This document shows positions 1 to 64,000 of a DNA stretch of 64,000 nt, piece after piece. The first letter of the stretch is position 1. The number at the start of each line of letters is the position of its first letter. The translations under genes were made by a program, and so were the position numbers. Source of the stretch: Brevundimonas lenta (GTDB lineage: Bacteria; Pseudomonadota; Alphaproteobacteria; Caulobacterales; Caulobacteraceae); the NCBI RefSeq assembly GCF_014196335.1, contig NZ_JACIDM010000001.1, positions 868,001 through 932,000 of the forward strand, written 5' to 3'. A model generated the notes under the pieces. It was not told the DNA's origin. It did not search any database and was given only the letters and a program-made list of their open reading frames with translations.

Positions 1-142
1 GATCGGGTTCGACCCGATCCCAATTATCCAGCGCCGCCTGCAGGGTCGGGGCGATCAGGAAGGCGTCGGTGAACCAGGCGAGGTCGCTGGAGACGAGAAC
101 GAGACGGCCGTCGCGGCCGTGCTTGAGCGAGGCGAGTTTCAT
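1..142 (-). CDS. Fumarylacetoacetate hydrolase family protein (N-terminal fragment)
   Basis: The 47 codons visible start at ATG (142) and run off the left edge, so only the N-terminus is seen. The translation begins MKLASLKHGRDGRLVLVSSD and continues with an APTLQAALDNWDRVEP segment. This matches the N-terminal domain of FAH-family hydrolases, which cleave C-C bonds of acylpyruvates in aromatic or amino acid catabolism. The catalytic domain is outside the window, so substrate cannot be judged. It lies 59 nt downstream of the His-rich gene on the same strand and may share its transcript. Confidence 0.72.
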   Translation of the reverse strand, partial: MKLASLKHGRDGRLVLVSSDLAWFTDAFLIAPTLQAALDNWDRVEPD

Positions 143-201
143 GCCTCAAGGCTTAGGCGGTTTCGGCGGAGGGGGAAACCGTCAGTCGCGTTATCGAGGC
201 G

Positions 202-927
202 CTAACCGCGCGCGGCGCGGCCCGACAGCTCCGCCAGGGCCGCGCGCATCTCGCCGACCCGGGCGCGTTCATCGCGCCAGTGCTGGTTGAAGGCGGCGAC
301 GGCCAGGCGCAGGGCGTCGGTCTGTTCGCGCGCGGTCATGTCGCGCGGTTGGGCACCGGGCTTTTCCGGCTTGTCCGCCTTTGCGGGCGCGGCGGGGGCC
401 ACGTTGACGATGGTGATGTTGCCGGCCGCCGCGGCCGAGGCGGCGGAAGCGCTGTCGTGATGCGCGTCGTCGTGATCGCCGTGACCGTGGTCGTCTCCGT
501 GATCGTGGTGCTCATCGTGGCCATGATCGTGGTCGTGGCCATGGCCATGGGGGGCGTGGCGACGGCCGGCGACGGCGGCGCGCAGGGCGCTGACGCTGTC
601 CGCCAGGCCTGAATCGGAGACGAACGCGATCGTGTGACCCAGACGGCGCTTGATGACGCCGAGCAGGTCCTCGGCCCGCGCCTTCAGGGCGTTGTCGTCG
701 GCCTTCATCGCGTCCTTGGCGGCCTTGTCGATGACCTTCCAGATGGCGGGGGTGGCGTCGCCCTCGTCCCGGCGCGAGCGGGCGCCGTACCAGTAGCCCG
801 CCATCAGGGCGGCCAGCAGGATCAGGAGGCCGGCGACCCATAGCACCGGGTCGGCGCCGAGCAGGATCGGGGCGTCGAGCGGGGCGTTGGCAGGATCGGC
901 CGTGGCGAAGTCTGCGCCGTAGGACAT
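202..927 (-). CDS. Histidine-rich single-pass membrane protein, unknown function
   Basis: This is a 241-residue protein starting at ATG 927, with a GGGGAG ribosome site a few bases upstream. A longer open frame extends upstream but has no comparable start signal. Residues 28-47 form one transmembrane helix, followed by a basic YGARSRR stretch, a helical segment, and a run at 124-158 with 15 His mixed with Asp, Glu and Gly. The C-terminus has an Ala/Pro/Lys linker and a further helical region. I do not recognise the family. The His/Asp run is the kind seen in Zn, Ni or Co binding proteins, so metal storage or buffering is a reasonable inference. Topology suggests a short periplasmic N-terminus and a cytoplasmic His-rich domain. 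An ABC importer lies upstream on the same strand, with four genes between. Confidence 0.7.
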   Translation of the reverse strand: MSYGADFATADPANAPLDAPILLGADPVLWVAGLLILLAALMAGYWYGARSRRDEGDATPAIWKVIDKAAKDAMKADDNALKARAEDLLGVIKRRLGHTIAFVSDSGLADSVSALRAAVAGRRHAPHGHGHDHDHGHDEHHDHGDDHGHGDHDDAHHDSASAASAAAAGNITIVNVAPAAPAKADKPEKPGAQPRDMTAREQTDALRLAVAAFNQHWRDERARVGEMRAALAELSGRAARG

Positions 928-1040
928 GGGACTCCCCGCTGATGCGACCGCAGCGTGCGGCGAACGCATTCTGATCCGACGGCCCCGCTTGGCAATGGAA
1001 AAGGTTAACGACGACGCGAATTCGCGCGCCGGGCGAGCGG

Positions 1041-1301
1041 TCAGCCGTGGGGCGTGATCAGCGCGCGCGCTTCCGCGCTTCGGGTCCCGCCGACATCGCG
1101 GACCTCGATCTCGACCGAGACGGAGCCCTCGGGATCGTGAGCCCACAGGTAGCGGCGCTCGATCTCGACCTCGCGGCCAGAGGGTGCGACGCCGGTGAAG
1201 GTGTCGCCCCAGGGGGTGATCTTCTTGATGTCCGGCCACGGCAGGGCGCAGGCGGCGTCCAGCTCCTCAAGGGCCACGACCGAGAGTTCGTCATCATTCA
1301 C
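1041..1301 (-). CDS. Small conserved-looking hypothetical protein
   Basis: The protein has 86 residues starting at GTG 1301, which overlaps the stop of the upstream methyltransferase gene as GTGA (1298-1301). A TTG at 1307 could add two residues, but the four-base overlap matches others in this operon and I prefer it. The acidic, soluble protein has an LPWPDIKKITPWGDTFTGV segment and a later IERRYLWAHDPEGSVSVEIE stretch, which looks like a small beta-rich fold. No signal peptide or membrane segment is visible. I do not recognise a family. Translational coupling implies co-expression with the methyltransferase and cupin. Confidence 0.7.
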   Translation of the reverse strand: MNDDELSVVALEELDAACALPWPDIKKITPWGDTFTGVAPSGREVEIERRYLWAHDPEGSVSVEIEVRDVGGTRSAEARALITPHG

Positions 1302-1768
1302 AGCCAACGGCGCACCTTTGAGCGGTAGGCGTCGTAGTCGGCGCCGAATTTCCCCGACAGATAGCGCTCCTCGGGCAGGATGACGAACCGGTCGACGACC
1401 ACCAGGCAGGGCAGCACCAGGGCCAGGGCGATCAGACTATCCATGGCGGTGGCGAAGCCGGCGTACATCAGGGCGAAGCCGATGTAGATCGGGTTGCGGC
1501 TGAACCGGTACAGGCCGTTTGTCACGAGCGCCGTCGTCGGCTTCCACGGCTCCGGACGGGTGCCGATGCTGCGGAACTGGCCGACGGCTACGCCCTCCAG
1601 AACCAGGCCGCCGATGATCAGGGCGAAGGCGGCGTAGCGGCGGACCTGCGGCTCCAGGCCGAGGCCGGGGTCGGCGACGACGTGCGTCAGCAGCCAGCCG
1701 ACCAGCAGGAAGCTGAGATAGATGAGGGGCGGCGGCGCGAGGACGCCGGGGCGGTCGGGCGCGGTCAT
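1298..1768 (-). CDS. Isoprenylcysteine carboxyl methyltransferase (ICMT)-like membrane protein
   Basis: This 156-residue integral membrane protein has about four hydrophobic segments. The signature GLYRFSRNPIYIGFALMYAG near residues 86-105 and the C-terminal PEERYLSGKFGADYDAYRS are typical of the bacterial ICMT/PEMT-like SAM-dependent methyltransferase family. Bacterial members have mostly unknown substrates (lipids or small molecules), and prenylcysteine is unlikely in a bacterium. ATG 1768 overlaps the upstream cupin stop as ATGA (1765-1768), and its own stop overlaps the next gene, so all three are translationally coupled. Confidence 0.82.
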   Translation of the reverse strand: MTAPDRPGVLAPPPLIYLSFLLVGWLLTHVVADPGLGLEPQVRRYAAFALIIGGLVLEGVAVGQFRSIGTRPEPWKPTTALVTNGLYRFSRNPIYIGFALMYAGFATAMDSLIALALVLPCLVVVDRFVILPEERYLSGKFGADYDAYRSKVRRWL

Positions 1769-2130
1769 ACCGTCTGGCCCTGCGGCGCAGTGAAGTCCGA
1801 GACGGGGGCGTCGCCGGTGTTGATCACCTCGGACGGTTCGAAGATCAGCACCTCGGCCTCTTCGTCGGCGGCGGTGCGATGCTCTACGCCGCGCGGCACG
1901 ACGATGAATTGGCCCGGCTCAAGCGCGACGACGCGGTCGCGGAACTCGACCCGGAAGCGGCCCTTCCAGACCAGGAACATTTCGTCGGCGTCGGCGTGAC
2001 TGTGCCACGGGAAGACGCCCTGGACCTTCACCAGCCGCACGTCCTGACCGTTCAGCTGCGCCGCCACGCGCGGCCGCCAGTGATCGGAGAAGGCCGCGAA
2101 CTTCTCCGTCAGGTCGACGGCCTGGGTCAC
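1765..2130 (-). CDS. Cupin domain-containing protein
   Basis: This 121-residue single-domain cupin starts at GTG 2130. That codon overlaps the stop of the peptidase gene as GTGA (2127-2130). The first cupin motif is visible as PWHSHADADEMFLVWKGRF (the His, His, Glu metal ligands), and the second as LEPGQFIVVPRGVEHRTAAD with the third His. Such proteins bind a divalent metal in a six-stranded barrel. Enzymatic or sensing role cannot be told from sequence. It sits between the peptidase and the ICMT-like gene in an overlapped operon. Confidence 0.85.
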   Translation of the reverse strand: MTQAVDLTEKFAAFSDHWRPRVAAQLNGQDVRLVKVQGVFPWHSHADADEMFLVWKGRFRVEFRDRVVALEPGQFIVVPRGVEHRTAADEEAEVLIFEPSEVINTGDAPVSDFTAPQGQTV

Positions 2131-3212
2131 GGCCGCAGGTCCTCGTCGGCGTAGATGGCGACCTCGGCCGGCTCCGTGCTGGACACCGCGCCGCGGTACA
2201 TGCCGGAGGTGTTCATGGCGAAGGCGGGCGTACCGTTCAGGCCCATGACGATGACCCCGCCGTCGCCGCGGATCGAGCCGACGTCGGCGATCTCGGCGTC
2301 GGCCGCGGCCTGCACGGTCGCGCCCTCGCGGGTGCGGTAGCAGATGTCCCGCGCCACGGTGGAGCGGATGAAGTACTCGCCCGAGCCGGTCGCCGAGACG
2401 GCGCAGCCGTCGGCGTTGGAGGCGTAGGTGCCGGCGCCGATGACCGGCACGTCGCCGACGCGGCCCCAACGCTTTGCGGTCATGCCTCCGGTGGAGGTGC
2501 CGGCGGCCAGACGGCCCTGGCTGTCCAGCGCCACAGCCCCGACGGTGCCGAATTTGCGCTCGTTCAGCGGCGGGGCGGTCCTCGGGTCAAGCCCGAGGAT
2601 GACGGCGTCGTTGGCGGCCTGGGCGCCCGGAGCCCCCGCAGGGCGCGGCGGGATCGGCAGGTTCTGGCGGCGCAGTTCGGTCTCAAGGCCCTGCCAGCGG
2701 CGCTCGGTGAAGAACCAGGATGGATCGACCTGCTCCAGGCCGACGGAGGCGGCGAAGCTGTCGGCGCCCGGACCGATCAGCATGACGTGGGGCGACTTCT
2801 CCATCACGGCGCGCGCGGCGGCGATCGGGTGGCGCGTCGTGGTCAGGCCGGCGACCGAGCCGGCGGTCAGGTCGGTTCCGTTCATGACCGCGGCGTCCAG
2901 TTCGTTGCGGCCTTCGGCGGTGAAGACGGCGCCGCGTCCGGCGTTGAACAGGGGATCGTCCTCCATCACCTCGATGGCGGCCTGGACCGCGTCCATGGCC
3001 GAGCCGCCGCCGGCCAGCACCTGCTGTCCGGCCTGGAGCGCGCGGTGCAGGGCGGCGCGATAGGCGGCGTCCTGTTCCGGCGTCAGACTGCTGCGTTCGA
3101 TCACCCCGGCGCCGCCGTGGATGGCGAACGACCACTGCGGCGCCTCCTGGGCGAGCGCCGGCGCGGCGAACAGGGACAGGGTGGCGGCGAGGACGATGCG
3201 GGTGCGGGTCAT
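2127..3212 (-). CDS. Isoaspartyl peptidase/L-asparaginase (Ntn hydrolase), exported
   Basis: This 361-residue precursor has a signal peptide (MTRTRIVLAATLSLFAAPALA, cleaved after ALA). The mature protein begins near WSFAIHGGAGVIERS, the family N-terminal signature. The plant-type asparaginase fold includes NAGRGAVFTAEGRNELDA and the autoprocessing site GTVGAVALDSQGRLAAGTST, whose Thr becomes the N-terminal nucleophile of the beta chain. It hydrolyses isoaspartyl dipeptides and asparagine, presumably in the periplasm. ATG 3212 is favoured because it starts the signal peptide; 25 extra residues upstream lack signal character. It lies 50 nt after the ABC ATPase gene and overlaps the cupin gene by four bases. 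Confidence 0.92.
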   Translation of the reverse strand: MTRTRIVLAATLSLFAAPALAQEAPQWSFAIHGGAGVIERSSLTPEQDAAYRAALHRALQAGQQVLAGGGSAMDAVQAAIEVMEDDPLFNAGRGAVFTAEGRNELDAAVMNGTDLTAGSVAGLTTTRHPIAAARAVMEKSPHVMLIGPGADSFAASVGLEQVDPSWFFTERRWQGLETELRRQNLPIPPRPAGAPGAQAANDAVILGLDPRTAPPLNERKFGTVGAVALDSQGRLAAGTSTGGMTAKRWGRVGDVPVIGAGTYASNADGCAVSATGSGEYFIRSTVARDICYRTREGATVQAAADAEIADVGSIRGDGGVIVMGLNGTPAFAMNTSGMYRGAVSSTEPAEVAIYADEDLRP

Positions 3213-3262
3213 GGGCCGCAACCTCGGCCAGACTCGGCCCCGACTCAAGGCCGGAGCGGCGC

Positions 3263-3970
3263 CTATCCCACGGCCTGGCCGCAGCACGGACAGGCCGGCG
3301 CCTCGATGCCGAACAGGGCCCGGATGCGATCGGGGCCCAGCGCGCGCGCCGGGGCGGAGATGTCGATCCAGTCCGGGCCGATCGCCACCACCCGGTCCGC
3401 CTGGGCCGCGAACGGAAGGTGGTGGGTCGAGGCGATGACCATGCGCCCCTCCGCGGCCAGCGCCCGCACGGCCGCCTCGACCGCCTGGCCGTGGGCGGGG
3501 TCCAGCAGGGCGAGGGGTTCGTCGAGCAGACAGATGGGGGCGTCCTGAACGAACAGGCGGGCGATCAGAACCAGCTGCTGCTGACCGCTGGACAGCCGGT
3601 CGAACGGGCGGTCGGCGAGGTGGCCGACGTCCAGGCGATCCAGCGCGGCCCGGGCGGCTTCGAAATCCGCGAGCGCCAGACCCGGGGACCAGCGGCGCAG
3701 GGCCGCCCGACCCAGCGCGGTCAGGTGGAGGGCGGAAAATCCGGCGGCGACCGAGCCCGGCGGCGACAGATACGCCGCCTTGCCAGGGCGGGCGACCTGG
3801 CCTTGCAGCGGGGGCAACAGGCCGGCGAGGGTCTTCAGCAGGGTCGTCTTGCCCGCGCCATTGGGGCCGATCAGGGCCACGACCTCGCCCGGTCGGACCA
3901 GCAGATCCAGCGGCGGCAGGCGGAAGCCCTTCCGGCCGGCGACGAGCCGCTCCAGCAGCAGGCCGCTCAC
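3263..3970 (-). CDS. ABC transporter ATP-binding protein (metal-chelate/cobalamin type)
   Basis: This 235-residue cytoplasmic ATPase has Walker A GPNGAGKTT (about residues 34-42), the signature LSSGQQQ and Walker B ICLLDEP, with the switch His in ASTHH. Its size and motifs fit the FecE/BtuD class. GTG 3970 overlaps the permease stop as GTGA (3967-3970). The protein ends with APACPCCGQAVG, so there are three closely spaced cysteines near the C-terminus; such a tail is not part of the catalytic fold. It should pair with the downstream-numbered permease and binding protein to import an iron chelate, corrinoid or similar ligand. Substrate identity is not resolved. Confidence 0.9.
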   Translation of the reverse strand: MSGLLLERLVAGRKGFRLPPLDLLVRPGEVVALIGPNGAGKTTLLKTLAGLLPPLQGQVARPGKAAYLSPPGSVAAGFSALHLTALGRAALRRWSPGLALADFEAARAALDRLDVGHLADRPFDRLSSGQQQLVLIARLFVQDAPICLLDEPLALLDPAHGQAVEAAVRALAAEGRMVIASTHHLPFAAQADRVVAIGPDWIDISAPARALGPDRIRALFGIEAPACPCCGQAVG

Positions 3971-4965
3971 GATCGCCTCGATGAGACGACGAACAGGAAC
4001 AGGAAGGCGGGGGCGCCGACCGCGGCCGACAGCAACCCGACAGGCAGCTCCGCCGGTCCGAAGGCGGTCGCCAGCCGGTCGATCAGCAGGGCGAACAGCG
4101 CGCCCGTGGCCATGGCGGCGGGCAGCAGACGTCCGGCCTGCTCGCCCACGACCAGACGCGCGGCGTGGGGCGCCAGCAGACCGATCCAGCCGACCAGACC
4201 CGCTACGGCCACGGCGGCCGAGGTCATCAGGGCGGCGGCGCACAGGGCGAGGATGCGCAAGGGGCGGGCGGGCAGGCCGAGCGACTGCGCCTGCTCGTCG
4301 CCCAGCGACAGGATATCGAGCCGGAAGCCGAGCCAGATCAGAATGGCCGCGCCGATCCCGGCCGGGATCACCGCCATCAGGGCCTCGGCCATCGTCGCGC
4401 GGGTAAATGAACCCAGCAGCCACCAGGTGATCGACGGCAGCTGCGAATAGGGTTCGGCGACCACGACCACCAGGCCCAGGCCGGCGGCGGCCAGGGCGCC
4501 CGCCACGACGCCGCACAGGATCAGGGCCAGCCGTCCGTCGCCGCTGCGGGTCATGGCGGCGCAGGCGAGGGCGATCGCCCCGGTCGCCAGCCCGCCCGCG
4601 AAGGCTGCGCCCTGGACCAGGGCCGCGCCGGCGCCCAGCAGCAGGGCCAGCGCAGCGCCGAGGCCGGCGCCGGACGAGACGCCCAGCAAGTCGGGCGCGG
4701 CCAGCGGATTGCGAAACAGGATCTGGAACCCGGCTCCGGCGCCGGCCAGGGCTGCGCCGCAGGTCATCGCCGCCAGCAGGCGGGGGCCGCGCAGGGTCAG
4801 GGCCAGTTCGGCGTCGGGCGATCCGTGACCGAACAGCGCCGCCGCCAACTGGTCGGGCGCGACACCCAGAGGGCCGGTCGCCATGACCGCGACGGCCGCA
4901 GCGAGGGCGAAGAGGGCGATCGCGAACGTCGCCGCCGTCGTCCGCGCCGCGCTCAGCCGAGCCAC
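3967..4965 (-). CDS. FecCD-family ABC transporter permease
   Basis: This 332-residue polytopic membrane protein has about ten hydrophobic segments. Family signatures are RGPRLLAAMTCGAALAGAGA near the N-terminus, FRNPLAAPDLLGVSSGAGLG, and the cytoplasmic coupling segment VGWIGLLAPHAARLVVG with a preceding LSLGDEQAQSLGL. These place it with the BtuC/FecC/FhuB permeases. GTG 4965 lies 13 nt inside the end of the binding-protein gene, and translation coupling is likely. The stop overlaps the ATPase start. It should form a homodimeric channel in the inner membrane with two copies of the ATPase. Confidence 0.9.
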   Translation of the reverse strand: MARLSAARTTAATFAIALFALAAAVAVMATGPLGVAPDQLAAALFGHGSPDAELALTLRGPRLLAAMTCGAALAGAGAGFQILFRNPLAAPDLLGVSSGAGLGAALALLLGAGAALVQGAAFAGGLATGAIALACAAMTRSGDGRLALILCGVVAGALAAAGLGLVVVVAEPYSQLPSITWWLLGSFTRATMAEALMAVIPAGIGAAILIWLGFRLDILSLGDEQAQSLGLPARPLRILALCAAALMTSAAVAVAGLVGWIGLLAPHAARLVVGEQAGRLLPAAMATGALFALLIDRLATAFGPAELPVGLLSAAVGAPAFLFLFVVSSRRS

Positions 4966-5903
4966 CGCGGGCCGACGATCTCGGCCGGCGCCATGCCGTA
5001 CAGCCGTCGGCTCAGCACCGCCAGGGCCACCGATCCGCCCTGCGGCTCGGCCAGCCAGGCGCAACCCAGCAGCCGGTTGACCGACGGCGGCCGGTCGATC
5101 CATCCGAACGGCAGATCGGGAACCAGCAGGATGCGGCGGAACGATCCGTCCCGCCGCTTGCGCCAGGCGTAGCTTTCATAGGCCGCGCGCGCGAAGCCGG
5201 GATCGAGGGTGACGATGACGCCCGGATCCCAGGCGTTGACCTGTTCCAGCGTCACGCGGCCGATGTCTTTCGAGCCCTCGGCGACATTGCGCCACCCGGC
5301 GCCTTCGAGAACCTCGGTCGCCAGGGCGCCGCGGAAGCCGGTCTCCAGCCCGTCCCCGCCCCGGGCGTAGTAGAAGGCCGGGCCGGGGGGTGATCGCCGC
5401 CAGCTGTCGAGGATGGCGTCGGCGCGGCCCGCGAGGGCATCGCCGGTTTCGACGGCGTCCAGCAGTCGTCCGGCCTCGCGCAGCGCCTCGGGAATCTTCT
5501 CAAGCGCGCCGTCGATGAGTCGCCACTCGCCGCCCAGGCGGGCCTGCATACGTTCGCCGACGGCGCGGTTCTCCGGGTCGGTGTCGCCGTAGTCGATGAT
5601 CAGCGACGGCCGCAGCGCCGCCACCGCCTCCAGATTGGCCTGCCGTCCGATGCCGCTGAGACCGCCCAGTTCGGGCAGGGCGGCGGCGCGGGCGGGGAGG
5701 GCGGTCAGCATGTCCGGCGCCGGCTTGCGCGGCCAGCCGGCGAGGCGGTCGCGGGCCACCGCCCAGATGAGCAGGGCGGCGGGCTGTCCGGCCGCCACCA
5801 CGTCGGCGGCGGGGGCCGGGCCGGGGACGCGGTCAGGTCCGCAGGCCGCTACGCCGAGCGCGCCGCCAAGGCCGACCAGGGCTGTCCGCCGCGTCGTGGT
5901 CAT
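4953..5903 (-). CDS. ABC transporter substrate-binding lipoprotein (BtuF/FecB type)
   Basis: This 316-residue exported protein begins MTTTRRTALVGLGGALGVAA followed by the lipobox cysteine, so it is probably lipid-anchored; the RR pair raises the possibility of Tat export. The helical-backbone fold of class III binding proteins is suggested by LGGLSGIGRQANLEAVAALR and the PSLIIDYGD strand. ATG 5903 has GGAAGAG four to ten bases upstream; an in-frame ATG at 5915 would place that element inside the gene. It heads the permease-ATPase operon. Two palindromes lie just upstream (5924-5952). The ligand is uncertain: iron-siderophore, heme, corrinoid and other metal chelates all remain possible. Confidence 0.85.
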   Translation of the reverse strand: MTTTRRTALVGLGGALGVAACGPDRVPGPAPAADVVAAGQPAALLIWAVARDRLAGWPRKPAPDMLTALPARAAALPELGGLSGIGRQANLEAVAALRPSLIIDYGDTDPENRAVGERMQARLGGEWRLIDGALEKIPEALREAGRLLDAVETGDALAGRADAILDSWRRSPPGPAFYYARGGDGLETGFRGALATEVLEGAGWRNVAEGSKDIGRVTLEQVNAWDPGVIVTLDPGFARAAYESYAWRKRRDGSFRRILLVPDLPFGWIDRPPSVNRLLGCAWLAEPQGGSVALAVLSRRLYGMAPAEIVGPRWLG

Positions 5904-5923
5904 TAACTCTTCCATACACCGTT

Positions 5924-5952
5924 GCGGCACTGTGCCGCGCTGTGGCGCCACA
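5924..5952. promoter_or_regulatory. Paired palindromes upstream of the ABC importer operon
   Basis: Two perfect palindromes lie side by side. GCGGCA-CTG-TGCCGC occupies 5924-5938 and TGTGGCGCCACA occupies 5941-5952. They sit 20-50 nt before the binding-protein start (5903), where a repressor or an mRNA leader structure would act. I cannot assign a regulator. They are not an obvious Fur box, which would be AT-rich. Confidence 0.4.
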
Positions 5953-6137
5953 AGCCACCAAGGAACCAATTTACCCTTAACTCTTGTCCGGTCTTGCTCC
6001 GCGTGCTGCTTATGCCGCACGCGCGTCAGGTGGGGCGCAAAACAATATGGGAGTGAGCCGTTGAGTAAGACGGACGCAGGGAGCGCTGTCGCCGCTCGTG
6101 GCCGGGGGACTGCCGGCCGGATCGGTGGAGACCAGGC

Positions 6138-8075
6138 ATGAATATCGTAATTATCGCGGGGCTGATCATCACCCTGCTCACGGGCATCCCCGTGCTGCTT
6201 CAGATTCTGAAGAACCATCCGCGGGGACTGATCATCCTGTTCTTCGCCGAAATGTGGGAGCGCTTCTCCTACTACGGCATGCGCGGGATCCTGATCTTCT
6301 TCCTGACCCAGCATTTCCTGTTCGACGACGCCATGGCGGGGTCGACCTACGGTTCCTACACCTCGCTGGTGTACCTGTTGCCGCTGATCGGCGGCATCAT
6401 GGCCGACCGCTTCATCGGCACCCGCAAGGCCATCGCCTTCGGCGCCCTGTTGCTGGTGGCCGGCCACGGCCTGATGGCTTTCGAGGGCCGTCCCGCGACC
6501 GAAACCCTGACCTACGCCGGTCAGACCTACGAGATCTCGGCTGAAGGCCGCGGCGCCGAGCGCGACGTGGGCATCGTCGTCAACGGCCAGAAGTTCGCCT
6601 TCGGTCCGGCCGAGGGCGGCGGCATCGCCATCGCCGATCTGCCGGCCGGTTCGCCCCTGCCCGCCACCCTGGCGGAAGGGTCGTACGAGATGAAGCAGAC
6701 CCGCGACCTGATGGGCGTGAACGTCTTCTATCTGGCGGTTTCGCTGATCATCATGGGGGTCGGCTTCCTGAAGCCGAACATCTCCACGATCGTCGGACAG
6801 CTCTATCCGCAGGGCGACCCGCGGCGGGATTCCGGCTTCACCCTCTACTACTACGGCATCAACCTCGGCGCCTTCTGGGCCGCCGTGCTCTGCGGCTATC
6901 TGGGACAGACCGTCGGCTGGTGGGCGGGCTTCGGCCTCGCCGGCGTCGGCATGGCGCTGGGCTGGGTGGTCTTCATGCTCGGCAAGCCCCTGCTTGAGGG
7001 CAAGGGCGAGCCGCCTAACCCGGAGATGCTCAAGCGTCCCCTGCTGGGTCCGCTGAACCGCGAATGGTCGATCTATCTGCTGGCCACTCTGGGCGTCGGC
7101 CTGGTGTGGTTCCTGGTGCAGCGCAACGCGCTGGTCGGCACCGTGCTGACCGCCGCGACCCTCGCCTCGCTGGCCTTCATCGGCTACGTCATCGTCGCGG
7201 TCTGCAAGACCCGGGCGCAGCGCGAGCGGATGATGCTCGCCGTCGTGCTGATCTTCGGCTCGGTGGTGTTCTTCACCCTGTTCGAACAGGCCGGCACCTC
7301 GCTCAACCTGTTCGCCGACCGTAACGTCGACCTCAGCCTGACGCCGGCCGCGTTCCAGATCTTCGGCATCACCGTCGGCACGCCGGCGCAGCTTGCAGCG
7401 GCCGGCATCGCGACGCCGACCGGCTTCTGGATCGACGCCACCATCACGGCGGCGCAGACCCAGTCGTTCAACGCCGGCTTCATCCTGCTGTTCGCGCCGA
7501 TCATGGCCGCGCTGTGGGCCTTCCTGGCCAAGCGCAACCTCGATCCGAACCCGACCCTGAAGTTCGGCCTCGGCCTGCTGCAGGTCGGTCTCGGCTTCAT
7601 GATCGTGGTGTGGGGCGCAGGCATGGCCAACTCGGCCTTCCAGCTGCCGATCGTGCTGCTGGGCCTGCTCTACATGTTCCACACGACCGGCGAGCTGTTC
7701 CTGTCGCCGGTGGGTCTGTCGGAAATCACCAAGCTGTCGATGCCGGCCGTGGTCAGCTTCATGATGGCCGTGTGGTTCCTGGCCAGCTCCATCGCCCAGT
7801 TCGTGGGCGGCTGGATCGCCGGTCTGGCCGGCACCGAGACCGTCGGTGGTCAGGTGCTGGATCCGGGTCTGGCGCTGCGCACCTCGCTCGAGATCTTCGA
7901 GAAGCTCGGCTGGGGCGGCATGGCGATCGGCGCCTTCTTCATCCTGATCAGCTTCTTCATCAAGGGCTGGTCGCATGGGGCCAATGACGCCGCCAACCAC
8001 CCCGGACCGTCGCTGACGGACCGCGGTTCGGAAGACGGCAACGTCGCCAAGCCGGGCGCCACGACGCTCGGCTAA
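6138..8075 (+). CDS. POT/PTR-family proton-dependent peptide transporter
   Basis: This 645-residue MFS-type protein has about 14 hydrophobic segments. The proton-coupling ExxER motif is present in TM1 as EMWERFSYYGMRG (E38, E41, R42). The second PTR2 signature is FTLYYYGINLGAFWAAVLCG. Such proteins import di- and tripeptides with protons. A roughly 75-residue soluble insert after TM3 (ETLTYAGQTYEISAEGRG through the MKQTRDL region) is present, as in other proteobacterial members that are longer than the 460-500 residue norm. ATG 6138 follows GGAGACCAGGC. The gene is transcribed away from the ABC operon and ends at a strong terminator. Confidence 0.93.
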   Translation: MNIVIIAGLIITLLTGIPVLLQILKNHPRGLIILFFAEMWERFSYYGMRGILIFFLTQHFLFDDAMAGSTYGSYTSLVYLLPLIGGIMADRFIGTRKAIAFGALLLVAGHGLMAFEGRPATETLTYAGQTYEISAEGRGAERDVGIVVNGQKFAFGPAEGGGIAIADLPAGSPLPATLAEGSYEMKQTRDLMGVNVFYLAVSLIIMGVGFLKPNISTIVGQLYPQGDPRRDSGFTLYYYGINLGAFWAAVLCGYLGQTVGWWAGFGLAGVGMALGWVVFMLGKPLLEGKGEPPNPEMLKRPLLGPLNREWSIYLLATLGVGLVWFLVQRNALVGTVLTAATLASLAFIGYVIVAVCKTRAQRERMMLAVVLIFGSVVFFTLFEQAGTSLNLFADRNVDLSLTPAAFQIFGITVGTPAQLAAAGIATPTGFWIDATITAAQTQSFNAGFILLFAPIMAALWAFLAKRNLDPNPTLKFGLGLLQVGLGFMIVVWGAGMANSAFQLPIVLLGLLYMFHTTGELFLSPVGLSEITKLSMPAVVSFMMAVWFLASSIAQFVGGWIAGLAGTETVGGQVLDPGLALRTSLEIFEKLGWGGMAIGAFFILISFFIKGWSHGANDAANHPGPSLTDRGSEDGNVAKPGATTLG

Positions 8076-8091
8076 CCAGGCGGATCACCGC

Positions 8092-8130
8092 AAAAAAGAA
8101 GGGCGGGGCCTCGCGGCTCCGCCCTTTTTT
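8092..8130. terminator. Bidirectional intrinsic terminator between POT gene and TonB receptor
   Basis: A GGGCGGGGCC...GGCTCCGCCC hairpin (8101-8124) is followed by TTTTTT on the plus strand and preceded by AAAAAA (8092-8097), which becomes a U-tract on the minus strand. It lies 17 nt after the POT stop and about 50 nt after the receptor stop, so it can terminate both convergent transcripts. Confidence 0.9.
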
Positions 8131-8182
8131 CATGCGCCCGGGGGAGAGCGCATCCAGTCTGGAAACACTCAAGACGCCTTCT

Positions 8183-10294
8183 TCAGAAGGTCTTCCTTAT
8201 CTGGACGAAGAGCCACTGGCTCATGCGCGTGCGGCGGACCTCCCGGAACGACAGCGGGGCCACGTCACGGGGACCGGAATAGATGTCCCGGTCGTAGCCG
8301 ATGGCCCGGTTCGTGGCGTTGCCGAGGTCCAGCCGCACGGTCAGGTCCGGACGCGGCTTCCACTGGCCGTAGATGTTCACGAACGGCTCGGACACGAAGG
8401 TGCGGATCTCGCGCACCCGGTAGTTCGGATTGCGGTCGGTGTTGCAGCCATGGTCGAAGCCGTACGACCACTTCCCGCCCTGCAGGTCCTGGTTGAAGGC
8501 GATGCCGCAGCCGAACGGCTGCTGCCCCTGCAGACGGCGCTCCTCGCCGGTGACCGGGTCGATGACGCTGGAGTCCGCCCAGCTGCCGCGGGCCTGGAAG
8601 CGCGCGTTGGGCATGCCCAGCTTGTCCATCGGCAGGGTCAGGCGGACCTGGAAGAAGTCGGACGTGCCGTCGCCGATATTGCCCACGCCGTCGAAGCCGC
8701 CGCTCAGCGGAATGACGTCGACGACGTCCTCGATCTCGGCGTGCTGCAGGGTGAAGTCGAGGACGCCTTCGCCCCAGAACCTGCGCTCGTAGAAGGCCTC
8801 GAACAGCGTCGACTGCGACGGCACCAGGTCGGGGTTGCCGCCCTCGACCTCGCCGATGTCGATGTCGGCCGAGGCGACGAAATCGCCGAAGTCCAGCTGG
8901 CTGACCTCCCGCTCGACGCGGAAGCGGAACTGCTGGCCCGACCACGGGGTCCACGTCGCCTGCACCCGGGGCTTGGGATAGACGAACGACTTGCTGAGAT
9001 CGCTGTCGCCCGACTGGCTGATTTCGGAGACCTCGACCCGCAGGCCGAACTCGAGCGTGAATTCCGGATTGGGCCGCCAGGTCGTCTGGCCGAACACCTC
9101 GCCGCGCAGCTCCTCGACCTTGACCGCCGACGACGGCAGCGGAATGACCACGCCGTTCTCCTCAAACGCCGTGGCGCTGTCGAGGAAGTTGTAGGCGACC
9201 TCGCCGCCGCTCTCGACGGCCCACTCGTCGGCGGGCCGGTAGCGCAGTTCGGCGCGAAGGACGGACTCGCCCGCGGTGGAGTCCTCGGTGAAGGTCGAGC
9301 TGTCGCCCGCCGCTTCGGAAATGCCGGTGTAGTCTTCAGTCTGGACGCGCTGCAGGCCGGTGATCTCCAGCGCCGTGCGCGGGCTGAAGTCGCGAACCCA
9401 GTTGACCCCGAGTTCGCCGCTGTACTGATCGGACGTCTCGTCGTTGAAACTGTCGATCCCGGCGCCGGAGCGGACGCGCAGGTCCTGGGTGTTCTCGCTG
9501 CCGAACCAGCCGAGCAGGCCGTTTACGCGGAGCAGGCCGTCGGCGACGCGGCGCTGGACCGCGCCGGTGGCGCGCACGTTGCGGAACCGGTCCCACAGCT
9601 CCAGATCGGCGTCCTGGATCAGGTCGCCCGCCGGATCGTAGCGGCGGCGATAGCCGTCGCCGGTGCCGTCGGTGCGGTCGGTGGTGGCGCTGATCGAGCC
9701 CTCGATCTGGTTGTCGCCCTCGCGCCGGGAATAGCGGCCGGACACCACCGGACCGACATAGCCGTCGGGGTAGGTGTAGGCGTTGAATTCCAGCACCCGT
9801 TCGGTGATCGCGGTCCGCACCAGAACGACGTTGGCGACAACCGGATGGCCCTGCATGTCGATGCCCGGAGCGCCGCCGCGGATCAGCTCGATCCGCGCCA
9901 CGCCGGCGGCGGAGATGCGGCGCAGGACCTGTTCGACGCTGTCGCTCTTTGTCGAGGGCGGCTGGCCGTCGATCAGGACGTTGCCGGCCGTGCCGGCCAG
10001 GCCGCGCGTGCCGCTGTCGCCCGGATTGAAGGCGAACCCGGGCAGGCGGAAGATCATGTCCAGCGCCGTATCGGGGCGGCTGTCGGCGAAGAAGGCGGGT
10101 TCGAAGACCAGCACGCCCTGCTGGACCGTATCGACCTCGGGCGCTGACGTCACGGGACCGGTCGGGACCGGCGCTTCGGCGGCGGTTTCCGGATCGGCCG
10201 TGGTAGGAGGCGTTTGCGGCGGGGGCGTCTGGGCCATCGCGGGCGCGGCCAGAACCGCGGCGGCGACGCTCGCCAGCCAGAACGCCTTGCGCAT
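8183..10294 (-). CDS. TonB-dependent outer membrane receptor (paralogue 2 of a tandem pair)
   Basis: This 703-residue precursor has signal peptide MRKAFWLASVAAAVLAAPAMA. A Pro/Thr-rich linker precedes a VQQGVLVFEPAFFA segment and the plug domain (NVLIDGQPPSTKSDSVEQVL and RIELIRGGAPGIDMQGHPVV). The rest is beta-strand-rich barrel ending in RKTF, with the C-terminal Phe of outer membrane proteins. ATG 10294 is preceded by GGGAGAGG. The plug segment and terminus match the neighbour at 10492-12528 closely, so the two arose by duplication. Ligand is unknown; no sugar or siderophore biosynthesis genes lie next to it. Confidence 0.9.
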   Translation of the reverse strand: MRKAFWLASVAAAVLAAPAMAQTPPPQTPPTTADPETAAEAPVPTGPVTSAPEVDTVQQGVLVFEPAFFADSRPDTALDMIFRLPGFAFNPGDSGTRGLAGTAGNVLIDGQPPSTKSDSVEQVLRRISAAGVARIELIRGGAPGIDMQGHPVVANVVLVRTAITERVLEFNAYTYPDGYVGPVVSGRYSRREGDNQIEGSISATTDRTDGTGDGYRRRYDPAGDLIQDADLELWDRFRNVRATGAVQRRVADGLLRVNGLLGWFGSENTQDLRVRSGAGIDSFNDETSDQYSGELGVNWVRDFSPRTALEITGLQRVQTEDYTGISEAAGDSSTFTEDSTAGESVLRAELRYRPADEWAVESGGEVAYNFLDSATAFEENGVVIPLPSSAVKVEELRGEVFGQTTWRPNPEFTLEFGLRVEVSEISQSGDSDLSKSFVYPKPRVQATWTPWSGQQFRFRVEREVSQLDFGDFVASADIDIGEVEGGNPDLVPSQSTLFEAFYERRFWGEGVLDFTLQHAEIEDVVDVIPLSGGFDGVGNIGDGTSDFFQVRLTLPMDKLGMPNARFQARGSWADSSVIDPVTGEERRLQGQQPFGCGIAFNQDLQGGKWSYGFDHGCNTDRNPNYRVREIRTFVSEPFVNIYGQWKPRPDLTVRLDLGNATNRAIGYDRDIYSGPRDVAPLSFREVRRTRMSQWLFVQIRKTF

Positions 10295-10341
10295 GAAACC
10301 CTCTCCCTGTTGCGGGAACGGTGCCCGCACGGCGTCGGCGG

Positions 10342-10372
10342 CTCCAGTTACAAGCCCGACAGGTGTGTTAAT
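10342..10372 (-). promoter_or_regulatory. Receptor-pair upstream motif, copy 2
   Basis: This stretch begins (plus strand) CTCCAGTTACAAG and continues with GACAGGTG and TTAATCG. It is shared with 12582-12613 and lies about 48 nt upstream of the receptor start at 10294. On the coding strand the TTGTAAC element could be part of a promoter read by an alternative sigma factor, which is inference only. Confidence 0.5.
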
Positions 10373-10407
10373 CGAGGACGCTTACTGGCGACGGATGGGC
10401 CCGTTGG

Positions 10408-10452
10408 GGTGGAGGCGAACGATCCGACTGCATTCGGATCGCCGCCTCCACC
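10408..10452 (-). repeat. Large stem-loop between the two TonB receptor genes
   Basis: The arms GGTGGAGGCG + CGATCCGA (10408-10427) pair with TCGGATCG + CGCCTCCACC (10434-10452), giving an 18-bp stem with a small internal bulge and a 6-nt loop. It lies 40 nt past the stop of the upstream receptor (10492). No U-tract follows, so it looks like an mRNA 3'-end stabiliser or Rho-assisted terminator. Confidence 0.6.
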
Positions 10453-10491
10453 ACCGGGCGCCCTCGCACGGGGGGTGAGCGAGGACGTTTC

Positions 10492-12528
10492 TCAGAAGGT
10501 CTTGCGCAGGCGCAGCGACCAGAAGGTGCGCGGATCGATCAGGCGATCCTCGACGAACAGGATGTTCCGCGGCACGTCGCGGTCGGCGTAGACCGTCCGC
10601 TCGATGTCGAAGTCGTTCCAGATGTTGACCTGGGCGCGCAGCGACAGGCCGGGCTGCGGCTTGTACTCGCCCCACAGCTCGAAATAGTCGGTGCCCTGCC
10701 AGCCGACGCGCTGGTCGGGGTCGAAGCTGGTCTGGCTGAGTTTGGGGATCCAGGCGGTGCCCCACTGGAACTTCCAGGACGTGATGTCCTGCTCGAAGCT
10801 GACCACGGCCTGGCTCGGGCGCACGCCGGAGATCGGGCGGATCTCGCCGGTGGTCGGATCGGTGACCTCGGTGTGGTTCCAGGTGTTGCGGAAGCCGAAG
10901 CGGCCGCCCGAGATGCCCAGTTTGGTGGTCGGGATGGTGATGTTCAGCGCCAGCTGGTCCAGCGTGCCGTCGCCGATGTTGCCGACCGCCGACAGGCCGT
11001 CGTCCAGCGGGATGACGTCGATGGCGTCGGTGATCTCGTCGTGGCGCAGACCGATGCTGATGATGCCGTCGGACCAGAAGCGGCGCTCGTAAATCGCTTC
11101 CATGATCCAGCGCTGCTCGGGCACCAGGTTGACGTTGCCGCCGAGGACGTTTTCGTCCTCCAGATCGGCGGAGGCGGCGAAGTCGCCGAAGTCCAGCTGG
11201 CCGACTTCACGCTCGAAGCGAACGCGCAGCTGGTTGTTCTCCATCGGCGTCCAGGTGGCCAGGAAGCGCGGCTTCGGGAAGAAGAAGCTCTCCTCCTGGG
11301 CGGCGTCGCCCGACTGGCTGATGGTCGAGGCCTCAAGACGCAGGCCGCCTTCCAGGGTCAGCTGGTCGCTATAGCGCCACAGGGCTTTGCCGAAGGCTTC
11401 GCCGCGAATCTCCTCGACCTTCACCGAGGCCGACGGCAGCGGCACCGGCACGCCGCCGACGGTGAAGGCCTGGGTCGTGTCGAGCATGTTGTAGGCGACT
11501 TCGCCGCCCATCTCGAAGGTCCAGGTCGCCGAGCGCTCCCAGCGTACCAGGCTGCGCAGGATTGATTCCGAGCTCGTGCCTTCCGAGCCGAACAGCTGTT
11601 CGGGTCCGGGCACGCCGACGAGGGTGGTCTGGGCGCTCGACAGGCCGTCGAACTCGTCCCACTCGTGGATCAGGCGGGTCTCGAGGCTCATCTTGGAGTT
11701 CAGCGGGCGGGTGTAGACCACCCCGAACTCGCCGCCCGTGACGTCCTCGTTGTACCGGCTGTCACGGATCACGTCCGGGCCGGTCTGAAGCTGGAATTCG
11801 TTCCAGTCGTTGATGCCGTAGCGCGCGGTCAGGTCGATCTTGCCGCCCATCAGCGGGCCGGCGTAGTTGCCCCGGATCGAGGTGCCGCCGCCGTAGCCGT
11901 CGTTGTAGTAGTCCTCGTCGCGCGTGATGTTGCCGTTGGCGTCCGTGCGGATGACGCGGCCCCGGCCGTTGGAGTCGCTGGACGAAATGCCGTCGCTCAG
12001 CGTCACGCCCCAGGTGCGCTCACCCTCGCGGGCGGTGAACTGGTAGGAGGCACCGTAGAGGTCCTGACCGCCCTCGAACAGGGTGCCGTACAGGTTGACC
12101 ACGTGCTCGCGGCTGGACGTGGACTTCAGGATCACGTTCACGACGACCGAATAGCCCTGCATGTCGATGCCGGGGGCCCCGCCGCGGATCAGCTCGATCC
12201 GCTCGACGTTGGCGGCGATGGTGCGGGCCAGAACGTTGGAACCGGTGTCATTCTTCGACGCCGGACGGGAGCCGTTGATCAGGATATTGCCGACCGCGCC
12301 TTCGAAGCCGCGGGCGCCGGAGCCGTCGTTGACGGAGAAGCCGGGGACCCGCTCGACCATGTCCAGCGCGGTGTTGGGGCGGGCTTCGGCGAAGAAGGCG
12401 GGTTCGAAGACCAGTACGCCGGTTTGTCCGGCTTCGGCCTGTGGCGGCGCCTCTTCGGGCGTTTGCGCGGCCGCTGCGCCGGCGGTCAGCAGCAGGGCTG
12501 TCGTCGCCAGCAGGATGGTCTTCGTCAT
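10492..12528 (-). CDS. TonB-dependent outer membrane receptor (paralogue 1 of a tandem pair)
   Basis: This 678-residue protein has signal peptide MTKTILLATTALLLTAGAAAA. It continues with QTGVLVFEPAFFAEARPNTA, then plug motifs NILINGSRPASKNDTGSNVL and RIELIRGGAPGIDMQGYSVV, then a barrel ending in LRLRKTF. ATG 12528 is followed by a typical cleavable leader. It shares plug, barrel end and upstream motif with the next gene (8183-10294). The plug lacks an obvious VVTA-type TonB box; the conserved GVLVFEP segment right after the leader is the likely energy-coupling region. Ligand unknown. Confidence 0.9.
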   Translation of the reverse strand: MTKTILLATTALLLTAGAAAAQTPEEAPPQAEAGQTGVLVFEPAFFAEARPNTALDMVERVPGFSVNDGSGARGFEGAVGNILINGSRPASKNDTGSNVLARTIAANVERIELIRGGAPGIDMQGYSVVVNVILKSTSSREHVVNLYGTLFEGGQDLYGASYQFTAREGERTWGVTLSDGISSSDSNGRGRVIRTDANGNITRDEDYYNDGYGGGTSIRGNYAGPLMGGKIDLTARYGINDWNEFQLQTGPDVIRDSRYNEDVTGGEFGVVYTRPLNSKMSLETRLIHEWDEFDGLSSAQTTLVGVPGPEQLFGSEGTSSESILRSLVRWERSATWTFEMGGEVAYNMLDTTQAFTVGGVPVPLPSASVKVEEIRGEAFGKALWRYSDQLTLEGGLRLEASTISQSGDAAQEESFFFPKPRFLATWTPMENNQLRVRFEREVGQLDFGDFAASADLEDENVLGGNVNLVPEQRWIMEAIYERRFWSDGIISIGLRHDEITDAIDVIPLDDGLSAVGNIGDGTLDQLALNITIPTTKLGISGGRFGFRNTWNHTEVTDPTTGEIRPISGVRPSQAVVSFEQDITSWKFQWGTAWIPKLSQTSFDPDQRVGWQGTDYFELWGEYKPQPGLSLRAQVNIWNDFDIERTVYADRDVPRNILFVEDRLIDPRTFWSLRLRKTF

Positions 12529-12581
12529 TGCAGGATTCCCCTCGTCGTGTGACGCAAGGTGTGACCGCGTGACGCAACCGT

Positions 12582-12613
12582 CTCCAGTTACAAGACGGAC
12601 AGGTGGATTAAAT
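12582..12613 (-). promoter_or_regulatory. Receptor-pair upstream motif, copy 1
   Basis: Second copy of the element described at 10342-10372: CTCCAGTTACAAG, six partly different bases, AGGTG, then TTAAATCG. It lies 54 nt upstream of the receptor start at 12528, nearly the same spacing as in the other copy. The flanking DNA between motif and start codon is not similar, which points to selection on this element. Confidence 0.5.
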
Positions 12614-12698
12614 CGCAGACAGCATTACAGCGCCGTCATCTTTGTGTTCTCATCTGGGTTGATCAATACTGCCTCTCTCAAGTTGAACGGGTGAGTTC

Positions 12699-13679
12699 GT
12701 GAAAGCCGTCGCTGTCTTACTGTCCGCCGCTCTCGCCCTGTCCCTGCCTGCATCCGGCGTGCAGGCGCAGACCGGTCCCGGGCCGACCGCCCAGGCCACG
12801 GAGCTGGATGAGATCGTCGTCCTCGCCCGCCGTTCGGGCGCGCCGATGTGGACGGTCACCCGGGGCGACAGCACCCTGATCCTCGTCGGCGCCATTCGCG
12901 GCGTGCCGCGGGACCTGTCCTGGCGTCCGGACGATCTGGAGGCGGCGGCCGCCCGGTCGGACATGATCCTGTTCCCGACGGAGGGACGCGCCTCGGTCAC
13001 CGACCTGCTGCGGGTGCTCTGGCGGATCCGGACGATCTCCCAGATGCCTCAGGGCCAGACCAGCGCCGACTATCTGTCGCCGGACTTTCAGGCGCGGCTG
13101 GATGCGGTGATGGCGAGCGAGCGGAATCAGGACTGGCGCCGGTCCAGCCTGCTGATCCTCGGCTTCGACCTGATGAAGGACAAGGCCGGCTACAACGCGA
13201 GTGACGGCGTCAACGCCGCCGACGTCATCAAGCGCGCCGCCAACCGCGCGCGGGTGCCCGTGCGTCCGGTGGGAACCGTGCGCGGCGACGACATGGTCGA
13301 AAGTCTGATCTCGGCGCCGCAATCCACCCATGTGCCCTGCGTCGAGGCGGCCATCGCCGCCGCCGAGCTGGGCCCGGACGCCAGCCGCGAGCGGGCGGAG
13401 GCCTGGCGTGCGCTCCAGGTGCCGGAGGTGCTGGCCTCGCCGGTCGATCTGGCCGTGAACCGGTGCTGGCCGTGGGCCGATCCCGATATCGGACCGCAGC
13501 TGCGCCAGCAGTGGGCGGCGGCGATCGAGACCTCCCTGATCCAGCCCGGCGTCACTATGGGCGTGGCGCCCATCCGTCTGCTGGCCGAGGAGGGCGGCGT
13601 GCTGGACGGGCTGAAGGCCCGCGGCTTCGAGGTTGTGGGCCCCGATTGGCGAGACGCGCCGGCCGAGGCCGCGCCCTAG
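12699..13679 (+). CDS. TraB/GumN family protein, exported
   Basis: This 326-residue protein starts at GTG 12699 with signal peptide VKAVAVLLSAALALSLPASG and Ala-rich cleavage near VQAQ. The TraB/GumN (Tiki-like) core is suggested by MWTVTRGDSTLILVGAIRG, where the first strand and loop of this family sit, and by CVEAAIAA later. Many bacterial members are putative metal-dependent proteases or hydrolases without a proven substrate. The usual GxxH motif is here GAIRG, so the His ligand seems missing and activity is uncertain. Its TAG stop shares the four bases CTAG with the convergent tldD stop. Confidence 0.75.
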   Translation: MKAVAVLLSAALALSLPASGVQAQTGPGPTAQATELDEIVVLARRSGAPMWTVTRGDSTLILVGAIRGVPRDLSWRPDDLEAAAARSDMILFPTEGRASVTDLLRVLWRIRTISQMPQGQTSADYLSPDFQARLDAVMASERNQDWRRSSLLILGFDLMKDKAGYNASDGVNAADVIKRAANRARVPVRPVGTVRGDDMVESLISAPQSTHVPCVEAAIAAAELGPDASRERAEAWRALQVPEVLASPVDLAVNRCWPWADPDIGPQLRQQWAAAIETSLIQPGVTMGVAPIRLLAEEGGVLDGLKARGFEVVGPDWRDAPAEAAP

Positions 13680-15106
13680 ACGGCGGTGCCGCCGACGGTC
13701 AGGCCGCCGATCTTCAGGCTGGGCTGCCCGATGCCGACCGGGACCCCCTGGCCGCCCTTGCCGCAGACGCCGACGCCCGGATCGAACTCGAAATCGTCGC
13801 CGATGGCCTCGATACGGGTCAAGGCCGTGGCCCCGTCGCCGATCAGGGTGGCGCCGCGGACGGGCGCGGTGATCCGGCCGTCCTCGATGAGGTAGGCCTC
13901 GGTGCACTGGAAGACGAATTTGCCGTTGGTGATGTCCACCTGGCCACCGCCGAAGTTCGCGGCGTAGAGGCCGCGCTTCGTCGAGGCGATCATGTCGGCC
14001 TTCGAATCCTTGCCGCCTTCCATGAAGGTGTTGGTCATGCGCGGCATGGGCATGTGGGCGAACGACTGACGCCGGCCGTTGCCGGTCGCTTTCGCGCCCA
14101 GCTGACGCGCCGACAGGCGGTCGTGCATCAGCCCGACCATGATGCCGTCCTCGATCAGCACGGTGCGCGAGGTCGGCGTGCCTTCGTCGTCGATGGTCAG
14201 GGAGCCGCGGCGGCCGGCGATGGAGCCGTCGTCGACGACGGTCACGCCCGGCGCCGCCACGCGCTTGCCCATCAGGCCGGTGAAGGCCGACGAGCCCTTG
14301 CGGTGGAAGTCGCCCTCGAAGCCGTGGCCGATCGCTTCATGAAGCAGCACGCCCGGCCAGCCGGCGCCCAGAACCACGTCCATTTCGCCTGCGGGACAGT
14401 CGACGGCTTCCAGATTGACCAGGGCCTGACGCAGGGCTTCGTCGACCTGCCATTGCCAGCGATCGGGTGCGATCCAGGTCTCGAACCCGGCGCGGCCGCC
14501 GGCGCCCGAAGAGGCGCCCTCGCGCTTGCCGTCCTTCTCGACGGTGACCGAGACGTTCAGGCGCACCAGCGGGCGCATGTCGCGCACCAACCGGCCGTCG
14601 CCGCGCAGGATTTCGATCTGGCGATGCTCGCCGACCAGCGAGGCCGAGACCTGCACCACCCGCGGATCGCGGGCGCGGGCCCAGGCGTCGATCTCGGCCA
14701 GCAGGGCGATCTTGTCGGAGAAGGCGGGCGAGGCGAGGGGATCGACCTCGTCATAGAGCTTGCGGTTGGTCGCCTGCGGGGCCTCGGCGGCGACGCCGGA
14801 ATGTCCCGAGCGGGCCAGTGCCGCGCTGTCGGCGGCGCGGCGCAGGGCGGGGCCGCTGATTTCATTGGCGTGGGCGAAGCCGGCCGTCTCGCCGGCCACG
14901 ACGCGCAGGCCGAAGCCTTCGGTCGCGTCATAGGCCGCGGACTTCAGGCGGCCGTCGTCGAAGACGAGCGATTCGGATTCAGAGCGTTCGAGGAACAGTT
15001 CGCCGTCATCGGCTCCGGTCAGGGCGTCCTGCAGGATCGAGAGGGCTTCGTCGGCGCCGACCTCGGCGCTGTCGAGGATGGCGGGCGTGGAAACGGGGAC
15101 AGTCAT
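13676..15106 (-). CDS. tldD: Metalloprotease TldD
   Basis: This 476-residue cytoplasmic protein is full length for TldD. The zinc motif HEAIGHGFEGD is intact (His, Glu, His). Other family hallmarks are GRLVRDMRPLVRLNVSV, TFMEGGKDSKADMIASTKRG and the C-terminal GVCGKGGQGVPVGIGQP. With a PmbA/TldE partner, not seen here, it degrades unfolded peptides and matures some modified peptides. ATG 15106 begins MTVPVSTPA. It is convergent with the GumN-like gene and lies 38 nt downstream of the GIN-domain gene. Confidence 0.95.
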   Translation of the reverse strand: MTVPVSTPAILDSAEVGADEALSILQDALTGADDGELFLERSESESLVFDDGRLKSAAYDATEGFGLRVVAGETAGFAHANEISGPALRRAADSAALARSGHSGVAAEAPQATNRKLYDEVDPLASPAFSDKIALLAEIDAWARARDPRVVQVSASLVGEHRQIEILRGDGRLVRDMRPLVRLNVSVTVEKDGKREGASSGAGGRAGFETWIAPDRWQWQVDEALRQALVNLEAVDCPAGEMDVVLGAGWPGVLLHEAIGHGFEGDFHRKGSSAFTGLMGKRVAAPGVTVVDDGSIAGRRGSLTIDDEGTPTSRTVLIEDGIMVGLMHDRLSARQLGAKATGNGRRQSFAHMPMPRMTNTFMEGGKDSKADMIASTKRGLYAANFGGGQVDITNGKFVFQCTEAYLIEDGRITAPVRGATLIGDGATALTRIEAIGDDFEFDPGVGVCGKGGQGVPVGIGQPSLKIGGLTVGGTAV

Positions 15107-15144
15107 CTCGCCTAAGTAGGCGCTGACCGTCCCCGCGTCACGGG

Positions 15145-15924
15145 TCAGAACTGCTCGACTTCGCCCGAGCCGTCGATCGTCTGCTGCAGGCGGCTGGGAC
15201 GACGCGTCAGGACGGCGTCGCCCGAGCCGGAGATCTGCACGTCGGCGCGACCGGTCGGACCGACCACGACATCGCCGCTGCCGGAGATGTCGACGGTGGC
15301 GTCGGTCACCTCCAGATCGTCCAGATCGACCCGGCCGGAACCGTTGACGGTCACATCCGCCCGGTCCGCCCGGCCCTCGGCTACAACCTTGCCCGAACCG
15401 TTGGCGGTCACTGTCAGGGTCGGCTGGTCGTAGTCCCGGATGTTCAGCTGGCCCGGCTCGGCCATCTGGAAGGTTTTCACCGCCGGTGCCGTAACGGTGA
15501 TGCGCAGCGCTTCGGTGTCGCTCCACACATTCACGCCGTTGCGGTTCAGACGCACATAGCTGCGTTCCGGCTCGTCGGAGTAGGCCACGGACAGGCGGCC
15601 GTCCTCGAAGCGGACGCGGTCCACCAGCGATTTGGGACCGGTGATCCTGATGCCCGCCTCGGAACCCTGGACGTAGGTGACGCGGCCGGGCACGTCGACC
15701 GACAGGCTGTCGCCGCCGTTCCAGTTGATGGTGCGGACGGTGTCGGCGGCGGCCGGGCCCCGTTCGACGCGGAAGTGGGAGTTGCCGCCCGCCTCGTCGT
15801 CGGTGACGACCCAGGTCCAGTCGTTGTGGCTGACGTCATTGCCCGCCAGGGCGAAGGCGCCGGTGATGCCGGCCAGGGCGATCACGCCGCCGACGCCGGT
15901 GATGACCAGTAGATTGCGGATCAT
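15145..15924 (-). CDS. GIN-domain (DUF2807) putative surface protein
   Basis: This 259-residue protein has an N-terminal signal or membrane anchor (VITGVGGVIALAGITGAFAL). The C-terminal half is a right-handed beta-helix-like repeat with recurring NGSGKV, NGSGRV, SGSGDV and SGSGDA turns, the hallmark of the GIN (head of auto-transporter adhesin) domain. It lies 13 nt after the DUF1700 gene in a PadR-DUF1700-GIN operon, an arrangement known from other proteobacteria, where such genes are thought to respond to envelope stress. Exact role is unknown. Confidence 0.85.
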   Translation of the reverse strand: MIRNLLVITGVGGVIALAGITGAFALAGNDVSHNDWTWVVTDDEAGGNSHFRVERGPAAADTVRTINWNGGDSLSVDVPGRVTYVQGSEAGIRITGPKSLVDRVRFEDGRLSVAYSDEPERSYVRLNRNGVNVWSDTEALRITVTAPAVKTFQMAEPGQLNIRDYDQPTLTVTANGSGKVVAEGRADRADVTVNGSGRVDLDDLEVTDATVDISGSGDVVVGPTGRADVQISGSGDAVLTRRPSRLQQTIDGSGEVEQF

Positions 15925-15937
15925 GTCAGGTCCTCCC

Positions 15938-16510
15938 TCAGGCCTGGACTTGCGGTTCGAGCGCGGGCTTCAGCACGCGGTAGTGCAGGCGGGCGAACCA
16001 GACGACGGCGTCGACCAGCCATTTGCCGAGGATCGCGGTGATCCCGATCAGGAAGACGCTGAGGCCGATCAGGCCGATGCCCAGCAGGATGGCTGCGAGC
16101 GCGCCGCCCGGAGGTCCGAAGAACGGGCCGCTGACCAGCACGAAGCCGCCGGCGACGAAGACGGCGATGCCGCTCATCAGGATGGCCAGCAGAACGCCCA
16201 GGACCGATGACAGGAAGGGCAGCAGGACAAGGATGTCGAGCGCGCCCAGGCCTATGGTGCCCAGCACGGCGCCGGCGGCCGAAGAGGCGCTTTGTTCCTG
16301 GCTCCAGCGGCGGGCGCCGGCCTCGGCGCGGAGTTCGCGGGCCAGGCGGCCCGGATCGCCGAGCGCGGCGGCCACTTCGGCCTCCGAACGCCCCGCGGCC
16401 ACGCCGTCCTCGAAATGCGACTCATAGTCCGAGGCGATTTCCGCGGCGGTGGTCATGGGCAGGCCCACAAGGCCTTGCTTCAACCGGGCCATGAATTCGG
16501 CACGGGTCAT
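15938..16510 (-). CDS. DUF1700 membrane protein
   Basis: This 190-residue protein opens with MTRAEFMARLKQGLVGLPMT and an EIASDYESHFEDGVAAGRSE helical domain, the DUF1700 N-terminal signature. A VAAALGDPGRLARELRAE segment follows, then four hydrophobic helices. ATG 16510 overlaps the PadR stop as ATGA (16507-16510), so the regulator and membrane protein are translationally coupled. Proteins of this family commonly follow a PadR-like regulator and may act with it in membrane stress sensing; that is inference from context. Confidence 0.85.
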   Translation of the reverse strand: MTRAEFMARLKQGLVGLPMTTAAEIASDYESHFEDGVAAGRSEAEVAAALGDPGRLARELRAEAGARRWSQEQSASSAAGAVLGTIGLGALDILVLLPFLSSVLGVLLAILMSGIAVFVAGGFVLVSGPFFGPPGGALAAILLGIGLIGLSVFLIGITAILGKWLVDAVVWFARLHYRVLKPALEPQVQA

Positions 16511-16872
16511 TGGGCAGCTCCCTCTTCAGCAGGCGCGGCGACCGGTTCAGCCGGAGCGTCCACGATGGATTCGACCGCGCGGGCGAAGGCCCGCCATTCG
16601 CTGGTCTGGGCGTCGAGCGCTCCACGGCCGGCATCGGTCAGTCGGTAATATTTACGGGAAGGCCCGGCGGCCGATTCGACGAGATAGGTCTCGACGAGGC
16701 GATCGGACTGCATCCGCCGCATGAGCGGGTAGATCGTCCCTTCGCCCATATCGATCGCATCCGACAGGGTCGAGGCGATCTCGTAGGCGTAGCTGTCGCG
16801 CCGGTTCAGCAAGGCCAGGACGCATAGCGTCAGCACCCCCTTCTTCAGCTGGATCTCTATGGTTTCGGGCAC
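16507..16872 (-). CDS. PadR family transcriptional regulator
   Basis: This 121-residue protein has the winged-helix LKKGVLTLCVLALLNRRDSYAYE core, YAYEIASTLSDAI recognition helix region and GTIYPLMRRMQSDRLV wing typical of PadR. A helical C-terminal segment RAVESIVDAP would allow dimerisation. It is first in the PadR-DUF1700-GIN operon. A palindrome at 16905-16920 lies 33 nt upstream of its ATG, and autoregulation is likely. Confidence 0.93.
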   Translation of the reverse strand: MPETIEIQLKKGVLTLCVLALLNRRDSYAYEIASTLSDAIDMGEGTIYPLMRRMQSDRLVETYLVESAAGPSRKYYRLTDAGRGALDAQTSEWRAFARAVESIVDAPAEPVAAPAEEGAAQ

Positions 16873-16904
16873 ATCAAGGTCTCCTCTGATGGCTCAAGGG
16901 GTAT

Positions 16905-16929
16905 CGCAAGGTATCTTGCGGCGCAAGGT
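16905..16929. promoter_or_regulatory. Candidate PadR operator
   Basis: CGCAAG-GTAT-CTTGCG is a perfect palindrome at 16905-16920. The half GCAAGGTA recurs at 16906-16913 and 16922-16929, 16 bp apart. The cluster lies just upstream of padR, in the space shared with the oxidase genes, and fits a dimeric repressor bound at the padR promoter. Confidence 0.5.
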
Positions 16930-16987
16930 AGCTGGCGAAACATGAATGCGATTTAATCCGCCGCCCGAATGTCGCGGCTGCGCTCAA

Positions 16988-17089
16988 TCGCTTGGCAAGC
17001 GAGGGAGGGGGCGATATGGACCCCGCGAAGTACCGCCGCGGGCCGAGAGTCCCGGCGCTTGTTTGCGATTCACTCGCAAGCGATTGCGA
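16988..17089. repeat. Inverted repeats in the cytochrome oxidase leader region
   Basis: Two inverted repeats occur before ctaC. TCGCTTG-G-CAAGCGA is at 16988-17002 and TCGCAA-GCGA-TTGCGA is at 17074-17089. Both carry CGCAAG/CTTGCG-like cores related to the palindrome at 16905. They may be operators or leader hairpins for the oxidase operon. No clear -35/-10 pair was identified. Confidence 0.35.
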
Positions 17090-17117
17090 CGAAACGGATT
17101 TAATGAGGATGTCTCGC

Positions 17118-19816
<2,699 letters not shown>

Positions 19817-19849
19817 GGGGCCCGGCCTGGCCGGACCTGCCAAAATCGG

Positions 19850-19876
19850 GGGCCGCTCCTGCACAGGGAGCGGCCC
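19850..19876 (+). repeat. Stem-loop between ctaD and ctaB
   Basis: GGGCCGCTCC (19850-19859) pairs with GGAGCGGCCC (19867-19876) around a 7-nt loop. It lacks a U-tract and lies 34 nt after the ctaD stop and 19 nt before ctaB. It may set the ratio of structural to assembly gene expression by mRNA processing or attenuation. Confidence 0.6.
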
Positions 19877-19894
19877 TCAAGCGTTAGAAGAGCC

Positions 19895-20860
19895 ATGACC
19901 GAACCCGCCGCACCCGCGATCTCCACGGCCCAGCCGGAAGACTTCTTCCAGCTGCTGAAGCCGCGCGTGATGTCGCTGGTGATCTTCACCGCCGTGACCG
20001 GCCTGGTCGTGGCCAAGGGCGATCTGGACTGGATCTCGTCGGCGATCGCCATCCTGTGCATCGCCGTCGGCGCCGGCGCGGCCGGGGCGCTGAACATGGC
20101 CCTGGAAGGCGAGACCGACGCCCTGATGCGCCGCACGCGCGGACGCCCCGTCGCGGCCGGACGCGTCCGCAAGAACGACGCCATGACCTTCGGCGTCATC
20201 CTGTCGATCTTCTCGGTCATGCTGCTGGGCATGGCCACCAACTGGCTGGCCGGCGGCCTGCTGCTGCTGACCATCCTGTACTACGCCGTCTTCTACACCC
20301 TGCTGCTGAAGCGCCGGACGCCCCAGAACATCGTCATCGGCGGCGCCGCGGGCGCCTTCCCGCCGGTGATCGGCTGGGCCGCGGCGACCGGCCAGGCGCC
20401 GTGGCAGGCGTGGCTGCTGTTCCTGATCATCTTCCTGTGGACCCCGCCGCACAGCTGGGCGCTCGCGCTCTATTCGGCCGGCGACTACGCCAAGGCCGGC
20501 ATCCCGATGATGCCGGTGGCGCGTGGCGCAAAAAGCACCCGCCTGCAGATCCTGCTCTACACGCTCGTGTTCGTGCCGGTGGCCATCGCGCCCGGCCTGA
20601 CCGGCATGGGCGGCTACGTCTATCTCGGCGTTTCGATCGTCGGCGGCCTGGGCTTCCTGCTGCTGGCCTTCCGCCTGTGGCGCTCGCGCGCCGGCGATCA
20701 GCCGGACAAGGCCGAGGCCGTGGGGCGAGAGGCCGCATTGTATGACGTGCGCGCTGAGGCCAAACCGGCCCGCAACCTGTTCGCTTTCTCGATCCTGTAC
20801 CTGATGGCCCTGTTCGCCGCGCTGCTGGTCGAGAGCTTCACCGCCGTCCCCGGACTGTAA
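19895..20860 (+). CDS. ctaB: Protoheme IX farnesyltransferase (heme O synthase)
   Basis: This 321-residue polytopic UbiA-type prenyltransferase makes heme O from heme B, the first step towards heme A for this oxidase. [20 protein letters not shown] is the family N-terminus. The prenyl-diphosphate motif region reads [20 protein letters not shown], with the first Asp motif less standard than the usual NxxxDxxxD. The second region is [21 protein letters not shown] 19895 follows GAAGAGCC. It ends five bases before the small membrane gene. Confidence 0.96.
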
Positions 20861-20865
20861 CCGCC

Positions 20866-21045
20866 ATGCGCCGCCTGACTCCCGAAGAACTCTCCGCCCG
20901 CAAGAAGCGCAATCTCGCCATCGCCGGCGCCCTGGTCGTCTTCATCGTGCTGGTGTTCGGCGTGACCGTGCTGAACCTGAAGCGCAACCTCGACGCCCGC
21001 GCCGAAGCCATCGCGGCGGGCGAGCCGGTGGGATACGCCCAGTGA
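20866..21045 (+). CDS. Small single-pass membrane protein in the oxidase assembly cluster (CoxF-like)
   Basis: This 59-residue protein begins MRRLTPEELSARKKRNLAIA, with a charged N-terminus, then one hydrophobic helix (GALVVFIVLVFGVTVL), then a basic/acidic tail ending VGYAQ. It starts five bases after ctaB and its TGA overlaps the GTG of ctaG (GTGA, 21042-21045). Small proteins at this site in alphaproteobacterial oxidase clusters are often named CoxF. The assembly role is inferred from position. Confidence 0.8.
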   Translation: MRRLTPEELSARKKRNLAIAGALVVFIVLVFGVTVLNLKRNLDARAEAIAAGEPVGYAQ

Positions 21046-21608
21046 AGCTGTCGCGGAACGCCGTCGCCATCGCCTGCGTGCTGGGCGTGATGTTCATGAC
21101 CGGTGCGGCGTTCGCCGCCGTGCCGCTGTACCGCATGTTCTGTCAGGTCACCGGCTTCGACGGCACGGTGAAGAAGGCCGACAAGGCGCCGGACGTCCAG
21201 CTGGACCAGACGGTGCTGATCCGCTTCGACACCAACGTCCGCGATCTGCCGATGACCTTCCACGCCGAACAGGTAACCCAGCGGGTCCGCATCGGCGAAA
21301 CCGGCATGGCCTTCTTCGACGTGACCAACACCTCGGACAAGCCGATCAGCGCCAAGGCCGCCTACAACGTCGTGCCCGAGCGCGCCGGACCGTATTTCCA
21401 GAAGCTGCAGTGCTTCTGCTTCGACGAGCAGATCATCCAGCCCGGCGAAACGATGAAATTCCCCGTCCAGTATTTCGTGGCGCCCGAGATGGCGACCGAT
21501 CGCGAGAGCAAGGGCGTGCAGGAAATCACCCTCAGCTACACCTTCTATCCCACGGATCGCTTCCAGCAGGCCGTTAACGGCGAGACTGCCTCTGGCGCGG
21601 CCGGATAG
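21042..21608 (+). CDS. ctaG: Cytochrome c oxidase assembly protein CtaG/Cox11
   Basis: This 188-residue protein has one N-terminal membrane helix (AVAIACVLGVMFMTGAAFAA) and a periplasmic immunoglobulin-like domain. The copper-binding pair lies in KLQCFCFDEQ (C124 and C126) and the LYRMFCQVTGFDGT segment carries the third conserved Cys. It delivers copper to the CuB site of subunit I. GTG 21042 is set by the four-base overlap with the preceding gene. Confidence 0.96.
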   Translation: MKLSRNAVAIACVLGVMFMTGAAFAAVPLYRMFCQVTGFDGTVKKADKAPDVQLDQTVLIRFDTNVRDLPMTFHAEQVTQRVRIGETGMAFFDVTNTSDKPISAKAAYNVVPERAGPYFQKLQCFCFDEQIIQPGETMKFPVQYFVAPEMATDRESKGVQEITLSYTFYPTDRFQQAVNGETASGAAG

Positions 21609-21656
21609 CGGACGCTATAGCCCCCCTAACGACTCTCGACCGTTTAAGAGACCCCG

Positions 21657-22580
21657 ATGGCCGACGCCCACGCGACACCGCATCACGACTACCACCTGGT
21701 GAACCCCAGCCCCTGGCCGCTGGTCGCCTCGATCGCGACTACGATCATGATGATCGGCGCCGTGGTCTGGATGAAGGGCCTGGTCAGCGGCGACGCCGGC
21801 CCGGTGGCCGCCATGTTCGCCAAGGGTCATCCGGCGGTCTTCTTCGCCGGTCTGGCCGGCGTGCTGGTGTCGATGTTCGGCTGGTGGGCCGACGTCATCA
21901 AGGAAAGCCGCGCGGGTGATCACACCCCGGTCGTCTCGATCGGCCTGCGCTACGGCATGATGCTCTTCATCGCCTCGGAAGTGATGTTCTTCGTCGCCTT
22001 CTTCTGGGTGTTCTTCGAGATGAGCATCTTCAACGAAGCGCGCGCTCACATTCCGGAAGTCGGCGCCTGGGCCGACACGGCCAAGGCCTGGACCAATGCT
22101 GACGGCTCGTCGCTGTGGCCGCCGCGCGGCATTGAGACCCTGGACGCCTGGCAGCTGCCGCTGCTGAACACCGTCATCCTGCTGCTCTCGGGCACGACCG
22201 TCACCTGGGCGCACCACGCCCTGGCCCACGGCGACCGCAACGCGACCAAGATCGGCCTGATCATCACCGTCGCCCTCGGCGTCCTGTTCACCTCGGTGCA
22301 GGCCTACGAGTACCACCACATCATCCACGAGCACCTGTTCTTCAACGAGGCGGCCGCCAACTCGGGCCTGTACGGTTCGATCTTCTTCATGGCGACCGGC
22401 TTCCACGGCTTCCACGTCCTCGTCGGCACCATCTTCCTGACCGTCTGCCTGCTGCGTCTGCTGGCCGGCCAGTTCACCCCGGAGAAGCATTTCGGCTTCG
22501 AGGCGGCGGCCTGGTACTGGCACTTCGTGGACGTGGTCTGGCTGTTCCTGTTCGCCTTCGTCTACGTCACCTTCGGGTGA
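21657..22580 (+). CDS. ctaE: Cytochrome c oxidase subunit III
   Basis: This 307-residue, seven-helix subunit is the third core component of the aa3 oxidase. Recognisable segments include HDYHLVNPSPWPLVASI, LFIASEVMFFVAFFWVFFE (with the conserved Glu), GTTVTWAHHALAHGD and WYWHFVDVVWLFLFAFVYV at the C-terminus. ATG 21657 follows GAGACCCCG. Its stop overlaps the DUF983 start as GTGA. Confidence 0.97.
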   Translation: MADAHATPHHDYHLVNPSPWPLVASIATTIMMIGAVVWMKGLVSGDAGPVAAMFAKGHPAVFFAGLAGVLVSMFGWWADVIKESRAGDHTPVVSIGLRYGMMLFIASEVMFFVAFFWVFFEMSIFNEARAHIPEVGAWADTAKAWTNADGSSLWPPRGIETLDAWQLPLLNTVILLLSGTTVTWAHHALAHGDRNATKIGLIITVALGVLFTSVQAYEYHHIIHEHLFFNEAAANSGLYGSIFFMATGFHGFHVLVGTIFLTVCLLRLLAGQFTPEKHFGFEAAAWYWHFVDVVWLFLFAFVYVTFG

Positions 22581-22966
22581 TCGAAGGCCCCACAGGTCAA
22601 GACAATCAACCGGCGCGGATCGACCCGATCCGCGCCGGTCTGCGTTGTCGCTGTCCTCATTGCGGGCAGGGACCGCTGTTCGAAGGCTTCCTGAAGGTGG
22701 TCGAGCGCTGCCCGGCCTGCGGTTTCGACTTCACCCGCCTGAACACGGGCGATGGAGCGGCCATCTTCATCATGCAGATCGCCGGCGGCATCGTGGTGTT
22801 CGGAGCCCTGTTCGTGATGATCGCCTACAACCCGCCCATCTGGTTGCTGCTGCTGGTCACCCTGCCGCTGGTCGCGGGGTTGTCGCTGGGCCTGATGCGG
22901 CCCGGCAAGGGCGTCATGATCGCGCTCCAGATGCGCAACCGCGCCGGACAGGCCGGCCATGACTGA
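22577..22966 (+). CDS. DUF983 zinc-ribbon membrane protein
   Basis: This 129-residue protein begins at GTG 22577, overlapping the ctaE stop (GTGA). Two Cys pairs, CRCPHCGQG and CPACGFDF, flank GPLFEGFLKVVE and form a zinc ribbon; two transmembrane helices follow. DUF983 is commonly encoded between ctaE and SURF1 in alphaproteobacteria, so a role in oxidase maturation is likely but unproven. It ends eight bases inside the SURF1 gene. Confidence 0.9.
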   Translation: MIEGPTGQDNQPARIDPIRAGLRCRCPHCGQGPLFEGFLKVVERCPACGFDFTRLNTGDGAAIFIMQIAGGIVVFGALFVMIAYNPPIWLLLLVTLPLVAGLSLGLMRPGKGVMIALQMRNRAGQAGHD

Positions 22967-23711
22967 GTCGCGCGTTCGGTTCCCCTGGGGGCTGACCATC
23001 GTGTCCGCCCTGGCTCTCGCCCTGCTGATCTCGCTCGGCGTCTGGCAGGTGCAGCGGCTGCACTGGAAGACCGGGCTGATCGCGGAGGCGGAGGCCGCCG
23101 CAGCCCATCCGCCGGTCGCCCTCGCCGCCCTGCGCGCCGAACGCGGCGTTCCCGAGTTCCGCAAGGTCGCGCTGGTTTGTCCCGGCCTGGCCACCGCGCC
23201 CTTCGTCGAGCTGCAGTCTATCCATGACGGTCAGGCCGGCGTCCGCCTGATTTCCGCCTGTCGCCCGGCGGGTAGCGGAGAGACCCTGCTGCTCGACCGC
23301 GGCTTCGTCGCCGACATCATTTCGGCCCGGCCGCCGGCGGCCGCGTCGGAAGCGCCCGTCCGGATCGTCGCCGAGGTCCGCCAGACGCCGGCCGCAGGCC
23401 CTATGGCAGCAGCGCCGAACGGCTCGCACTTCTACGCTCGCGACAACAACGCGATGGCCAAGGTCCTCGGTGTCGCCGGTTCCGTCGCCCCCGAAACCTT
23501 CTTCGCCGTCACCTCGTCCAACCCGGAATGGCAGGCGCTGACGCCGTCCGCACCGCCCGCCGCCTTCTCGAACAACCACCTCGGCTATGCGCTGACCTGG
23601 TTCGGGCTGGCGCTGGCGCTGGCCGGCTTCTACATCGCCCTGCTTCGCAGAAAGCTGTCCCTTAAGCAGCCTCGCTCCGCGAGCGAGGCGTCAGGGAAGG
23701 AAAAGTCCTGA
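22959..23711 (+). CDS. SURF1 family cytochrome oxidase biogenesis protein
   Basis: The 250-residue protein has a transmembrane helix at each end (LTIVSALALALLISLGVWQV and LGYALTWFGLALALAGFYIA). The second one carries the conserved NNHLGYALTWFG motif. SURF1 helps insert heme A into subunit I. It overlaps DUF983 by eight bases and its TGA overlaps the likely CTG start of the next gene. It ends with a basic tail RRKLSLKQPRSASEASGKEK. Confidence 0.93.
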   Translation: MTESRVRFPWGLTIVSALALALLISLGVWQVQRLHWKTGLIAEAEAAAAHPPVALAALRAERGVPEFRKVALVCPGLATAPFVELQSIHDGQAGVRLISACRPAGSGETLLLDRGFVADIISARPPAAASEAPVRIVAEVRQTPAAGPMAAAPNGSHFYARDNNAMAKVLGVAGSVAPETFFAVTSSNPEWQALTPSAPPAAFSNNHLGYALTWFGLALALAGFYIALLRRKLSLKQPRSASEASGKEKS

Positions 23712-24973
23712 CCGCCACCCTCCACACCCTGTCGAACGGCGTCCGCGTGGTCTGCGATCCCATGCCGGGCCTGCGCACCCTCGCCCTGACCGTCGCCGTG
23801 CGCGGCGGGGCCAAGTGGGAGGACGAGGGCCAGTCCGGGTGGTCGCATTGTCTCGAGCATCTGGTGTTCAAGGGCGCCGGCGACATGGGCGCGCGCGAGA
23901 TCGTCGAGCGCATCGAGGCCGAGGGCGGATCCCTGAACGCCGCCACCGGCTATGAGCGCACCAGCTTCGAGGTCCGCGCCCTGCAGGGTTCCCTGCCGCT
24001 GGCCATGCAGGTGGTGTCGGACCTGGTCTTCCGCCCGACCCTCGATCCCGACGAGATCGTGCGCGAGAAGGACGTCGTCGCCCAGGAGATCGCCGAGGCC
24101 TTCGACACGCCCGACGACCACGTGTTCGAAATGGCCCAGACGCGCGCCTTCACCGGCCAGCCGCTGGGCCGCCCGATCCTCGGCTCCGTCGCCAGCCTGA
24201 AACCCATCACCCGCGCCACGATCGGCGACTGGCGCGCCCGTCTGTATTCGCCCGACCGCATGGTGGTCGCGGCGTCGGGCGCCGTCGATGAGGCCGAGCT
24301 TCTGGCCCTGGCCGAGCGCTGGTTCGGCGCCGAATCCGCGACGCCGGCCGCCGTGCCCGACGTGCCGCACTTCACCGGCGGCGATGCGGCCCTGACTCGC
24401 CGCATCGAGCAGGCCAACATCGTCTTCCAGCTGCCGGCCCCGTCGGCGGTCGACCCGCTGTATCCGGCCGCCCGGCTGATGACCGAAATCCTCGGCGGCG
24501 GCATGGCCTCGCGCCTGTTCCAGAGCGCCCGCGAGGAGCGCGGCCTCGCCTACGCCATCGACGCCTATCACGAACCCTATGAGGACGCGGGCATCCTCGG
24601 CATTTACGCCGGAGCCGCGGCCGAGCGTTCGGTCGAACTGGCCCAGGTGTGCGCCGCCGAGCTGAAGGCCCTGGCCGAAACGGGCCCGACCGCCGTCGAG
24701 CTGTCGCGCGCCAAGGCGGTGATGAACGCCGGCCTGTGGATGTCGGACGAAAGCCCGGCCTCGCGCGCGGGGCGTGCAGCGGCGCAGGTGCTGATCTTCG
24801 GCCGCCTGATCCCCTCTGACGTCATGGCCGAACGCAACCTGGCCCAGACCGCCAACGACGTGCGCGCCGCCGCGGCGGCCTCTCTGGCGGCAGGCAAGGC
24901 GGCGACCGCCGTTCTGGGTCCGAAGGCGGCGGCTCCGGCCGGTCGCGCCTTCCGCGACGCCCTGTTCGGCTGA
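23708..24973 (+). CDS. M16 family zinc metallopeptidase (probable CTG start)
   Basis: This 421-residue peptidase has the inverted zinc motif HCLEH (residues 47-51), with the distal Glu in EIAEAFDTPDDHVFE. The glycine-rich LGGGMASRLFQSAREERGLA belongs to the second M16 domain. From the first GTG (23747) the protein would lack the conserved edge strand TLHTLSNGVRVV. That strand is encoded in frame from 23708, where CTG overlaps the SURF1 stop as CTGA and GGAAGG lies 8-13 bases upstream. No ATG, GTG or TTG is available there. Position after SURF1 matches related genomes from memory. Role: processing peptidase of PqqL/MPP-like type, substrate unknown. Confidence 0.85.
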   Translation: MTATLHTLSNGVRVVCDPMPGLRTLALTVAVRGGAKWEDEGQSGWSHCLEHLVFKGAGDMGAREIVERIEAEGGSLNAATGYERTSFEVRALQGSLPLAMQVVSDLVFRPTLDPDEIVREKDVVAQEIAEAFDTPDDHVFEMAQTRAFTGQPLGRPILGSVASLKPITRATIGDWRARLYSPDRMVVAASGAVDEAELLALAERWFGAESATPAAVPDVPHFTGGDAALTRRIEQANIVFQLPAPSAVDPLYPAARLMTEILGGGMASRLFQSAREERGLAYAIDAYHEPYEDAGILGIYAGAAAERSVELAQVCAAELKALAETGPTAVELSRAKAVMNAGLWMSDESPASRAGRAAAQVLIFGRLIPSDVMAERNLAQTANDVRAAAAASLAAGKAATAVLGPKAAAPAGRAFRDALFG

Positions 24974-24997
24974 TCGTCGCCCGGTTATTCTGCGCCC

Positions 24998-25588
24998 ATG
25001 GCTCTACTGGACTGGATCAGCGAGGCGACGGGTCCCGTCATCAATGGCGAGGGCGTGCTGCTGCGCTCGCCGCGTCCCGGCGACCATGAAGCCTGGGCCA
25101 CACTGCGTCAGGATTCCTACCGCTATCTCCAGCCGTGGGAGCCGACCTGGCCCGAGGACGATCTGACCAAGGCCGCCTTCAAACGCCGCCTGTCGATCTA
25201 TGCGCGCGAGCAGGACGCCGGGAACGCCTGGCCGTTCTTCATCTTCGCGGGATCCGGCCACACCCTGGTCGGCGCCATCACCCTGTCCAACGTCCGTCGC
25301 GGCGTCGCCGAGACGGGCACCCTGGGCTACTGGATCGGAGAGCCGTTCGCGGGGCACGGCTACGCTACGGCGGCCGTGCGGGCGATGAAGGCCTTCGCCT
25401 TCGACGAGCTGAATCTGCATCGGGTCGAGGCCGCCTGCGTGCCCGACAACGCCCCCTCGCGACGCGTGCTCGAAAAAGCGGGCTTCGAGCTCGAAGGTCG
25501 GGCGCGGGCTTATCTCAAAATTAACGGCGGATGGGCAGACCATCTGTTGTTCGGCTGCGTGAATGACGGGGCCGGGCGAGACGGCTGA
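24998..25588 (+). CDS. GNAT family N-acetyltransferase (RimJ/RimL type)
   Basis: This 196-residue cytoplasmic protein has GEGVLLRSPRPGDHEAWATL, a LGYWIGEPFAGHGYATAAVR acetyl-CoA-binding motif A, and HRVEAACVPDNAPSRRVLEK with the typical NxxSxrvleKxGF ending. These place it with RimJ/RimL-type acetyltransferases acting on protein N-termini or small molecules. ATG 24998 is 24 nt after the M16 gene and is probably co-transcribed. Substrate is not deducible. Confidence 0.92.
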   Translation: MALLDWISEATGPVINGEGVLLRSPRPGDHEAWATLRQDSYRYLQPWEPTWPEDDLTKAAFKRRLSIYAREQDAGNAWPFFIFAGSGHTLVGAITLSNVRRGVAETGTLGYWIGEPFAGHGYATAAVRAMKAFAFDELNLHRVEAACVPDNAPSRRVLEKAGFELEGRARAYLKINGGWADHLLFGCVNDGAGRDG

Positions 25589-25615
25589 CGCTGTCCACCG
25601 GAGAACCGCAGGCGC

Positions 25616-27283
25616 TTGAATACTCGCTCCAGAAGTCTGGCCTGGGACGCGACGACCGCCATTGAGGCGCTTGCCGCCGCGGATACGGCCCTGTGGATCT
25701 GGACCCCCGCCGAGGACCAGATGCGCTTCACCGGCGCGACCCGCGCGCTGGGCCTGGGTCCGCTTGCGCCGGAATGCTCGGGCGCCGCCTTCACCGCCGT
25801 GGCGATCCCGCAGGACCGCGCCCTGGCCGAAAAGATTCTGAAGCCGCAGGAGGAGGGGACCGAAGTCGCCGTCCGTCTGCGCATGCGCGACGCCGAGACC
25901 TGCATCTGGCGCGGCGTCTGGCTGGAGGACGGCCTGCGCGCCGCCGGCGTCGTGGCGCTGGAGACCAAATTCGCCGCGTCGCACCGCGACCACCTGACCG
26001 GTCTGCTGGATCGCCGCACCTTCCTGACCCGTGCCGGCGAGACCCTGACCCAGCCGGGCGCCTATGAGCTGGTCGTCGCCGACGTCGACCGTCTGCGCCG
26101 TCTGAACGAGGCCCTGGGCCACGAGCGCGCCGATCTGGTGCTGGCCGCCCTCGGCTCGCGCCTGAACGCCGCCTTCGCGCAGGAGGCCTCGGCCGCCCGC
26201 ATTGGCGAGGATGAGTTCGCCCTGCTGGTGCCGCGCGGCGCCGTGGCCGCCTCTGAACGCATGCGTGAGGCGCTGGAGCAGCCGCTGCGCGTCGCCGGCT
26301 TCGATATCTATCCGACCGTCTCCATCGGCGCTGTGGCGGTCGATGGCGGGCCGGACGCCGCCGATCCGGCCGAACTTCTGCGCCGGGTCGAGCTGGCTGT
26401 CGAACAGGCCAAGACCGCCGGTCGCGGCGGGGTCGCCGCCTATGGCCGCGCGCTGGAGAGCGACAGCCTGTCGCGCCTGGCGCTGGAGGCCGACCTGCGC
26501 AACGCCTTCTTGCGCGGCGAGATCGAGCCCTTCTACCAGCCCATCGTGAACCTCAACACCGGCGCGGTGGCCGGCTTCGAGGCCCTGGCCCGCTGGCGTC
26601 ACCCCAAGCGTGGCCTGGTGCCGCCGGACGAGTTCCTGGGCCTGACCGCCGAAATGGGCCTGATGAACGATCTCGGCCTGCTGATGATGCGTCAGTCGGC
26701 GCGTCAGCTGTCCGAATGGCTTCAGCGCCATCCCTCGGCCGGCAAGCTGTTCTGCAGCGTCAACCTGTCGGTCGGCGAGATCGAGCGAGCGAATCTGGTC
26801 GAGGACGTCGCCCGGATCATTTCGGACGCCGGCCTGCCCAAGGGCGCGCTGAAGCTCGAGGTCACCGAAGGCGACATCATGCGCGACACCACGCGCGCCG
26901 CCGAAACGCTCAAGCAGCTGCGCGACGCCGGGGCCTCGCTGGCGCTGGACGACTTCGGCACCGGCTTCTCGTCGCTCAGCTATCTGGCGCGTCTGCCCTT
27001 CGACACCCTGAAGATCGACCGCTACTTCGTTCTGACCATGGACAAGGACGAGGGCTCGGCGAAGATCGTCAAATCGGTCGTCAATCTCGGCCGTGACCTG
27101 TCGCTGGAAGTCGTCGCCGAGGGCGTCGAGAACGCCGGTCTGGCCAAACTCCTGCTTGAGGCCCAATGTCACTACGGACAGGGCTTCGGCTACGCCCAGG
27201 CCCTGCCTGCGCAGGAGGCCGAGGTGTATCTGAACGAGTCGCTCGCCGACGGCACAGCCCCGATCAAACAACGCTCTGCGTAA
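25616..27283 (+). CDS. pdeA: GGDEF-EAL protein, PdeA-like c-di-GMP phosphodiesterase
   Basis: This 555-residue protein has a PAS-like region (about 1-120), a GGDEF domain with the variant GEDEF at 197-201, and an EAL domain starting near 300 with EAL at 322-324 and DDFGTGFSS. The PDE residues look intact. The architecture, length and GEDEF variant match Caulobacter CC3396/PdeA from established work, in which the degenerate cyclase domain binds GTP and activates the EAL domain. It would lower c-di-GMP and influence the motile-to-sessile switch. The start is TTG 25616; no ATG or GTG lies nearby, and GGAG is 12 bases upstream. Confidence 0.85.
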   Translation: MNTRSRSLAWDATTAIEALAAADTALWIWTPAEDQMRFTGATRALGLGPLAPECSGAAFTAVAIPQDRALAEKILKPQEEGTEVAVRLRMRDAETCIWRGVWLEDGLRAAGVVALETKFAASHRDHLTGLLDRRTFLTRAGETLTQPGAYELVVADVDRLRRLNEALGHERADLVLAALGSRLNAAFAQEASAARIGEDEFALLVPRGAVAASERMREALEQPLRVAGFDIYPTVSIGAVAVDGGPDAADPAELLRRVELAVEQAKTAGRGGVAAYGRALESDSLSRLALEADLRNAFLRGEIEPFYQPIVNLNTGAVAGFEALARWRHPKRGLVPPDEFLGLTAEMGLMNDLGLLMMRQSARQLSEWLQRHPSAGKLFCSVNLSVGEIERANLVEDVARIISDAGLPKGALKLEVTEGDIMRDTTRAAETLKQLRDAGASLALDDFGTGFSSLSYLARLPFDTLKIDRYFVLTMDKDEGSAKIVKSVVNLGRDLSLEVVAEGVENAGLAKLLLEAQCHYGQGFGYAQALPAQEAEVYLNESLADGTAPIKQRSA

Positions 27284-27684
27284 TGCAGCTGTATCCGAAG
27301 CTCTCGCTTCTCGAGTGGCTTCTCGCAGCGCTTGGCGTCGTCGTGGTGGCCGGCATTGTCTGGTTCGGCGTCCTCCACCCTGGGGACCCGCTGTACGTGT
27401 CGGCCCTCCGCGATCGCGCCCGCCTTTCTGCCGAGGATCGACTCGTGCTCACCAACACCGGGATGTTGCTGGGCGAAGATGGGTCGACTCGAAGCGGCAC
27501 GACGCTCTGGTGCGGTCGCATCAACGAGGAAGTTGATCGGAGCGTCGCTGCTGTGACGCGCCACACTAGGCGCGGAAGGCCAATGCTACTGGGTTCCGCC
27601 CTGGCCTGGGCGCCGCGCTCGGACGCCGAGCGGCGGATGATCGCCCAGTGTTCGGAGCGCCTAGGCCCGCCCGCTCTGCCCTGA
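27283..27684 (+). CDS. Small membrane-anchored hypothetical protein
   Basis: This 133-residue protein starts at ATG 27283, which shares a base with the pdeA stop (TAATG). A single N-terminal helix (LLEWLLAALGVVVVAGIVWF) anchors an outward domain with two cysteines (LWCGRINEE and IAQCSERL). I do not recognise it. Base composition looks slightly less GC-biased than its neighbours. The 3' end overlaps the convergent YqgE gene by 24 bases, so one of the two ends may be shorter in practice. Confidence 0.65.
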   Translation: MQLYPKLSLLEWLLAALGVVVVAGIVWFGVLHPGDPLYVSALRDRARLSAEDRLVLTNTGMLLGEDGSTRSGTTLWCGRINEEVDRSVAAVTRHTRRGRPMLLGSALAWAPRSDAERRMIAQCSERLGPPALP

Positions 27685-28230
27685 CAGCAGGGCCGGATCC
27701 ACGCCCAGGGTCGCCAGCGCACGGCTCCACTTGTCGGGGTAGTCGGTATCGAAGATCAGGCCGGTGTCGGCCTCGGCCGTCAGCCAGACGTTTTCGCCCA
27801 GCTCGTCCTCCAGCTGGCCGTCGCCCCAGCCCGCGTAGCCCAGCAGCAGCACCGACCGGCGCGGACCCGAGACCGGGTCCACCATCGCCGCCAGCGCCTC
27901 GCGCGTGCCGGTCATCGCCAGGCCTTCGCCGAAGGGCATCGACGCCTCCGCGGCCATCCAGTCGTCGGTGTGCAGGACGAAGCCGCGCTCGCGCTCCACC
28001 GGCCCGCCGACCAGCACCGCGCGCGTGGCGGCGGACTCCGGCGCCGGGGTCGCCAGCTTCGACAACACGGCCTTCAGATCCACGCCGGGGGCGGGGCGAT
28101 CCAGCCTCAGGCCCATCGCATGGTCCGGCCCGTGGGCGCAGACCAGGATCACCGCATGTTCGAAACGCGGATCGTTGATCCCGGGCATGGCCACCAGCAG
28201 CCGCCCGACGAGGGATTGGAAGTCGTCCAT
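27661..28230 (-). CDS. YqgE/AlgH family protein
   Basis: This 189-residue protein is full length for UPF0301. It shows the LVGRLLVAMPGINDPRFEHAV opening, the HGPDHAMGLRLDRP segment, VLVGGPVERERGFVLHT and SVLLLGYAGWGDGQLEDEL. Structures of the family exist but the function is not settled; a regulatory role was proposed for AlgH. ATG 28230 is convincing. Convergent with the preceding small gene. Confidence 0.95.
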   Translation of the reverse strand: MDDFQSLVGRLLVAMPGINDPRFEHAVILVCAHGPDHAMGLRLDRPAPGVDLKAVLSKLATPAPESAATRAVLVGGPVERERGFVLHTDDWMAAEASMPFGEGLAMTGTREALAAMVDPVSGPRRSVLLLGYAGWGDGQLEDELGENVWLTAEADTGLIFDTDYPDKWSRALATLGVDPALLSGQSGRA

Positions 28231-28357
28231 AATCCTATGATCGGGATCGTCTCGCCCGGACGCAAGTCAGGCCCACGCCTGATCAGCGGTTGGCGAGCGT
28301 CGCCGCAACGCCTATCTGGACCGGGCGTTTGAACCCAATCCTCCACCGGAGCCTGCC

Positions 28358-28843
28358 ATGACCGTCCAGATCGGCGACCGCATCCCCTCGGCCACCCTGA
28401 CCCGCGCCACCGACGATGGTCCCAAGCCGGTGTCCACCGACGACATCTTCGCGGGCAAGACCGTGGCCCTGTTCGCCGTTCCGGGCGCCTTCACCCCGAC
28501 CTGCTCGGTTCGCCACCTGCCGGGCTTCAAGGACCACCGCGCCGACCTGGCCGCCAAGGGCGTCGACACCGTCGCCTGCGTCTCGGTCAACGACGCCTTC
28601 GTCATGGGCGCGTGGGCGGACAGCCAGGGCATCGGCAAGGACGACATCGTCATGCTGGGCGACGGCAACGGCGACTTCACCCGCCAGCTCGGCCTGACGC
28701 TGGACGCCAAGGGCTTCGGCATGGGCGAGCGCTCGCAGCGCTATTCGATGATCGTCACCGACGGCGTCGTCACCCAGCTGAACATCGAGCAGCCCGGTGA
28801 GTTCAAGGTCTCCTCCGCCGAGCATCTGCTGGCGCAGCTCTAG
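28358..28843 (+). CDS. Peroxiredoxin, Prx5 type
   Basis: This 161-residue thiol peroxidase reduces hydrogen peroxide and organic hydroperoxides using the peroxidatic Cys49 in VPGAFTPTCSVRHLPGF. The family triad region SVNDAFVMGAW is present. A second Cys (VACVSV) exists, but not at a classic resolving position, so a 1-Cys or glutathione/thioredoxin-dependent cycle is likely. ATG 28358 follows CCGGAG. Single gene, transcribed between divergent yqgE and vsr. Confidence 0.95.
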   Translation: MTVQIGDRIPSATLTRATDDGPKPVSTDDIFAGKTVALFAVPGAFTPTCSVRHLPGFKDHRADLAAKGVDTVACVSVNDAFVMGAWADSQGIGKDDIVMLGDGNGDFTRQLGLTLDAKGFGMGERSQRYSMIVTDGVVTQLNIEQPGEFKVSSAEHLLAQL

Positions 28844-28896
28844 GCGTTGGCCGCGAGGCCCTATCGCCTCCTGGCTACTTGAGGGCCTCGCGACCG

Positions 28897-29349
28897 ATGG
28901 CTGTTTCGAGCGACGTCTTCTCCCCGGAACAGCGCAGCGCGGTCATGAGCCGCGTGAAGGGCCGCGACACCAAACCTGAACTGGCCGCGCGCCGAATCCT
29001 GCGCGCGGCCGGTATTGGCTACCGGCTGGGCGGCTCCGGTCTGCCCGGTCGACCTGATGTCGTGATGAAGGGCCGTCGCGCCGTCGTCTTCGTGCACGGC
29101 TGCTTCTGGCACGGACACGACTGCCCCCGCGGCGCGCGTCAGCCGAAAGCCAACGCCGCCTACTGGACCGCCAAGATCGATCGCAACCGGGCGCGCGACG
29201 CGGCTTCGGCGGACGCTCTCGCGTCCGCGGGCTGGCGGGTGATCACCGTCTGGGAGTGCGCGATGAAGGCGGCGGACTTCCCCGACCGCCTGATCGACGC
29301 GGTGCGCGGTCAGGCCGCGGCGGTCTCGATTTCCTCGACCCCGTCCTGA
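28897..29349 (+). CDS. vsr: Very short patch repair endonuclease Vsr
   Basis: This 150-residue protein has SRVKGRDTKPELAARRILRA, catalytic Asp54 in GRPDVVMKGR, and the metal-binding HGCFWHGHDCPRG (67-76). Vsr nicks next to T in T:G mismatches produced by 5-methylcytosine deamination. It usually sits beside a C5-cytosine methyltransferase, but none is found in the window. ATG 28897 is preceded by GAGGG; a TTG at 28879 could add six residues. Its 3' end overlaps the hybrid kinase by 40 bases, convergent. Confidence 0.93.
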   Translation: MAVSSDVFSPEQRSAVMSRVKGRDTKPELAARRILRAAGIGYRLGGSGLPGRPDVVMKGRRAVVFVHGCFWHGHDCPRGARQPKANAAYWTAKIDRNRARDAASADALASAGWRVITVWECAMKAADFPDRLIDAVRGQAAAVSISSTPS

Positions 29350-31256
29350 GCCATGGTCATCACGTGGGTGATGGCCCCCAGCAGCATCGGCGGAGTGATC
29401 GGCTTGGGCACGAAATAGGTCATGCCTGCCGCGGTGCAGGCCGCGATGTCTTCCGGCGAGGTGTCGGCGGTCACGGCGATGACCGGCACATGCATGTTCG
29501 GGCCGCCCCCGGCGCGGATGCGGCGGGTCGTCTCGCGACCGTCCAGCTCGGGCATCCGCACGTCCATGAAGATGAGGTCGAAGTCGGCCGTCTCGCAGAT
29601 CTTGAGCGCCGCCATGCCGTCGGCGGCCGTGGCGATGTCGCAGCCCAGCGGCTGCAGGATCAGCTGAATGGCGCGACGGTTGATGTCGTGGTCGTCGACC
29701 ACCAGCACACGCATCGGACGGCCTTCGTCCTCGTCTGGAGCCTCTTCCACCTCGGTGGCGACAGGCGTCGGGGCAGGCGCGGGGGCGGGCGTGGCGGCGA
29801 CAGCGGCCTCGAGCGCCTGGGGCGTCGGCAGCGGGGCGGCGCCGGCCGGCCGGGCGGCCAGCACGCGGGCCACCGCGTCGCGGCTTTCCTGATCCAGACC
29901 GGGCGTCGTCGCCTCGACCATCTCGCCCGGCTGCAGACGCAGGGCCAGGGTGAAGCGGGCGCCTTCGCCGGGGCGGCTGCGCGCGGTCAGGCGACCGCCC
30001 ATCAGCTCGGCCAGCTGGCGACTGATCGACAGGCCCAGGCCGGTGCCGCCGTGGCGGGCGCTGACGCCGTCCGCGGTCTGGTCGAAGGGGGTGAACAGGC
30101 GCGCGACCTGGGCGGCCGTCATGCCCGGACCGGTGTCCGAAACCTCGATCAGCAGCGCATGGCCGCCGGGCTCTTCCATCCAGCCGTTCAGGCGCAGGGT
30201 GATCGAACCCCGCGGCGTGAACTTCATGGCGTTGGACAGCAGGTTGTTCAGCACCTGACGCAGGCGCATCGGGTCGCCGCAGACCGAGGCGGGCATGGTC
30301 GCCGCACCCTCGACGCGGAACTTCAGTCCCTTGGCGCGGGCCGGGCCGCGCCACAGGCGCACCGTCTGGTTCAGCAGCTCGCGCAGGTCGAAATCGACCG
30401 TATCGACCGTCATGTGACCGGCTTCGAGCTTGGCGTGGTCGAGCAGGTCGTCCAGCAGCGCCTTCATCATGAAGCCGGCGTCGCTGATAAGTCGGGCCTG
30501 GGCGCGGGCCGCGCCGTCGCCGGCGCCGCGTTCCAGCTCGGCCGCGCCGGTCAGGATGGCGCTGATCGGGGTGCGCAGGTCGTGGCCGACGGTGGCCAGG
30601 AAGGCGCTGCGGCCTTCCATGATGCGTTCAGCGTCAATGCGCTTCTGCTCGGCCTCGACGCGGGCGGCGCTTTCGGCCGTGCGCGCGTCATTCATGCGCT
30701 GCCACGTCGACAGGCAGTAGGTGATGAAGACGCCGACGGCGATCGCCGCGGCCGTCACGAAGCCGGTCGAGGCTCCGAACATCGCCATGAAGAAGGGGAT
30801 CGAGGTCAGATAGAGGAACTGCGGCGCGACCGTCAGCACCAGCACGGACATCGACCGCGGGGCGTTGATCATCGAATAGATGGCGCCGGCCGACAGCAGC
30901 ATGGCCGCGCAGATGCCGCCCATCGGACCGCCGACCAGCCACAGCGGGACCGACAGGCTGCCGAAATAGCTCGCGTTCAGGACCAGCAGGAAATTGCCCG
31001 CGGCCGCGCGGAATCCCGTCAGACGCGTCGTCTTGCCGCTGACGACCGGGGCGAAGGTCCAAAGGTCCAGAGCCTGGACGATGAAATAGCCCAGCACCCA
31101 GGCGACGCTGAGGTCCCAGCCGATCAGGGGGCTGAACACCAGGGCGCTGGCCGCGCCCATGCCCAACCGCTGCAGCAACGCCTTGCGTCGCTGGCGGATA
31201 GCGCCGGCCCATGCTTCAGGCGCGGCGTCTGGCATGTGGTCTTTGGCGGCCGCCAT
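29310..31256 (-). CDS. Hybrid sensor histidine kinase with C-terminal receiver
   Basis: The 648-residue protein has about six N-terminal transmembrane helices (residues 35-185) without a large periplasmic domain. A dimerisation helix carries the phospho-acceptor His225 in VGHDLRTP. The ATP domain has NLLSNAMKFTPRG (N box) and SDTGPGM, HGGTGLGLSIS. An Ala/Pro linker leads to a receiver with Asp565 in LIFMDVRMPELDG. The membrane domain probably senses an intramembrane or membrane-state cue. No partner response regulator or phosphotransferase gene is adjacent. Confidence 0.93.
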   Translation of the reverse strand: MAAAKDHMPDAAPEAWAGAIRQRRKALLQRLGMGAASALVFSPLIGWDLSVAWVLGYFIVQALDLWTFAPVVSGKTTRLTGFRAAAGNFLLVLNASYFGSLSVPLWLVGGPMGGICAAMLLSAGAIYSMINAPRSMSVLVLTVAPQFLYLTSIPFFMAMFGASTGFVTAAAIAVGVFITYCLSTWQRMNDARTAESAARVEAEQKRIDAERIMEGRSAFLATVGHDLRTPISAILTGAAELERGAGDGAARAQARLISDAGFMMKALLDDLLDHAKLEAGHMTVDTVDFDLRELLNQTVRLWRGPARAKGLKFRVEGAATMPASVCGDPMRLRQVLNNLLSNAMKFTPRGSITLRLNGWMEEPGGHALLIEVSDTGPGMTAAQVARLFTPFDQTADGVSARHGGTGLGLSISRQLAELMGGRLTARSRPGEGARFTLALRLQPGEMVEATTPGLDQESRDAVARVLAARPAGAAPLPTPQALEAAVAATPAPAPAPTPVATEVEEAPDEDEGRPMRVLVVDDHDINRRAIQLILQPLGCDIATAADGMAALKICETADFDLIFMDVRMPELDGRETTRRIRAGGGPNMHVPVIAVTADTSPEDIAACTAAGMTYFVPKPITPPMLLGAITHVMTMAQDGVEEIETAAA

Positions 31257-31322
31257 GCGTCTCCCCGGGGCTGGGCGTTTTCGCCCTTCGGGACACTATG
31301 GCGTGCTTGCCCTAACGCTCCG

Positions 31323-32360
31323 TCAACGGCCGGTTGAAGCCGCTTCCGCCACGGTGGAGAAGCCCTCGGCGTGCAGTCGGGCGGCCAGATCGCGCTTGAT
31401 GCGGCCGATCAGGCCGGGGCCTTCGTAGATCAGCGAGGAGTACAACTGGACGGCGCAGGCGCCGGCGCGAATGCGGGCCCAGGCCTCGGCGCCGGAATCG
31501 ATCCCGCCCACGGCGACCAGGGGCAGGCGACCCTGCGAAGCCTCGGCCGCTGCCTGTAGCGCCGCGGTCGCGCGGGCTTTCAGAGGCGCGCCCGACAGGC
31601 CGCCGGCTTCGCCCTTGGCCGAGGCGCGCAGGCTGTCCGGCCGATCGAGGGTGGTGTTGGACACGATCAGGGCGTCGAGGCCGTGATCCAGGCTGGCCTC
31701 GACGATCATGGCGATCTCGTCCGACGTCAGGTCCGGAGCGATCTTCAGGAATACGGGCGTCGGGTCGGCCCCGCGCGCCTCGGCCAGACGGCCCAGAAGA
31801 TCGTCCAGCGCGGCGCGGCCCTGCAGCGCCCGCAGGCCGGGCGTGTTCGGCGACGAGACGTTGACCGTCACATAGTCGGCCAGCCCCTTCAGGCGCAGCA
31901 GGCCGGCGACATAGTCCGCCGCCTTGTCCTCGGTGTCCTTGTTGGCCCCCAGGTTGGCGCCGATGGCGACCGAGGTGGGCCGCAGCGTCAGCCGCTCCGC
32001 GAAGGCCTCAAGCCCGGCGTTGTTGAAGCCCATGCGGTTGATCACCGCCCGGTCCTCGGTCAGGCGGAACAGACGCGGCTTCGGATTGCCCGGCTGCGCC
32101 ACCGGCGTGACCGAGCCGCATTCCACGAAGCCGAAGCCCAGGCGCGCCAGCCCGTGCAGGGCCTCGCCGTTCTTGTCCAGGCCGGCGGCCAGGCCGACCG
32201 GATTGGGCAGCTCCAGCGCGCCGATGCGGGTGCGCAGCACCGGATCGTCGGCGGCCGGGGCGGGCAGGGGGACCATCTGCAGCGCGCGGATCGCCAAGCC
32301 GTGGGCGGTCTCGGGGTCGATGTTGCGCAGCAGGCTCGCGCCGATATCGGTCAGCCCCAT
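31323..32360 (-). CDS. pyrD: Dihydroorotate dehydrogenase (quinone), class 2
   Basis: The 345-residue enzyme oxidises dihydroorotate to orotate in pyrimidine synthesis and passes electrons to quinone. The class 2 N-terminal helix (LLRNIDPETAHGLAIRALQM) associates with the membrane. Motifs are NPVGLAAGLDKNGEA, INRMGFNNAG, NVSSPNTPGLRALQG (catalytic Ser) and ALIVSNTT for FMN/substrate. ATG 32360 overlaps the DUF952 stop by ten bases, placing pyrD last in a four-gene operon. Confidence 0.97.
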   Translation of the reverse strand: MGLTDIGASLLRNIDPETAHGLAIRALQMVPLPAPAADDPVLRTRIGALELPNPVGLAAGLDKNGEALHGLARLGFGFVECGSVTPVAQPGNPKPRLFRLTEDRAVINRMGFNNAGLEAFAERLTLRPTSVAIGANLGANKDTEDKAADYVAGLLRLKGLADYVTVNVSSPNTPGLRALQGRAALDDLLGRLAEARGADPTPVFLKIAPDLTSDEIAMIVEASLDHGLDALIVSNTTLDRPDSLRASAKGEAGGLSGAPLKARATAALQAAAEASQGRLPLVAVGGIDSGAEAWARIRAGACAVQLYSSLIYEGPGLIGRIKRDLAARLHAEGFSTVAEAASTGR

Positions 32361-32707
32361 CCGACGGCTCCATCCTCGAAACGCATCACCCCGTCCGCAT
32401 CCACCGACAGCCCGCGCTCCTCGACGGCGGCGCTGACGGGCAGGGGGGCGAACAGGTGCGGGAACAGGTCGCCGCCGCGCGACGCCTCCCATTTCAACGC
32501 CTCGCCCAGCCCGGAAAGATCGACGCTGACCAGCACCAGGTCGCTCCGCCCGGCGTAGTGGCGCCGCGCCGTCTCGGCCAGTTGCCCGTCCGCCGACATG
32601 TGGATGTAGCCGTCCGCCAGATCGACGGCCGATCCGGCATAGGCGCCCGCGGCCTTCGCCGCGTCCCATTCGACCCGGTCGACCAGTTTGTAGGCGATGT
32701 CGCTCAT
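32351..32707 (-). CDS. DUF952 domain-containing protein
   Basis: The 118-residue soluble protein has AYKLVDRVEWDAAKAAGAYA and DGYIHMSADGQLAETARRHY followed by LVLVSVDLSGLGEALKWE. These match the DUF952 fold, related to ADP-ribosyl-binding or glutathione-transferase-associated domains; function is unknown. It is translationally coupled to the SixA-like gene (ATGA, 32704-32707) and overlaps pyrD. Confidence 0.92.
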   Translation of the reverse strand: MSDIAYKLVDRVEWDAAKAAGAYAGSAVDLADGYIHMSADGQLAETARRHYAGRSDLVLVSVDLSGLGEALKWEASRGGDLFPHLFAPLPVSAAVEERGLSVDADGVMRFEDGAVGWG

Positions 32708-33207
32708 GCGCCGGCCACGTCGCGCGGCTGCAGGAAGCCTTCGAAGGTGCAGCGCCCGGCGACATCCACCTGGAACAGCGCCGCGGCGCCGGGCGGGAAG
32801 CCGCCGCTCATCCGGTCCAGCACCGACGGCGAGGCCGCGCTCTCGATCAGATATTCCACCGCCAGCAGATGGACCCCCGGATTGTGGGCGACGACCAGCA
32901 GGGAGCCCGCCTCGTCCTCGGCGGCCTGGATATGGCGGCGCAGGGTGTCGGCCGAGCCGTTGTAGAGGGGCTCGTCCTCGCGCACCTGCACGTCGCCGAG
33001 GGCGTCGTGGACCAGTTCCCAGGTCTGGCGCGTGCGGTTGGCGGGCGACACCAGCGCCAGGTCGGGGCGGACCCCGCGCGCGGCGAGCGCACGGCCCATC
33101 AGGGCGGCGTCGGCCCGGCCCCGCGCCGAAAGATTGCGGTCACGGTCACGGCCGGAGCCGCTCGCCCGTTCCGCCTCGGCGTGGCGCATCAGGATCAGTC
33201 GCTGCAT
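32704..33207 (-). CDS. SixA-like histidine phosphatase
   Basis: This 167-residue member of the RHG superfamily has the catalytic MRHAEAE motif (Arg8, His9), SPANRTRQTWELV with the second Arg, and LLVVAHNPGVH with the second catalytic His. Short size and lack of extra insertions fit SixA, which dephosphorylates phosphohistidine in phosphotransfer proteins. It could act on a phosphorelay such as the hybrid kinase 1.5 kb away, an inference from proximity only. Coupled to DUF952 and pyrD. Confidence 0.9.
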   Translation of the reverse strand: MQRLILMRHAEAERASGSGRDRDRNLSARGRADAALMGRALAARGVRPDLALVSPANRTRQTWELVHDALGDVQVREDEPLYNGSADTLRRHIQAAEDEAGSLLVVAHNPGVHLLAVEYLIESAASPSVLDRMSGGFPPGAAALFQVDVAGRCTFEGFLQPRDVAGA

Positions 33208-33216
33208 GCGCGCCCT

Positions 33217-33978
33217 TTAGGGGTGTTTTGCGGGTCCCGCCAGACCGCGTCGGCTGCTTCTGGATGCGGGCTGGGGCTGCAGCGCGGGCGCCAGCGCCGG
33301 GGCGGTGGCCGCCGCCGTTCCGGGATGCAGCCGCGCATAGGCCTGACGCGTCGCCTCCAGCAGGATGACGCCCGCCGCGCCCGGCGCGATACGCTTGCCG
33401 ACCTGCTCCAGACCATCCGCCAGCGGCAGCAGCGGCGTCCACGGCGGCACGTACAGGGTCTGGGTCCAGGCGGTCGGCTCAAGGCCCGCCTCGCGCACCA
33501 GCCGCTCCAGCTGGCGGCGGGTGAACGGGCGGCCATGCCCGAACGGCGTCGCCTCGGACCGGGACCACAGGCCGCCGCGCGCGGCCGCGATCAGGATGAT
33601 CCGTCCCGCCGGCGCCAGCGCCCGCACGGCCTCCAGCATCAGCGCCTGGGCGTCGTCCGCCTCTTCCAGGGCGTGCACCAGCAGGATGCGGTCGAATGAG
33701 CCCGCGGCGAACGGCAGGCGGCGGTCGTCGACCAGCACCGTGCGGTTGCGGCCGACCGGCGGCCACATCTCGACGCCCTGACCGCCCGGCATGGCGGCGA
33801 CCACCCGTCGCGCGCCGACGAAGGTGTCCAGCCACGGCGTGGCGTAGCCCAGTCCCAGCACGTCGCAGTCGGAGGCTTCGCCCCAGGCGTCCTCCAGCCG
33901 TCGCGCCAGCAGACGACGCGCCAGCGCCCCGGCCGGTTCGCCGTAGAAGATCCTCAGTTCCTCGATGCTGCGCCGCAT
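33217..33978 (-). CDS. Class I SAM-dependent methyltransferase
   Basis: This 253-residue protein has the Rossmann-like core CDVLGLGYATPWLDTF, an acidic-loop counterpart at VVAAMPGGQ, and FAAGSFDRILLVHALEEADD followed by LAPAGRIILIAA. These are methyltransferase motifs I, IV and V. The Ala/Pro/Gln-rich C-terminal tail is not conserved-looking. ATG 33978 is preferred; a GTG at 34014 would add 12 residues. Upstream of the SixA gene by nine bases, it heads the operon. Substrate unknown. Confidence 0.85.
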   Translation of the reverse strand: MRRSIEELRIFYGEPAGALARRLLARRLEDAWGEASDCDVLGLGYATPWLDTFVGARRVVAAMPGGQGVEMWPPVGRNRTVLVDDRRLPFAAGSFDRILLVHALEEADDAQALMLEAVRALAPAGRIILIAAARGGLWSRSEATPFGHGRPFTRRQLERLVREAGLEPTAWTQTLYVPPWTPLLPLADGLEQVGKRIAPGAAGVILLEATRQAYARLHPGTAAATAPALAPALQPQPASRSSRRGLAGPAKHP

Positions 33979-34022
33979 GGGGTCAGCATAGACCCGCAAC
34001 GGGGCCGCTGCCACAATGGGGC

Positions 34023-34745
34023 ATGTCCCTGGATGTCCGCCTTTTTCCCTGCCTGTCCGACAACTACGGCATCCTCGTCCGCGACGCGGCTGCCGGGACG
34101 GTCGCGACCATCGACACCCCGGACGCCGACGCCATCCTGGCCGAGCTGGAGCGATCCGGCTGGGGTCGGCTGGACCTGATCCTGAACACCCACTGGCATC
34201 CCGACCACACCCAGGGAAATGCCCGCCTGCAGGCCGAGACCGGCTGCGAGATCGTCGGGCCGGAAGAGGTGCGCAAGGCCGCGCCGCTGGACCGCGTCGT
34301 TCGCGGCGGCGACGAGGTCATGCTGGGTGAGACCCGGCTCGAGGTCACGGACGCGCCGGGCCATACCCTCGGCCATATCGTCTACCGCTCCCCGACGGAC
34401 GCCCAGGCCTTCGTCGGCGACGTGCTGTTCGTCATGGGCTGCGGCCGCCTGTTCGAGGGCACGCCCGACCAGATGTGGTCCAGCCTTCAGAAACTGGCCG
34501 CCTGGCCGGACGAGACGGTCGTCTGGTGCGCGCATGAATACACCGCCTCGAACGCCCGCTTTGCGCTGAGCATCGATGATCGGCCGGAGATGGAAGCACG
34601 GGCCGCCGGGGTCTTCGCCATGCGCGAGCGCGGCGAGCCGACGGTGCCGACGACGATCGGGGCGGAGAAGGCCTTCAATCCGTTCCTGCGCGCCGCCGAC
34701 GCCGGCGACTTCGCCACCCGCCGCGCCGCCAAGGACAGCTTCTAG
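34023..34745 (+). CDS. gloB: Hydroxyacylglutathione hydrolase (glyoxalase II)
   Basis: The 240-residue metallo-beta-lactamase-fold enzyme hydrolyses S-lactoylglutathione to lactate and glutathione in methylglyoxal detoxification. The binuclear site THWHPDH lies at 56-62; other ligands are in APGHTLGH and FVGDVLF, with CAHEY later. ATG 34023 is 44 nt from the divergent methyltransferase. The C-terminus is PFLRAADAGDFATRRAAKD. Its stop shares CTAG (34742-34745) with the convergent DUF4908 gene. Confidence 0.93.
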   Translation: MSLDVRLFPCLSDNYGILVRDAAAGTVATIDTPDADAILAELERSGWGRLDLILNTHWHPDHTQGNARLQAETGCEIVGPEEVRKAAPLDRVVRGGDEVMLGETRLEVTDAPGHTLGHIVYRSPTDAQAFVGDVLFVMGCGRLFEGTPDQMWSSLQKLAAWPDETVVWCAHEYTASNARFALSIDDRPEMEARAAGVFAMRERGEPTVPTTIGAEKAFNPFLRAADAGDFATRRAAKDSF

Positions 34746-35554
34746 CGGCTGGCGTTTTCGGCCGGCAGGAAGGCGCGGATCACGCGGGCCGAGGACGGAC
34801 GTCCGGCCACGCCCTGCGAGGGGGCCACCACGATCCGCAGTTCGCCGCGGTTGTAGGTCACCCCGGCGGTAGCTCCCTGGGTGATGACGATGCGGCGCAG
34901 CTGGTTCAGCGAAGAACGCCCGCTCGGGGAGCGGGCGATGCGCATGACGGCGTCGGTCGACAGGATCAGCGCCTCGACCGTCAGACCTTCGGCGGCCTGG
35001 TTGGTGTCGACGTTGATCTCGATCAGCCGGCCCATGGTCTGGCTGATCATGGCGCTGCGGCGGGTCATCAGCTGGAACAGCTGGGTCGGCCCGAGGCGGG
35101 GCAGGGACAGGGTTTCGCCCGGACCAGAGAACGAGGCCGGCGAACCGCCCGGCGCGCGGGCGGTGTAGACGGTGATGCCGCCGCCCTGGGTCACCCGCAG
35201 GATCTGCTGGCCGGCGTCGTTGCGATAGATGACGTCGCCGCGCGGCGCGGCCGTCGGACGCAGCACCCAGGTCTCGTCCCGGCGATCGAAGCGCAGCAGC
35301 GGACGCTGGCCCGAGCGGTCCAGCGTGAACGCATCGCCCGAATCGGCGACGTAGCGGCCGGGCGCCGGAAGGCTGGTCGTGGGGGCCGTGCGGTTGCGCA
35401 GCGAGCGGCTCTGCTCCGCCTGCACATTGCCCCGCTCCTGGGCGGCGGCCTCGGCGAACAGCGGAGCCAACGACAGCGTGACGGCCGCGAGGGCAATCGC
35501 CATCGCAGTCGGAATCGGCGTCCGCGCCGTTCTGACCCTCGCCGTCAACTCCAT
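34742..35554 (-). CDS. DUF4908 exported protein
   Basis: This 270-residue protein has a long signal region (MAIALAAVTLSLAPLFAEAA at 18-37). The mature part has LLRFDRRDETWVLRPTAAPR, GGGITVYTARAPGGSPASF and IEINVDTNQAAEGLTVEALI, resembling DUF4908 proteins that appear restricted mostly to Caulobacterales. Function is unknown. ATG 35554 is the first start; an internal ATG at residue 18 could be the real one, since no good ribosome site precedes either. It follows phbB by 48 nt. Confidence 0.75.
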   Translation of the reverse strand: MELTARVRTARTPIPTAMAIALAAVTLSLAPLFAEAAAQERGNVQAEQSRSLRNRTAPTTSLPAPGRYVADSGDAFTLDRSGQRPLLRFDRRDETWVLRPTAAPRGDVIYRNDAGQQILRVTQGGGITVYTARAPGGSPASFSGPGETLSLPRLGPTQLFQLMTRRSAMISQTMGRLIEINVDTNQAAEGLTVEALILSTDAVMRIARSPSGRSSLNQLRRIVITQGATAGVTYNRGELRIVVAPSQGVAGRPSSARVIRAFLPAENASR

Positions 35555-35602
35555 GGCGGCCTAGGTGGAATCGTCACACGGCGGATTTTGGGCGGGGCCC
35601 CG

Positions 35603-36328
35603 TCAACCGACCAGATACTGACCGCCGTTCAGCGACAGGGTACAGCCTGTGACATATCCGGCACGCTCGCCGGCCAGCCAGGACACCATGTCGGCGATTT
35701 CCTCGCCTTTTCCGAGCCTTCCGACCGGGATCTGGGAGATGATTCCGGCCAGAACCTTCTCGTCCATCGCCCCCACCATTTCGGTGTCGATGTAGCCCGG
35801 CGCGATGCAGTTCACGGTGACGCCCTTGCGCGCGTTTTCCAGCGCCAGCGCCTTGGTGAAGCCGATCATACCGGCCTTTGCGGCCGAATAGTTGGTTTGA
35901 CCGATCTGGCCCTTCTGGCCGTTGATCGAGCTGATGTTGACGATCCGGCCGAAGCTGCGGTCGCGCATGCCGTTGATGACCTGGCGCGTCATATTGAACA
36001 CGCTGTCCATGTTCACCCGGATCACGTCGGACCACTGATCCGAGCTCATCTTGTGGAAGAAGCCGTCGCGGGTGATGCCGGCGTTGTTCACCAGCACGTC
36101 GATCGGACCGAACTGCGCCTCCACCTCGGCCACGGCGCGGGCGCAGTCGTCGAACGAGCCGACATTGCCCTTCACCACCATCACGCCCAGCTCGGCCGCG
36201 GTCGCCTCGGCCGCCTCGGTGTTGCCCGAGTAGCCGGCGGCGACGGCCATGCCGTCTTCCTTCAGCCGCTGAACGATAGCCTTGCCGATACCGCGGGTTC
36301 CGCCGGTCACGAATGCGACGCGAGCCAT
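35603..36328 (-). CDS. phbB: Acetoacetyl-CoA reductase
   Basis: This 241-residue short-chain dehydrogenase reduces acetoacetyl-CoA with NADPH in polyhydroxybutyrate synthesis. The cofactor loop TGGTRGIG (8-15), NNAG, Ser133/134 and YSAAK (Tyr147, Lys151) are intact. The ITRDGFFHKMSSDQW region is typical of PhbB rather than FabG. ATG 36328 follows AAGGAAGCG. No thiolase or synthase gene is adjacent. A leader of about 100 nt separates it from the alcohol dehydrogenase. Confidence 0.94.
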   Translation of the reverse strand: MARVAFVTGGTRGIGKAIVQRLKEDGMAVAAGYSGNTEAAEATAAELGVMVVKGNVGSFDDCARAVAEVEAQFGPIDVLVNNAGITRDGFFHKMSSDQWSDVIRVNMDSVFNMTRQVINGMRDRSFGRIVNISSINGQKGQIGQTNYSAAKAGMIGFTKALALENARKGVTVNCIAPGYIDTEMVGAMDEKVLAGIISQIPVGRLGKGEEIADMVSWLAGERAGYVTGCTLSLNGGQYLVG

Positions 36329-36425
36329 GAGCGCTTCCTTGTCCCAGGTGCTGCGGCCTCTGGGGGCGGGCCGCATGCCTTACGGATACGCTTTAGCTCG
36401 CGCGCCGTTGCGCGGAAAGACGGCG

Positions 36426-37496
36426 TTACGCAGCTTTATCGAACCGGCCCATGTCGATGACGAAGCGGTAGCGGACGTCGGACTTCTCCATCCGCTGGTA
36501 GGCCTCGTTGATCTGGTCGGGGGCGATGACCTCGATCTCGCAGGCGACGCCGTGCTCGGCGCAGAAGTCCAGCATCTCCTGGGTCTCGCGGATGCCGCCG
36601 ATCAGGCTGCCCGCCACGCGGCGCCGGCGCCACAGCAGCGGCACCGCGAACACCGGCATGCCCTCGGTCGACAGGCCCAGCATCACCATCGTGCCGTCGC
36701 GGGCCAGCAGGTTGATGTGGCTGGAGATCTCATGCGTGGCCGAGACGGTGTTGATGATCAGATTGAACTTCTCGGCCGCCGCCTGCATGGCCGCCTTGTC
36801 CGAGTTGATCAGGAAATGCTTCGCGCCCATGCGTTCGGCGTCGGCCTTCTTGCGGTCCGAGGTCGACAGGACGGTGACTTCCGCCCCCATCGCCGCGGCC
36901 AGCTTGACCGCCATATGACCCAGGCCGCCGAGGCCGATCACCGCCACCTTCGAGCCGGGACCGACGCCCCAGGTCTTCAGCGGGCTGTAGGTGGTGATGC
37001 CGGCGCACAGCAGGGGCGCAGCGGCGTCCAGCGGAATGCTGTCGGGGATCGACAGGACATAGTTCTGATCGACCGTGATGCGGTCGGAATAGCCGCCCTG
37101 GGTGATGGCCTGGCCGACCTCCTTGCCCTTCGGATCGGGCGAGCCATAGGTCTGGGTCATGCCGGGGACGCAGTACTGCTCCAGCCCCTCGCGGCAGGCC
37201 TCGCAGGTGCGACAGCTATCGACCATGCAGCCGACGCCGACCCGGTCGCCTTCCTTGAAGCGGCTGACGTTGGCGCCCACGGCCGTGACCACGCCGGCGA
37301 TCTCGTGGCCGACCACGATGGGATAGCGGCTGTTGCCCAGATCGTTCTTCGCCACGTGCAGGTCCGAGTGGCAGACGCCGCAGTATTTGATCTCGATCGC
37401 CACATCGTCGGGGCCGGGATCGCGTCGATCGAAGCTATACGGGCTCAGCGGCGCGTCGGCGGCGGTGGCGGCGAAGGCGCGTGTGGCGATGGGCAT
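36426..37496 (-). CDS. Zinc-dependent NAD(P) alcohol dehydrogenase
   Basis: The 356-residue medium-chain dehydrogenase has catalytic zinc ligands Cys39 and His64-Glu65 (GHEIAG) and structural zinc cysteines 95, 98, 101 and 109. The Rossmann motif GLGGLGHMAVK precedes STSDRKKADAERMGA. It fits the YahK/cinnamyl alcohol dehydrogenase-like group that reduces aldehydes with NADPH. ATG 37496 follows GAGGAGCC at proper spacing; the upstream in-frame ATG at 37523 lacks one. Confidence 0.94.
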   Translation of the reverse strand: MPIATRAFAATAADAPLSPYSFDRRDPGPDDVAIEIKYCGVCHSDLHVAKNDLGNSRYPIVVGHEIAGVVTAVGANVSRFKEGDRVGVGCMVDSCRTCEACREGLEQYCVPGMTQTYGSPDPKGKEVGQAITQGGYSDRITVDQNYVLSIPDSIPLDAAAPLLCAGITTYSPLKTWGVGPGSKVAVIGLGGLGHMAVKLAAAMGAEVTVLSTSDRKKADAERMGAKHFLINSDKAAMQAAAEKFNLIINTVSATHEISSHINLLARDGTMVMLGLSTEGMPVFAVPLLWRRRRVAGSLIGGIRETQEMLDFCAEHGVACEIEVIAPDQINEAYQRMEKSDVRYRFVIDMGRFDKAA

Positions 37497-37553
37497 GGGG
37501 AGGCTCCTCGGGCTCTGCGACAAACTCCAGTTGCGCCCTCATGCGCGTCGCCG

Positions 37554-37572
37554 CAAGCGGTCAGCCCGCTTG
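37554..37572. promoter_or_regulatory. Inverted repeat in the divergent ADH / exported protein promoter
   Basis: CAAGCGG-TCAGC-CCGCTTG forms an inverted repeat between the divergently transcribed dehydrogenase and exported protein, 52-58 bases from each start. It may be an operator. No regulator is encoded next to it, so no assignment is made. Confidence 0.35.
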
Positions 37573-37623
37573 ACCCTTTCCAGGCGCGCGCTAGAGCGTT
37601 CCGCACCTCAGGGGGAAATACAC

Positions 37624-38223
37624 ATGATGACGACGACTCGCGTTCAACGGCGCTGGATGACGGCTGCCGGACTCGCACTGGGCCTCGCCCTGACCGGCGC
37701 GCCTGCGCAGGCCCAGACGTTCATCCCCAGCGTGATCGGGGCGACGGTCGGCAACATCACCGCCAACAGCGGCAACGGCTGCGGCGCCGGCCCCGAAGCC
37801 ATGGTGGACTGGAAAGCGTCCAGCAGCCCGCTCATTGACGGCGTGCTGAACACCTATGCCGGGGCGATGGCGACGGGCGACCGGCGCAAGGCCCGCAGCG
37901 TCTTCAAGAGCCGGCAATGGATCGACGCCTCGGGCGCCGTCCAGAACCCCTTCGAACTGTCGCCCTTCAGCATCCCCGGTCAGGAGGGGACGCCGGTGCT
38001 GCGCCAGACCGAGCTGATCATGGGCGGCGACTATCAGTCGGCCCAGGGGCGTTGGGCGTTCGGCCCCGACGGCGCGTCGACTCGCTACGCCACCGTGGAC
38101 CTGGAGCGCGACTTCTTCGGCGCCTGGAAGATCAAGCGGCTCGAGGTCGCCGAAGTCGCCCCGGAACCCCTGCCGGATCGCTTCTGCTCGTACCGCGATC
38201 TCGTGGCCCGGACCGCCGGCTGA
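37624..38223 (+). CDS. Exported hypothetical protein
   Basis: The 199-residue protein has an Ala-rich signal peptide ending PAQAQ (LGLALTGAPAQA). The mature part has Cys in NGCGAGP and in RFCSYRD, which could form a disulphide, and DLERDFFGAWKIKRLEVAEV near the end. I do not recognise a family; the phrase structure (a scaffold of short strands and TYAGAMATGD repeats) suggests a small globular periplasmic protein. ATG 37624 follows GGGGGAAATACAC. Single gene, convergent with the DUF72 gene. Confidence 0.7.
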   Translation: MMTTTRVQRRWMTAAGLALGLALTGAPAQAQTFIPSVIGATVGNITANSGNGCGAGPEAMVDWKASSSPLIDGVLNTYAGAMATGDRRKARSVFKSRQWIDASGAVQNPFELSPFSIPGQEGTPVLRQTELIMGGDYQSAQGRWAFGPDGASTRYATVDLERDFFGAWKIKRLEVAEVAPEPLPDRFCSYRDLVARTAG

Positions 38224-38226
38224 CGC

Positions 38227-38976
38227 TCAGCCCAGCTTGGCGATCAGCGCCTGGGCGGCGGCCGGGTTGCGGACCTTCGCACCCGAGATGAAGTACGCGA
38301 ACACCTCGCCCCGCTTCGCCCAGTCGCGGGTCTGCCCGGCGATGGCGTCAAGTTCCTGCGACGTCATCCCGGTCGGCTCGTCCTCGCGGCTCGACATCAA
38401 TCGGGCATAGGTGAAGTCGGCGGTCGGCTGGTCGATCTTCGGCCAGTTCGGCTCCTCGTCGTCGACCGCATAGACGATGGCCACGCCGTACTTCGCAGCC
38501 AGATCGTAGAACTGTTGCGTGTCGAAGCTCGGGTTCCGCACCTCCAGCGCATGGCGCAGCCGCAGGCCGTCCTTCTCGTGCGGCAGCAGCTTCAGGAAGC
38601 CCTCGAAGTCCTCGGCGTCGAACTTCTTGGTCCCCATGAACTGCCAGTTGATGGGCCCCAGCTTGTCGCCCAGCGCCGTCAGTCCCTGATCCAGGAACCG
38701 GCCCATGGATTCGCCCATGTCGGACAGGACCTTGCGGTTGGTGCAGTAGCGGCTGGCCTTGACCGAGAAGACGAACCCCTCGGGCGTCTCGTCGCGCCAC
38801 TTCATCCAGCTGTCAGGCTTGAAGGTCGAATAGTAGGTGCCGTTGATCTCGATGGAGGTCAGAGCCCGTGAGGCGAACTCCAGCTCCTTCTTCTGGCTCA
38901 GCTTCTCCGGATAGAAGACGCCGCGCCACGGCTCAAAGGTCCAGCCGCCGACGCCGATATGGATGTTGCCTGACAT
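38227..38976 (-). CDS. DUF72 family protein
   Basis: This 249-residue protein has the DUF72 TIM-barrel signatures VGGWTFEPWRGVFYP, TSIEINGTYYSTFKPDSW, FVFSVKASRYCTN and RLRHALEVRNPSF. The role of the family is not settled; a link to nucleic acid or sugar chemistry was proposed. ATG 38976 has GGAGGTGACC directly upstream, favouring it over GTG 38982, which would lie inside the ribosome site. It lies 97 nt after the CYTH gene and may belong to the same run. Confidence 0.92.
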   Translation of the reverse strand: MSGNIHIGVGGWTFEPWRGVFYPEKLSQKKELEFASRALTSIEINGTYYSTFKPDSWMKWRDETPEGFVFSVKASRYCTNRKVLSDMGESMGRFLDQGLTALGDKLGPINWQFMGTKKFDAEDFEGFLKLLPHEKDGLRLRHALEVRNPSFDTQQFYDLAAKYGVAIVYAVDDEEPNWPKIDQPTADFTYARLMSSREDEPTGMTSQELDAIAGQTRDWAKRGEVFAYFISGAKVRNPAAAQALIAKLG

Positions 38977-39073
38977 GGTCACCTCCGTACCGGGGGTTGT
39001 CGCAGGAAGTCCCGCCCGCCGCTACGGGCGACGCCGCTGTCGCATCCGGAATCCGCCTGATAGTCCGCGACGC

Positions 39074-39583
39074 CTAGAAGACCAGCGACGCCGCATAGGC
39101 CGGATCGGCCAGCCGGGCGTTGACGAACTCCGCCTGCCGCGCGCGCGGCACCGCGAACCGGATGTACGGCGCCAGCGCGGGCAGGATTTTCGGCGGCGCG
39201 TCCATGCCCTCGGGCATCTCGCACTCCGCCATCGCGAAGTAGATTTCGCCGTCGTCGTTCATCAGCAGGTCGACGTCCCACTGCAGGCCGTGTCGGTCCG
39301 TCACCGTCCGCCGCAGCTTGTGGATGCGCCGCGTCGTCTTCGGCCACAGGTCGTCGAAGTCGCGGGCGTCCTCGATGGCCGTTTCGATCTCGATCAGGCG
39401 TCCGGCCGCGGTGATCTTGTAGGTGAAGCTGTCCTCGTGGACCCCGCTGTCGACGCGCCTCCGGATGCGCGCGTCGCCGGGCAGATAGCCCTGGCGGATC
39501 TCGCTCCATGTCTCGCGATCCCACAGGGCCAGGACGGCCTCCGGATCGGACAGGACGTATTTGCGCTCGTTCTCGGTCGGCAT
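39074..39583 (-). CDS. CYTH domain-containing protein
   Basis: The 169-residue soluble protein carries the ExExK-type start ENERKYVL, RIRRRVDS and the strands FTYKITAAG and IEIETAIED. These are CYTH tunnel features (triphosphate tunnel metalloenzymes: tripolyphosphatase, thiamine triphosphatase or class IV adenylate cyclase). The domain is shorter than stand-alone CYTH-CHAD proteins. It lies nine bases after the VOC gene, so it is co-transcribed with TetR and VOC. Substrate is unknown. Confidence 0.85.
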   Translation of the reverse strand: MPTENERKYVLSDPEAVLALWDRETWSEIRQGYLPGDARIRRRVDSGVHEDSFTYKITAAGRLIEIETAIEDARDFDDLWPKTTRRIHKLRRTVTDRHGLQWDVDLLMNDDGEIYFAMAECEMPEGMDAPPKILPALAPYIRFAVPRARQAEFVNARLADPAYAASLVF

Positions 39584-39592
39584 CGAAGTCTT

Positions 39593-39958
39593 CTAGCCGG
39601 AAACCGTCTGGCCGAAGGTGATCCAGAATCCGTTCGGGTCGCGGATGATGAACTCGCGCATGCCGTAGAAGGTGTCGTGCAGGTCCTCGACCAGGTCCAG
39701 GTCGGCGCGTCCGTCGAACCGGCGTCGGAACGCCTCGACGTCGTCGGTCTCGACATAGAGGTCCACGTCCCGACGGTCATGCGTGGCGGGTCGGCCGCCG
39801 CAGTTCAGCATCACCCGGGTCGCGCCCAGGGCCAGCTGCGCCCACGTCGTCTCAACACCGTCCTCGGCCGTGGCCAGCACCTCGAAGCCGATGCCCTCGT
39901 ACCACCGGGCCGTCGCCGCGACGTCCGGCACATGGATCATCGGCGTGACGGTGGTCAT
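39593..39958 (-). CDS. VOC family protein (glyoxalase/bleomycin resistance-like)
   Basis: This 121-residue protein has two beta-alpha-beta-beta-beta modules. TPMIHVPDVAATARWYEGIG and the C-terminal REFIIRDPNGFWITFGQ, with a metal-ligand-like His at position 8, identify the vicinal oxygen chelate fold. Such proteins bind drugs or carry out dioxygenase, lyase or isomerase steps. Its ATG shares one base with the TetR stop (TGATG). The TetR gene upstream presumably controls it. Confidence 0.9.
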   Translation of the reverse strand: MTTVTPMIHVPDVAATARWYEGIGFEVLATAEDGVETTWAQLALGATRVMLNCGGRPATHDRRDVDLYVETDDVEAFRRRFDGRADLDLVEDLHDTFYGMREFIIRDPNGFWITFGQTVSG

Positions 39959-40530
39959 CAGGCGACCAGCATCCGGTAGGCCGCCATGGCCTGGTTGCGC
40001 GCCGTCTCGTCGTCCAGCAGCCGGCGGGAGTGGCTGTAGGCCAGCACCAGGCCCTTGAACTGGAACACCAGGGTGTCCAGCGCCGCCTCGTCACGGTCGG
40101 GATGGATCGTCCGGAACTCGCGCTTCAGCACCCTGGCCCAGCGGATCTGGCTGGCCTTCAGCGCATCCCGCAGCGGCCCCGGCTGGTCGTCCAGTTCGGC
40201 GGCGGCGGCCATCAGCGGACAGCCCCCGGGGCGATCCTCGCCGTCGATCCAGTCCAGCTCTCCCTGAATGATCCGGTCCAGCCGTTCGCGGCCCGGCTCC
40301 AGCGGCTCGGCCGGGTCCCAGACGGCGACCTTGAAGCGATCGATCATGGCGTCGACCAGCTCGATCTGCAGCGATTCCTTGGACTGGAAATGCTTCAGCA
40401 CCGCGCTCTTCGACACGCCCGAGGCGCCGGCGACGTCCTGCAGGCTGACGGCGGCCAGACCGCGCACGGTGACCTGTCTCATCGCCTCGTCGACCAGTCG
40501 GGCCCGGGTGGCGGCGCCTTTGGGCGGCAT
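39958..40530 (-). CDS. TetR family transcriptional regulator
   Basis: The 190-residue repressor has the HTH MPPKGAATRARLVDEAMRQV followed by SLQDVAGASGVSKSAVLKHF. The C-terminal ligand domain has cysteine in RPGGCPLMAAAAELDD. ATG 40530 follows TTGGAGAC; a TTG at 40542 would only add four residues. It starts the VOC-CYTH run. Three matches to an 8-bp half-site lie 17-90 bases upstream, overlapping its own and the divergent gene's promoter. Confidence 0.93.
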   Translation of the reverse strand: MPPKGAATRARLVDEAMRQVTVRGLAAVSLQDVAGASGVSKSAVLKHFQSKESLQIELVDAMIDRFKVAVWDPAEPLEPGRERLDRIIQGELDWIDGEDRPGGCPLMAAAAELDDQPGPLRDALKASQIRWARVLKREFRTIHPDRDEAALDTLVFQFKGLVLAYSHSRRLLDDETARNQAMAAYRMLVA

Positions 40531-40546
40531 CTGCGTCTCCAATAAA

Positions 40547-40620
40547 AGTGACCGAACGGCGAATTTTTCGATTGACTCAAAGTGACCGGTCGGTCACTCA
40601 TATGTGCACGGTCGGTCACT
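40547..40620. promoter_or_regulatory. TetR operator cluster (three sites)
   Basis: The palindrome AGTGACCG-GT-CGGTCACT lies at 40581-40598 with perfect 8-bp arms. Half-sites AGTGACCG (40547-40554) and CGGTCGGTCACT (40609-40620) flank it. Between them lies ATTGACTCA (40571-40579). The layout fits repressor-controlled divergent promoters for the TetR operon and the small exported gene. Confidence 0.75.
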
Positions 40621-40662
40621 TTTGCACGGATCGGCCGTTTTGAACAGCCCCAGGAGGCGACG

Positions 40663-40983
40663 ATGCTTCTCATGACCCTGATGACCGCGGCCCTTGCGGT
40701 CGCCCAGCCCGTCCAGGGCGCCGGCGCGACCGCCACCCTGGTTCAGCCCCGCGAAATCCGCCTGAACCTCGACGGCCGCAACTGGAACTGCAACGGCGGC
40801 GGCGAGTGTGTCGGCCGCGGCGGCGGCACCACCCAGCCGCTGATGCGCGAATGCCGGCGCTTCGTGACCCGCTTCGGTCCGGTCTCGGCCTTCAGCCGCG
40901 AAGGCCTGGCCCTGACCGAGGCCGAGATCGGCCAATGCAACACCGACAGCCTGGCCCGCTCACCCCGCGCCCCCGCCGCCTGA
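40663..40983 (+). CDS. Small exported cysteine-containing protein
   Basis: The 106-residue protein has a signal peptide (MLLMTLMTAALAVAQP) and four cysteines, in WNCNGGGEC, RECRRFVTRF and IGQCNTDSL. These could form two disulphides. This pattern resembles small secreted proteins common in Caulobacterales, whose function is unknown (from memory, not tested). ATG 40663 follows CAGGAGGCG. It diverges from the TetR gene through the operator cluster and is likely repressed by it. Its end overlaps the ion channel gene by 24 bases. Confidence 0.75.
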   Translation: MLLMTLMTAALAVAQPVQGAGATATLVQPREIRLNLDGRNWNCNGGGECVGRGGGTTQPLMRECRRFVTRFGPVSAFSREGLALTEAEIGQCNTDSLARSPRAPAA

Positions 40984-41448
40984 CCGGGCGTCGCTCCCAC
41001 CGCCGCGCGCCACGCGGCGGTGGGGCGTCGGCACGATCCGCGCCATCACGGTGACGAAGAAGGCGACCGACCAGCCCAGCAGGATCACCCCGTTGATCCC
41101 CTCGATCGCCCCCAGCAGCTTCCATTGTTCGGCGATCTCGGCGTCGCCGTAGCCGATGGCCCCGTAACTGATGGTCGAGAAATAGATGGCGTCGCGGAAG
41201 TTCGCGACCGCCCCCAGGCCGTGGAACAGCACGGCGTAGAGCCAGATCTGGGCGCCGTGCAGGACGAACAGTCCCAGGATGATCAGCACGGTCAGCAAGG
41301 CCGCCTCGATCGACACCGCATTCAGCCGCACCCGGCCGGTCCGGTGGTCATGATGCTTGATGCCGCGCGCCATCAGCAGCAATCCGGACGCGTGCATCGC
41401 GACCGTGATCAGCACCATGATCGTCGCGATGACCAGTTCGAGGATCAT
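40960..41448 (-). CDS. Two-TM potassium channel-like protein
   Basis: The 162-residue protein has N-terminal helices (VIATIMVLITVAMHASGLLL and IEAALLTVLIILGLFVLHGA), a pore loop and a final helix (INGVILLGWSVAFFVTVMAR). The selectivity filter reads SYGAIGYGD (94-102), with Ala97 in place of the usual Thr of TVGYGD. It should form a tetrameric inner membrane ion channel without a cytosolic RCK domain. ATG 41448 begins MILELV. The tail is Arg/Gly/Ala-rich. Confidence 0.85.
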   Translation of the reverse strand: MILELVIATIMVLITVAMHASGLLLMARGIKHHDHRTGRVRLNAVSIEAALLTVLIILGLFVLHGAQIWLYAVLFHGLGAVANFRDAIYFSTISYGAIGYGDAEIAEQWKLLGAIEGINGVILLGWSVAFFVTVMARIVPTPHRRVARGGGSDARSGGGGAG

Positions 41449-41501
41449 GACCCCGTCATAACAGACGGAGCGGCGGCGGACGACCCGGGGTTGCGGCCTT
41501 G

Positions 41502-41921
41502 TCAGCCCTTCCGGGCGCAGGCGGCCAGCAGTTCCGCCTGTTCCGGCGTCGGCGAGCGAACCTCAGGCAGTGCGAGGCGCTGGACCCGGTCGCCGGAGCC
41601 GATCAGCGACAGCGGGCTCTGATCCTCGCTCTCGCGGACCAGCGCGGCGAACGGACGGTTCGGGTCGTCGGCCACACGGCCGCAAACCAGCCGTTGGCGG
41701 TAGCCTGACGTATACTCGAGCCGGGTTCCGCTGATCCTGACGTCAGGATCGTCGAGAGCCTCCCGCACGGCTGCTTCCGTTGCGCGGATCGGCGACGAGC
41801 TGTCCGAGCCGAACAGCCACAGGGCGGCGATCAGGGCGACGATCCCTGCCCCGGCGAACACCAGCATGTCCCGGGTCGGACTGTTCCAGTCGAGGAATTT
41901 GTCGAGGATGGACGGGCTCAT
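41502..41921 (-). CDS. Membrane-anchored hypothetical protein
   Basis: This 139-residue protein has one N-terminal helix (MLVFAGAGIVALIAALWLFG) and a soluble domain with ISGTRLEYTSGYRQRLVCGR and two further Cys-containing strands near the end. I do not recognise it. It lies 31 nt after gshA on the same strand and could be co-transcribed. ATG 41921 follows a short untranslated gap. Confidence 0.65.
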   Translation of the reverse strand: MSPSILDKFLDWNSPTRDMLVFAGAGIVALIAALWLFGSDSSSPIRATEAAVREALDDPDVRISGTRLEYTSGYRQRLVCGRVADDPNRPFAALVRESEDQSPLSLIGSGDRVQRLALPEVRSPTPEQAELLAACARKG

Positions 41922-41952
41922 GGGACCGATCCTGCCGGACCGGCCCTAACAA

Positions 41953-43314
41953 TCAGTAGGCGAAATCGCGGTACAGGCGGCTCAGGTCGCCCTTCCACTC
42001 GCCGTGATAAAGCGACAGCAGCCGGTCGGCGGGGGTGATGCCGCTGTCGGCGATGTCCTCAAGCTCGGACAGGTAGCCGCGCTCGTCGACCATGCCGCCC
42101 GAGAAGCGGGCCCGATTCTTCAGGCCTTCGCGGGCGATGTGGACCATGTCCTTCGCCACGTCCTGCACCGTGCGGCCGGCGACCTCGGCCTTCAGGCCCA
42201 GGCGCGTCACGTCGCGGCGCAGACGCTCGTGGTCCTCGACGTCCCAGTCCTTGACCAGGTCCCAGGCGGCCGCCAGCGACGGCGCGTCGTACAGCACCCC
42301 GGCCCACAGGGCGGGCAGGCCGCAGATGCGGCTCCACGGCCCGCCGTCGGCGCCGCGCATCTCCAGATAGGATTTCAGCCGCACCTCGGGGAACAGGGTG
42401 GTCAGGTGATCCAGCCAGTCCTTCCTGTTCGGCAGTTCGCCGGGCAGGGCAGGCAGTTTTCCGTCCAGGAAGTCACGGAACGATTGGCCCGAAGCATCGA
42501 CGTACTTGCCGTCGCGCTTCACGAAATACATCGGCGTATCCAGCGCATAGTCGGCGTAGCGCTCGTAGCCGAAGCCGTCCTGGAAGACGAAGTCCAGCAT
42601 GCCGGTGCGGTCCGGATCGGTATCGGTCCAGACGTTGGCGCGGGCGGTCAGGAAGCCGTTCGGCTTGCCCTCGGTGAAGGGCGAACAGGCGAACAGCGCC
42701 GTCGCGATCGGCTGCAGCGCCAGCGAGGTGCGGAATTTGGCCACCATGTCCGCCTCGCTTTCGAAGTCGAGGTTCGCCTGGATGGTGCAGGTGCGCAGCA
42801 TCATATCGAGGCCGAGCTTGCCCCGCTTCGGCATGTAGGCGCGCATGATGTCGTAGCGGCCCTTGGGCATGACCGGCACGTCCTCGCGCCGCCACTCAGG
42901 ATCGAACCCGACGCCGAGGAAGCCGAGGTGCAGCTGGTCGGCCACCTGTTTGACCTCCATCAGGTGCTGGCCCGTCTCGGTGCAGATGTCGTGGATGTCC
43001 TTCAGCGGCGCGCCCGACAGCTCGAACTGGCCGCCCGGCTCCAGGCTGATCGAGGCGGTGAAGCCTTCGGCGTTCTCGCGCTCCAGGGCGATGACGTGAT
43101 CGCCCTCCAGCACCGGTCGCCAGCCGAAACGGGTCAGGCCATCCAGCATCGCCTTGATGCCGTTCGGGCCCTCATAGGCCGGGCGGCGCAGGGTCGACTT
43201 GTCGAAACCGAACTTCTCGTGCTCGGCGCCGATACGCCATTGGTCCTTGGGCTTCTCGCCCTTGGACATGGCGCCGATCAGGTCTTCCCGGGAAAGCGGT
43301 GCGGCGTCGGCCAT
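41953..43314 (-). CDS. gshA: Glutamate-cysteine ligase
   Basis: The 453-residue enzyme makes gamma-glutamylcysteine, the first step of glutathione. It belongs to the alphaproteobacterial/plant-type group: RIGAEHEKFGFD, SLEPGGQFELSGAPLKDIH, MPKRGKLGLDMMLRTCTIQA and LEMRGADGGPWSRICGLPA are the hallmarks. ATG 43314 begins MADAAPLSRED. It follows rsmE by 88 nt on the same strand. Confidence 0.96.
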   Translation of the reverse strand: MADAAPLSREDLIGAMSKGEKPKDQWRIGAEHEKFGFDKSTLRRPAYEGPNGIKAMLDGLTRFGWRPVLEGDHVIALERENAEGFTASISLEPGGQFELSGAPLKDIHDICTETGQHLMEVKQVADQLHLGFLGVGFDPEWRREDVPVMPKGRYDIMRAYMPKRGKLGLDMMLRTCTIQANLDFESEADMVAKFRTSLALQPIATALFACSPFTEGKPNGFLTARANVWTDTDPDRTGMLDFVFQDGFGYERYADYALDTPMYFVKRDGKYVDASGQSFRDFLDGKLPALPGELPNRKDWLDHLTTLFPEVRLKSYLEMRGADGGPWSRICGLPALWAGVLYDAPSLAAAWDLVKDWDVEDHERLRRDVTRLGLKAEVAGRTVQDVAKDMVHIAREGLKNRARFSGGMVDERGYLSELEDIADSGITPADRLLSLYHGEWKGDLSRLYRDFAY

Positions 43315-43402
43315 CTTGTTCTTTCAGCCCCTCTTGTCGCGGCTAGATGGGCGACGAGACGGCAACGCTCAAGGGGCCGGAATATTTCCGTGCGTGTGGG
43401 GG

Positions 43403-44122
43403 TTACCGATCCCAGTCGCCGATCGCCGCCTGCCACAGGGTCAGGGCGGTCGTGGCGGCGGTGTCGGCGCGCAGGATCCGCGGGCCCAGGGACACGGAGG
43501 TGGCGAAGGGGAGGGACCGCAGACGCTCGCCTTCCTCGGGCGAGAATCCGCCCTCCGGCCCGATCAGGATGGCCCAGGACGACCCGCCCGCCGCCTGCAG
43601 CGCCGGGATCGCCGGCGCGCCGCCGGTCTCGTCGCAGAACATCAGCCGTCGCGACGCGTCCCAGCCGTCCAGGATCGCATCCAGCTTCCTCGGCGCATCG
43701 ACCAGCGGCACGTCCAGCCGCCCGGTCTGTTCGGCGCTTTCCTCGGCGATGGCGTCCAGCCGGTCGAGGCGCAGGTGCTGCGCCTGGGTCCGCTGCGTCG
43801 TCACAAGGCTGATCCGCGCCGCGCCCAGTTCGGTGGCTTTCTCGACCGCGAACTCCAGCGCAGATTTCTTCACCGTGGCGATCAGCAGATGCACGTCCGG
43901 TGGATTGATCTGCGCCCGCACCTGCGCCTCGGCGCGCAGGATCACGCCCTTCTTCAGCACCTCGGCGATCGTCGCCCGCCACTCCCCGTCGCGCCCGTTG
44001 AACACCAGCAGCTCGTCGCCCGCCTTCAGCCGCATCACCTGCGTCAGATAGCGCGACTGATCGAGCGTCGGCGCAGCCGCGGCGCCGGGGGACAGGTCGG
44101 TGGTGACGTGGAGGCGGATCAT
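43403..44122 (-). CDS. rsmE: 16S rRNA m3U1498 methyltransferase
   Basis: This 239-residue SPOUT methyltransferase methylates U1498 of 16S rRNA. Family signatures are QVMRLKAGDELLVFNGRDGE (PUA-like N-domain), KKSALEFAVEKATELGAARI and ILIGPEGGFSPEEG with LGPRILRADTA at the SAM knot. ATG 44122 is clear. It is transcribed with gshA. Confidence 0.97.
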   Translation of the reverse strand: MIRLHVTTDLSPGAAAAPTLDQSRYLTQVMRLKAGDELLVFNGRDGEWRATIAEVLKKGVILRAEAQVRAQINPPDVHLLIATVKKSALEFAVEKATELGAARISLVTTQRTQAQHLRLDRLDAIAEESAEQTGRLDVPLVDAPRKLDAILDGWDASRRLMFCDETGGAPAIPALQAAGGSSWAILIGPEGGFSPEEGERLRSLPFATSVSLGPRILRADTAATTALTLWQAAIGDWDR

Positions 44123-44153
44123 GGGCCTACGTCATAGCCTCCCCGTCGGCCTT

Positions 44154-44190
44154 GTCATCCCGGACGAGCGAAGCGAGATCCGGGACGGGA
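44154..44190. repeat. REP-like element, left of the GIY-YIG gene
   Basis: A 37-bp unit starting GTCATCCCGGACGAGCGAAG contains TCCCGGA and TCCGGGA as inverted arms. A near-identical copy in inverse orientation occurs at 44592-44628. Only two mismatches in the centre are visible. Confidence 0.85.
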
Positions 44191-44248
44191 TGGGCCACAA
44201 CCTTGACTGCTCCCGGACAACCCGTGAGGGTTGCGCCGGGAGGCGGTC

Positions 44249-44581
44249 ATGACCCAGCGCTTCTATGTCTATCTGCTCGCCAGCGGGCCGTGCGGCTGGC
44301 TGTATGTTGGCGTCACCAACGACCTCGTGCGGCGCGTCGCCGAGCACAAGGAAGGCCTGGTCCCAGGCTACACGGCCGAGCGAGGGATCGATCGCCTGGT
44401 CTGGTACGAAACCCACCGGTACATCGATCAGGCGATCCTGCGCGAAAAGCGGATCAAGCGCTGGCTGCGCGAATGGAAGTTCGCGCTGGTCGAGGAGAAT
44501 AATCCGCGTTGGGCCGATCTCTATGGAGAGTTACGAGCCACCCCTGGGCCCGGTTCGGCAAGCCGACCGGGCCAGGAGTGA
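44249..44581 (+). CDS. GIY-YIG nuclease family protein
   Basis: The 110-residue protein has YVY at 6-8 and YVG at 19-21, then VTNDLVRRVAEHKEG with the catalytic Arg and conserved Asn/Asp. It is a lone GIY-YIG domain with a short basic linker and no DNA-binding domain. ATG 44249 follows GGGAGG; the upstream in-frame ATG does not. It is flanked by inverted copies of a REP-like unit (44154-44190 and 44592-44628). Small GIY-YIG proteins are frequently associated with such repeats, and a role in repeat movement or processing is inferred only. Confidence 0.9.
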   Translation: MTQRFYVYLLASGPCGWLYVGVTNDLVRRVAEHKEGLVPGYTAERGIDRLVWYETHRYIDQAILREKRIKRWLREWKFALVEENNPRWADLYGELRATPGPGSASRPGQE

Positions 44582-44591
44582 TGGCTTGTCA

Positions 44592-44628
44592 GCCCGTCCC
44601 GGATCTCGCTGCGCTCGTCCGGGATGAC
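44592..44628. repeat. REP-like element, right of the GIY-YIG gene
   Basis: Inverse copy of the 37-bp unit at 44154-44190; it ends CTCGTCCGGGATGAC. It lies just after the GIY-YIG stop and 19 nt before the acyl-CoA dehydrogenase stop, so it may also mark transcript ends there. Confidence 0.85.
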
Positions 44629-44647
44629 AAGAGTGCAGTGCTAACCC

Positions 44648-45811
44648 CTACAGCGTCCGCGCGATCAAGAGCTTCATGATCTCGTTCGTACCGCCGTAGA
44701 TGCGCTGGACGCGGGCGTCCTTGTACAGCTGGGCGATCGGGTACTCGTTCATGTAGCCGTAGCCGCCGTGCAGTTGCAGCATCTCGTCGATGACCTCGCC
44801 CTGGATGTCGGTGACCCAGTATTTGGCCATCGAGGCGGTGGCGGCGTCCAGCTTGCCCTGCAGGTGCAGGCCCAGGCAGTGGTCGACGAAGACCTTGGCG
44901 ACGGTCAATTTCGTCTTCACCTCGGCCAGCTTGAACTGGGTGTTCTGGAAGTCGATCACCCGCTTGCCGAAGGCCTTGCGCTCCTTGACGTAGGCCAGCG
45001 TCTCCTTGAGCCCGCGCTCGGCCGCGGCCACGCCCTGAACGGCGATGTTCAGCCGCTCCTGCGGCAGCTGCTGCATCAGCTGGATGAAGCCCTGGCCTTC
45101 GCCGCCGCCGATGACGTTCTCCAGCGGGACCTTCACGTCGTTGAAGAACAGCTCGGAGGTGTCGTTCGCCTCCATGCCGATCTTGTGCAGGTTCCGGCCG
45201 CGCTCGAAGCCCTCGGCGCCGTCGGTCTCGACCACGATCAGGCTGGTGCCCTTGGCGCCTTCGGCCGGATCGGTCTTGGCCACCACGATGACGAAATTGG
45301 CCAGCTGGCCGTTGGTGATGAAGGTCTTGGAGCCGTTCACGACGTAGTGGTCGCCGCGCTTGATGGCGGTGGTTTTCACGCCCTGCAGGTCGCTGCCCGC
45401 CCCCGGTTCGGTCATAGCGATGGCGCCGACCAGTTCGCCGGACTGCAGGCGGGGCAGCCAACGCTGCTTCTGCTCCTCGGTGCCGTAATGCCAGATGTAC
45501 GGCATGACGATCGCGTTGTGCAGCGAGATGCCGAAATGGTCCGCGCCCTTCCAGCCCAGCTGGCGCATCAGCACCACCTCATGGCGGTAGTCGCCGCCCA
45601 TGCCGCCGTCGGCCTCGGGCATCGACAGGCCCAGCAGACCGGCGTCCCCGGCGTCGTTCCACAGCTGCCGCGGCACCGACGAGTCGGCGATCCACTGCTG
45701 GAACTTCTCCGGCGGCGCATGCTCGTCGATCCATTTGGCGACGCTGTCGGAGAAGAGGGTGATCTCTTCTTCCTGCATGAAGGCGGGTTCGGGGACGTTG
45801 AGGACGTTCAT
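44648..45811 (-). CDS. Acyl-CoA dehydrogenase (LCAD/isovaleryl type)
   Basis: The 387-residue flavoenzyme oxidises an acyl-CoA to the enoyl-CoA. FAD and substrate motifs are AMTEPGAGSDLQGVKTTA, GSKTFITNGQLANFVIV and KERKAFGKRVIDFQNTQF. The C-terminal IYGGTNEIMKLLIART has Gly where MCAD has the catalytic Glu. A Glu in LPQERLNIAVQG fits the base position of long-chain and isovaleryl-CoA enzymes. ATG 45811 starts MNVLNVPEP. A MerR-type regulator and a second dehydrogenase lie upstream. Confidence 0.95.
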   Translation of the reverse strand: MNVLNVPEPAFMQEEEITLFSDSVAKWIDEHAPPEKFQQWIADSSVPRQLWNDAGDAGLLGLSMPEADGGMGGDYRHEVVLMRQLGWKGADHFGISLHNAIVMPYIWHYGTEEQKQRWLPRLQSGELVGAIAMTEPGAGSDLQGVKTTAIKRGDHYVVNGSKTFITNGQLANFVIVVAKTDPAEGAKGTSLIVVETDGAEGFERGRNLHKIGMEANDTSELFFNDVKVPLENVIGGGEGQGFIQLMQQLPQERLNIAVQGVAAAERGLKETLAYVKERKAFGKRVIDFQNTQFKLAEVKTKLTVAKVFVDHCLGLHLQGKLDAATASMAKYWVTDIQGEVIDEMLQLHGGYGYMNEYPIAQLYKDARVQRIYGGTNEIMKLLIARTL

Positions 45812-45827
45812 CGGGGCTACTCGTCAT

Positions 45828-45874
45828 CTCCCTCCCCGTCCCGGGGAGGGTGGTCGCGAAGCGACCGGGTGGGG
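45828..45874. repeat. Left arm of a long inverted repeat between two acyl-CoA dehydrogenases
   Basis: This arm starts CTCCCTCCCCGTCCCGGGGA and ends with ACCGGGTGGGG. It pairs with the arm at 45918-45971. Within each arm CCCTCCCC and GGGGAGGG form a smaller hairpin, so it is also a REP-like unit. Confidence 0.85.
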
Positions 45875-45917
45875 ACGGCTCGATGAAGCGGGCGCCGCGT
45901 CCTGATGGATCGGCCCG

Positions 45918-45971
45918 CCCCACCCGGTCGTCGCTGACGCGCCGACCACCCTCCCCGGGACGGGGAGGGAG
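45918..45971. repeat. Right arm of the long inverted repeat
   Basis: The inverse of 45828-45874, with a few inserted bases in the middle (GTCGTCGCTGACGCGCC in place of a shorter segment). The outer 29 bases are identical. Arms are separated by 43 bases. Confidence 0.85.
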
Positions 45972-45979
45972 AACTCAGA

Positions 45980-47764
45980 TCAGAACGCGTCCGCCGGCAT
46001 GGCCATCAGCACGTCGGCGCCGGTCTTCAGCTTGGTCAGGTGCGCGCCGGCGTCCGGCAGGATGCGCTCCACGAAGTAACGGCCGGTCTGCAGCTTGGCG
46101 GCGTAGAACGGGTCGGTCGAACCGGCGTCGATCTGCTTCTGCGCCGCGATGGCCATCTGCGACCAGACATAGGCCAGGGCGGTCAGGCCGAAGATGTTCA
46201 GATAGTCGGTCGAGGCGGCGCCGGCGTTGTCCGGATTGGCCATGCCGTTCTGCATCAGCCACATCGTGCCTTCCTGCAGCTTCTTCTTGGCGTCGGCCAG
46301 GCCGTCGATGAAGGGCTTCACGGCTTCGTTCGAGCCGTTTTCGGCCACGAAGGCGTCGATGTCTCCGAACCAGCTCATGATGGCGCGGCCGCCCTGCGCG
46401 GGCAGCTTGCGGCCCACGAGATCCAGCGCCTGGATGCCGTTTGTGCCCTCGTAGATCATGGTGATCCGCGCATCGCGCAGATACTGCGAGGCCGGGAAAT
46501 GCTCGGTGTAGCCCGAGCCGCCGTGGACCTGCATGGCCAGCGAGGCGGCGTGGAAGCCCTTGTCGGTCAGATAGGCTTTCAGCACGGGCGTCAGCAGACC
46601 CATGTAGTCCTTGGCCTTGGTCGCCACGGCCTCGTCCTCGGACTTCTCGAGGTCGGCCTGCAGCGCGGTCCACAGGATGAAGGCCTGGCCGCCTTCGACG
46701 AAGGCGCGGGCCTCCAGCAGCATGCGGCGCACGTCGGGGTGGACGATGATCGGATCGGCCGGGCCGTCCGGGTTCTTCGGACCGGTCAGGCTGCGGCCCT
46801 GCAGGCGATCCTTGGCGAACTCGGCGGCGGCCTGGTAGGCGGCGGTGCCGATGGCCAGGCCCTGCAGGCCGGTGCCGAGGCGGGCCTCGTTCATGACCAC
46901 GAACATGTTGTTCATGCCCCGGCCTTCCTCGCCGATCAGCCAGCCCCTGGCGCCGTCGTACTGCATGACGGCCGTGGCGTTGCCGTGGATGCCCATCTTG
47001 TGCTCGAGGCCGGCGCATTCCAGCGTGTTGCGCTCACCGAGCGAGCCGTCCTCGTTGACGAGGAATTTCGGCACCACGAACAGCGACAGGCCCTTGATGC
47101 CCGGGACCGCGCCTTCGACGCGGGCCAGCACGGTGTGGATGATGTTGTCGGCGAAGTCGTGCTCGCCGGCCGAGATCCAGATCTTCTGGCCGGTGATCGA
47201 ATAGGAGCCGTCGCCGTTCGGCACGGCCTTGGTCCGCACCATGCCCAGATCGGTGCCGCATTGCGGCTCGGTCAGGTTCATCGTGCCGGTCCATTCGCCC
47301 GACGTCATCTTGGGCAGGTATTTCTGCTTGATCTCTTCCGAGGCGTTGGCGTGGATGCCCGCCCAGGCGCCTGCCGTCAGGCCCGGATACATCGAGAAGG
47401 CCGCCGAGGCGCCCGCCGTGAACTGGCCCACGGCCGAGCCGATCACCGACGGCATGCCCTGGCCGCCGTAGGCCGGGTCCATCATCAGGGCGGGCCAGCC
47501 GGCCTCGACCATCTGGTGATAAGCCTCTTTCCAGCCCTTGGGCGTCGTGACCACGCCGCCTTCGGCCCAGTGGCAGCCTTCCTTGTCGCCGGGGTTGTTG
47601 ATCGGCGCGATGACCTCGTCCGAGAAGCGCGCGGCTTCCTCGAGGATCTGTTGCGCCAGTTCGGACGACACGTCCTGGAAGCCGGGCTGGTTCGTATAGC
47701 GGTCGATCTCCAGCACCTCGTTCAGGATGAACGTCAGGTCGCGGACGGGGGCTTTGTACGCCAT
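45980..47764 (-). CDS. Acyl-CoA dehydrogenase with C-terminal extension (DmdC-like)
   Basis: The 594-residue enzyme is longer than the roughly 380-residue norm, with a C-terminal domain typical of the DmdC/FadE-like group that includes 3-methylmercaptopropionyl-CoA dehydrogenase. Motifs are NLTEPQCGTDLGMVRTKA, GQKIWISAGEHDFADNI, and catalytic YEGTNGIQALDLVGRK with Glu present. ATG 47764 lies four bases before the MerR stop, so it is co-transcribed with it. Substrate is unknown. Confidence 0.94.
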   Translation of the reverse strand: MAYKAPVRDLTFILNEVLEIDRYTNQPGFQDVSSELAQQILEEAARFSDEVIAPINNPGDKEGCHWAEGGVVTTPKGWKEAYHQMVEAGWPALMMDPAYGGQGMPSVIGSAVGQFTAGASAAFSMYPGLTAGAWAGIHANASEEIKQKYLPKMTSGEWTGTMNLTEPQCGTDLGMVRTKAVPNGDGSYSITGQKIWISAGEHDFADNIIHTVLARVEGAVPGIKGLSLFVVPKFLVNEDGSLGERNTLECAGLEHKMGIHGNATAVMQYDGARGWLIGEEGRGMNNMFVVMNEARLGTGLQGLAIGTAAYQAAAEFAKDRLQGRSLTGPKNPDGPADPIIVHPDVRRMLLEARAFVEGGQAFILWTALQADLEKSEDEAVATKAKDYMGLLTPVLKAYLTDKGFHAASLAMQVHGGSGYTEHFPASQYLRDARITMIYEGTNGIQALDLVGRKLPAQGGRAIMSWFGDIDAFVAENGSNEAVKPFIDGLADAKKKLQEGTMWLMQNGMANPDNAGAASTDYLNIFGLTALAYVWSQMAIAAQKQIDAGSTDPFYAAKLQTGRYFVERILPDAGAHLTKLKTGADVLMAMPADAF

Positions 47765-47768
47765 GCGC

Positions 47769-48254
47769 TCAGGCTCTCGCTTTGAAGGGCTGGTGGTTGT
47801 GGTCGGTGTTCAGGCGAGCCTTCATCAGGTTCGCGTATTCTTCGGCGCCGGGAAGCAGGTCGGGGCGGTACTCGCCCAGCTTCTCCTCCATCCACTGACA
47901 GGCGTCCTCGGCTGTCTGGATAGCGCCTTCGATGTCTTCGAGTTGCTGCTTCAGCGCCGCGATCTGGGCCCGGTGGCGACGCAGCGCCACGGCCATCTGA
48001 TGGGCGTTGTGATCCTTGCGATCGTACAGATCCAGCATGTCCTGGATCTCCTGAAGGCTGAAGCCGATGCGTCGGCCCCGCAGGATCAGCTTCAGGCGGG
48101 CCCGGTCGCGGGCGTCATAGACCCGCGTCTGGCCTTTGCGCGCCGGGGTCAACAGGCCCTTGTCCTCATAGAAGCGCAGGGCCCGCGCCGTGGCGCTGAA
48201 CTCGCGGCACAGCTGGCGGATCGAATAGGTGCGGTGATCGTCGGCGGTCGCCAT
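47769..48254 (-). CDS. MerR family transcriptional regulator (LiuR-like)
   Basis: The 161-residue regulator has the HTH TYSIRQLCREFSATARALRF with YEDKGLLTPARKGQTRVYD, then a dimerisation coiled coil. The metal-binding C-terminal Cys cluster of classic MerR is absent. It belongs to the group that controls branched-chain amino acid and fatty acid catabolism. It heads the operon with the dehydrogenase. A dyad at 48274-48291 lies just upstream of its start. ATG 48254 begins MATADDHRT. Confidence 0.93.
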   Translation of the reverse strand: MATADDHRTYSIRQLCREFSATARALRFYEDKGLLTPARKGQTRVYDARDRARLKLILRGRRIGFSLQEIQDMLDLYDRKDHNAHQMAVALRRHRAQIAALKQQLEDIEGAIQTAEDACQWMEEKLGEYRPDLLPGAEEYANLMKARLNTDHNHQPFKARA

Positions 48255-48273
48255 GGGCGATACCTAGCCCGAA

Positions 48274-48291
48274 CTTGACGCGCACGTAAAG
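48274..48291. promoter_or_regulatory. Candidate MerR-type operator
   Basis: CTTGACG-CGCA-CGTAAAG is an imperfect dyad of 18 bp (7-bp arms, one mismatch) centred 28 nt upstream of the MerR start. It resembles operator sites of LiuR-like regulators (TTGACG...CGTAAA). A partial second copy, CTTGACGCGCA, occurs at 48337-48347. Confidence 0.5.
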
Positions 48292-48376
48292 GGAAGCTTT
48301 CGAGGGTCCTGACGCCGAAGTAACTTGGCAATCAGGCCTTGACGCGCAGAACCTCGCCCCAGGCGGGGAGCGGTGG

Positions 48377-49852
48377 GTGCGCATGGCGGTTTCGAGAAGA
48401 TGGGTTGTCAGCCTTGCGGCCGCGCTTGCGCTGGGCCTCGCGCCGACCGTCGTCGTGGCCGACGTCCAGGATCCGGCTCCCGTGCTGTCCGCGGAGGATG
48501 CGCGGGCGGACCTCGACGCCCTCTACGCCGGGCTTGAACAGGCCCACTACGACCTGTTCGCCCACCGGTCGCGCGCCGACTACGACCGACTGCACGCCGA
48601 CATGCGGGCGGGGATCACCGGTCCCATCACCCGTGACGAGGCGGCGGAGTTGTTCCAGCAGTTCACGGCCTATGGCCGGATCGGGCACGCGCGCATCGAC
48701 GCCCCCACCACGGCCTTCGTCACCCGTCTGCGCGGCGGCGGACGCCTGCTGCCGCTGTTCGTCCGCATCGACGGCGGGCGCGTCCTCCTGACCGCGGCCG
48801 CCGATGTCGAAGGGCGGTTTCCCGCCGGCACGGAGATCGTGTCCCTGAATGGCGAGGACGCGTCGGTCTGGCTGGAGCGCCTGGGCGCATGGGTTTCGGC
48901 CGAGCGGCCGTACATGACCCATGCCCTGATGGAGCAGTCCTTCCCGGTCCTGCTCGGCTTCGCGCTTCCCGACGCCGACGGGATCGACGTCGTCGGACGT
49001 CGCCCCGACGGCGCCATCGTCGAAGGGCGGATTCCGGCCGTCACCCTCGCAGGGCGTCAGGCCCTCAGAACCGCCTGGCCGACGCCTGCGCTCGACCTGT
49101 CCGGTCGCGAGTTTCGTCTGCTCGGCGACGGGGTGGCCTACCTGCGTCCCGGTCCGTTCGAGGAGCATCCGGATGCGGCTTCAGGCGGCCCGGGCTTCAC
49201 CGCCTTCGTCGACGACGCCTTCGGCCGCGCCATCCAGGCCGGTTCGACGGACATGATCATCGACCTGCGCAACAACGCCGGCGGCGACAACAGCTTCAGC
49301 GATCCGATGGTGGCGTGGTTCGCGGACCGGCCCTTCCGGTTCGCCTCCAGCTTCACCCTCCGCGCCAGCCCGCAGGCGAAGGCCTGGTACGCGCGTCTGG
49401 AGGGAGAGGGGGCGCCCGACGACATCCTGGCCCGGCTGGCCGCCGCCGAAGCCGCGCAGCCGGACGGCGTCCGCTATCCGTTCGAACTGGGCATGAACGC
49501 GCCTCGACCGGAGCCGCGCTTCCACGGCCGGGTCCATGTGCTGGTCAACCGGCACTCGTATTCGAACGCGACGTCGGTCGCCGCCCTGATTCAGGACTAC
49601 GGGTTTGGCGAGGTCGTCGGCGAGGAGACGGCGGACGTGCCCACCACCTACGCCTCGATCATCTCGTTCGATCTGCCGCGCACCGGCTTCACCGTCACCT
49701 TCCCCAAGAGCCGCATCGTGCGGCCGAACGGGAGTGAAGCGGTGGCGGGGGTGGTGCCGGACCGGGTTCTGCCGCGCGAACCCATCGGAACAGGCGAGGA
49801 TGTGGTCCTCGCGCAGACGATCGCCGCGATCCGGGCGGACCGCGGCGAATAG
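48377..49852 (+). CDS. S41 family peptidase, exported
   Basis: The 491-residue precursor has signal peptide VVSLAAALALGLAPTVVVADV. The helical cap and PDZ-like segment (GTEIVSLNGEDASVWLERL) precede the tail-protease core IDLRNNAGGDNSFSDPMVAW and a C-terminal NRHSYSNATSVAALIQ, where the catalytic Ser lies. S41 enzymes cleave C-terminal regions of substrates in the periplasm. GTG 48377 has GGGGAG seven bases upstream; ATG 48383 is a second choice. Convergent with the DoxX-like gene. Confidence 0.88.
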   Translation: MRMAVSRRWVVSLAAALALGLAPTVVVADVQDPAPVLSAEDARADLDALYAGLEQAHYDLFAHRSRADYDRLHADMRAGITGPITRDEAAELFQQFTAYGRIGHARIDAPTTAFVTRLRGGGRLLPLFVRIDGGRVLLTAAADVEGRFPAGTEIVSLNGEDASVWLERLGAWVSAERPYMTHALMEQSFPVLLGFALPDADGIDVVGRRPDGAIVEGRIPAVTLAGRQALRTAWPTPALDLSGREFRLLGDGVAYLRPGPFEEHPDAASGGPGFTAFVDDAFGRAIQAGSTDMIIDLRNNAGGDNSFSDPMVAWFADRPFRFASSFTLRASPQAKAWYARLEGEGAPDDILARLAAAEAAQPDGVRYPFELGMNAPRPEPRFHGRVHVLVNRHSYSNATSVAALIQDYGFGEVVGEETADVPTTYASIISFDLPRTGFTVTFPKSRIVRPNGSEAVAGVVPDRVLPREPIGTGEDVVLAQTIAAIRADRGE

Positions 49853-49860
49853 AGGTCAGA

Positions 49861-50283
49861 TCAGCGAGCCTCGGCCCACCGCTTCCACAGCACGCCGGCC
49901 GTCATCGCCATCAGGATGACGTTGGTCACAGCCAGGCCGACGTCCGCGCCGGTGACGTGGATGGCCAGCATCGCGGTCTCAAGCAGCAGCAGTCCTGCGG
50001 CGGCGACGAGCAGCAGCGGGCGGCCGAACTTCCACGACACCAGCGGCGCCAGAACCAGCACGGCCAGGGTGATTTCGGCCACGCCCAGCCCGCGCACGAA
50101 GCTGTCGGAGACGAGCGCCGGCCATCGCATCAGCTCGACGAGATTGGTCATGGGCTCGGTCAGCTTGGCGTAACCGGCGGCGATGAAGAACATCGCGAGC
50201 CAGCCCTGCAGCGTCCACAGGGTCAGGTTGCGATAGCTGGCGCTGAGGCGCGAGCGGGGGGAGGTGAGGACCTGAGAAGTCAT
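49861..50283 (-). CDS. DoxX-like membrane protein
   Basis: The 140-residue four-helix protein has WLAMFFIAAGYAKLTEPMTN, GVAEITLAVLVLAPLV and ETAMLAIHVTGADVGLAVTN, typical of DoxX/DoxD-like proteins. A 50-residue upstream extension in the open frame reaches GTG or ATG positions but lacks a ribosome site; ATG 50283 starts MTSQVLTSP. Family members may act as quinone-linked or redox-related membrane proteins; no partner is seen. Confidence 0.85.
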   Translation of the reverse strand: MTSQVLTSPRSRLSASYRNLTLWTLQGWLAMFFIAAGYAKLTEPMTNLVELMRWPALVSDSFVRGLGVAEITLAVLVLAPLVSWKFGRPLLLVAAAGLLLLETAMLAIHVTGADVGLAVTNVILMAMTAGVLWKRWAEAR

Positions 50284-50503
50284 TGTTTCCGACGTTCGGG
50301 GAGGAACGCTCTTATTTGTAACAGTCGCGATATCGGAATGGACTTCCGGCTCCGCAAGAGGAAGCCGGCCGGCCGAAACGATCCGTGATTGCTTCGTGCC
50401 CGGACGACCCGGCCGAAGCATGGCGATATTCATAAATCTCCGTAATGCGAGCGCCTCACGGCTGACACGGAGAGAATGCGCCGGGCCTGCTGCCAGCCTG
50501 CTG

Positions 50504-51907
50504 TCAGCAGTAGGCGTCGCCCGCCGCCCGCAGTCCCGCGATCTTGGCCTCGAACGGCCCCCAGTCGTCGCCGGCGTCGATGGCCGCCCAGATCGCCTCG
50601 ACCTCGTCGATCAGCATCTCCTCGGGCTCCGGCTTTGCGAACACCGCATTCTCCAGCCGCTCGGGCCGGTCGGGCTCGTGCTCGAACAGGGCGAAGCGGA
50701 AGGCGTCGAAGGCCTCGCCCTGGTACAGCCTGCCCCGTGTTCCGCCGAGCGCCCGCGCCGAGGAGGCGAAGCCGCCGAACCAGTCGAAGAACAGCGGCTC
50801 CCACCGCATCGCCTCGCCACCCTCGCGCAGCAGCGCCAGCGTCGTGTCCAGCAGTCGCTGGTCCGCAGCCTCGCCCACGCTCTTCACGCCCAGCCGGTTC
50901 AGGAAGGCGGTGCGCAGTTCGCGGATATAGGCCGGGCCGAATCCGTTCAGCGCCTCGGTCAGCGGCTCGACGTCCGCGACCAGCTTCAGCGCGCCGCCCA
51001 ACTGCGTCAGCGCCCAGAACACCGCCTCCGGCTGGCGGGCGTAGGCGTACAGCCCCGTCTGATCGAAATAGGCGGCCGTGAAGCCCGGCTCGTAATATGG
51101 CAGGAACCGCCACGGGCCGTAGTCGAAGCTCTCGCCGGTGACGTTCAGATTGTCGGTGTTCAGCACCCCGTGCACGAAGCCGGCGGCGATCCAGCGGGCC
51201 ATCAGCCGCGCCGACGCCTCGACCACGGCGCGCAGGAAGCCGGGGACGTCCCCCGCGGCGACCGTCGGGTGATAGAGCGCGCGGGCGTGCTCCACCATCG
51301 CCTCGACCATGTCGGCGCGGCCGAAGAAGGCCGGGCGCTGGAAGGTGCCGAAACGGATGTGGCTGTGTGACAGGCGCACAAGCACCGCCGACCGCGTCGG
51401 CGACGGCTCGTCGCCCCGCTCCAGCGCCTCGCCGGTCTCGATCAGGCTGAAGGCGCGGCTGGTCGGAACGCCCAGGGTCTCCAGCATCTCGGCCGCCAGC
51501 ACCTCGCGCAGCCCGCCCTTCAGTGTCAGCCGCCCGTCGGCGGTGCGCGACCACGGCGTCTGGCCCGACCCCTTGGTGCCCAGGTCCAGCAGCCGGCCCT
51601 GATCGTCGCGCAATTGGGCGGCCAGGAAGCCGCGGCCGTCGCCCAGGTCCGGGTTGTAGGTGCGGAATTGATGCCCGTGATAGCGCATGGCGATCGGCCC
51701 CGGCTGGCCGGGCAGGGGCTCGAAGCGGGCGAAATGGGCGGTCCATTCGGCGTCGCTCAGCGTCTCCAGCCCGACCGTGGCCGCCGCCCTGTCGTTGCGG
51801 AAGCGCAGGATCGACTGCGGAAACGCCGCCGCCTGGACGGCGTCGCCATACTCCTCGCCCAGATCGAAGAAATGCGGTTCGGGGCGATAGGCGGGGGAGG
51901 GAGGCAT
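50504..51907 (-). CDS. selO: SelO/YdiU family protein adenylyltransferase
   Basis: The 467-residue pseudokinase-fold enzyme AMPylates proteins. MRYHGHQFRTYNPDLGDGRG and LGTKGSGQTPWSRTADGRLT include the nucleotide-binding Lys/Gly loop, and FVHGVLNTDNLNVTGESFDYG is the activation-segment region. Ends with AYC, so the conserved terminal Cys (selenocysteine in human SelO) is kept but followed directly by TGA. ATG 51907 begins MPPSPAYRP. Divergent from nhaA. Confidence 0.94.
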   Translation of the reverse strand: MPPSPAYRPEPHFFDLGEEYGDAVQAAAFPQSILRFRNDRAAATVGLETLSDAEWTAHFARFEPLPGQPGPIAMRYHGHQFRTYNPDLGDGRGFLAAQLRDDQGRLLDLGTKGSGQTPWSRTADGRLTLKGGLREVLAAEMLETLGVPTSRAFSLIETGEALERGDEPSPTRSAVLVRLSHSHIRFGTFQRPAFFGRADMVEAMVEHARALYHPTVAAGDVPGFLRAVVEASARLMARWIAAGFVHGVLNTDNLNVTGESFDYGPWRFLPYYEPGFTAAYFDQTGLYAYARQPEAVFWALTQLGGALKLVADVEPLTEALNGFGPAYIRELRTAFLNRLGVKSVGEAADQRLLDTTLALLREGGEAMRWEPLFFDWFGGFASSARALGGTRGRLYQGEAFDAFRFALFEHEPDRPERLENAVFAKPEPEEMLIDEVEAIWAAIDAGDDWGPFEAKIAGLRAAGDAYC

Positions 51908-51993
51908 CGCCGCCAGATGCGGCCTCGCGGGCCCGGACGCAACCGCGCGGCTTGAATGACGCGGCCGGCCCCGTATTCTGTCGGCAGCTATCA

Positions 51994-52011
51994 GGCCGGG
52001 TTCGCCCGGCC
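51994..52011 (+). repeat. UUCG-type hairpin in the nhaA leader
   Basis: GGCCGGG-TTCG-CCCGGCC is a perfect 7-bp stem with a stable tetraloop 81 nt upstream of nhaA. No U-tract follows. It may influence nhaA mRNA leader structure. Confidence 0.5.
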
Positions 52012-52092
52012 AGGCCGGCGCCTCTGGCGAATCCGGTCCGGCGTCCGTCGATAACCTGACGCCACGACCGTTCTTCCAGCCTGGAGGCCGCC

Positions 52093-53307
52093 GTGGCGCG
52101 CAAATTCACTCTCGACTTCCTCAAGACCGAAGCCGGCTCGGGCGCTGTCCTCGGCCTCGCCGCGCTGACGGCGTTGATCGTCGCCAACTCGCCCTGGTCG
52201 GCGGACTATTTCGGCTGGCTGAAAAGCGAGCACGTCGTCCAGCTCGGCCCCCTGATGCTGGAGCTGACGGTGTCCGAGTGGATCAAGGAAGGCCTGATGG
52301 CGGTCTTCTTCCTGGTCGTCGGGCTGGAGATCAAATACGAGATCCTGCGCGGAGAACTCAGCGATCCCCGCAAGCTGGCCACGCCGGTGCTGGCCGCCGC
52401 GGGCGGGATGATCGTTCCGGCGCTGGTCTACACGGCGTTCGCCGGCGCGTTGCACGGTCCGGCCCAGGGCTGGCCGATCCCCCTGGCCACGGACATCGCC
52501 TTCGCCCTGGCCGTCTTCGCCATGGTGGCGCGAGGTCTGCCGTCGTCACTGCGCGTCTTCCTCCTGACTCTCGCCATCGTCGACGACCTCGGGGCCATCG
52601 CCCTGATCGCCATCCTGTTCTCCAGCGGCGTCGACTGGCTGCCCCTGCTGTGGGCCATCGGTCTGCTGGCTGTCGGCGCGGTGGTCGGGCGCTGGCGCAA
52701 GATCCCGGCCCCCTTCTGGGCGATCGGTTTCGGCGCCGTCTGGTACCTGACTGTCCTGTCCGGCCTGTCCACCTCGCTGACTGCCGTGGCCTTCGCCGCC
52801 ATCGTGCCGGTGCAGCCGCGCCGCACCGATGGCCAGAGTCCGCTTCGCGAGGCGATGCACGACCTTCACCCGTGGGTCGCCTTCCTGATCCTGCCCCTGT
52901 TCGCCTTCGCCAAGGCGGGCGTCAGCTTCGCCGGTCTGTCGCTGCAGCAGGCGTTCGCGCCGCTGGTCATCGAGATCGCGCTGGGCCTGTTCATCGGCAA
53001 GCAACTGGGCGTCTTCGGCGCGGCCGCCCTCGCTTCAGGCCTTGGAATAGGGCGGCGCCCCTCTGGCGCCACATGGCTGGAGCTTTACGGCATCGCCCTG
53101 CTGTGCGGCGTCGGCTTCACCATGAGTCTGTTCATCGGCGTGCTCGCCTTCCCCGGTGCAATCGATTCGCCGCAACAGGTAGAAGTGAAGCTGGGCGTCC
53201 TGGGCGGGTCTTTCCTGTCGGCGATCACCGGCGCCGTCGTTCTTGGAGTTGCGGCGGCCCGGCGCAAGAAATTCGCCTCACAGGTGCCGGATACTGGGTC
53301 AGCTTGA
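52093..53307 (+). CDS. nhaA: Na+/H+ antiporter NhaA
   Basis: The 404-residue, 12-helix antiporter expels Na+ in exchange for two protons. KTEAGSGAVLGLAALTALIV opens the protein. Key elements are LMAVFFLVVGLEIKYEILRG, ATDIAFALAV with the discontinuous helix Asp and TLAIVDDLGAI with the ion-binding DD pair. A Lys in the later helix region is in VEVKLGVLGGSFLSAI. GTG 52093 follows CTGGAGGCCGCC. Divergent from selO. Confidence 0.96.
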   Translation: MARKFTLDFLKTEAGSGAVLGLAALTALIVANSPWSADYFGWLKSEHVVQLGPLMLELTVSEWIKEGLMAVFFLVVGLEIKYEILRGELSDPRKLATPVLAAAGGMIVPALVYTAFAGALHGPAQGWPIPLATDIAFALAVFAMVARGLPSSLRVFLLTLAIVDDLGAIALIAILFSSGVDWLPLLWAIGLLAVGAVVGRWRKIPAPFWAIGFGAVWYLTVLSGLSTSLTAVAFAAIVPVQPRRTDGQSPLREAMHDLHPWVAFLILPLFAFAKAGVSFAGLSLQQAFAPLVIEIALGLFIGKQLGVFGAAALASGLGIGRRPSGATWLELYGIALLCGVGFTMSLFIGVLAFPGAIDSPQQVEVKLGVLGGSFLSAITGAVVLGVAAARRKKFASQVPDTGSA

Positions 53308-53536
53308 CTGAATATTGACGTAAGGTCATCGATATCTGTCGCTTTTGCGTCACAGTATGGCTTCGGCCACGGCTGAAATGAGGCGTGATCGACCGGCGCT
53401 CCTTGTCGGTGAGTCCGGCCTGCGTTACCCCGAATGGTGGAGTTCCGCGCTCCACGATAAGGGCGCGGACCAGGGATCAGGAAACGCCGCGGTGCCCCGT
53501 CGAGAACGGTCCCGCGCCAACGTCGGGGAGCCGTGC

Positions 53537-56161
53537 ATGCGCTTTACCAATATTCTTCGCACTACCGTGTCGGCCGCTGTGGTCGGCGCCTGTGCGTTCG
53601 GCTTCGCCGGCGCCGCCGCCGCCCAGGACCAGGAAGGTCCGGCGACGATCGACGACATCATCGTCACCGCCCAGAAGCGTGAACAGAACCTGCAGGACGT
53701 GCCGATCGTGGTCACCAGCCTGCCGGCTGAGATCCTGAACGACGCGGGCGTCCGCGACATCAAGGATCTGCAGATCCTGACCCCCGGCATGACCGTCACC
53801 TCGACGGCGTCGGAAGCCTCGACCACCGCCCGTATCCGCGGCGTCGGCACCGTCGGCGACAACCCTGGCCTGGAAAGCTCGGTCGGCGTCGTGATCGACG
53901 GCGTCTACCGCTCGCGCAACTCGGTCGGCTTCGGCGACCTGGGCGAACTGAGCCGCATCGAAGTGCTGAAGGGCCCGCAAGGCACCCTGTTCGGCAAGAA
54001 CACCTCGGCCGGCGTCATCAACATCATCACCGAGGCCCCGTCGTTCACGCCGGGCTTCAACGCCGAGATCACGGGCGGCAACTACGGCGCCGTCGGCGTC
54101 TCGGGTTCGCTCACCGGCCCGATCACCGATCAGCTGGCCTACCGCGTGTACGCCGGCCGCCGCGTCCGCGACGGCTTCTATGACGTGGACACCGGTGACG
54201 GCCCGCGCACCGAAACGGACGACGCCAACCAGGACTTCGAGACCTTCCGCGGCCAGCTGCTGTGGCTGCCGAACGACGCGACCTCGATCCGCCTGATCGC
54301 CGACTACACGCACCGCGACGAATACTGCTGCGCCGCCGTCCAGCTGCGCACCGGCCCGACCTTCCCGTTCGTCGACGGTCTGTCGAACGGCACCGGCCAG
54401 ATGCCTCCGGCTCCGGGCTTCGGTCGCCTGCCCTTCTCGCGCCAGGCCTTCGCCAACCGCGCGACCGGCCAGGAAATCGAGGACATGGGCGTGTCCGTCG
54501 AGGCCAACATCGACATCCCGTCGCTCGACGCGACCCTGACCTCCGTCACCTCGTGGCGTAACTGGGAAGGCGTCCTGGGCACCGACATCGACTACACCGG
54601 CGCCGACATCGCCTACCGAGTCCAGGACGGCGACTTCGGCTACACCGTCGAGAACCTGACCCAGGAATTCCGCCTCGCCGGTCAGACCGACAAGCTCGAC
54701 TGGCTGGTCGGCTTCTTCGCCACCAAGGAAGACATCGGCCGTAACGACAGCTGGTATTTCGGCGCCGACTACACGCCGTTCCTGTCGTTCCTGCTCAGCG
54801 CCCGACTGAACGCGGCCGTCCCGGCCTTCCCGATCAGCCCGTCGACCATCGGCTGCTACACGGTCGCCGGTCAGACCGCTGCGGGCTTCCAGGGCTGCCT
54901 CGGCACCGGCGGCGCTGTCGGCGGCGGTGGCCCCGGCTTCACGGTCGGCCAGGGCTATGAGGACGTCTACGATCAGGAGTCGACCTCGGTCGCCCTGTTC
55001 ACCAACAACACCTGGCACGTCACCGACCAGTTCGATATCACCCTCGGCCTTCGCTATACGATGGACGAGAAGAGCGTCGACGGCCGTCAGCGCAACGTGA
55101 ACGGCAACGGCGGCACCTGCGCCGCGGCCCTCGCCAACCAGGGCGCCATCTTCACGGCCTTCGGCGGCGCGGCCAACCCGGCCAACCCGACCGCGACCCT
55201 GCTTGGCAACTTCTGCCTGCCCTGGTCGAACGCCTTCTACAACGGCCCGGGCGGCTTCCGCGCCGTCAACGAAAGCTTCGACGACGGCGAGCTGAGCGGC
55301 ACCATCAAGGGCGCGTACCGGATCAACGACTCGGTCATGACCTATGTGTCGTACGCCCGCGGCTACAAGAGCTTCGGCTACAACCTCGACCGCGTGCAGA
55401 CCGGCATCACGCCGAACGCCTCGCTGCTGTTCCCGTCGGAAACCGTGGACAGCTGGGAAGCCGGCGTGAAGATGACGCTGCTGGACCGCACCCTGCTGCT
55501 GAACGCCACCTACTTCGACCAGACGTTCGAGGACTTCCAGCTCAACACCTTCCTCGGCACCGCCTTCGTGGTGGAATCGATCCCCGAGCTGAAGTCGCGC
55601 GGCGTTGACGCCGACATGCTGTGGTTCACGCCGGTCGACGGCCTGAGCCTGCAGGGCGGCGTGACCTGGACCGACGCCGAGTACGGCAACTTCATCGCCG
55701 CCGACCTGGTCAGCCCCGGCAACTTCCCGCAGCTGTCGCTGCTGCCGGGCGCCCGCGCCTCGTTCGCTCCGGAATGGTCGGTCTCGGGCTCGGTCAACTT
55801 CGACCGCAGCATCGGCAACGGCATGCGCGCCGGCTTCAGCCTCGCGGCCAAGTACATGTCGGACTACAACACCGGCTCGGACCTGCTGCCGTACAAGGAG
55901 CAGAGCGCCTACACGACGGTGAACGGCCGCATCATGATCGGCGCCGAGGATGAAGCCTGGACCTTCGAGGTCTGGGGCCAGAACATCACGGACGAAGAGT
56001 ACACCCAGGTCGCCTTCAACGCCCCGCTGCAAGGCTCGGCGTTCCAGACGACCCAGCAGCCGAACGGCACCTTCTACAACCCGGCGCTGGACACCCAGAC
56101 CTACAACGCCTTCCTGGGCAACCCGCGCACCTACGGCGCGACCCTGCGCTTCAAATACTGA
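53537..56161 (+). CDS. TonB-dependent outer membrane receptor
   Basis: The 874-residue precursor has signal peptide AAVVGACAFGFAGAAAA. TonB box-like IDDIIVTAQKREQNLQDVPI leads to the plug motifs GVVIDGVYRSRNSVGFGDLG and RIEVLKGPQGTLFGKNTSAG. The barrel carries paired cysteines in loops (DEYCCAAV, IGCYTVAG...QGCLGT, GGTCAAAL...NFCLPW), which suggests disulphides outside. It ends LRFKY. It is unrelated in detail to the tandem pair at 8-12.5 kb. ATG 53537 follows GGGGAG. Ligand unknown; a strong terminator follows. Confidence 0.95.
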   Translation: MRFTNILRTTVSAAVVGACAFGFAGAAAAQDQEGPATIDDIIVTAQKREQNLQDVPIVVTSLPAEILNDAGVRDIKDLQILTPGMTVTSTASEASTTARIRGVGTVGDNPGLESSVGVVIDGVYRSRNSVGFGDLGELSRIEVLKGPQGTLFGKNTSAGVINIITEAPSFTPGFNAEITGGNYGAVGVSGSLTGPITDQLAYRVYAGRRVRDGFYDVDTGDGPRTETDDANQDFETFRGQLLWLPNDATSIRLIADYTHRDEYCCAAVQLRTGPTFPFVDGLSNGTGQMPPAPGFGRLPFSRQAFANRATGQEIEDMGVSVEANIDIPSLDATLTSVTSWRNWEGVLGTDIDYTGADIAYRVQDGDFGYTVENLTQEFRLAGQTDKLDWLVGFFATKEDIGRNDSWYFGADYTPFLSFLLSARLNAAVPAFPISPSTIGCYTVAGQTAAGFQGCLGTGGAVGGGGPGFTVGQGYEDVYDQESTSVALFTNNTWHVTDQFDITLGLRYTMDEKSVDGRQRNVNGNGGTCAAALANQGAIFTAFGGAANPANPTATLLGNFCLPWSNAFYNGPGGFRAVNESFDDGELSGTIKGAYRINDSVMTYVSYARGYKSFGYNLDRVQTGITPNASLLFPSETVDSWEAGVKMTLLDRTLLLNATYFDQTFEDFQLNTFLGTAFVVESIPELKSRGVDADMLWFTPVDGLSLQGGVTWTDAEYGNFIAADLVSPGNFPQLSLLPGARASFAPEWSVSGSVNFDRSIGNGMRAGFSLAAKYMSDYNTGSDLLPYKEQSAYTTVNGRIMIGAEDEAWTFEVWGQNITDEEYTQVAFNAPLQGSAFQTTQQPNGTFYNPALDTQTYNAFLGNPRTYGATLRFKY

Positions 56162-56190
56162 TCGCTTCGCCTCACGGCGGATCGAACGAG

Positions 56191-56223
56191 CCGGCCGGGG
56201 GAAACCCCGGCCGGTTTTGTTTT
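56191..56223 (+). terminator. Intrinsic terminator after the TonB receptor
   Basis: CCGGCCGGGG-GAAA-CCCCGGCCGG gives a perfect 10-bp stem (56191-56214) with a GAAA tetraloop, followed by TTTTGTTTT. Confidence 0.93.
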
Positions 56224-56235
56224 GGGGGAGACATC

Positions 56236-56700
56236 ATGAGCGCGAACATTCTGGCCGTAGTCGCGGTCGCTATCCTTTCGACGCAGGCTTCGGGCGGGGC
56301 GTGGCGGGTCGTGTCCCTGGGGGAGACGTCCGCGTTTGCAGTCGATGCGGCGTCGATCACGACGGAGGGCGACTGGCGGGCCGGAGAGGTTCTCCTGGCC
56401 GGCGCTTCCTCATCGCCGATTGCCGACGATTTCGTTCTGCACTTTCAGGCCGACTGCCCCGGAAATCGCATTCGTCAGACGCGAATGGCGGCCTGGTCCC
56501 GGGAAGGCGTCTTGCGCGGCGAGGCGCCGGCTCCGGACAATCCGTGGGCGCCGATCTCGCCGGGTACGGCGGTGGAAAGTATCGCCCTCGCCCTCTGCGA
56601 AGGCGTCTTCATGGACGACGCGCCGTTCGCCCGTAACCATGTCGAGGCCGCTGCACGCATGCGCCGCGGCCTCGATTCGATGAACGCCGGAGCCGACTAG
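56236..56700 (+). CDS. Exported surface-adhesin E-like hypothetical protein
   Basis: The 154-residue protein has a signal peptide (MSANILAVVAVAILSTQASG) and WRVVSLGETSAFAVDAASIT with later FHFQ-like strand and QTRMAAW, reminiscent of the small surface-adhesin protein E fold; this is a weak recognition. Two Cys (QADCPGNR and ALCEG) may pair. ATG 56236 follows GGGGGAGACATC just after the receptor terminator. The stop is three bases from the convergent RND permease stop. Confidence 0.68.
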   Translation: MSANILAVVAVAILSTQASGGAWRVVSLGETSAFAVDAASITTEGDWRAGEVLLAGASSSPIADDFVLHFQADCPGNRIRQTRMAAWSREGVLRGEAPAPDNPWAPISPGTAVESIALALCEGVFMDDAPFARNHVEAAARMRRGLDSMNAGAD

Positions 56701-56703
56701 GCC

Positions 56704-59700
56704 CTATTCCGCCAGCGACGGTTCCGGACGCGGCTCCACGGTGCGGTTCGGTTCGCTGCGGCGGGCGATGAAGCCGCCGCCGAACTTGCGCACGATCCAG
56801 CCCGCGATGTCGTCCACGATCGTGAAGATCGGCGGGATGAACAGCAGCGACAGGAAGGTGGAAGAGATCAGACCGCCGACGACCGCGATGGCCATCGGTT
56901 GCCGGAACTCGACGTCCGCGCCCCAGCCCATGGCCACGGGCAGCATGCCGGCGCCCATGGCGAAGGTGGTCATCAGGATCGGCCGCGCCCGCTTGTGGGC
57001 GGCGTCCATGATGGCGCTGTGCCGCTTCATCCCGTCCTTCTCGGCCATGACGATATAGTCGACCAGCAGGATCGAGTTCTTGGCCGCGATGCCCATCAGC
57101 ATCAGCACCCCGATCAGCGAGGAGATCGAGAAGCTGGAGCCGCCGATCTTCAGCGCGATGAACGCGCCCCCGATGGCCAGCGGCAGCGAGGCCATGATGG
57201 TGACCGGATAGGCGAAGCTGCGGAACAGCAGCACCAGCACGGCGTACATCAGCAGGATGCCGGTCAGGAAGGCGACCGCGAAGCCGGTGATCATCTCCTG
57301 GATGAACTCCTGGTCCCCGGCCGGCGTCTGACGCACGCCCGTCGGCAGGTTCTTCACCGACGGCAGCTTCTTCACCGCCGCATCGGCCTCGCCCGAGCGG
57401 ACGCCGTCCAGTTCGGCCGTGATCGTGGCGATGCGGGCGCGATCCTGGCGCTGCACCTGTGACGGGCCGGCGCCGAACTGGATGTCGGCGACCGAGCTCA
57501 ACGGCACCGCTCCGCCGGTGGCGGTCGGCACGCGCAGATTCTCCAGCACCGCCAGATCCTCCCGCGCCGCCGACGTCAGTTGCAGCCGGATCGGCACCTG
57601 CCGGTCGCCCAGATTGAACTTCGGCAGGTTCTGATCGATGTCGCCGATGGTGGCCACGCGGATCGTCTGCGAGATGTCGCTGGTCGACACGCCCATCAGG
57701 GCGGCCTGGTCGGGCCGCGGCGTGACGAGGATTTCAGGCCGCGCGATCGAGGCCGTGTTGACCACATTGGCCAGACCCGGAACCGTGCGCATCTCGGCCT
57801 CGATCTTCCGGGCCGCCGCTTCCAGCTGATCCGGGCTGTCGCTCAGGATCGAGAAGGCGTAGCTGGTGCCGTCCGACGGTCCGCCGCCCGAGTTGCCGGT
57901 ACCGGAGCCGATACGGGCCCCCGGAATGGACTTCCAGCGATCGACCATCAGGCGCTGGAACTCCTGCTGGCTCAGCGCCCGGTCGCCCTTGTCGACCATG
58001 TCGGCGTAGATGTTGGCGGCGTTCACTTCCGATCCGCCGATCGAGGCGTAGACCGAGGTCACCTCGGGTCGTTCCTGCAGATCGCGGATCATCCGCTGCG
58101 CGATGGCGTCCGTCTGGCGCAGCGTCGCGCCCGGCGGCAGCTCGATCGAGAAGGCGGCGCGCGACTGGTCGCCCGACGGCGAGAATTCGAACGGCACCTT
58201 GGTGGCCAGGAAGCCGCAGCCGACGAACAGGACGGTCCCGATGGCGAACACTTTCCAGCGGTTCGACAGCGACCAGCGCAGGGCGCTGAGGTAGCCGCTC
58301 ATCCAGAACGGATCGGAGTCCTCGTGCTTGCTGTGCTTCAGCATGTAGGCCGCCATCAGCGGCGTCAGGGTCCGCGCCACGACCAGCGAGAAGGCCACCG
58401 AGACGCACGCCGCCAGGGCGAAGGCCTTGAAGAACTGGCCGATGATGCCGGGCATGAAGCCCACCGGCGCGAACACGGCCAGGATGGTCGCGGTCGTCGC
58501 CACGACGGCCAGGCCGATCTCGTCGGCGGCCTCCATCGAAGCGGCGTAGGGCGATTTGCCGTCCCGCATGTGCCGGACGATGTTCTCGATCTCCACGATC
58601 GCGTCGTCGACCAGGATGCCCACGGTCAGCGACAGGGCCAGCAGCGTCACCACGTTCAGCGACTGGTCCAATGGCCCCAGGATGGCGAAGGTCGGTATCA
58701 GCGACAGGGGCATGGCCATGGCGGTGATGATCGTCGCCCGCCAGTCGCGCAGGAAGATGAACACCACGATCACCGCCAGCAGGGCGCCCAGGCCCAGCGC
58801 TTCCAGCGAGGCGATGTAGCTTTCCTCGATGTATTCGACGCTGGCCGTGACCTGCTCGATGGTCAGCTCGGGATGTTCCTCGTCCAGCAGCGCGACGCGT
58901 TCACGCACCTTGTCGGCGACCTTGACCTCGCTCGCCGTGCGCGAACGCAGGAAGTTGAAGGTCACCGCTTCCTGGCCGTTGAAGCGGGCCAGACGGCGCG
59001 GCTCGGTCCACTTGTCCTCGACCGTGCCCAGATCGCCCAGGCGCACGGTGCGGCCGCCGCCCAGCGGGATCATCGTCTCGCGCAACTGCTCGACCGAGCC
59101 GGCCGCGCCGAGGGTGCGGATCGAGCGTTCGGAGCCCGACACCGTCACCCGCCCGCCCGGCAGGTCGTTGTTCACGGAGCGCAGCGCCTGGCTGACTTCG
59201 GCCGCCGTCAGGCCGACCGAGTTCAGGCGGTCGGGATCCAGCTCGACGCGGATCTCGCGATCCACGCCGCCCGAGCGGTTGACCTCGCCGACGCCGCCGA
59301 TCGACAGCAGCGACCGGCTGACCTCGTTGTCGATGAACCAGCTGATCTGCTCCGGCGTCATCGTGCCCGAGCGGACCACCCAGGTGATCAGGGCGTCGCC
59401 GGTGATGTCGATGCGCTGGACGCTGGGTTCCTGCATGTCCTGCGGCAGGTCGGCGCGCAGGTTGCTCATCGCATTGCGCACGTCATTGGTCGCGCGCTCG
59501 GTGTCGGTGCCCAGTTCGAACTCGATCTGGGTGTTCGAGACCCCGTCGGAGATCTGCGAATTGATGTGGCGGACGCCCGACAGGCCGGCCAGCGAGTCCT
59601 CGACCAGCCGGGTGACCTGCACCTCCATCTCGCTCGGCGCCGCGCCCGGCCGCACGGCCGTGACGTTGACCAGCGGGAAGTCGATGTCCGGATTGTTGTT

Positions 59701-59805
59701 GATCCGCATCCCCAGGAAGCCGTTGATCCCGGCCAGGGTCAGCAGAATGAACATCAGGATGATCGGAATGGGATTCCGGATCGACCAGGATGAAATATTG
59801 CGCAT
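56704..59805 (-). CDS. HAE1-family RND efflux permease
   Basis: The 1033-residue inner membrane pump subunit has 12 transmembrane helices and two large periplasmic loops. N-terminus [20 protein letters not shown] is typical. TM4 holds the proton relay pair in [16 protein letters not shown]. The protein ends with a charged tail. It exports hydrophobic drugs or solvents through an outer membrane channel with the adaptor encoded just upstream. Adaptor stop and permease start are nine bases apart. No TolC-like gene follows. Confidence 0.96.
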
Positions 59806-59814
59806 GACGCTACC

Positions 59815-60972
59815 TTACTTCCGGGCCGGAGCGGCCGCCGCGCGGGCGGGGGCCGGACGCGCCGCGGCGGGCCCGGCGACGGTCACCCGGTCGCCTTCGC
59901 CGAGGAAGCCGGCGCCGTCGACCACGACGCGGACGCCCGCCTCGATGCCGGCGACTGCGGTGCGGTCAGCGTTGCGCGAGAGCACGGTGACGACCCGGAA
60001 GTGGGCGCGGTTCTGGGCGTCCAGCACGAACACGCCGGCCCGGTTCTCACGATACAGGACGGCGGCGGTCGGCACGGTCACGGACGGCTGGGCGCCGACC
60101 TCGATGCGGGCGCGGGCGAACATGCCCGGCCGGAACGAACCGCCGTTCAGGGCGATGCGGGCGATGCCCAGGCGGGTCTCGGTGTTGACCTCGGGCGTCA
60201 CGATCCGGACCCGGCCGGGCGCCTCGCCGACCTGATCGGAGGACACCGTCGCCGTCTGCCCGGCGCGCACCAGCGCCAGTTCGGTCTCCGGCACCTGGGC
60301 GTCCAGCTCCAGGCGGCCGTCGCGGACGATGCGGAACAGCTCCGTCCCGGCCGAAATGATCTGGCCGCGGGTCACGCTGCGGCTGATGACCAGGCCCGAG
60401 ACGGGCGCGCGCACGGTCGCCTGCGCCAGCCGGGTCTGGGTCTCGGACAGCGAAGCTCGGGCCGACGCCAGGTTGGCGCGCGAGGCGCGCTGGTTGGCCA
60501 GGGCGGTATCCAGGCCCGCCTGGCTCAGGAAGCCGCGTCCCTTCAGTTCCTCCGCCCGGCTCAGCGCGGCGTCGTCGCGCGCGGCGTTGGCCTCGGCGGT
60601 CTGCACCGCGGCCTGTTGCTGGCGCAGCTGGGCGCGCAGCAGGGCGTCGTTCATCTGCACAAGGGGCTGGCCCTGACGGACATAGGAGCCTTCGTCGACG
60701 TGCACCGCCGTGGCCGTCAGGCCGCCGGTCTCGGCGCCCACCGGCACCTCTTCCCATGCCGTCACGGTGCCCGAGGCGGTGACGGTGCGGGCCAGGTTCA
60801 TGGTCGTCGCGGTCTGCACGCTCACGGTCTGGGTGCTGGCGCCGCCGCCGGTCTTCTCGGCCGCCTTGGCGTCGTCCTTCTTTTCGCCGCCGCCGCAGGC
60901 GGACAGCGCCACCGAGGCGGTCATCAGGGCGACGGCCAAGCCGGTCCAGGTGCTGCGGGTGTTGATCGCCAC
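59815..60972 (-). CDS. RND efflux periplasmic adaptor lipoprotein
   Basis: The 385-residue membrane fusion protein has a lipobox (VALSAC) and barrel-sandwich hybrid (VDEGSYVRQGQPLVQMNDAL...ATVRAPVSGLVISRSVTRGQ) around a coiled hairpin. It links the permease to the outer membrane channel. GTG 60972 follows AAGGGG. Upstream inverted repeat at 60989-61012 could act on its expression. Confidence 0.95.
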   Translation of the reverse strand: MAINTRSTWTGLAVALMTASVALSACGGGEKKDDAKAAEKTGGGASTQTVSVQTATTMNLARTVTASGTVTAWEEVPVGAETGGLTATAVHVDEGSYVRQGQPLVQMNDALLRAQLRQQQAAVQTAEANAARDDAALSRAEELKGRGFLSQAGLDTALANQRASRANLASARASLSETQTRLAQATVRAPVSGLVISRSVTRGQIISAGTELFRIVRDGRLELDAQVPETELALVRAGQTATVSSDQVGEAPGRVRIVTPEVNTETRLGIARIALNGGSFRPGMFARARIEVGAQPSVTVPTAAVLYRENRAGVFVLDAQNRAHFRVVTVLSRNADRTAVAGIEAGVRVVVDGAGFLGEGDRVTVAGPAAARPAPARAAAAPARK

Positions 60973-60988
60973 GTCTTATCCCCTTGGC

Positions 60989-61012
60989 GGCCGGTGGGGG
61001 AGGGGACCGGCC
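60989..61012. promoter_or_regulatory. Inverted repeat in the RND/lepA divergent region
   Basis: GGCCGGT (60989-60995) and ACCGGCC (61006-61012) flank 10 G/A bases, 17 nt upstream of the adaptor start. It may be an operator or an mRNA leader hairpin near the ribosome site. The rest of the 225-nt gap shows no clear motif. Confidence 0.35.
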
Positions 61013-61197
61013 GAAAACGGCGCTGCGGTTCGCGCGCCCATTGTCATCCGTCGTTGAATACCGTTTCCGGCTGTTTTCCGAAACCTTCAAAGCATCGCGT
61101 TACGGCGAAGTAATCGGTAACGAAATCAGTGACGGACAGTTCGATCGCCGCTGTCGCGTTGGCGCTTTTCCGCCTGCCGTGCTAGGCGCGCCGGACA

Positions 61198-63006
<1,809 letters not shown>

Positions 63007-63018
63007 GGTCGCCCGGAG

Positions 63019-63651
63019 TCAGCCCGCCGGATCGGCCCTGACCCCTCTCAGGAACACCTGAACCGCCGAAGCCACGGCCACTTTCGTCTCATCCTCCGAC
63101 GGGGGCGGCCGCAGGCCCAGCACGACCTGCAGATGCAGGTTGTCGCGCACCATGCCGACGAAATGCCCCGCCACGCGGGCGCAGTCGTCCGTCTGGATTT
63201 CGCCCCGGTCGCGGGCTTCCTCCAGCACCTCGGCGAGGCGCGCCGTCGCCCGGCCCGGACCTTGTTCGTAGAATGAGCGGACCAGACCGGGGAAGCGGTC
63301 GGCCTCGGTGACCACGGTCCGGTAGGCGCCGATCAGGGCCGGGGACATGTAGCCGTCCATCAGCCGCGTCCCGAACACCATCAGGGTCTCGCGCAGGTCG
63401 CGCCCCTCGATCTCGTCGATGCGCAGGGCCGACAGGATGCGTTCGGCGTTCTCGCTGACGATCGAGGCGAACAGCCCCTCCTTGTTGCCGAACTCGTTGT
63501 AGATGTTCCGCTTGGAGCCGCCCGCCCGGGCGATGATCGCGTCGATGCTCGTCGCTGCGTAGCCCTGCTCGAAAAACATCTCCGCGGCGGCCTTCACAAG
63601 CGCCTCCCGGCGGCCGCCCGGCCGGGCCGGATTCACTGCGTCCAAAATCAC
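63019..63651 (-). CDS. TetR family transcriptional regulator
   Basis: The 210-residue repressor has an N-terminal HTH with REALVKAAAEMFFEQGYAAT and IDAIIARAGGSKRNIYNEFG followed by a ligand domain. The start is uncertain: GTG 63651 lies two bases after GGAGAA, while TTG 63645 or GTG 63636 would be better spaced. Divergent from the HlyD gene, with a duplicated operator between them. It is likely a local repressor of the efflux genes. Confidence 0.9.
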   Translation of the reverse strand: MILDAVNPARPGGRREALVKAAAEMFFEQGYAATSIDAIIARAGGSKRNIYNEFGNKEGLFASIVSENAERILSALRIDEIEGRDLRETLMVFGTRLMDGYMSPALIGAYRTVVTEADRFPGLVRSFYEQGPGRATARLAEVLEEARDRGEIQTDDCARVAGHFVGMVRDNLHLQVVLGLRPPPSEDETKVAVASAVQVFLRGVRADPAG

Positions 63652-63683
63652 TTCTCCGGGTACACGCCACTCATCGCTTGACT

Positions 63684-63727
63684 GGTAACGTCCATTACCA
63701 TATCTGTCAACGGTAACGGCAATTACC
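63684..63727. promoter_or_regulatory. Two-copy TetR operator
   Basis: GGTAACGTCCATTACC (63684-63699) and GGTAACGGCAATTACC (63712-63727) share GGTAA/TTACC arms with a 6-bp centre and are 28 bp apart. They sit between the TetR and HlyD genes, so the regulator probably represses both promoters. Confidence 0.78.
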
Positions 63728-63738
63728 GGAGCAAGGCC

Positions 63739-64000
63739 ATGGCTCGTCCAGGCAAGAAACTCATCGGCGGCGGCCTCGTCGTCCTCTCCGTCATGATTAT
63801 CGGCGCCGCCTGGTTCTGGGCGCGATCCGGCGGTCCGATCGAGACCGACAACGCCTATGTGCGGGGCGACGTGACCTCCATGGCCCCCAAGGTCGCGGGC
63901 TACGTCACCGTGGTCGAGGTGCGCGACAACCAGTCCGTCCGGGCGGGCGACGTGCTGTTCCGCATCGACGACGCCGACTACCGCGCGCGGCTGGCCCAGG
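63739..64000 (+). CDS. HlyD/EmrA-family membrane fusion protein (N-terminal fragment)
   Basis: The first 87 codons are visible and the frame runs off the window edge. After MARPGKKLI comes one helix (GGGLVVLSVMIIGAAWFWAR), then ETDNAYVRGDVTSMAPKVAG, the EmrA-type first strand, and NQSVRAGDVLFRIDDADYRA. It is the adaptor of an MFS drug efflux system; an EmrB-like transporter is expected beyond the window. ATG 63739 lies 12 bases after the second operator copy. Confidence 0.9.
   Translation, partial: MARPGKKLIGGGLVVLSVMIIGAAWFWARSGGPIETDNAYVRGDVTSMAPKVAGYVTVVEVRDNQSVRAGDVLFRIDDADYRARLAQ

Follow-up and report, generated by a model that had tools for sequence, protein, structure and literature searches.

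The cassette in Brevundimonas lenta

The window analysed in this study is a 64,000-nucleotide stretch of the Brevundimonas lenta genome (3,360,201 bases, or 3.36 Mb, in 6 contigs). A cassette of 481 bp (44151..44631) was found in it, in which a lone GIY-YIG nuclease gene (44249..44581, + strand, 110 aa) is bracketed by two REP-like arms. The left arm (44151..44192, + strand) carries an outward-pointing TGTC tag, a TCCCGGA/TCCGGGA stem and a 14-nt loop in the centroid fold; the right arm (44590..44631, - strand) lies in inverse orientation and is complementary to it at 40/42 positions. The inverted-repeat search gave arms of 42 nt each with 95% complementarity, and bore out the 37-nt unit that the first-pass annotation had placed at 44154-44190 and, inverted with two mismatches, at 44592-44628; the core of that unit was correct, but its ends were a few bases short of the full 42-nt match. 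The open frame of the gene spans 44231-44581, with the ATG at 44249 and the stop codon at 44579-44581, and a PF01541 match confirmed the 110-residue lone GIY-YIG protein proposed to lie between the units. The flanking frames, 43403-44122 and 44648-45811, are both on the - strand, and we take them, by recognition, to be rsmE and an acyl-CoA dehydrogenase gene.

Two further hairpins are predicted inside the arms. The inner 5' hairpin (44210..44242, + strand; CTCCCGGA...CCGGGAG) stands immediately ahead of the start codon, and the inner 3' hairpin (about 44543..44576, + strand; CCTGGGCCCGG...CCGGGCCAGG) overlaps the end of the ORF. Folding energies were -18.7 kcal/mol for 44200-44250 (z -5.3) and -14.4 kcal/mol for 44540-44590 (z -2.9). 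As single-stranded DNA, the whole cassette folded at -162.6 compared with -100.4 for shuffled sequences (sd 4.4), which is expected because of its long inverted arms. The fold of single arms was unexceptional relative to shuffles (z about -1).

A scan of the 64-kb window for inverted pairs (arms of at least 24 nt, no more than 700 bp apart, at least 85% matched) found just the cassette arms and one other pair, of unrelated sequence. The other is a perfect 30-nt inverted pair (TCTCCCTCCCCGTCCCGGGGAGGGTGGTCG) at 45827-45856 / 45943-45972, between two acyl-CoA dehydrogenase-like genes; this is a different repeat, which lacks the CGTC tag. A lone REP of the CGTC-tagged kind (type 1, see below) occurs on the - strand at about 2577-2604, with one mismatch.

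Allowing up to 3 mismatches, the 33-nt core of the arm occurred three times in the B. lenta genome, two of these copies being the window arms, and a reversed control pattern did not occur at all. The unit is rare in its own genome. The third copy (C1:1013558) belongs to a gene-less pair, the second unit of which starts about 160 bp further on. By reading, the two inner hairpins of this pair are similar in sequence to those of the cassette.

The GIY-YIG protein

The GIY-YIG domain was the sole Pfam match of the window protein (PF01541, E=5.4e-12), and none of the NCBIfam models matched it at 0.001. Relatives of the protein were aligned after four of 170 had been left out (shorter than 80 aa once cut at the first stop). 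Among the 166 aligned proteins, conservation was close to complete for Y8 (165), Y19 (165), R29 (166), H33 (165), E66 (165) and N85 (163); the tyrosines of the GIY and YIG motifs, the Arg and the Glu are all present in the family, as for GIY-YIG nucleases. N85 (163/166) is at most a candidate counterpart of the UvrC-type Asn. Prokaryotic Slx1-like GIY-YIG proteins have no C-terminal Asn, according to the accessible text of PMC1564403.

The predicted structure of the window protein had a mean pLDDT of 76 and a pTM of 0.65, with 37 sequences in the alignment. In Foldseek the best match of this model was the UPF0213 protein 1zg2 (E 4e-4), followed more weakly by Slx1 (E 0.03 and above), and UvrC was far weaker than both. 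The only PDB sequence relative at E <=0.1 was also 1zg2. Slx1 processes branched DNA, as the titles of the structural matches indicate, and the likeness of the model to it would fit a hairpin or cruciform substrate for the nuclease.

The records retrieved for the family are mostly named 'GIY-YIG nuclease family protein', 'hypothetical protein' or 'excinuclease ABC subunit C'. The gene family was present in at least 81/101 relative genomes and, across the class, in at least 76/192, with 0 to 11 copies per genome among the matches listed. No phage record matched the S. meliloti protein at 1e-12, and closely related phages were therefore of no help.

Bracketing of GIY-YIG genes by inverted repeats

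Bracketing by a close inverted repeat was observed for 89/170 GIY-YIG genes and for 4/315 control ORFs (Fisher p=8e-44, a value that ignores phylogeny and treats as independent genes that are related). The 170 genes are non-identical relatives, mostly alphaproteobacterial, picked by similarity to the window protein; exact duplicates were dropped, as were hits that were shorter than 180 bp or lay closer than 250 bp to the end of a locus. The control ORFs (80-433 aa) were taken with a simple frame finder from the stretches holding the GIY-YIG genes, and the short ones among them (up to 200 aa) were bracketed in 4/167 cases. With a stricter rule (25 nt, 90%), 77/170 GIY-YIG genes were still bracketed. 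For the other 81/170 no inverted repeat was found under the bracketing rule, and loci L293 and L295 (Rhizobium and Sinorhizobium) had no clean bracket.

The individual sets of loci were also counted. In the first set, where a gene counted as bracketed if inverted arms of 20 nt or more, matched at 85% or better, lay no further than 250 bp away, 54/93 genes were bracketed, compared with 26/5269 equal-sized control windows in the 92 GIY-centred loci; these loci had been chosen mostly by E-value order from a longer match list, so that the sample leans to relatives of the window protein, and 2/95 hits, at locus ends, were left out. Bracketed genes numbered 12/23 in loci from a contig collection (1/24 left out), 20/50 across the class and 6/8 in a plasmid collection. 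The bracket was also present in two metagenome bins, one labelled Deltaproteobacteria (L141) and one labelled Xanthomonadaceae (L138), the latter being weak (19/22).

A detector built on the published shape of CGTC-tagged REPs placed a REP on both sides of 36/165 GIY-YIG genes and of 0/289 control ORFs, and on either side of 71/165 and 14/289, respectively. Flank clustering yielded 87 clusters, 43 of which hold a bracketed gene; as this clustering chained 78 genes into one cluster, the site count is a lower bound. The first-pass annotation had proposed a test for flanking above chance; the link between GIY-YIG genes and REP-like units is real and is broader than was first noted.

Three GIY-YIG genes of the window family are present in the B. 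lenta genome. For each of the two besides that of the cassette, a REP-like inverted pair lies immediately upstream, and the other side has none (at L005 the pair was identified by reading the sequence). In another alphaproteobacterium (G204, L178-L185) there were 11 gene matches among the matches listed, and of ten genes that were read, two were bracketed.

Arm sequences and CGTC-tagged REPs

From one element to another, arm sequences mostly show no relationship. The arm type loosely tracks protein similarity (rho 0.22, computed on pairs without similar flanks; largest of 300 permutations 0.10). The match between arms was 0.63 within elements and 0.024 between them, a difference that is not independent evidence, since matching arms are part of the rule. 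Many of the relatives' arms consist of a tag, a palindrome and a tail (CGTCATCCTCGGGCTTGACCCGAGGATC, CGCTCATCCCCGCGCACGCGGGGACCCAG, GTCATACCGACGCAAGTCGGTATCCAG); the tag is TGTC in both window arms and CGTC, GCTC or TGTC in the relatives.

This arrangement is that of the CGTC-tagged REPs, which are described in the accessible part of PMC3733652 as having a terminal CGTC tag (TGTC or CCTC also being described), a stem of 8-9 bp starting with AT and a loop of 4-5 nt, with other loops in three organisms. According to the same portion of that source, they occur in multiple copies and mostly as inverted dimers, are concentrated in alphaproteobacteria, and are in part equated with dRS3 of Neisseria and RPE-4/RPE-6 of Rickettsia. 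They 'apparently lack a dedicated transposase', and their mode of movement was left open there in 2013 (PMC3733652, accessible part). A term count of PMC3733652 returned no occurrence of GIY-YIG.

By reading, many relatives' arms fit the published 8-9 bp stem starting with AT. The centroid folds of the window arms have stems of 7 and 8 bp, with the first A of the left arm unpaired, and their 14-nt loop is outside the published 4-5 nt. From its sequence, the window unit is best classed as a long-loop variant of the CGTC-tagged REP class. For what the first-pass annotation called REP-like units, CGTC-tagged REPs or variants of them is the better description, as judged against the accessible part of PMC3733652. 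Arms of the CGTC type flank GIY-YIG genes in records of S. meliloti, Shinella, Novosphingobium, Rhizobium and Neisseria gonorrhoeae, as well as in Azospirillum lipoferum, where the gene is located between sufB and sufC.

Gene-less pairs and repeat numbers

In the loci fetched from three pattern searches, 51/53 pairs of neighbouring REPs were inverted (+-). The spacing of gene-less pairs was 69-105 bp for REP type 1, 55-103 bp and in one case 217 bp for type 2, and 159, 168 and 205 bp for the window type, with 229 bp also among the places listed. For pairs holding a gene, it was 346 bp (type 2) and 448, 448 and 451 bp (window type). Subterminal bases, for example GAGTTGTCCGCC, were common to gene-less pairs and cassettes above the shuffled expectation. 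This sharing was weak on one side of type 1 (0.61, shuffled maximum 0.60), and two of the cassettes compared (L050 and L086) may include a neighbouring gene-less pair.

REP types 1 and 2 were each present in 56/61 genomes, with maxima of 76 and 96 copies in a single genome, respectively, and their reversed control patterns had no occurrence in the 61 genomes. Window-type REPs reached 45 copies per genome, with few in B. lenta. The number of GIY-YIG genes was correlated with the summed number of type 1 and type 2 REPs (Spearman 0.66 over 61 genomes, kinship ignored). The median REP number was 8.5 in the 8 genomes lacking a GIY-YIG gene and 31 in the other 53, although the range in genomes without the gene is 0 to 18 REPs of these types. 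Type-matched contrasts, for which the genomes with type-1- or type-2-armed genes were listed by hand, were weaker than the overall one and likewise ignore kinship (type 1: median 19 vs 9, p 0.04; type 2: median 29 vs 10, p 0.004).

For the window type, the median REP number (arms included) was 6.5 in the 14 genomes with a window-type GIY-YIG gene, defined as at least 65% identity among the matches listed, and 0 in the 47 others, 27 of which have no window-type REP (kinship ignored). The B. lenta genome contains 81 type-2 REPs, yet none of its three GIY-YIG genes has type-2 arms.

Comparison of insertion sites

The site between rsmE and the dehydrogenase gene was compared using loci from 30 of 58 matching genomes plus other loci, and both neighbours were readable in 23 distinct genomes. 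Ten of these 23 carry a GIY-YIG gene, five of them of the window type; in G015, G025, G001, G023 and G007 the gene is surrounded by other REP families. A comparison for empty sites had been proposed in the first-pass annotation; in two species (G010 and G044) the neighbouring genes are 19 bp apart with no insert. One genome (G017) has a REP pair enclosing a 3' remnant of a GIY-YIG gene, another (G032) has a REP pair without a gene, and nine have other DNA. In four of these nine (L098, L117, L119 and L123) the DNA appears by eye to be an antitoxin-toxin pair, which gives this intergenic position the look of a hot spot for insertions. The gene in the window is oriented against rsmE, while the other four window-type genes are oriented with it.

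At a second site, between genes presumed to be kbl and tdh, G052 has a REP pair, a gene and a further REP, while its sister G013 is contiguous, with flanks 93-94% identical. Between gltA and lpxB, where Sinorhizobium sp. K101 has palindromes only, a gene remnant and a cassette are present in S. meliloti: K101 shows a single palindrome, which in S. meliloti is split by the gene remnant and followed by the cassette. What is seen in K101 may just as well have arisen by deletion between short direct repeats that the two arms contain. At the gltA-lpxB site of L316 a palindrome is tagged at both ends; it may be an uninterrupted target, or else the footprint of an excision. Cassette-less species were thus seen at each of the three sites, but a base-precise empty site was obtained at none of them; the exact junctions could not be fixed because the short intergenic stretches are too diverged, or because the change may be a deletion.

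Two copies in G050 (L016 and L037) are 81% identical from arm to arm, and their 1200-bp flanks have no similarity on either strand. L014 and L037 represent one orthologous site in G037 and G050, at which the cassette has opposite orientations; identity of the flanks is 84-87% along roughly 1.15 kb on each side. Most other highly similar cassette pairs were orthologous insertions (flank comparison on one strand), and recent transposition is therefore rarely visible. Remnants consisting of a REP, the 3' end of a GIY-YIG gene and an inverted REP were seen in L290 (about 2648-2829) and in an intergenic region of L104. Deletion remnants are a possible route from a cassette to a gene-less pair.

No target-site duplication was detected in 40 elements with outward-pointing tags, where border matches were 2 nt or shorter, like those of shuffled pairs. 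These are the 40 of the 89 bracketed elements with a recognised outward tag (11 have inward tags and 38 are unclassed). An ordinary insertion sequence with target duplication was rejected on this ground.

Y1 transposases

A search for the Y1 (RAYT-type) transposase family, which was positive in 5/14 control genomes, found it in 2/61 genomes, B. lenta among them. RAYT was for this reason set aside as the mover of the repeats, and the bracketed gene itself encodes a GIY-YIG protein (PF01541). No inverted repeat was found around the Y1 gene of B. lenta (C2:804160). The Y1 gene of the other genome (G018, C64) has perfect inverted repeats of 26-27 nt near or within its frame; they are of another sequence, contain GTAG and are not CGTC-tagged.

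Discussion

The explanation favoured here, to which we assign a probability of about two in three, is that the 481-bp unit is an autonomous, REPtron-like mobile cassette in which a GIY-YIG nuclease replaces the HUH enzyme. A REP-like palindrome, the nuclease gene and an inverted REP would move as one unit, with an enzyme of the UPF0213/Slx1 fold in the role of the HUH transposase. The nuclease may recognise its own family of REP hairpins when these are extruded or single-stranded, and would nick or cut at them; repair or strand transfer could then copy the cassette into a new place, and a gene-less pair might be copied in trans likewise. Support at the level of sequence comes from the matched inverted arms, whose families vary from element to element and go loosely with the protein; from gene-less pairs with cassette ends, which appear REPIN-like and non-autonomous; and from differences in presence and orientation at shared sites, the retained active-site residues and the lack of a target-site duplication. 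These features suggest that the nuclease may be the missing partner in the spread of a large class of bacterial palindromic repeats. Whether this extends to a widespread prokaryotic transposable unit, in which a stand-alone GIY-YIG nuclease cuts REP hairpins in convergence with RAYT/REPIN, is a proposition to which we give even odds. The first-pass annotation had held that a repeat found genome-wide and flanking unrelated genes at the same rate, with no strain lacking the cassette, would speak against the nuclease processing or spreading the repeats; the unit is rare, control genes are seldom flanked, and cassette-less species exist at the rsmE site.

The most serious competitor, though an unlikely one, is a selfish gene of the homing type: the GIY-YIG gene would invade pre-existing REP pairs and copy only itself, the palindromes being safe landing sites and the REPs being spread by other machinery. 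The GIY-YIG fold is a classical one among homing endonucleases (PMC1564403, accessible part), and the single palindrome of K101 at gltA-lpxB, compared with the split one of S. meliloti, looks like an interrupted target, but a deletion between the short direct repeats in the arms explains the K101 state equally well. That one site (rsmE) holds different families in different species, and that the 81 type-2 REPs of B. lenta exist without a GIY-YIG gene with matching arms, would also suit such a gene. It is harder to reconcile with the number and type of REPs, which go with the number and type of GIY-YIG genes, with the subterminal bases common to gene-less pairs and cassettes, and with the scarcity of the Y1 family, the only transposase family surveyed (2/61 genomes). 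An enzyme in the service of the host, which would trim REP hairpins or cruciforms and mobilise nothing, its flanking REPs being regulatory or self-limiting targets, appears improbable: the nearest solved folds (UPF0213 and the structure-selective Slx1), the strongly conserved active site and the many insertions common to related species would be natural for it, whereas the patchy presence of the family (at least 81/101 relatives, at least 76/192 across the class), the 0 to 11 copies per genome among the matches listed, the gene remnants and the different cassettes at one site would not.

The opposite orientations of the gene at the rsmE site (the window and its four relatives) and in G037 and G050, between flanks 84-87% identical, could be read as an invertible cassette, the gene being flipped by recombination of one arm with the other so that the expression of a neighbour is switched. 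We consider this very improbable, as the unit contains no recombinase gene, and insertions made independently, or rare homologous recombination between the 40-nt arms, would likewise be expected to produce differences in orientation. Repeats are common in several genomes, and REPs and small genes might both simply gather in intergenic regions; such hitch-hiking or chance is scarcely credible when control ORFs were bracketed in 4/315 cases (4/167 for those of up to 200 aa) and control windows in 26/5269, and when arm type follows protein type, and it was set aside.

The mobile-cassette explanation places the unit close to the REPtron/RAYT systems, with which it shares one small gene set between tagged palindromes and, as in REPINs, palindromes of the gene's family scattered as gene-less inverted pairs. 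It differs from them in its enzyme, which is a GIY-YIG protein and not an HUH/Y1 transposase, and in its tag (CGTC/TGTC/GCTC, compared with GTAG). With the CGTC-tagged REPs it has in common the tag, the palindrome with a tail, the inverted dimers and the concentration in alphaproteobacteria, while the window arm has a longer loop and a predicted stem of 7-8 bp, and no transposase gene was reported in the accessible part of PMC3733652. The protein resembles the stand-alone Slx1-like/UPF0213 nucleases in fold, active-site residues and single-domain structure, these being its nearest solved structures; it differs in having, at its C terminus, a block (WxRxWKxxLIExxNPxWxDL) that includes a conserved Asn, and the family is often bracketed by REPs, at 0 to 11 copies per genome among the matches listed. 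GIY-YIG homing endonucleases belong to the same nuclease superfamily and have a similarly selfish-looking distribution, but the window protein has no Pfam domain besides GIY-YIG and the ends of the cassette are inverted palindromes. As with MITEs and their parent insertion sequences, short gene-less forms share their ends with gene-bearing forms; unlike those, the unit has no gene but that of a GIY-YIG nuclease, and 40 elements showed no target-site duplication.

A search of mostly open-access journal papers, judged by their titles, the opening lines of abstracts and term counts, found no literature linking GIY-YIG proteins with REPs, dRS3 or REPINs, and the accessible parts of PMC1564403, PMC8266576 and PMC9465073 report no such link. 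Within the literature so covered, a unit of REPs plus a nuclease of a different enzyme fold appears new, and is a variation on the known REPtron kind.

REPs are repeats widespread among bacteria, and those with a CGTC tag thereby gain a concrete and testable candidate for their mover, as the gene is bracketed far more often than controls. A role is also suggested for a family mostly annotated, in the records retrieved, as 'hypothetical protein' or under nuclease names. If the explanation is true, GIY-YIG would be added to the folds of enzymes behind transposon-like bacterial elements. Under the broader proposition of a widespread unit, the nuclease would also supply the transposase that CGTC REPs and dRS3 were said to lack, and so explain how the former came to be spread in alphaproteobacteria and the latter in Neisseria.
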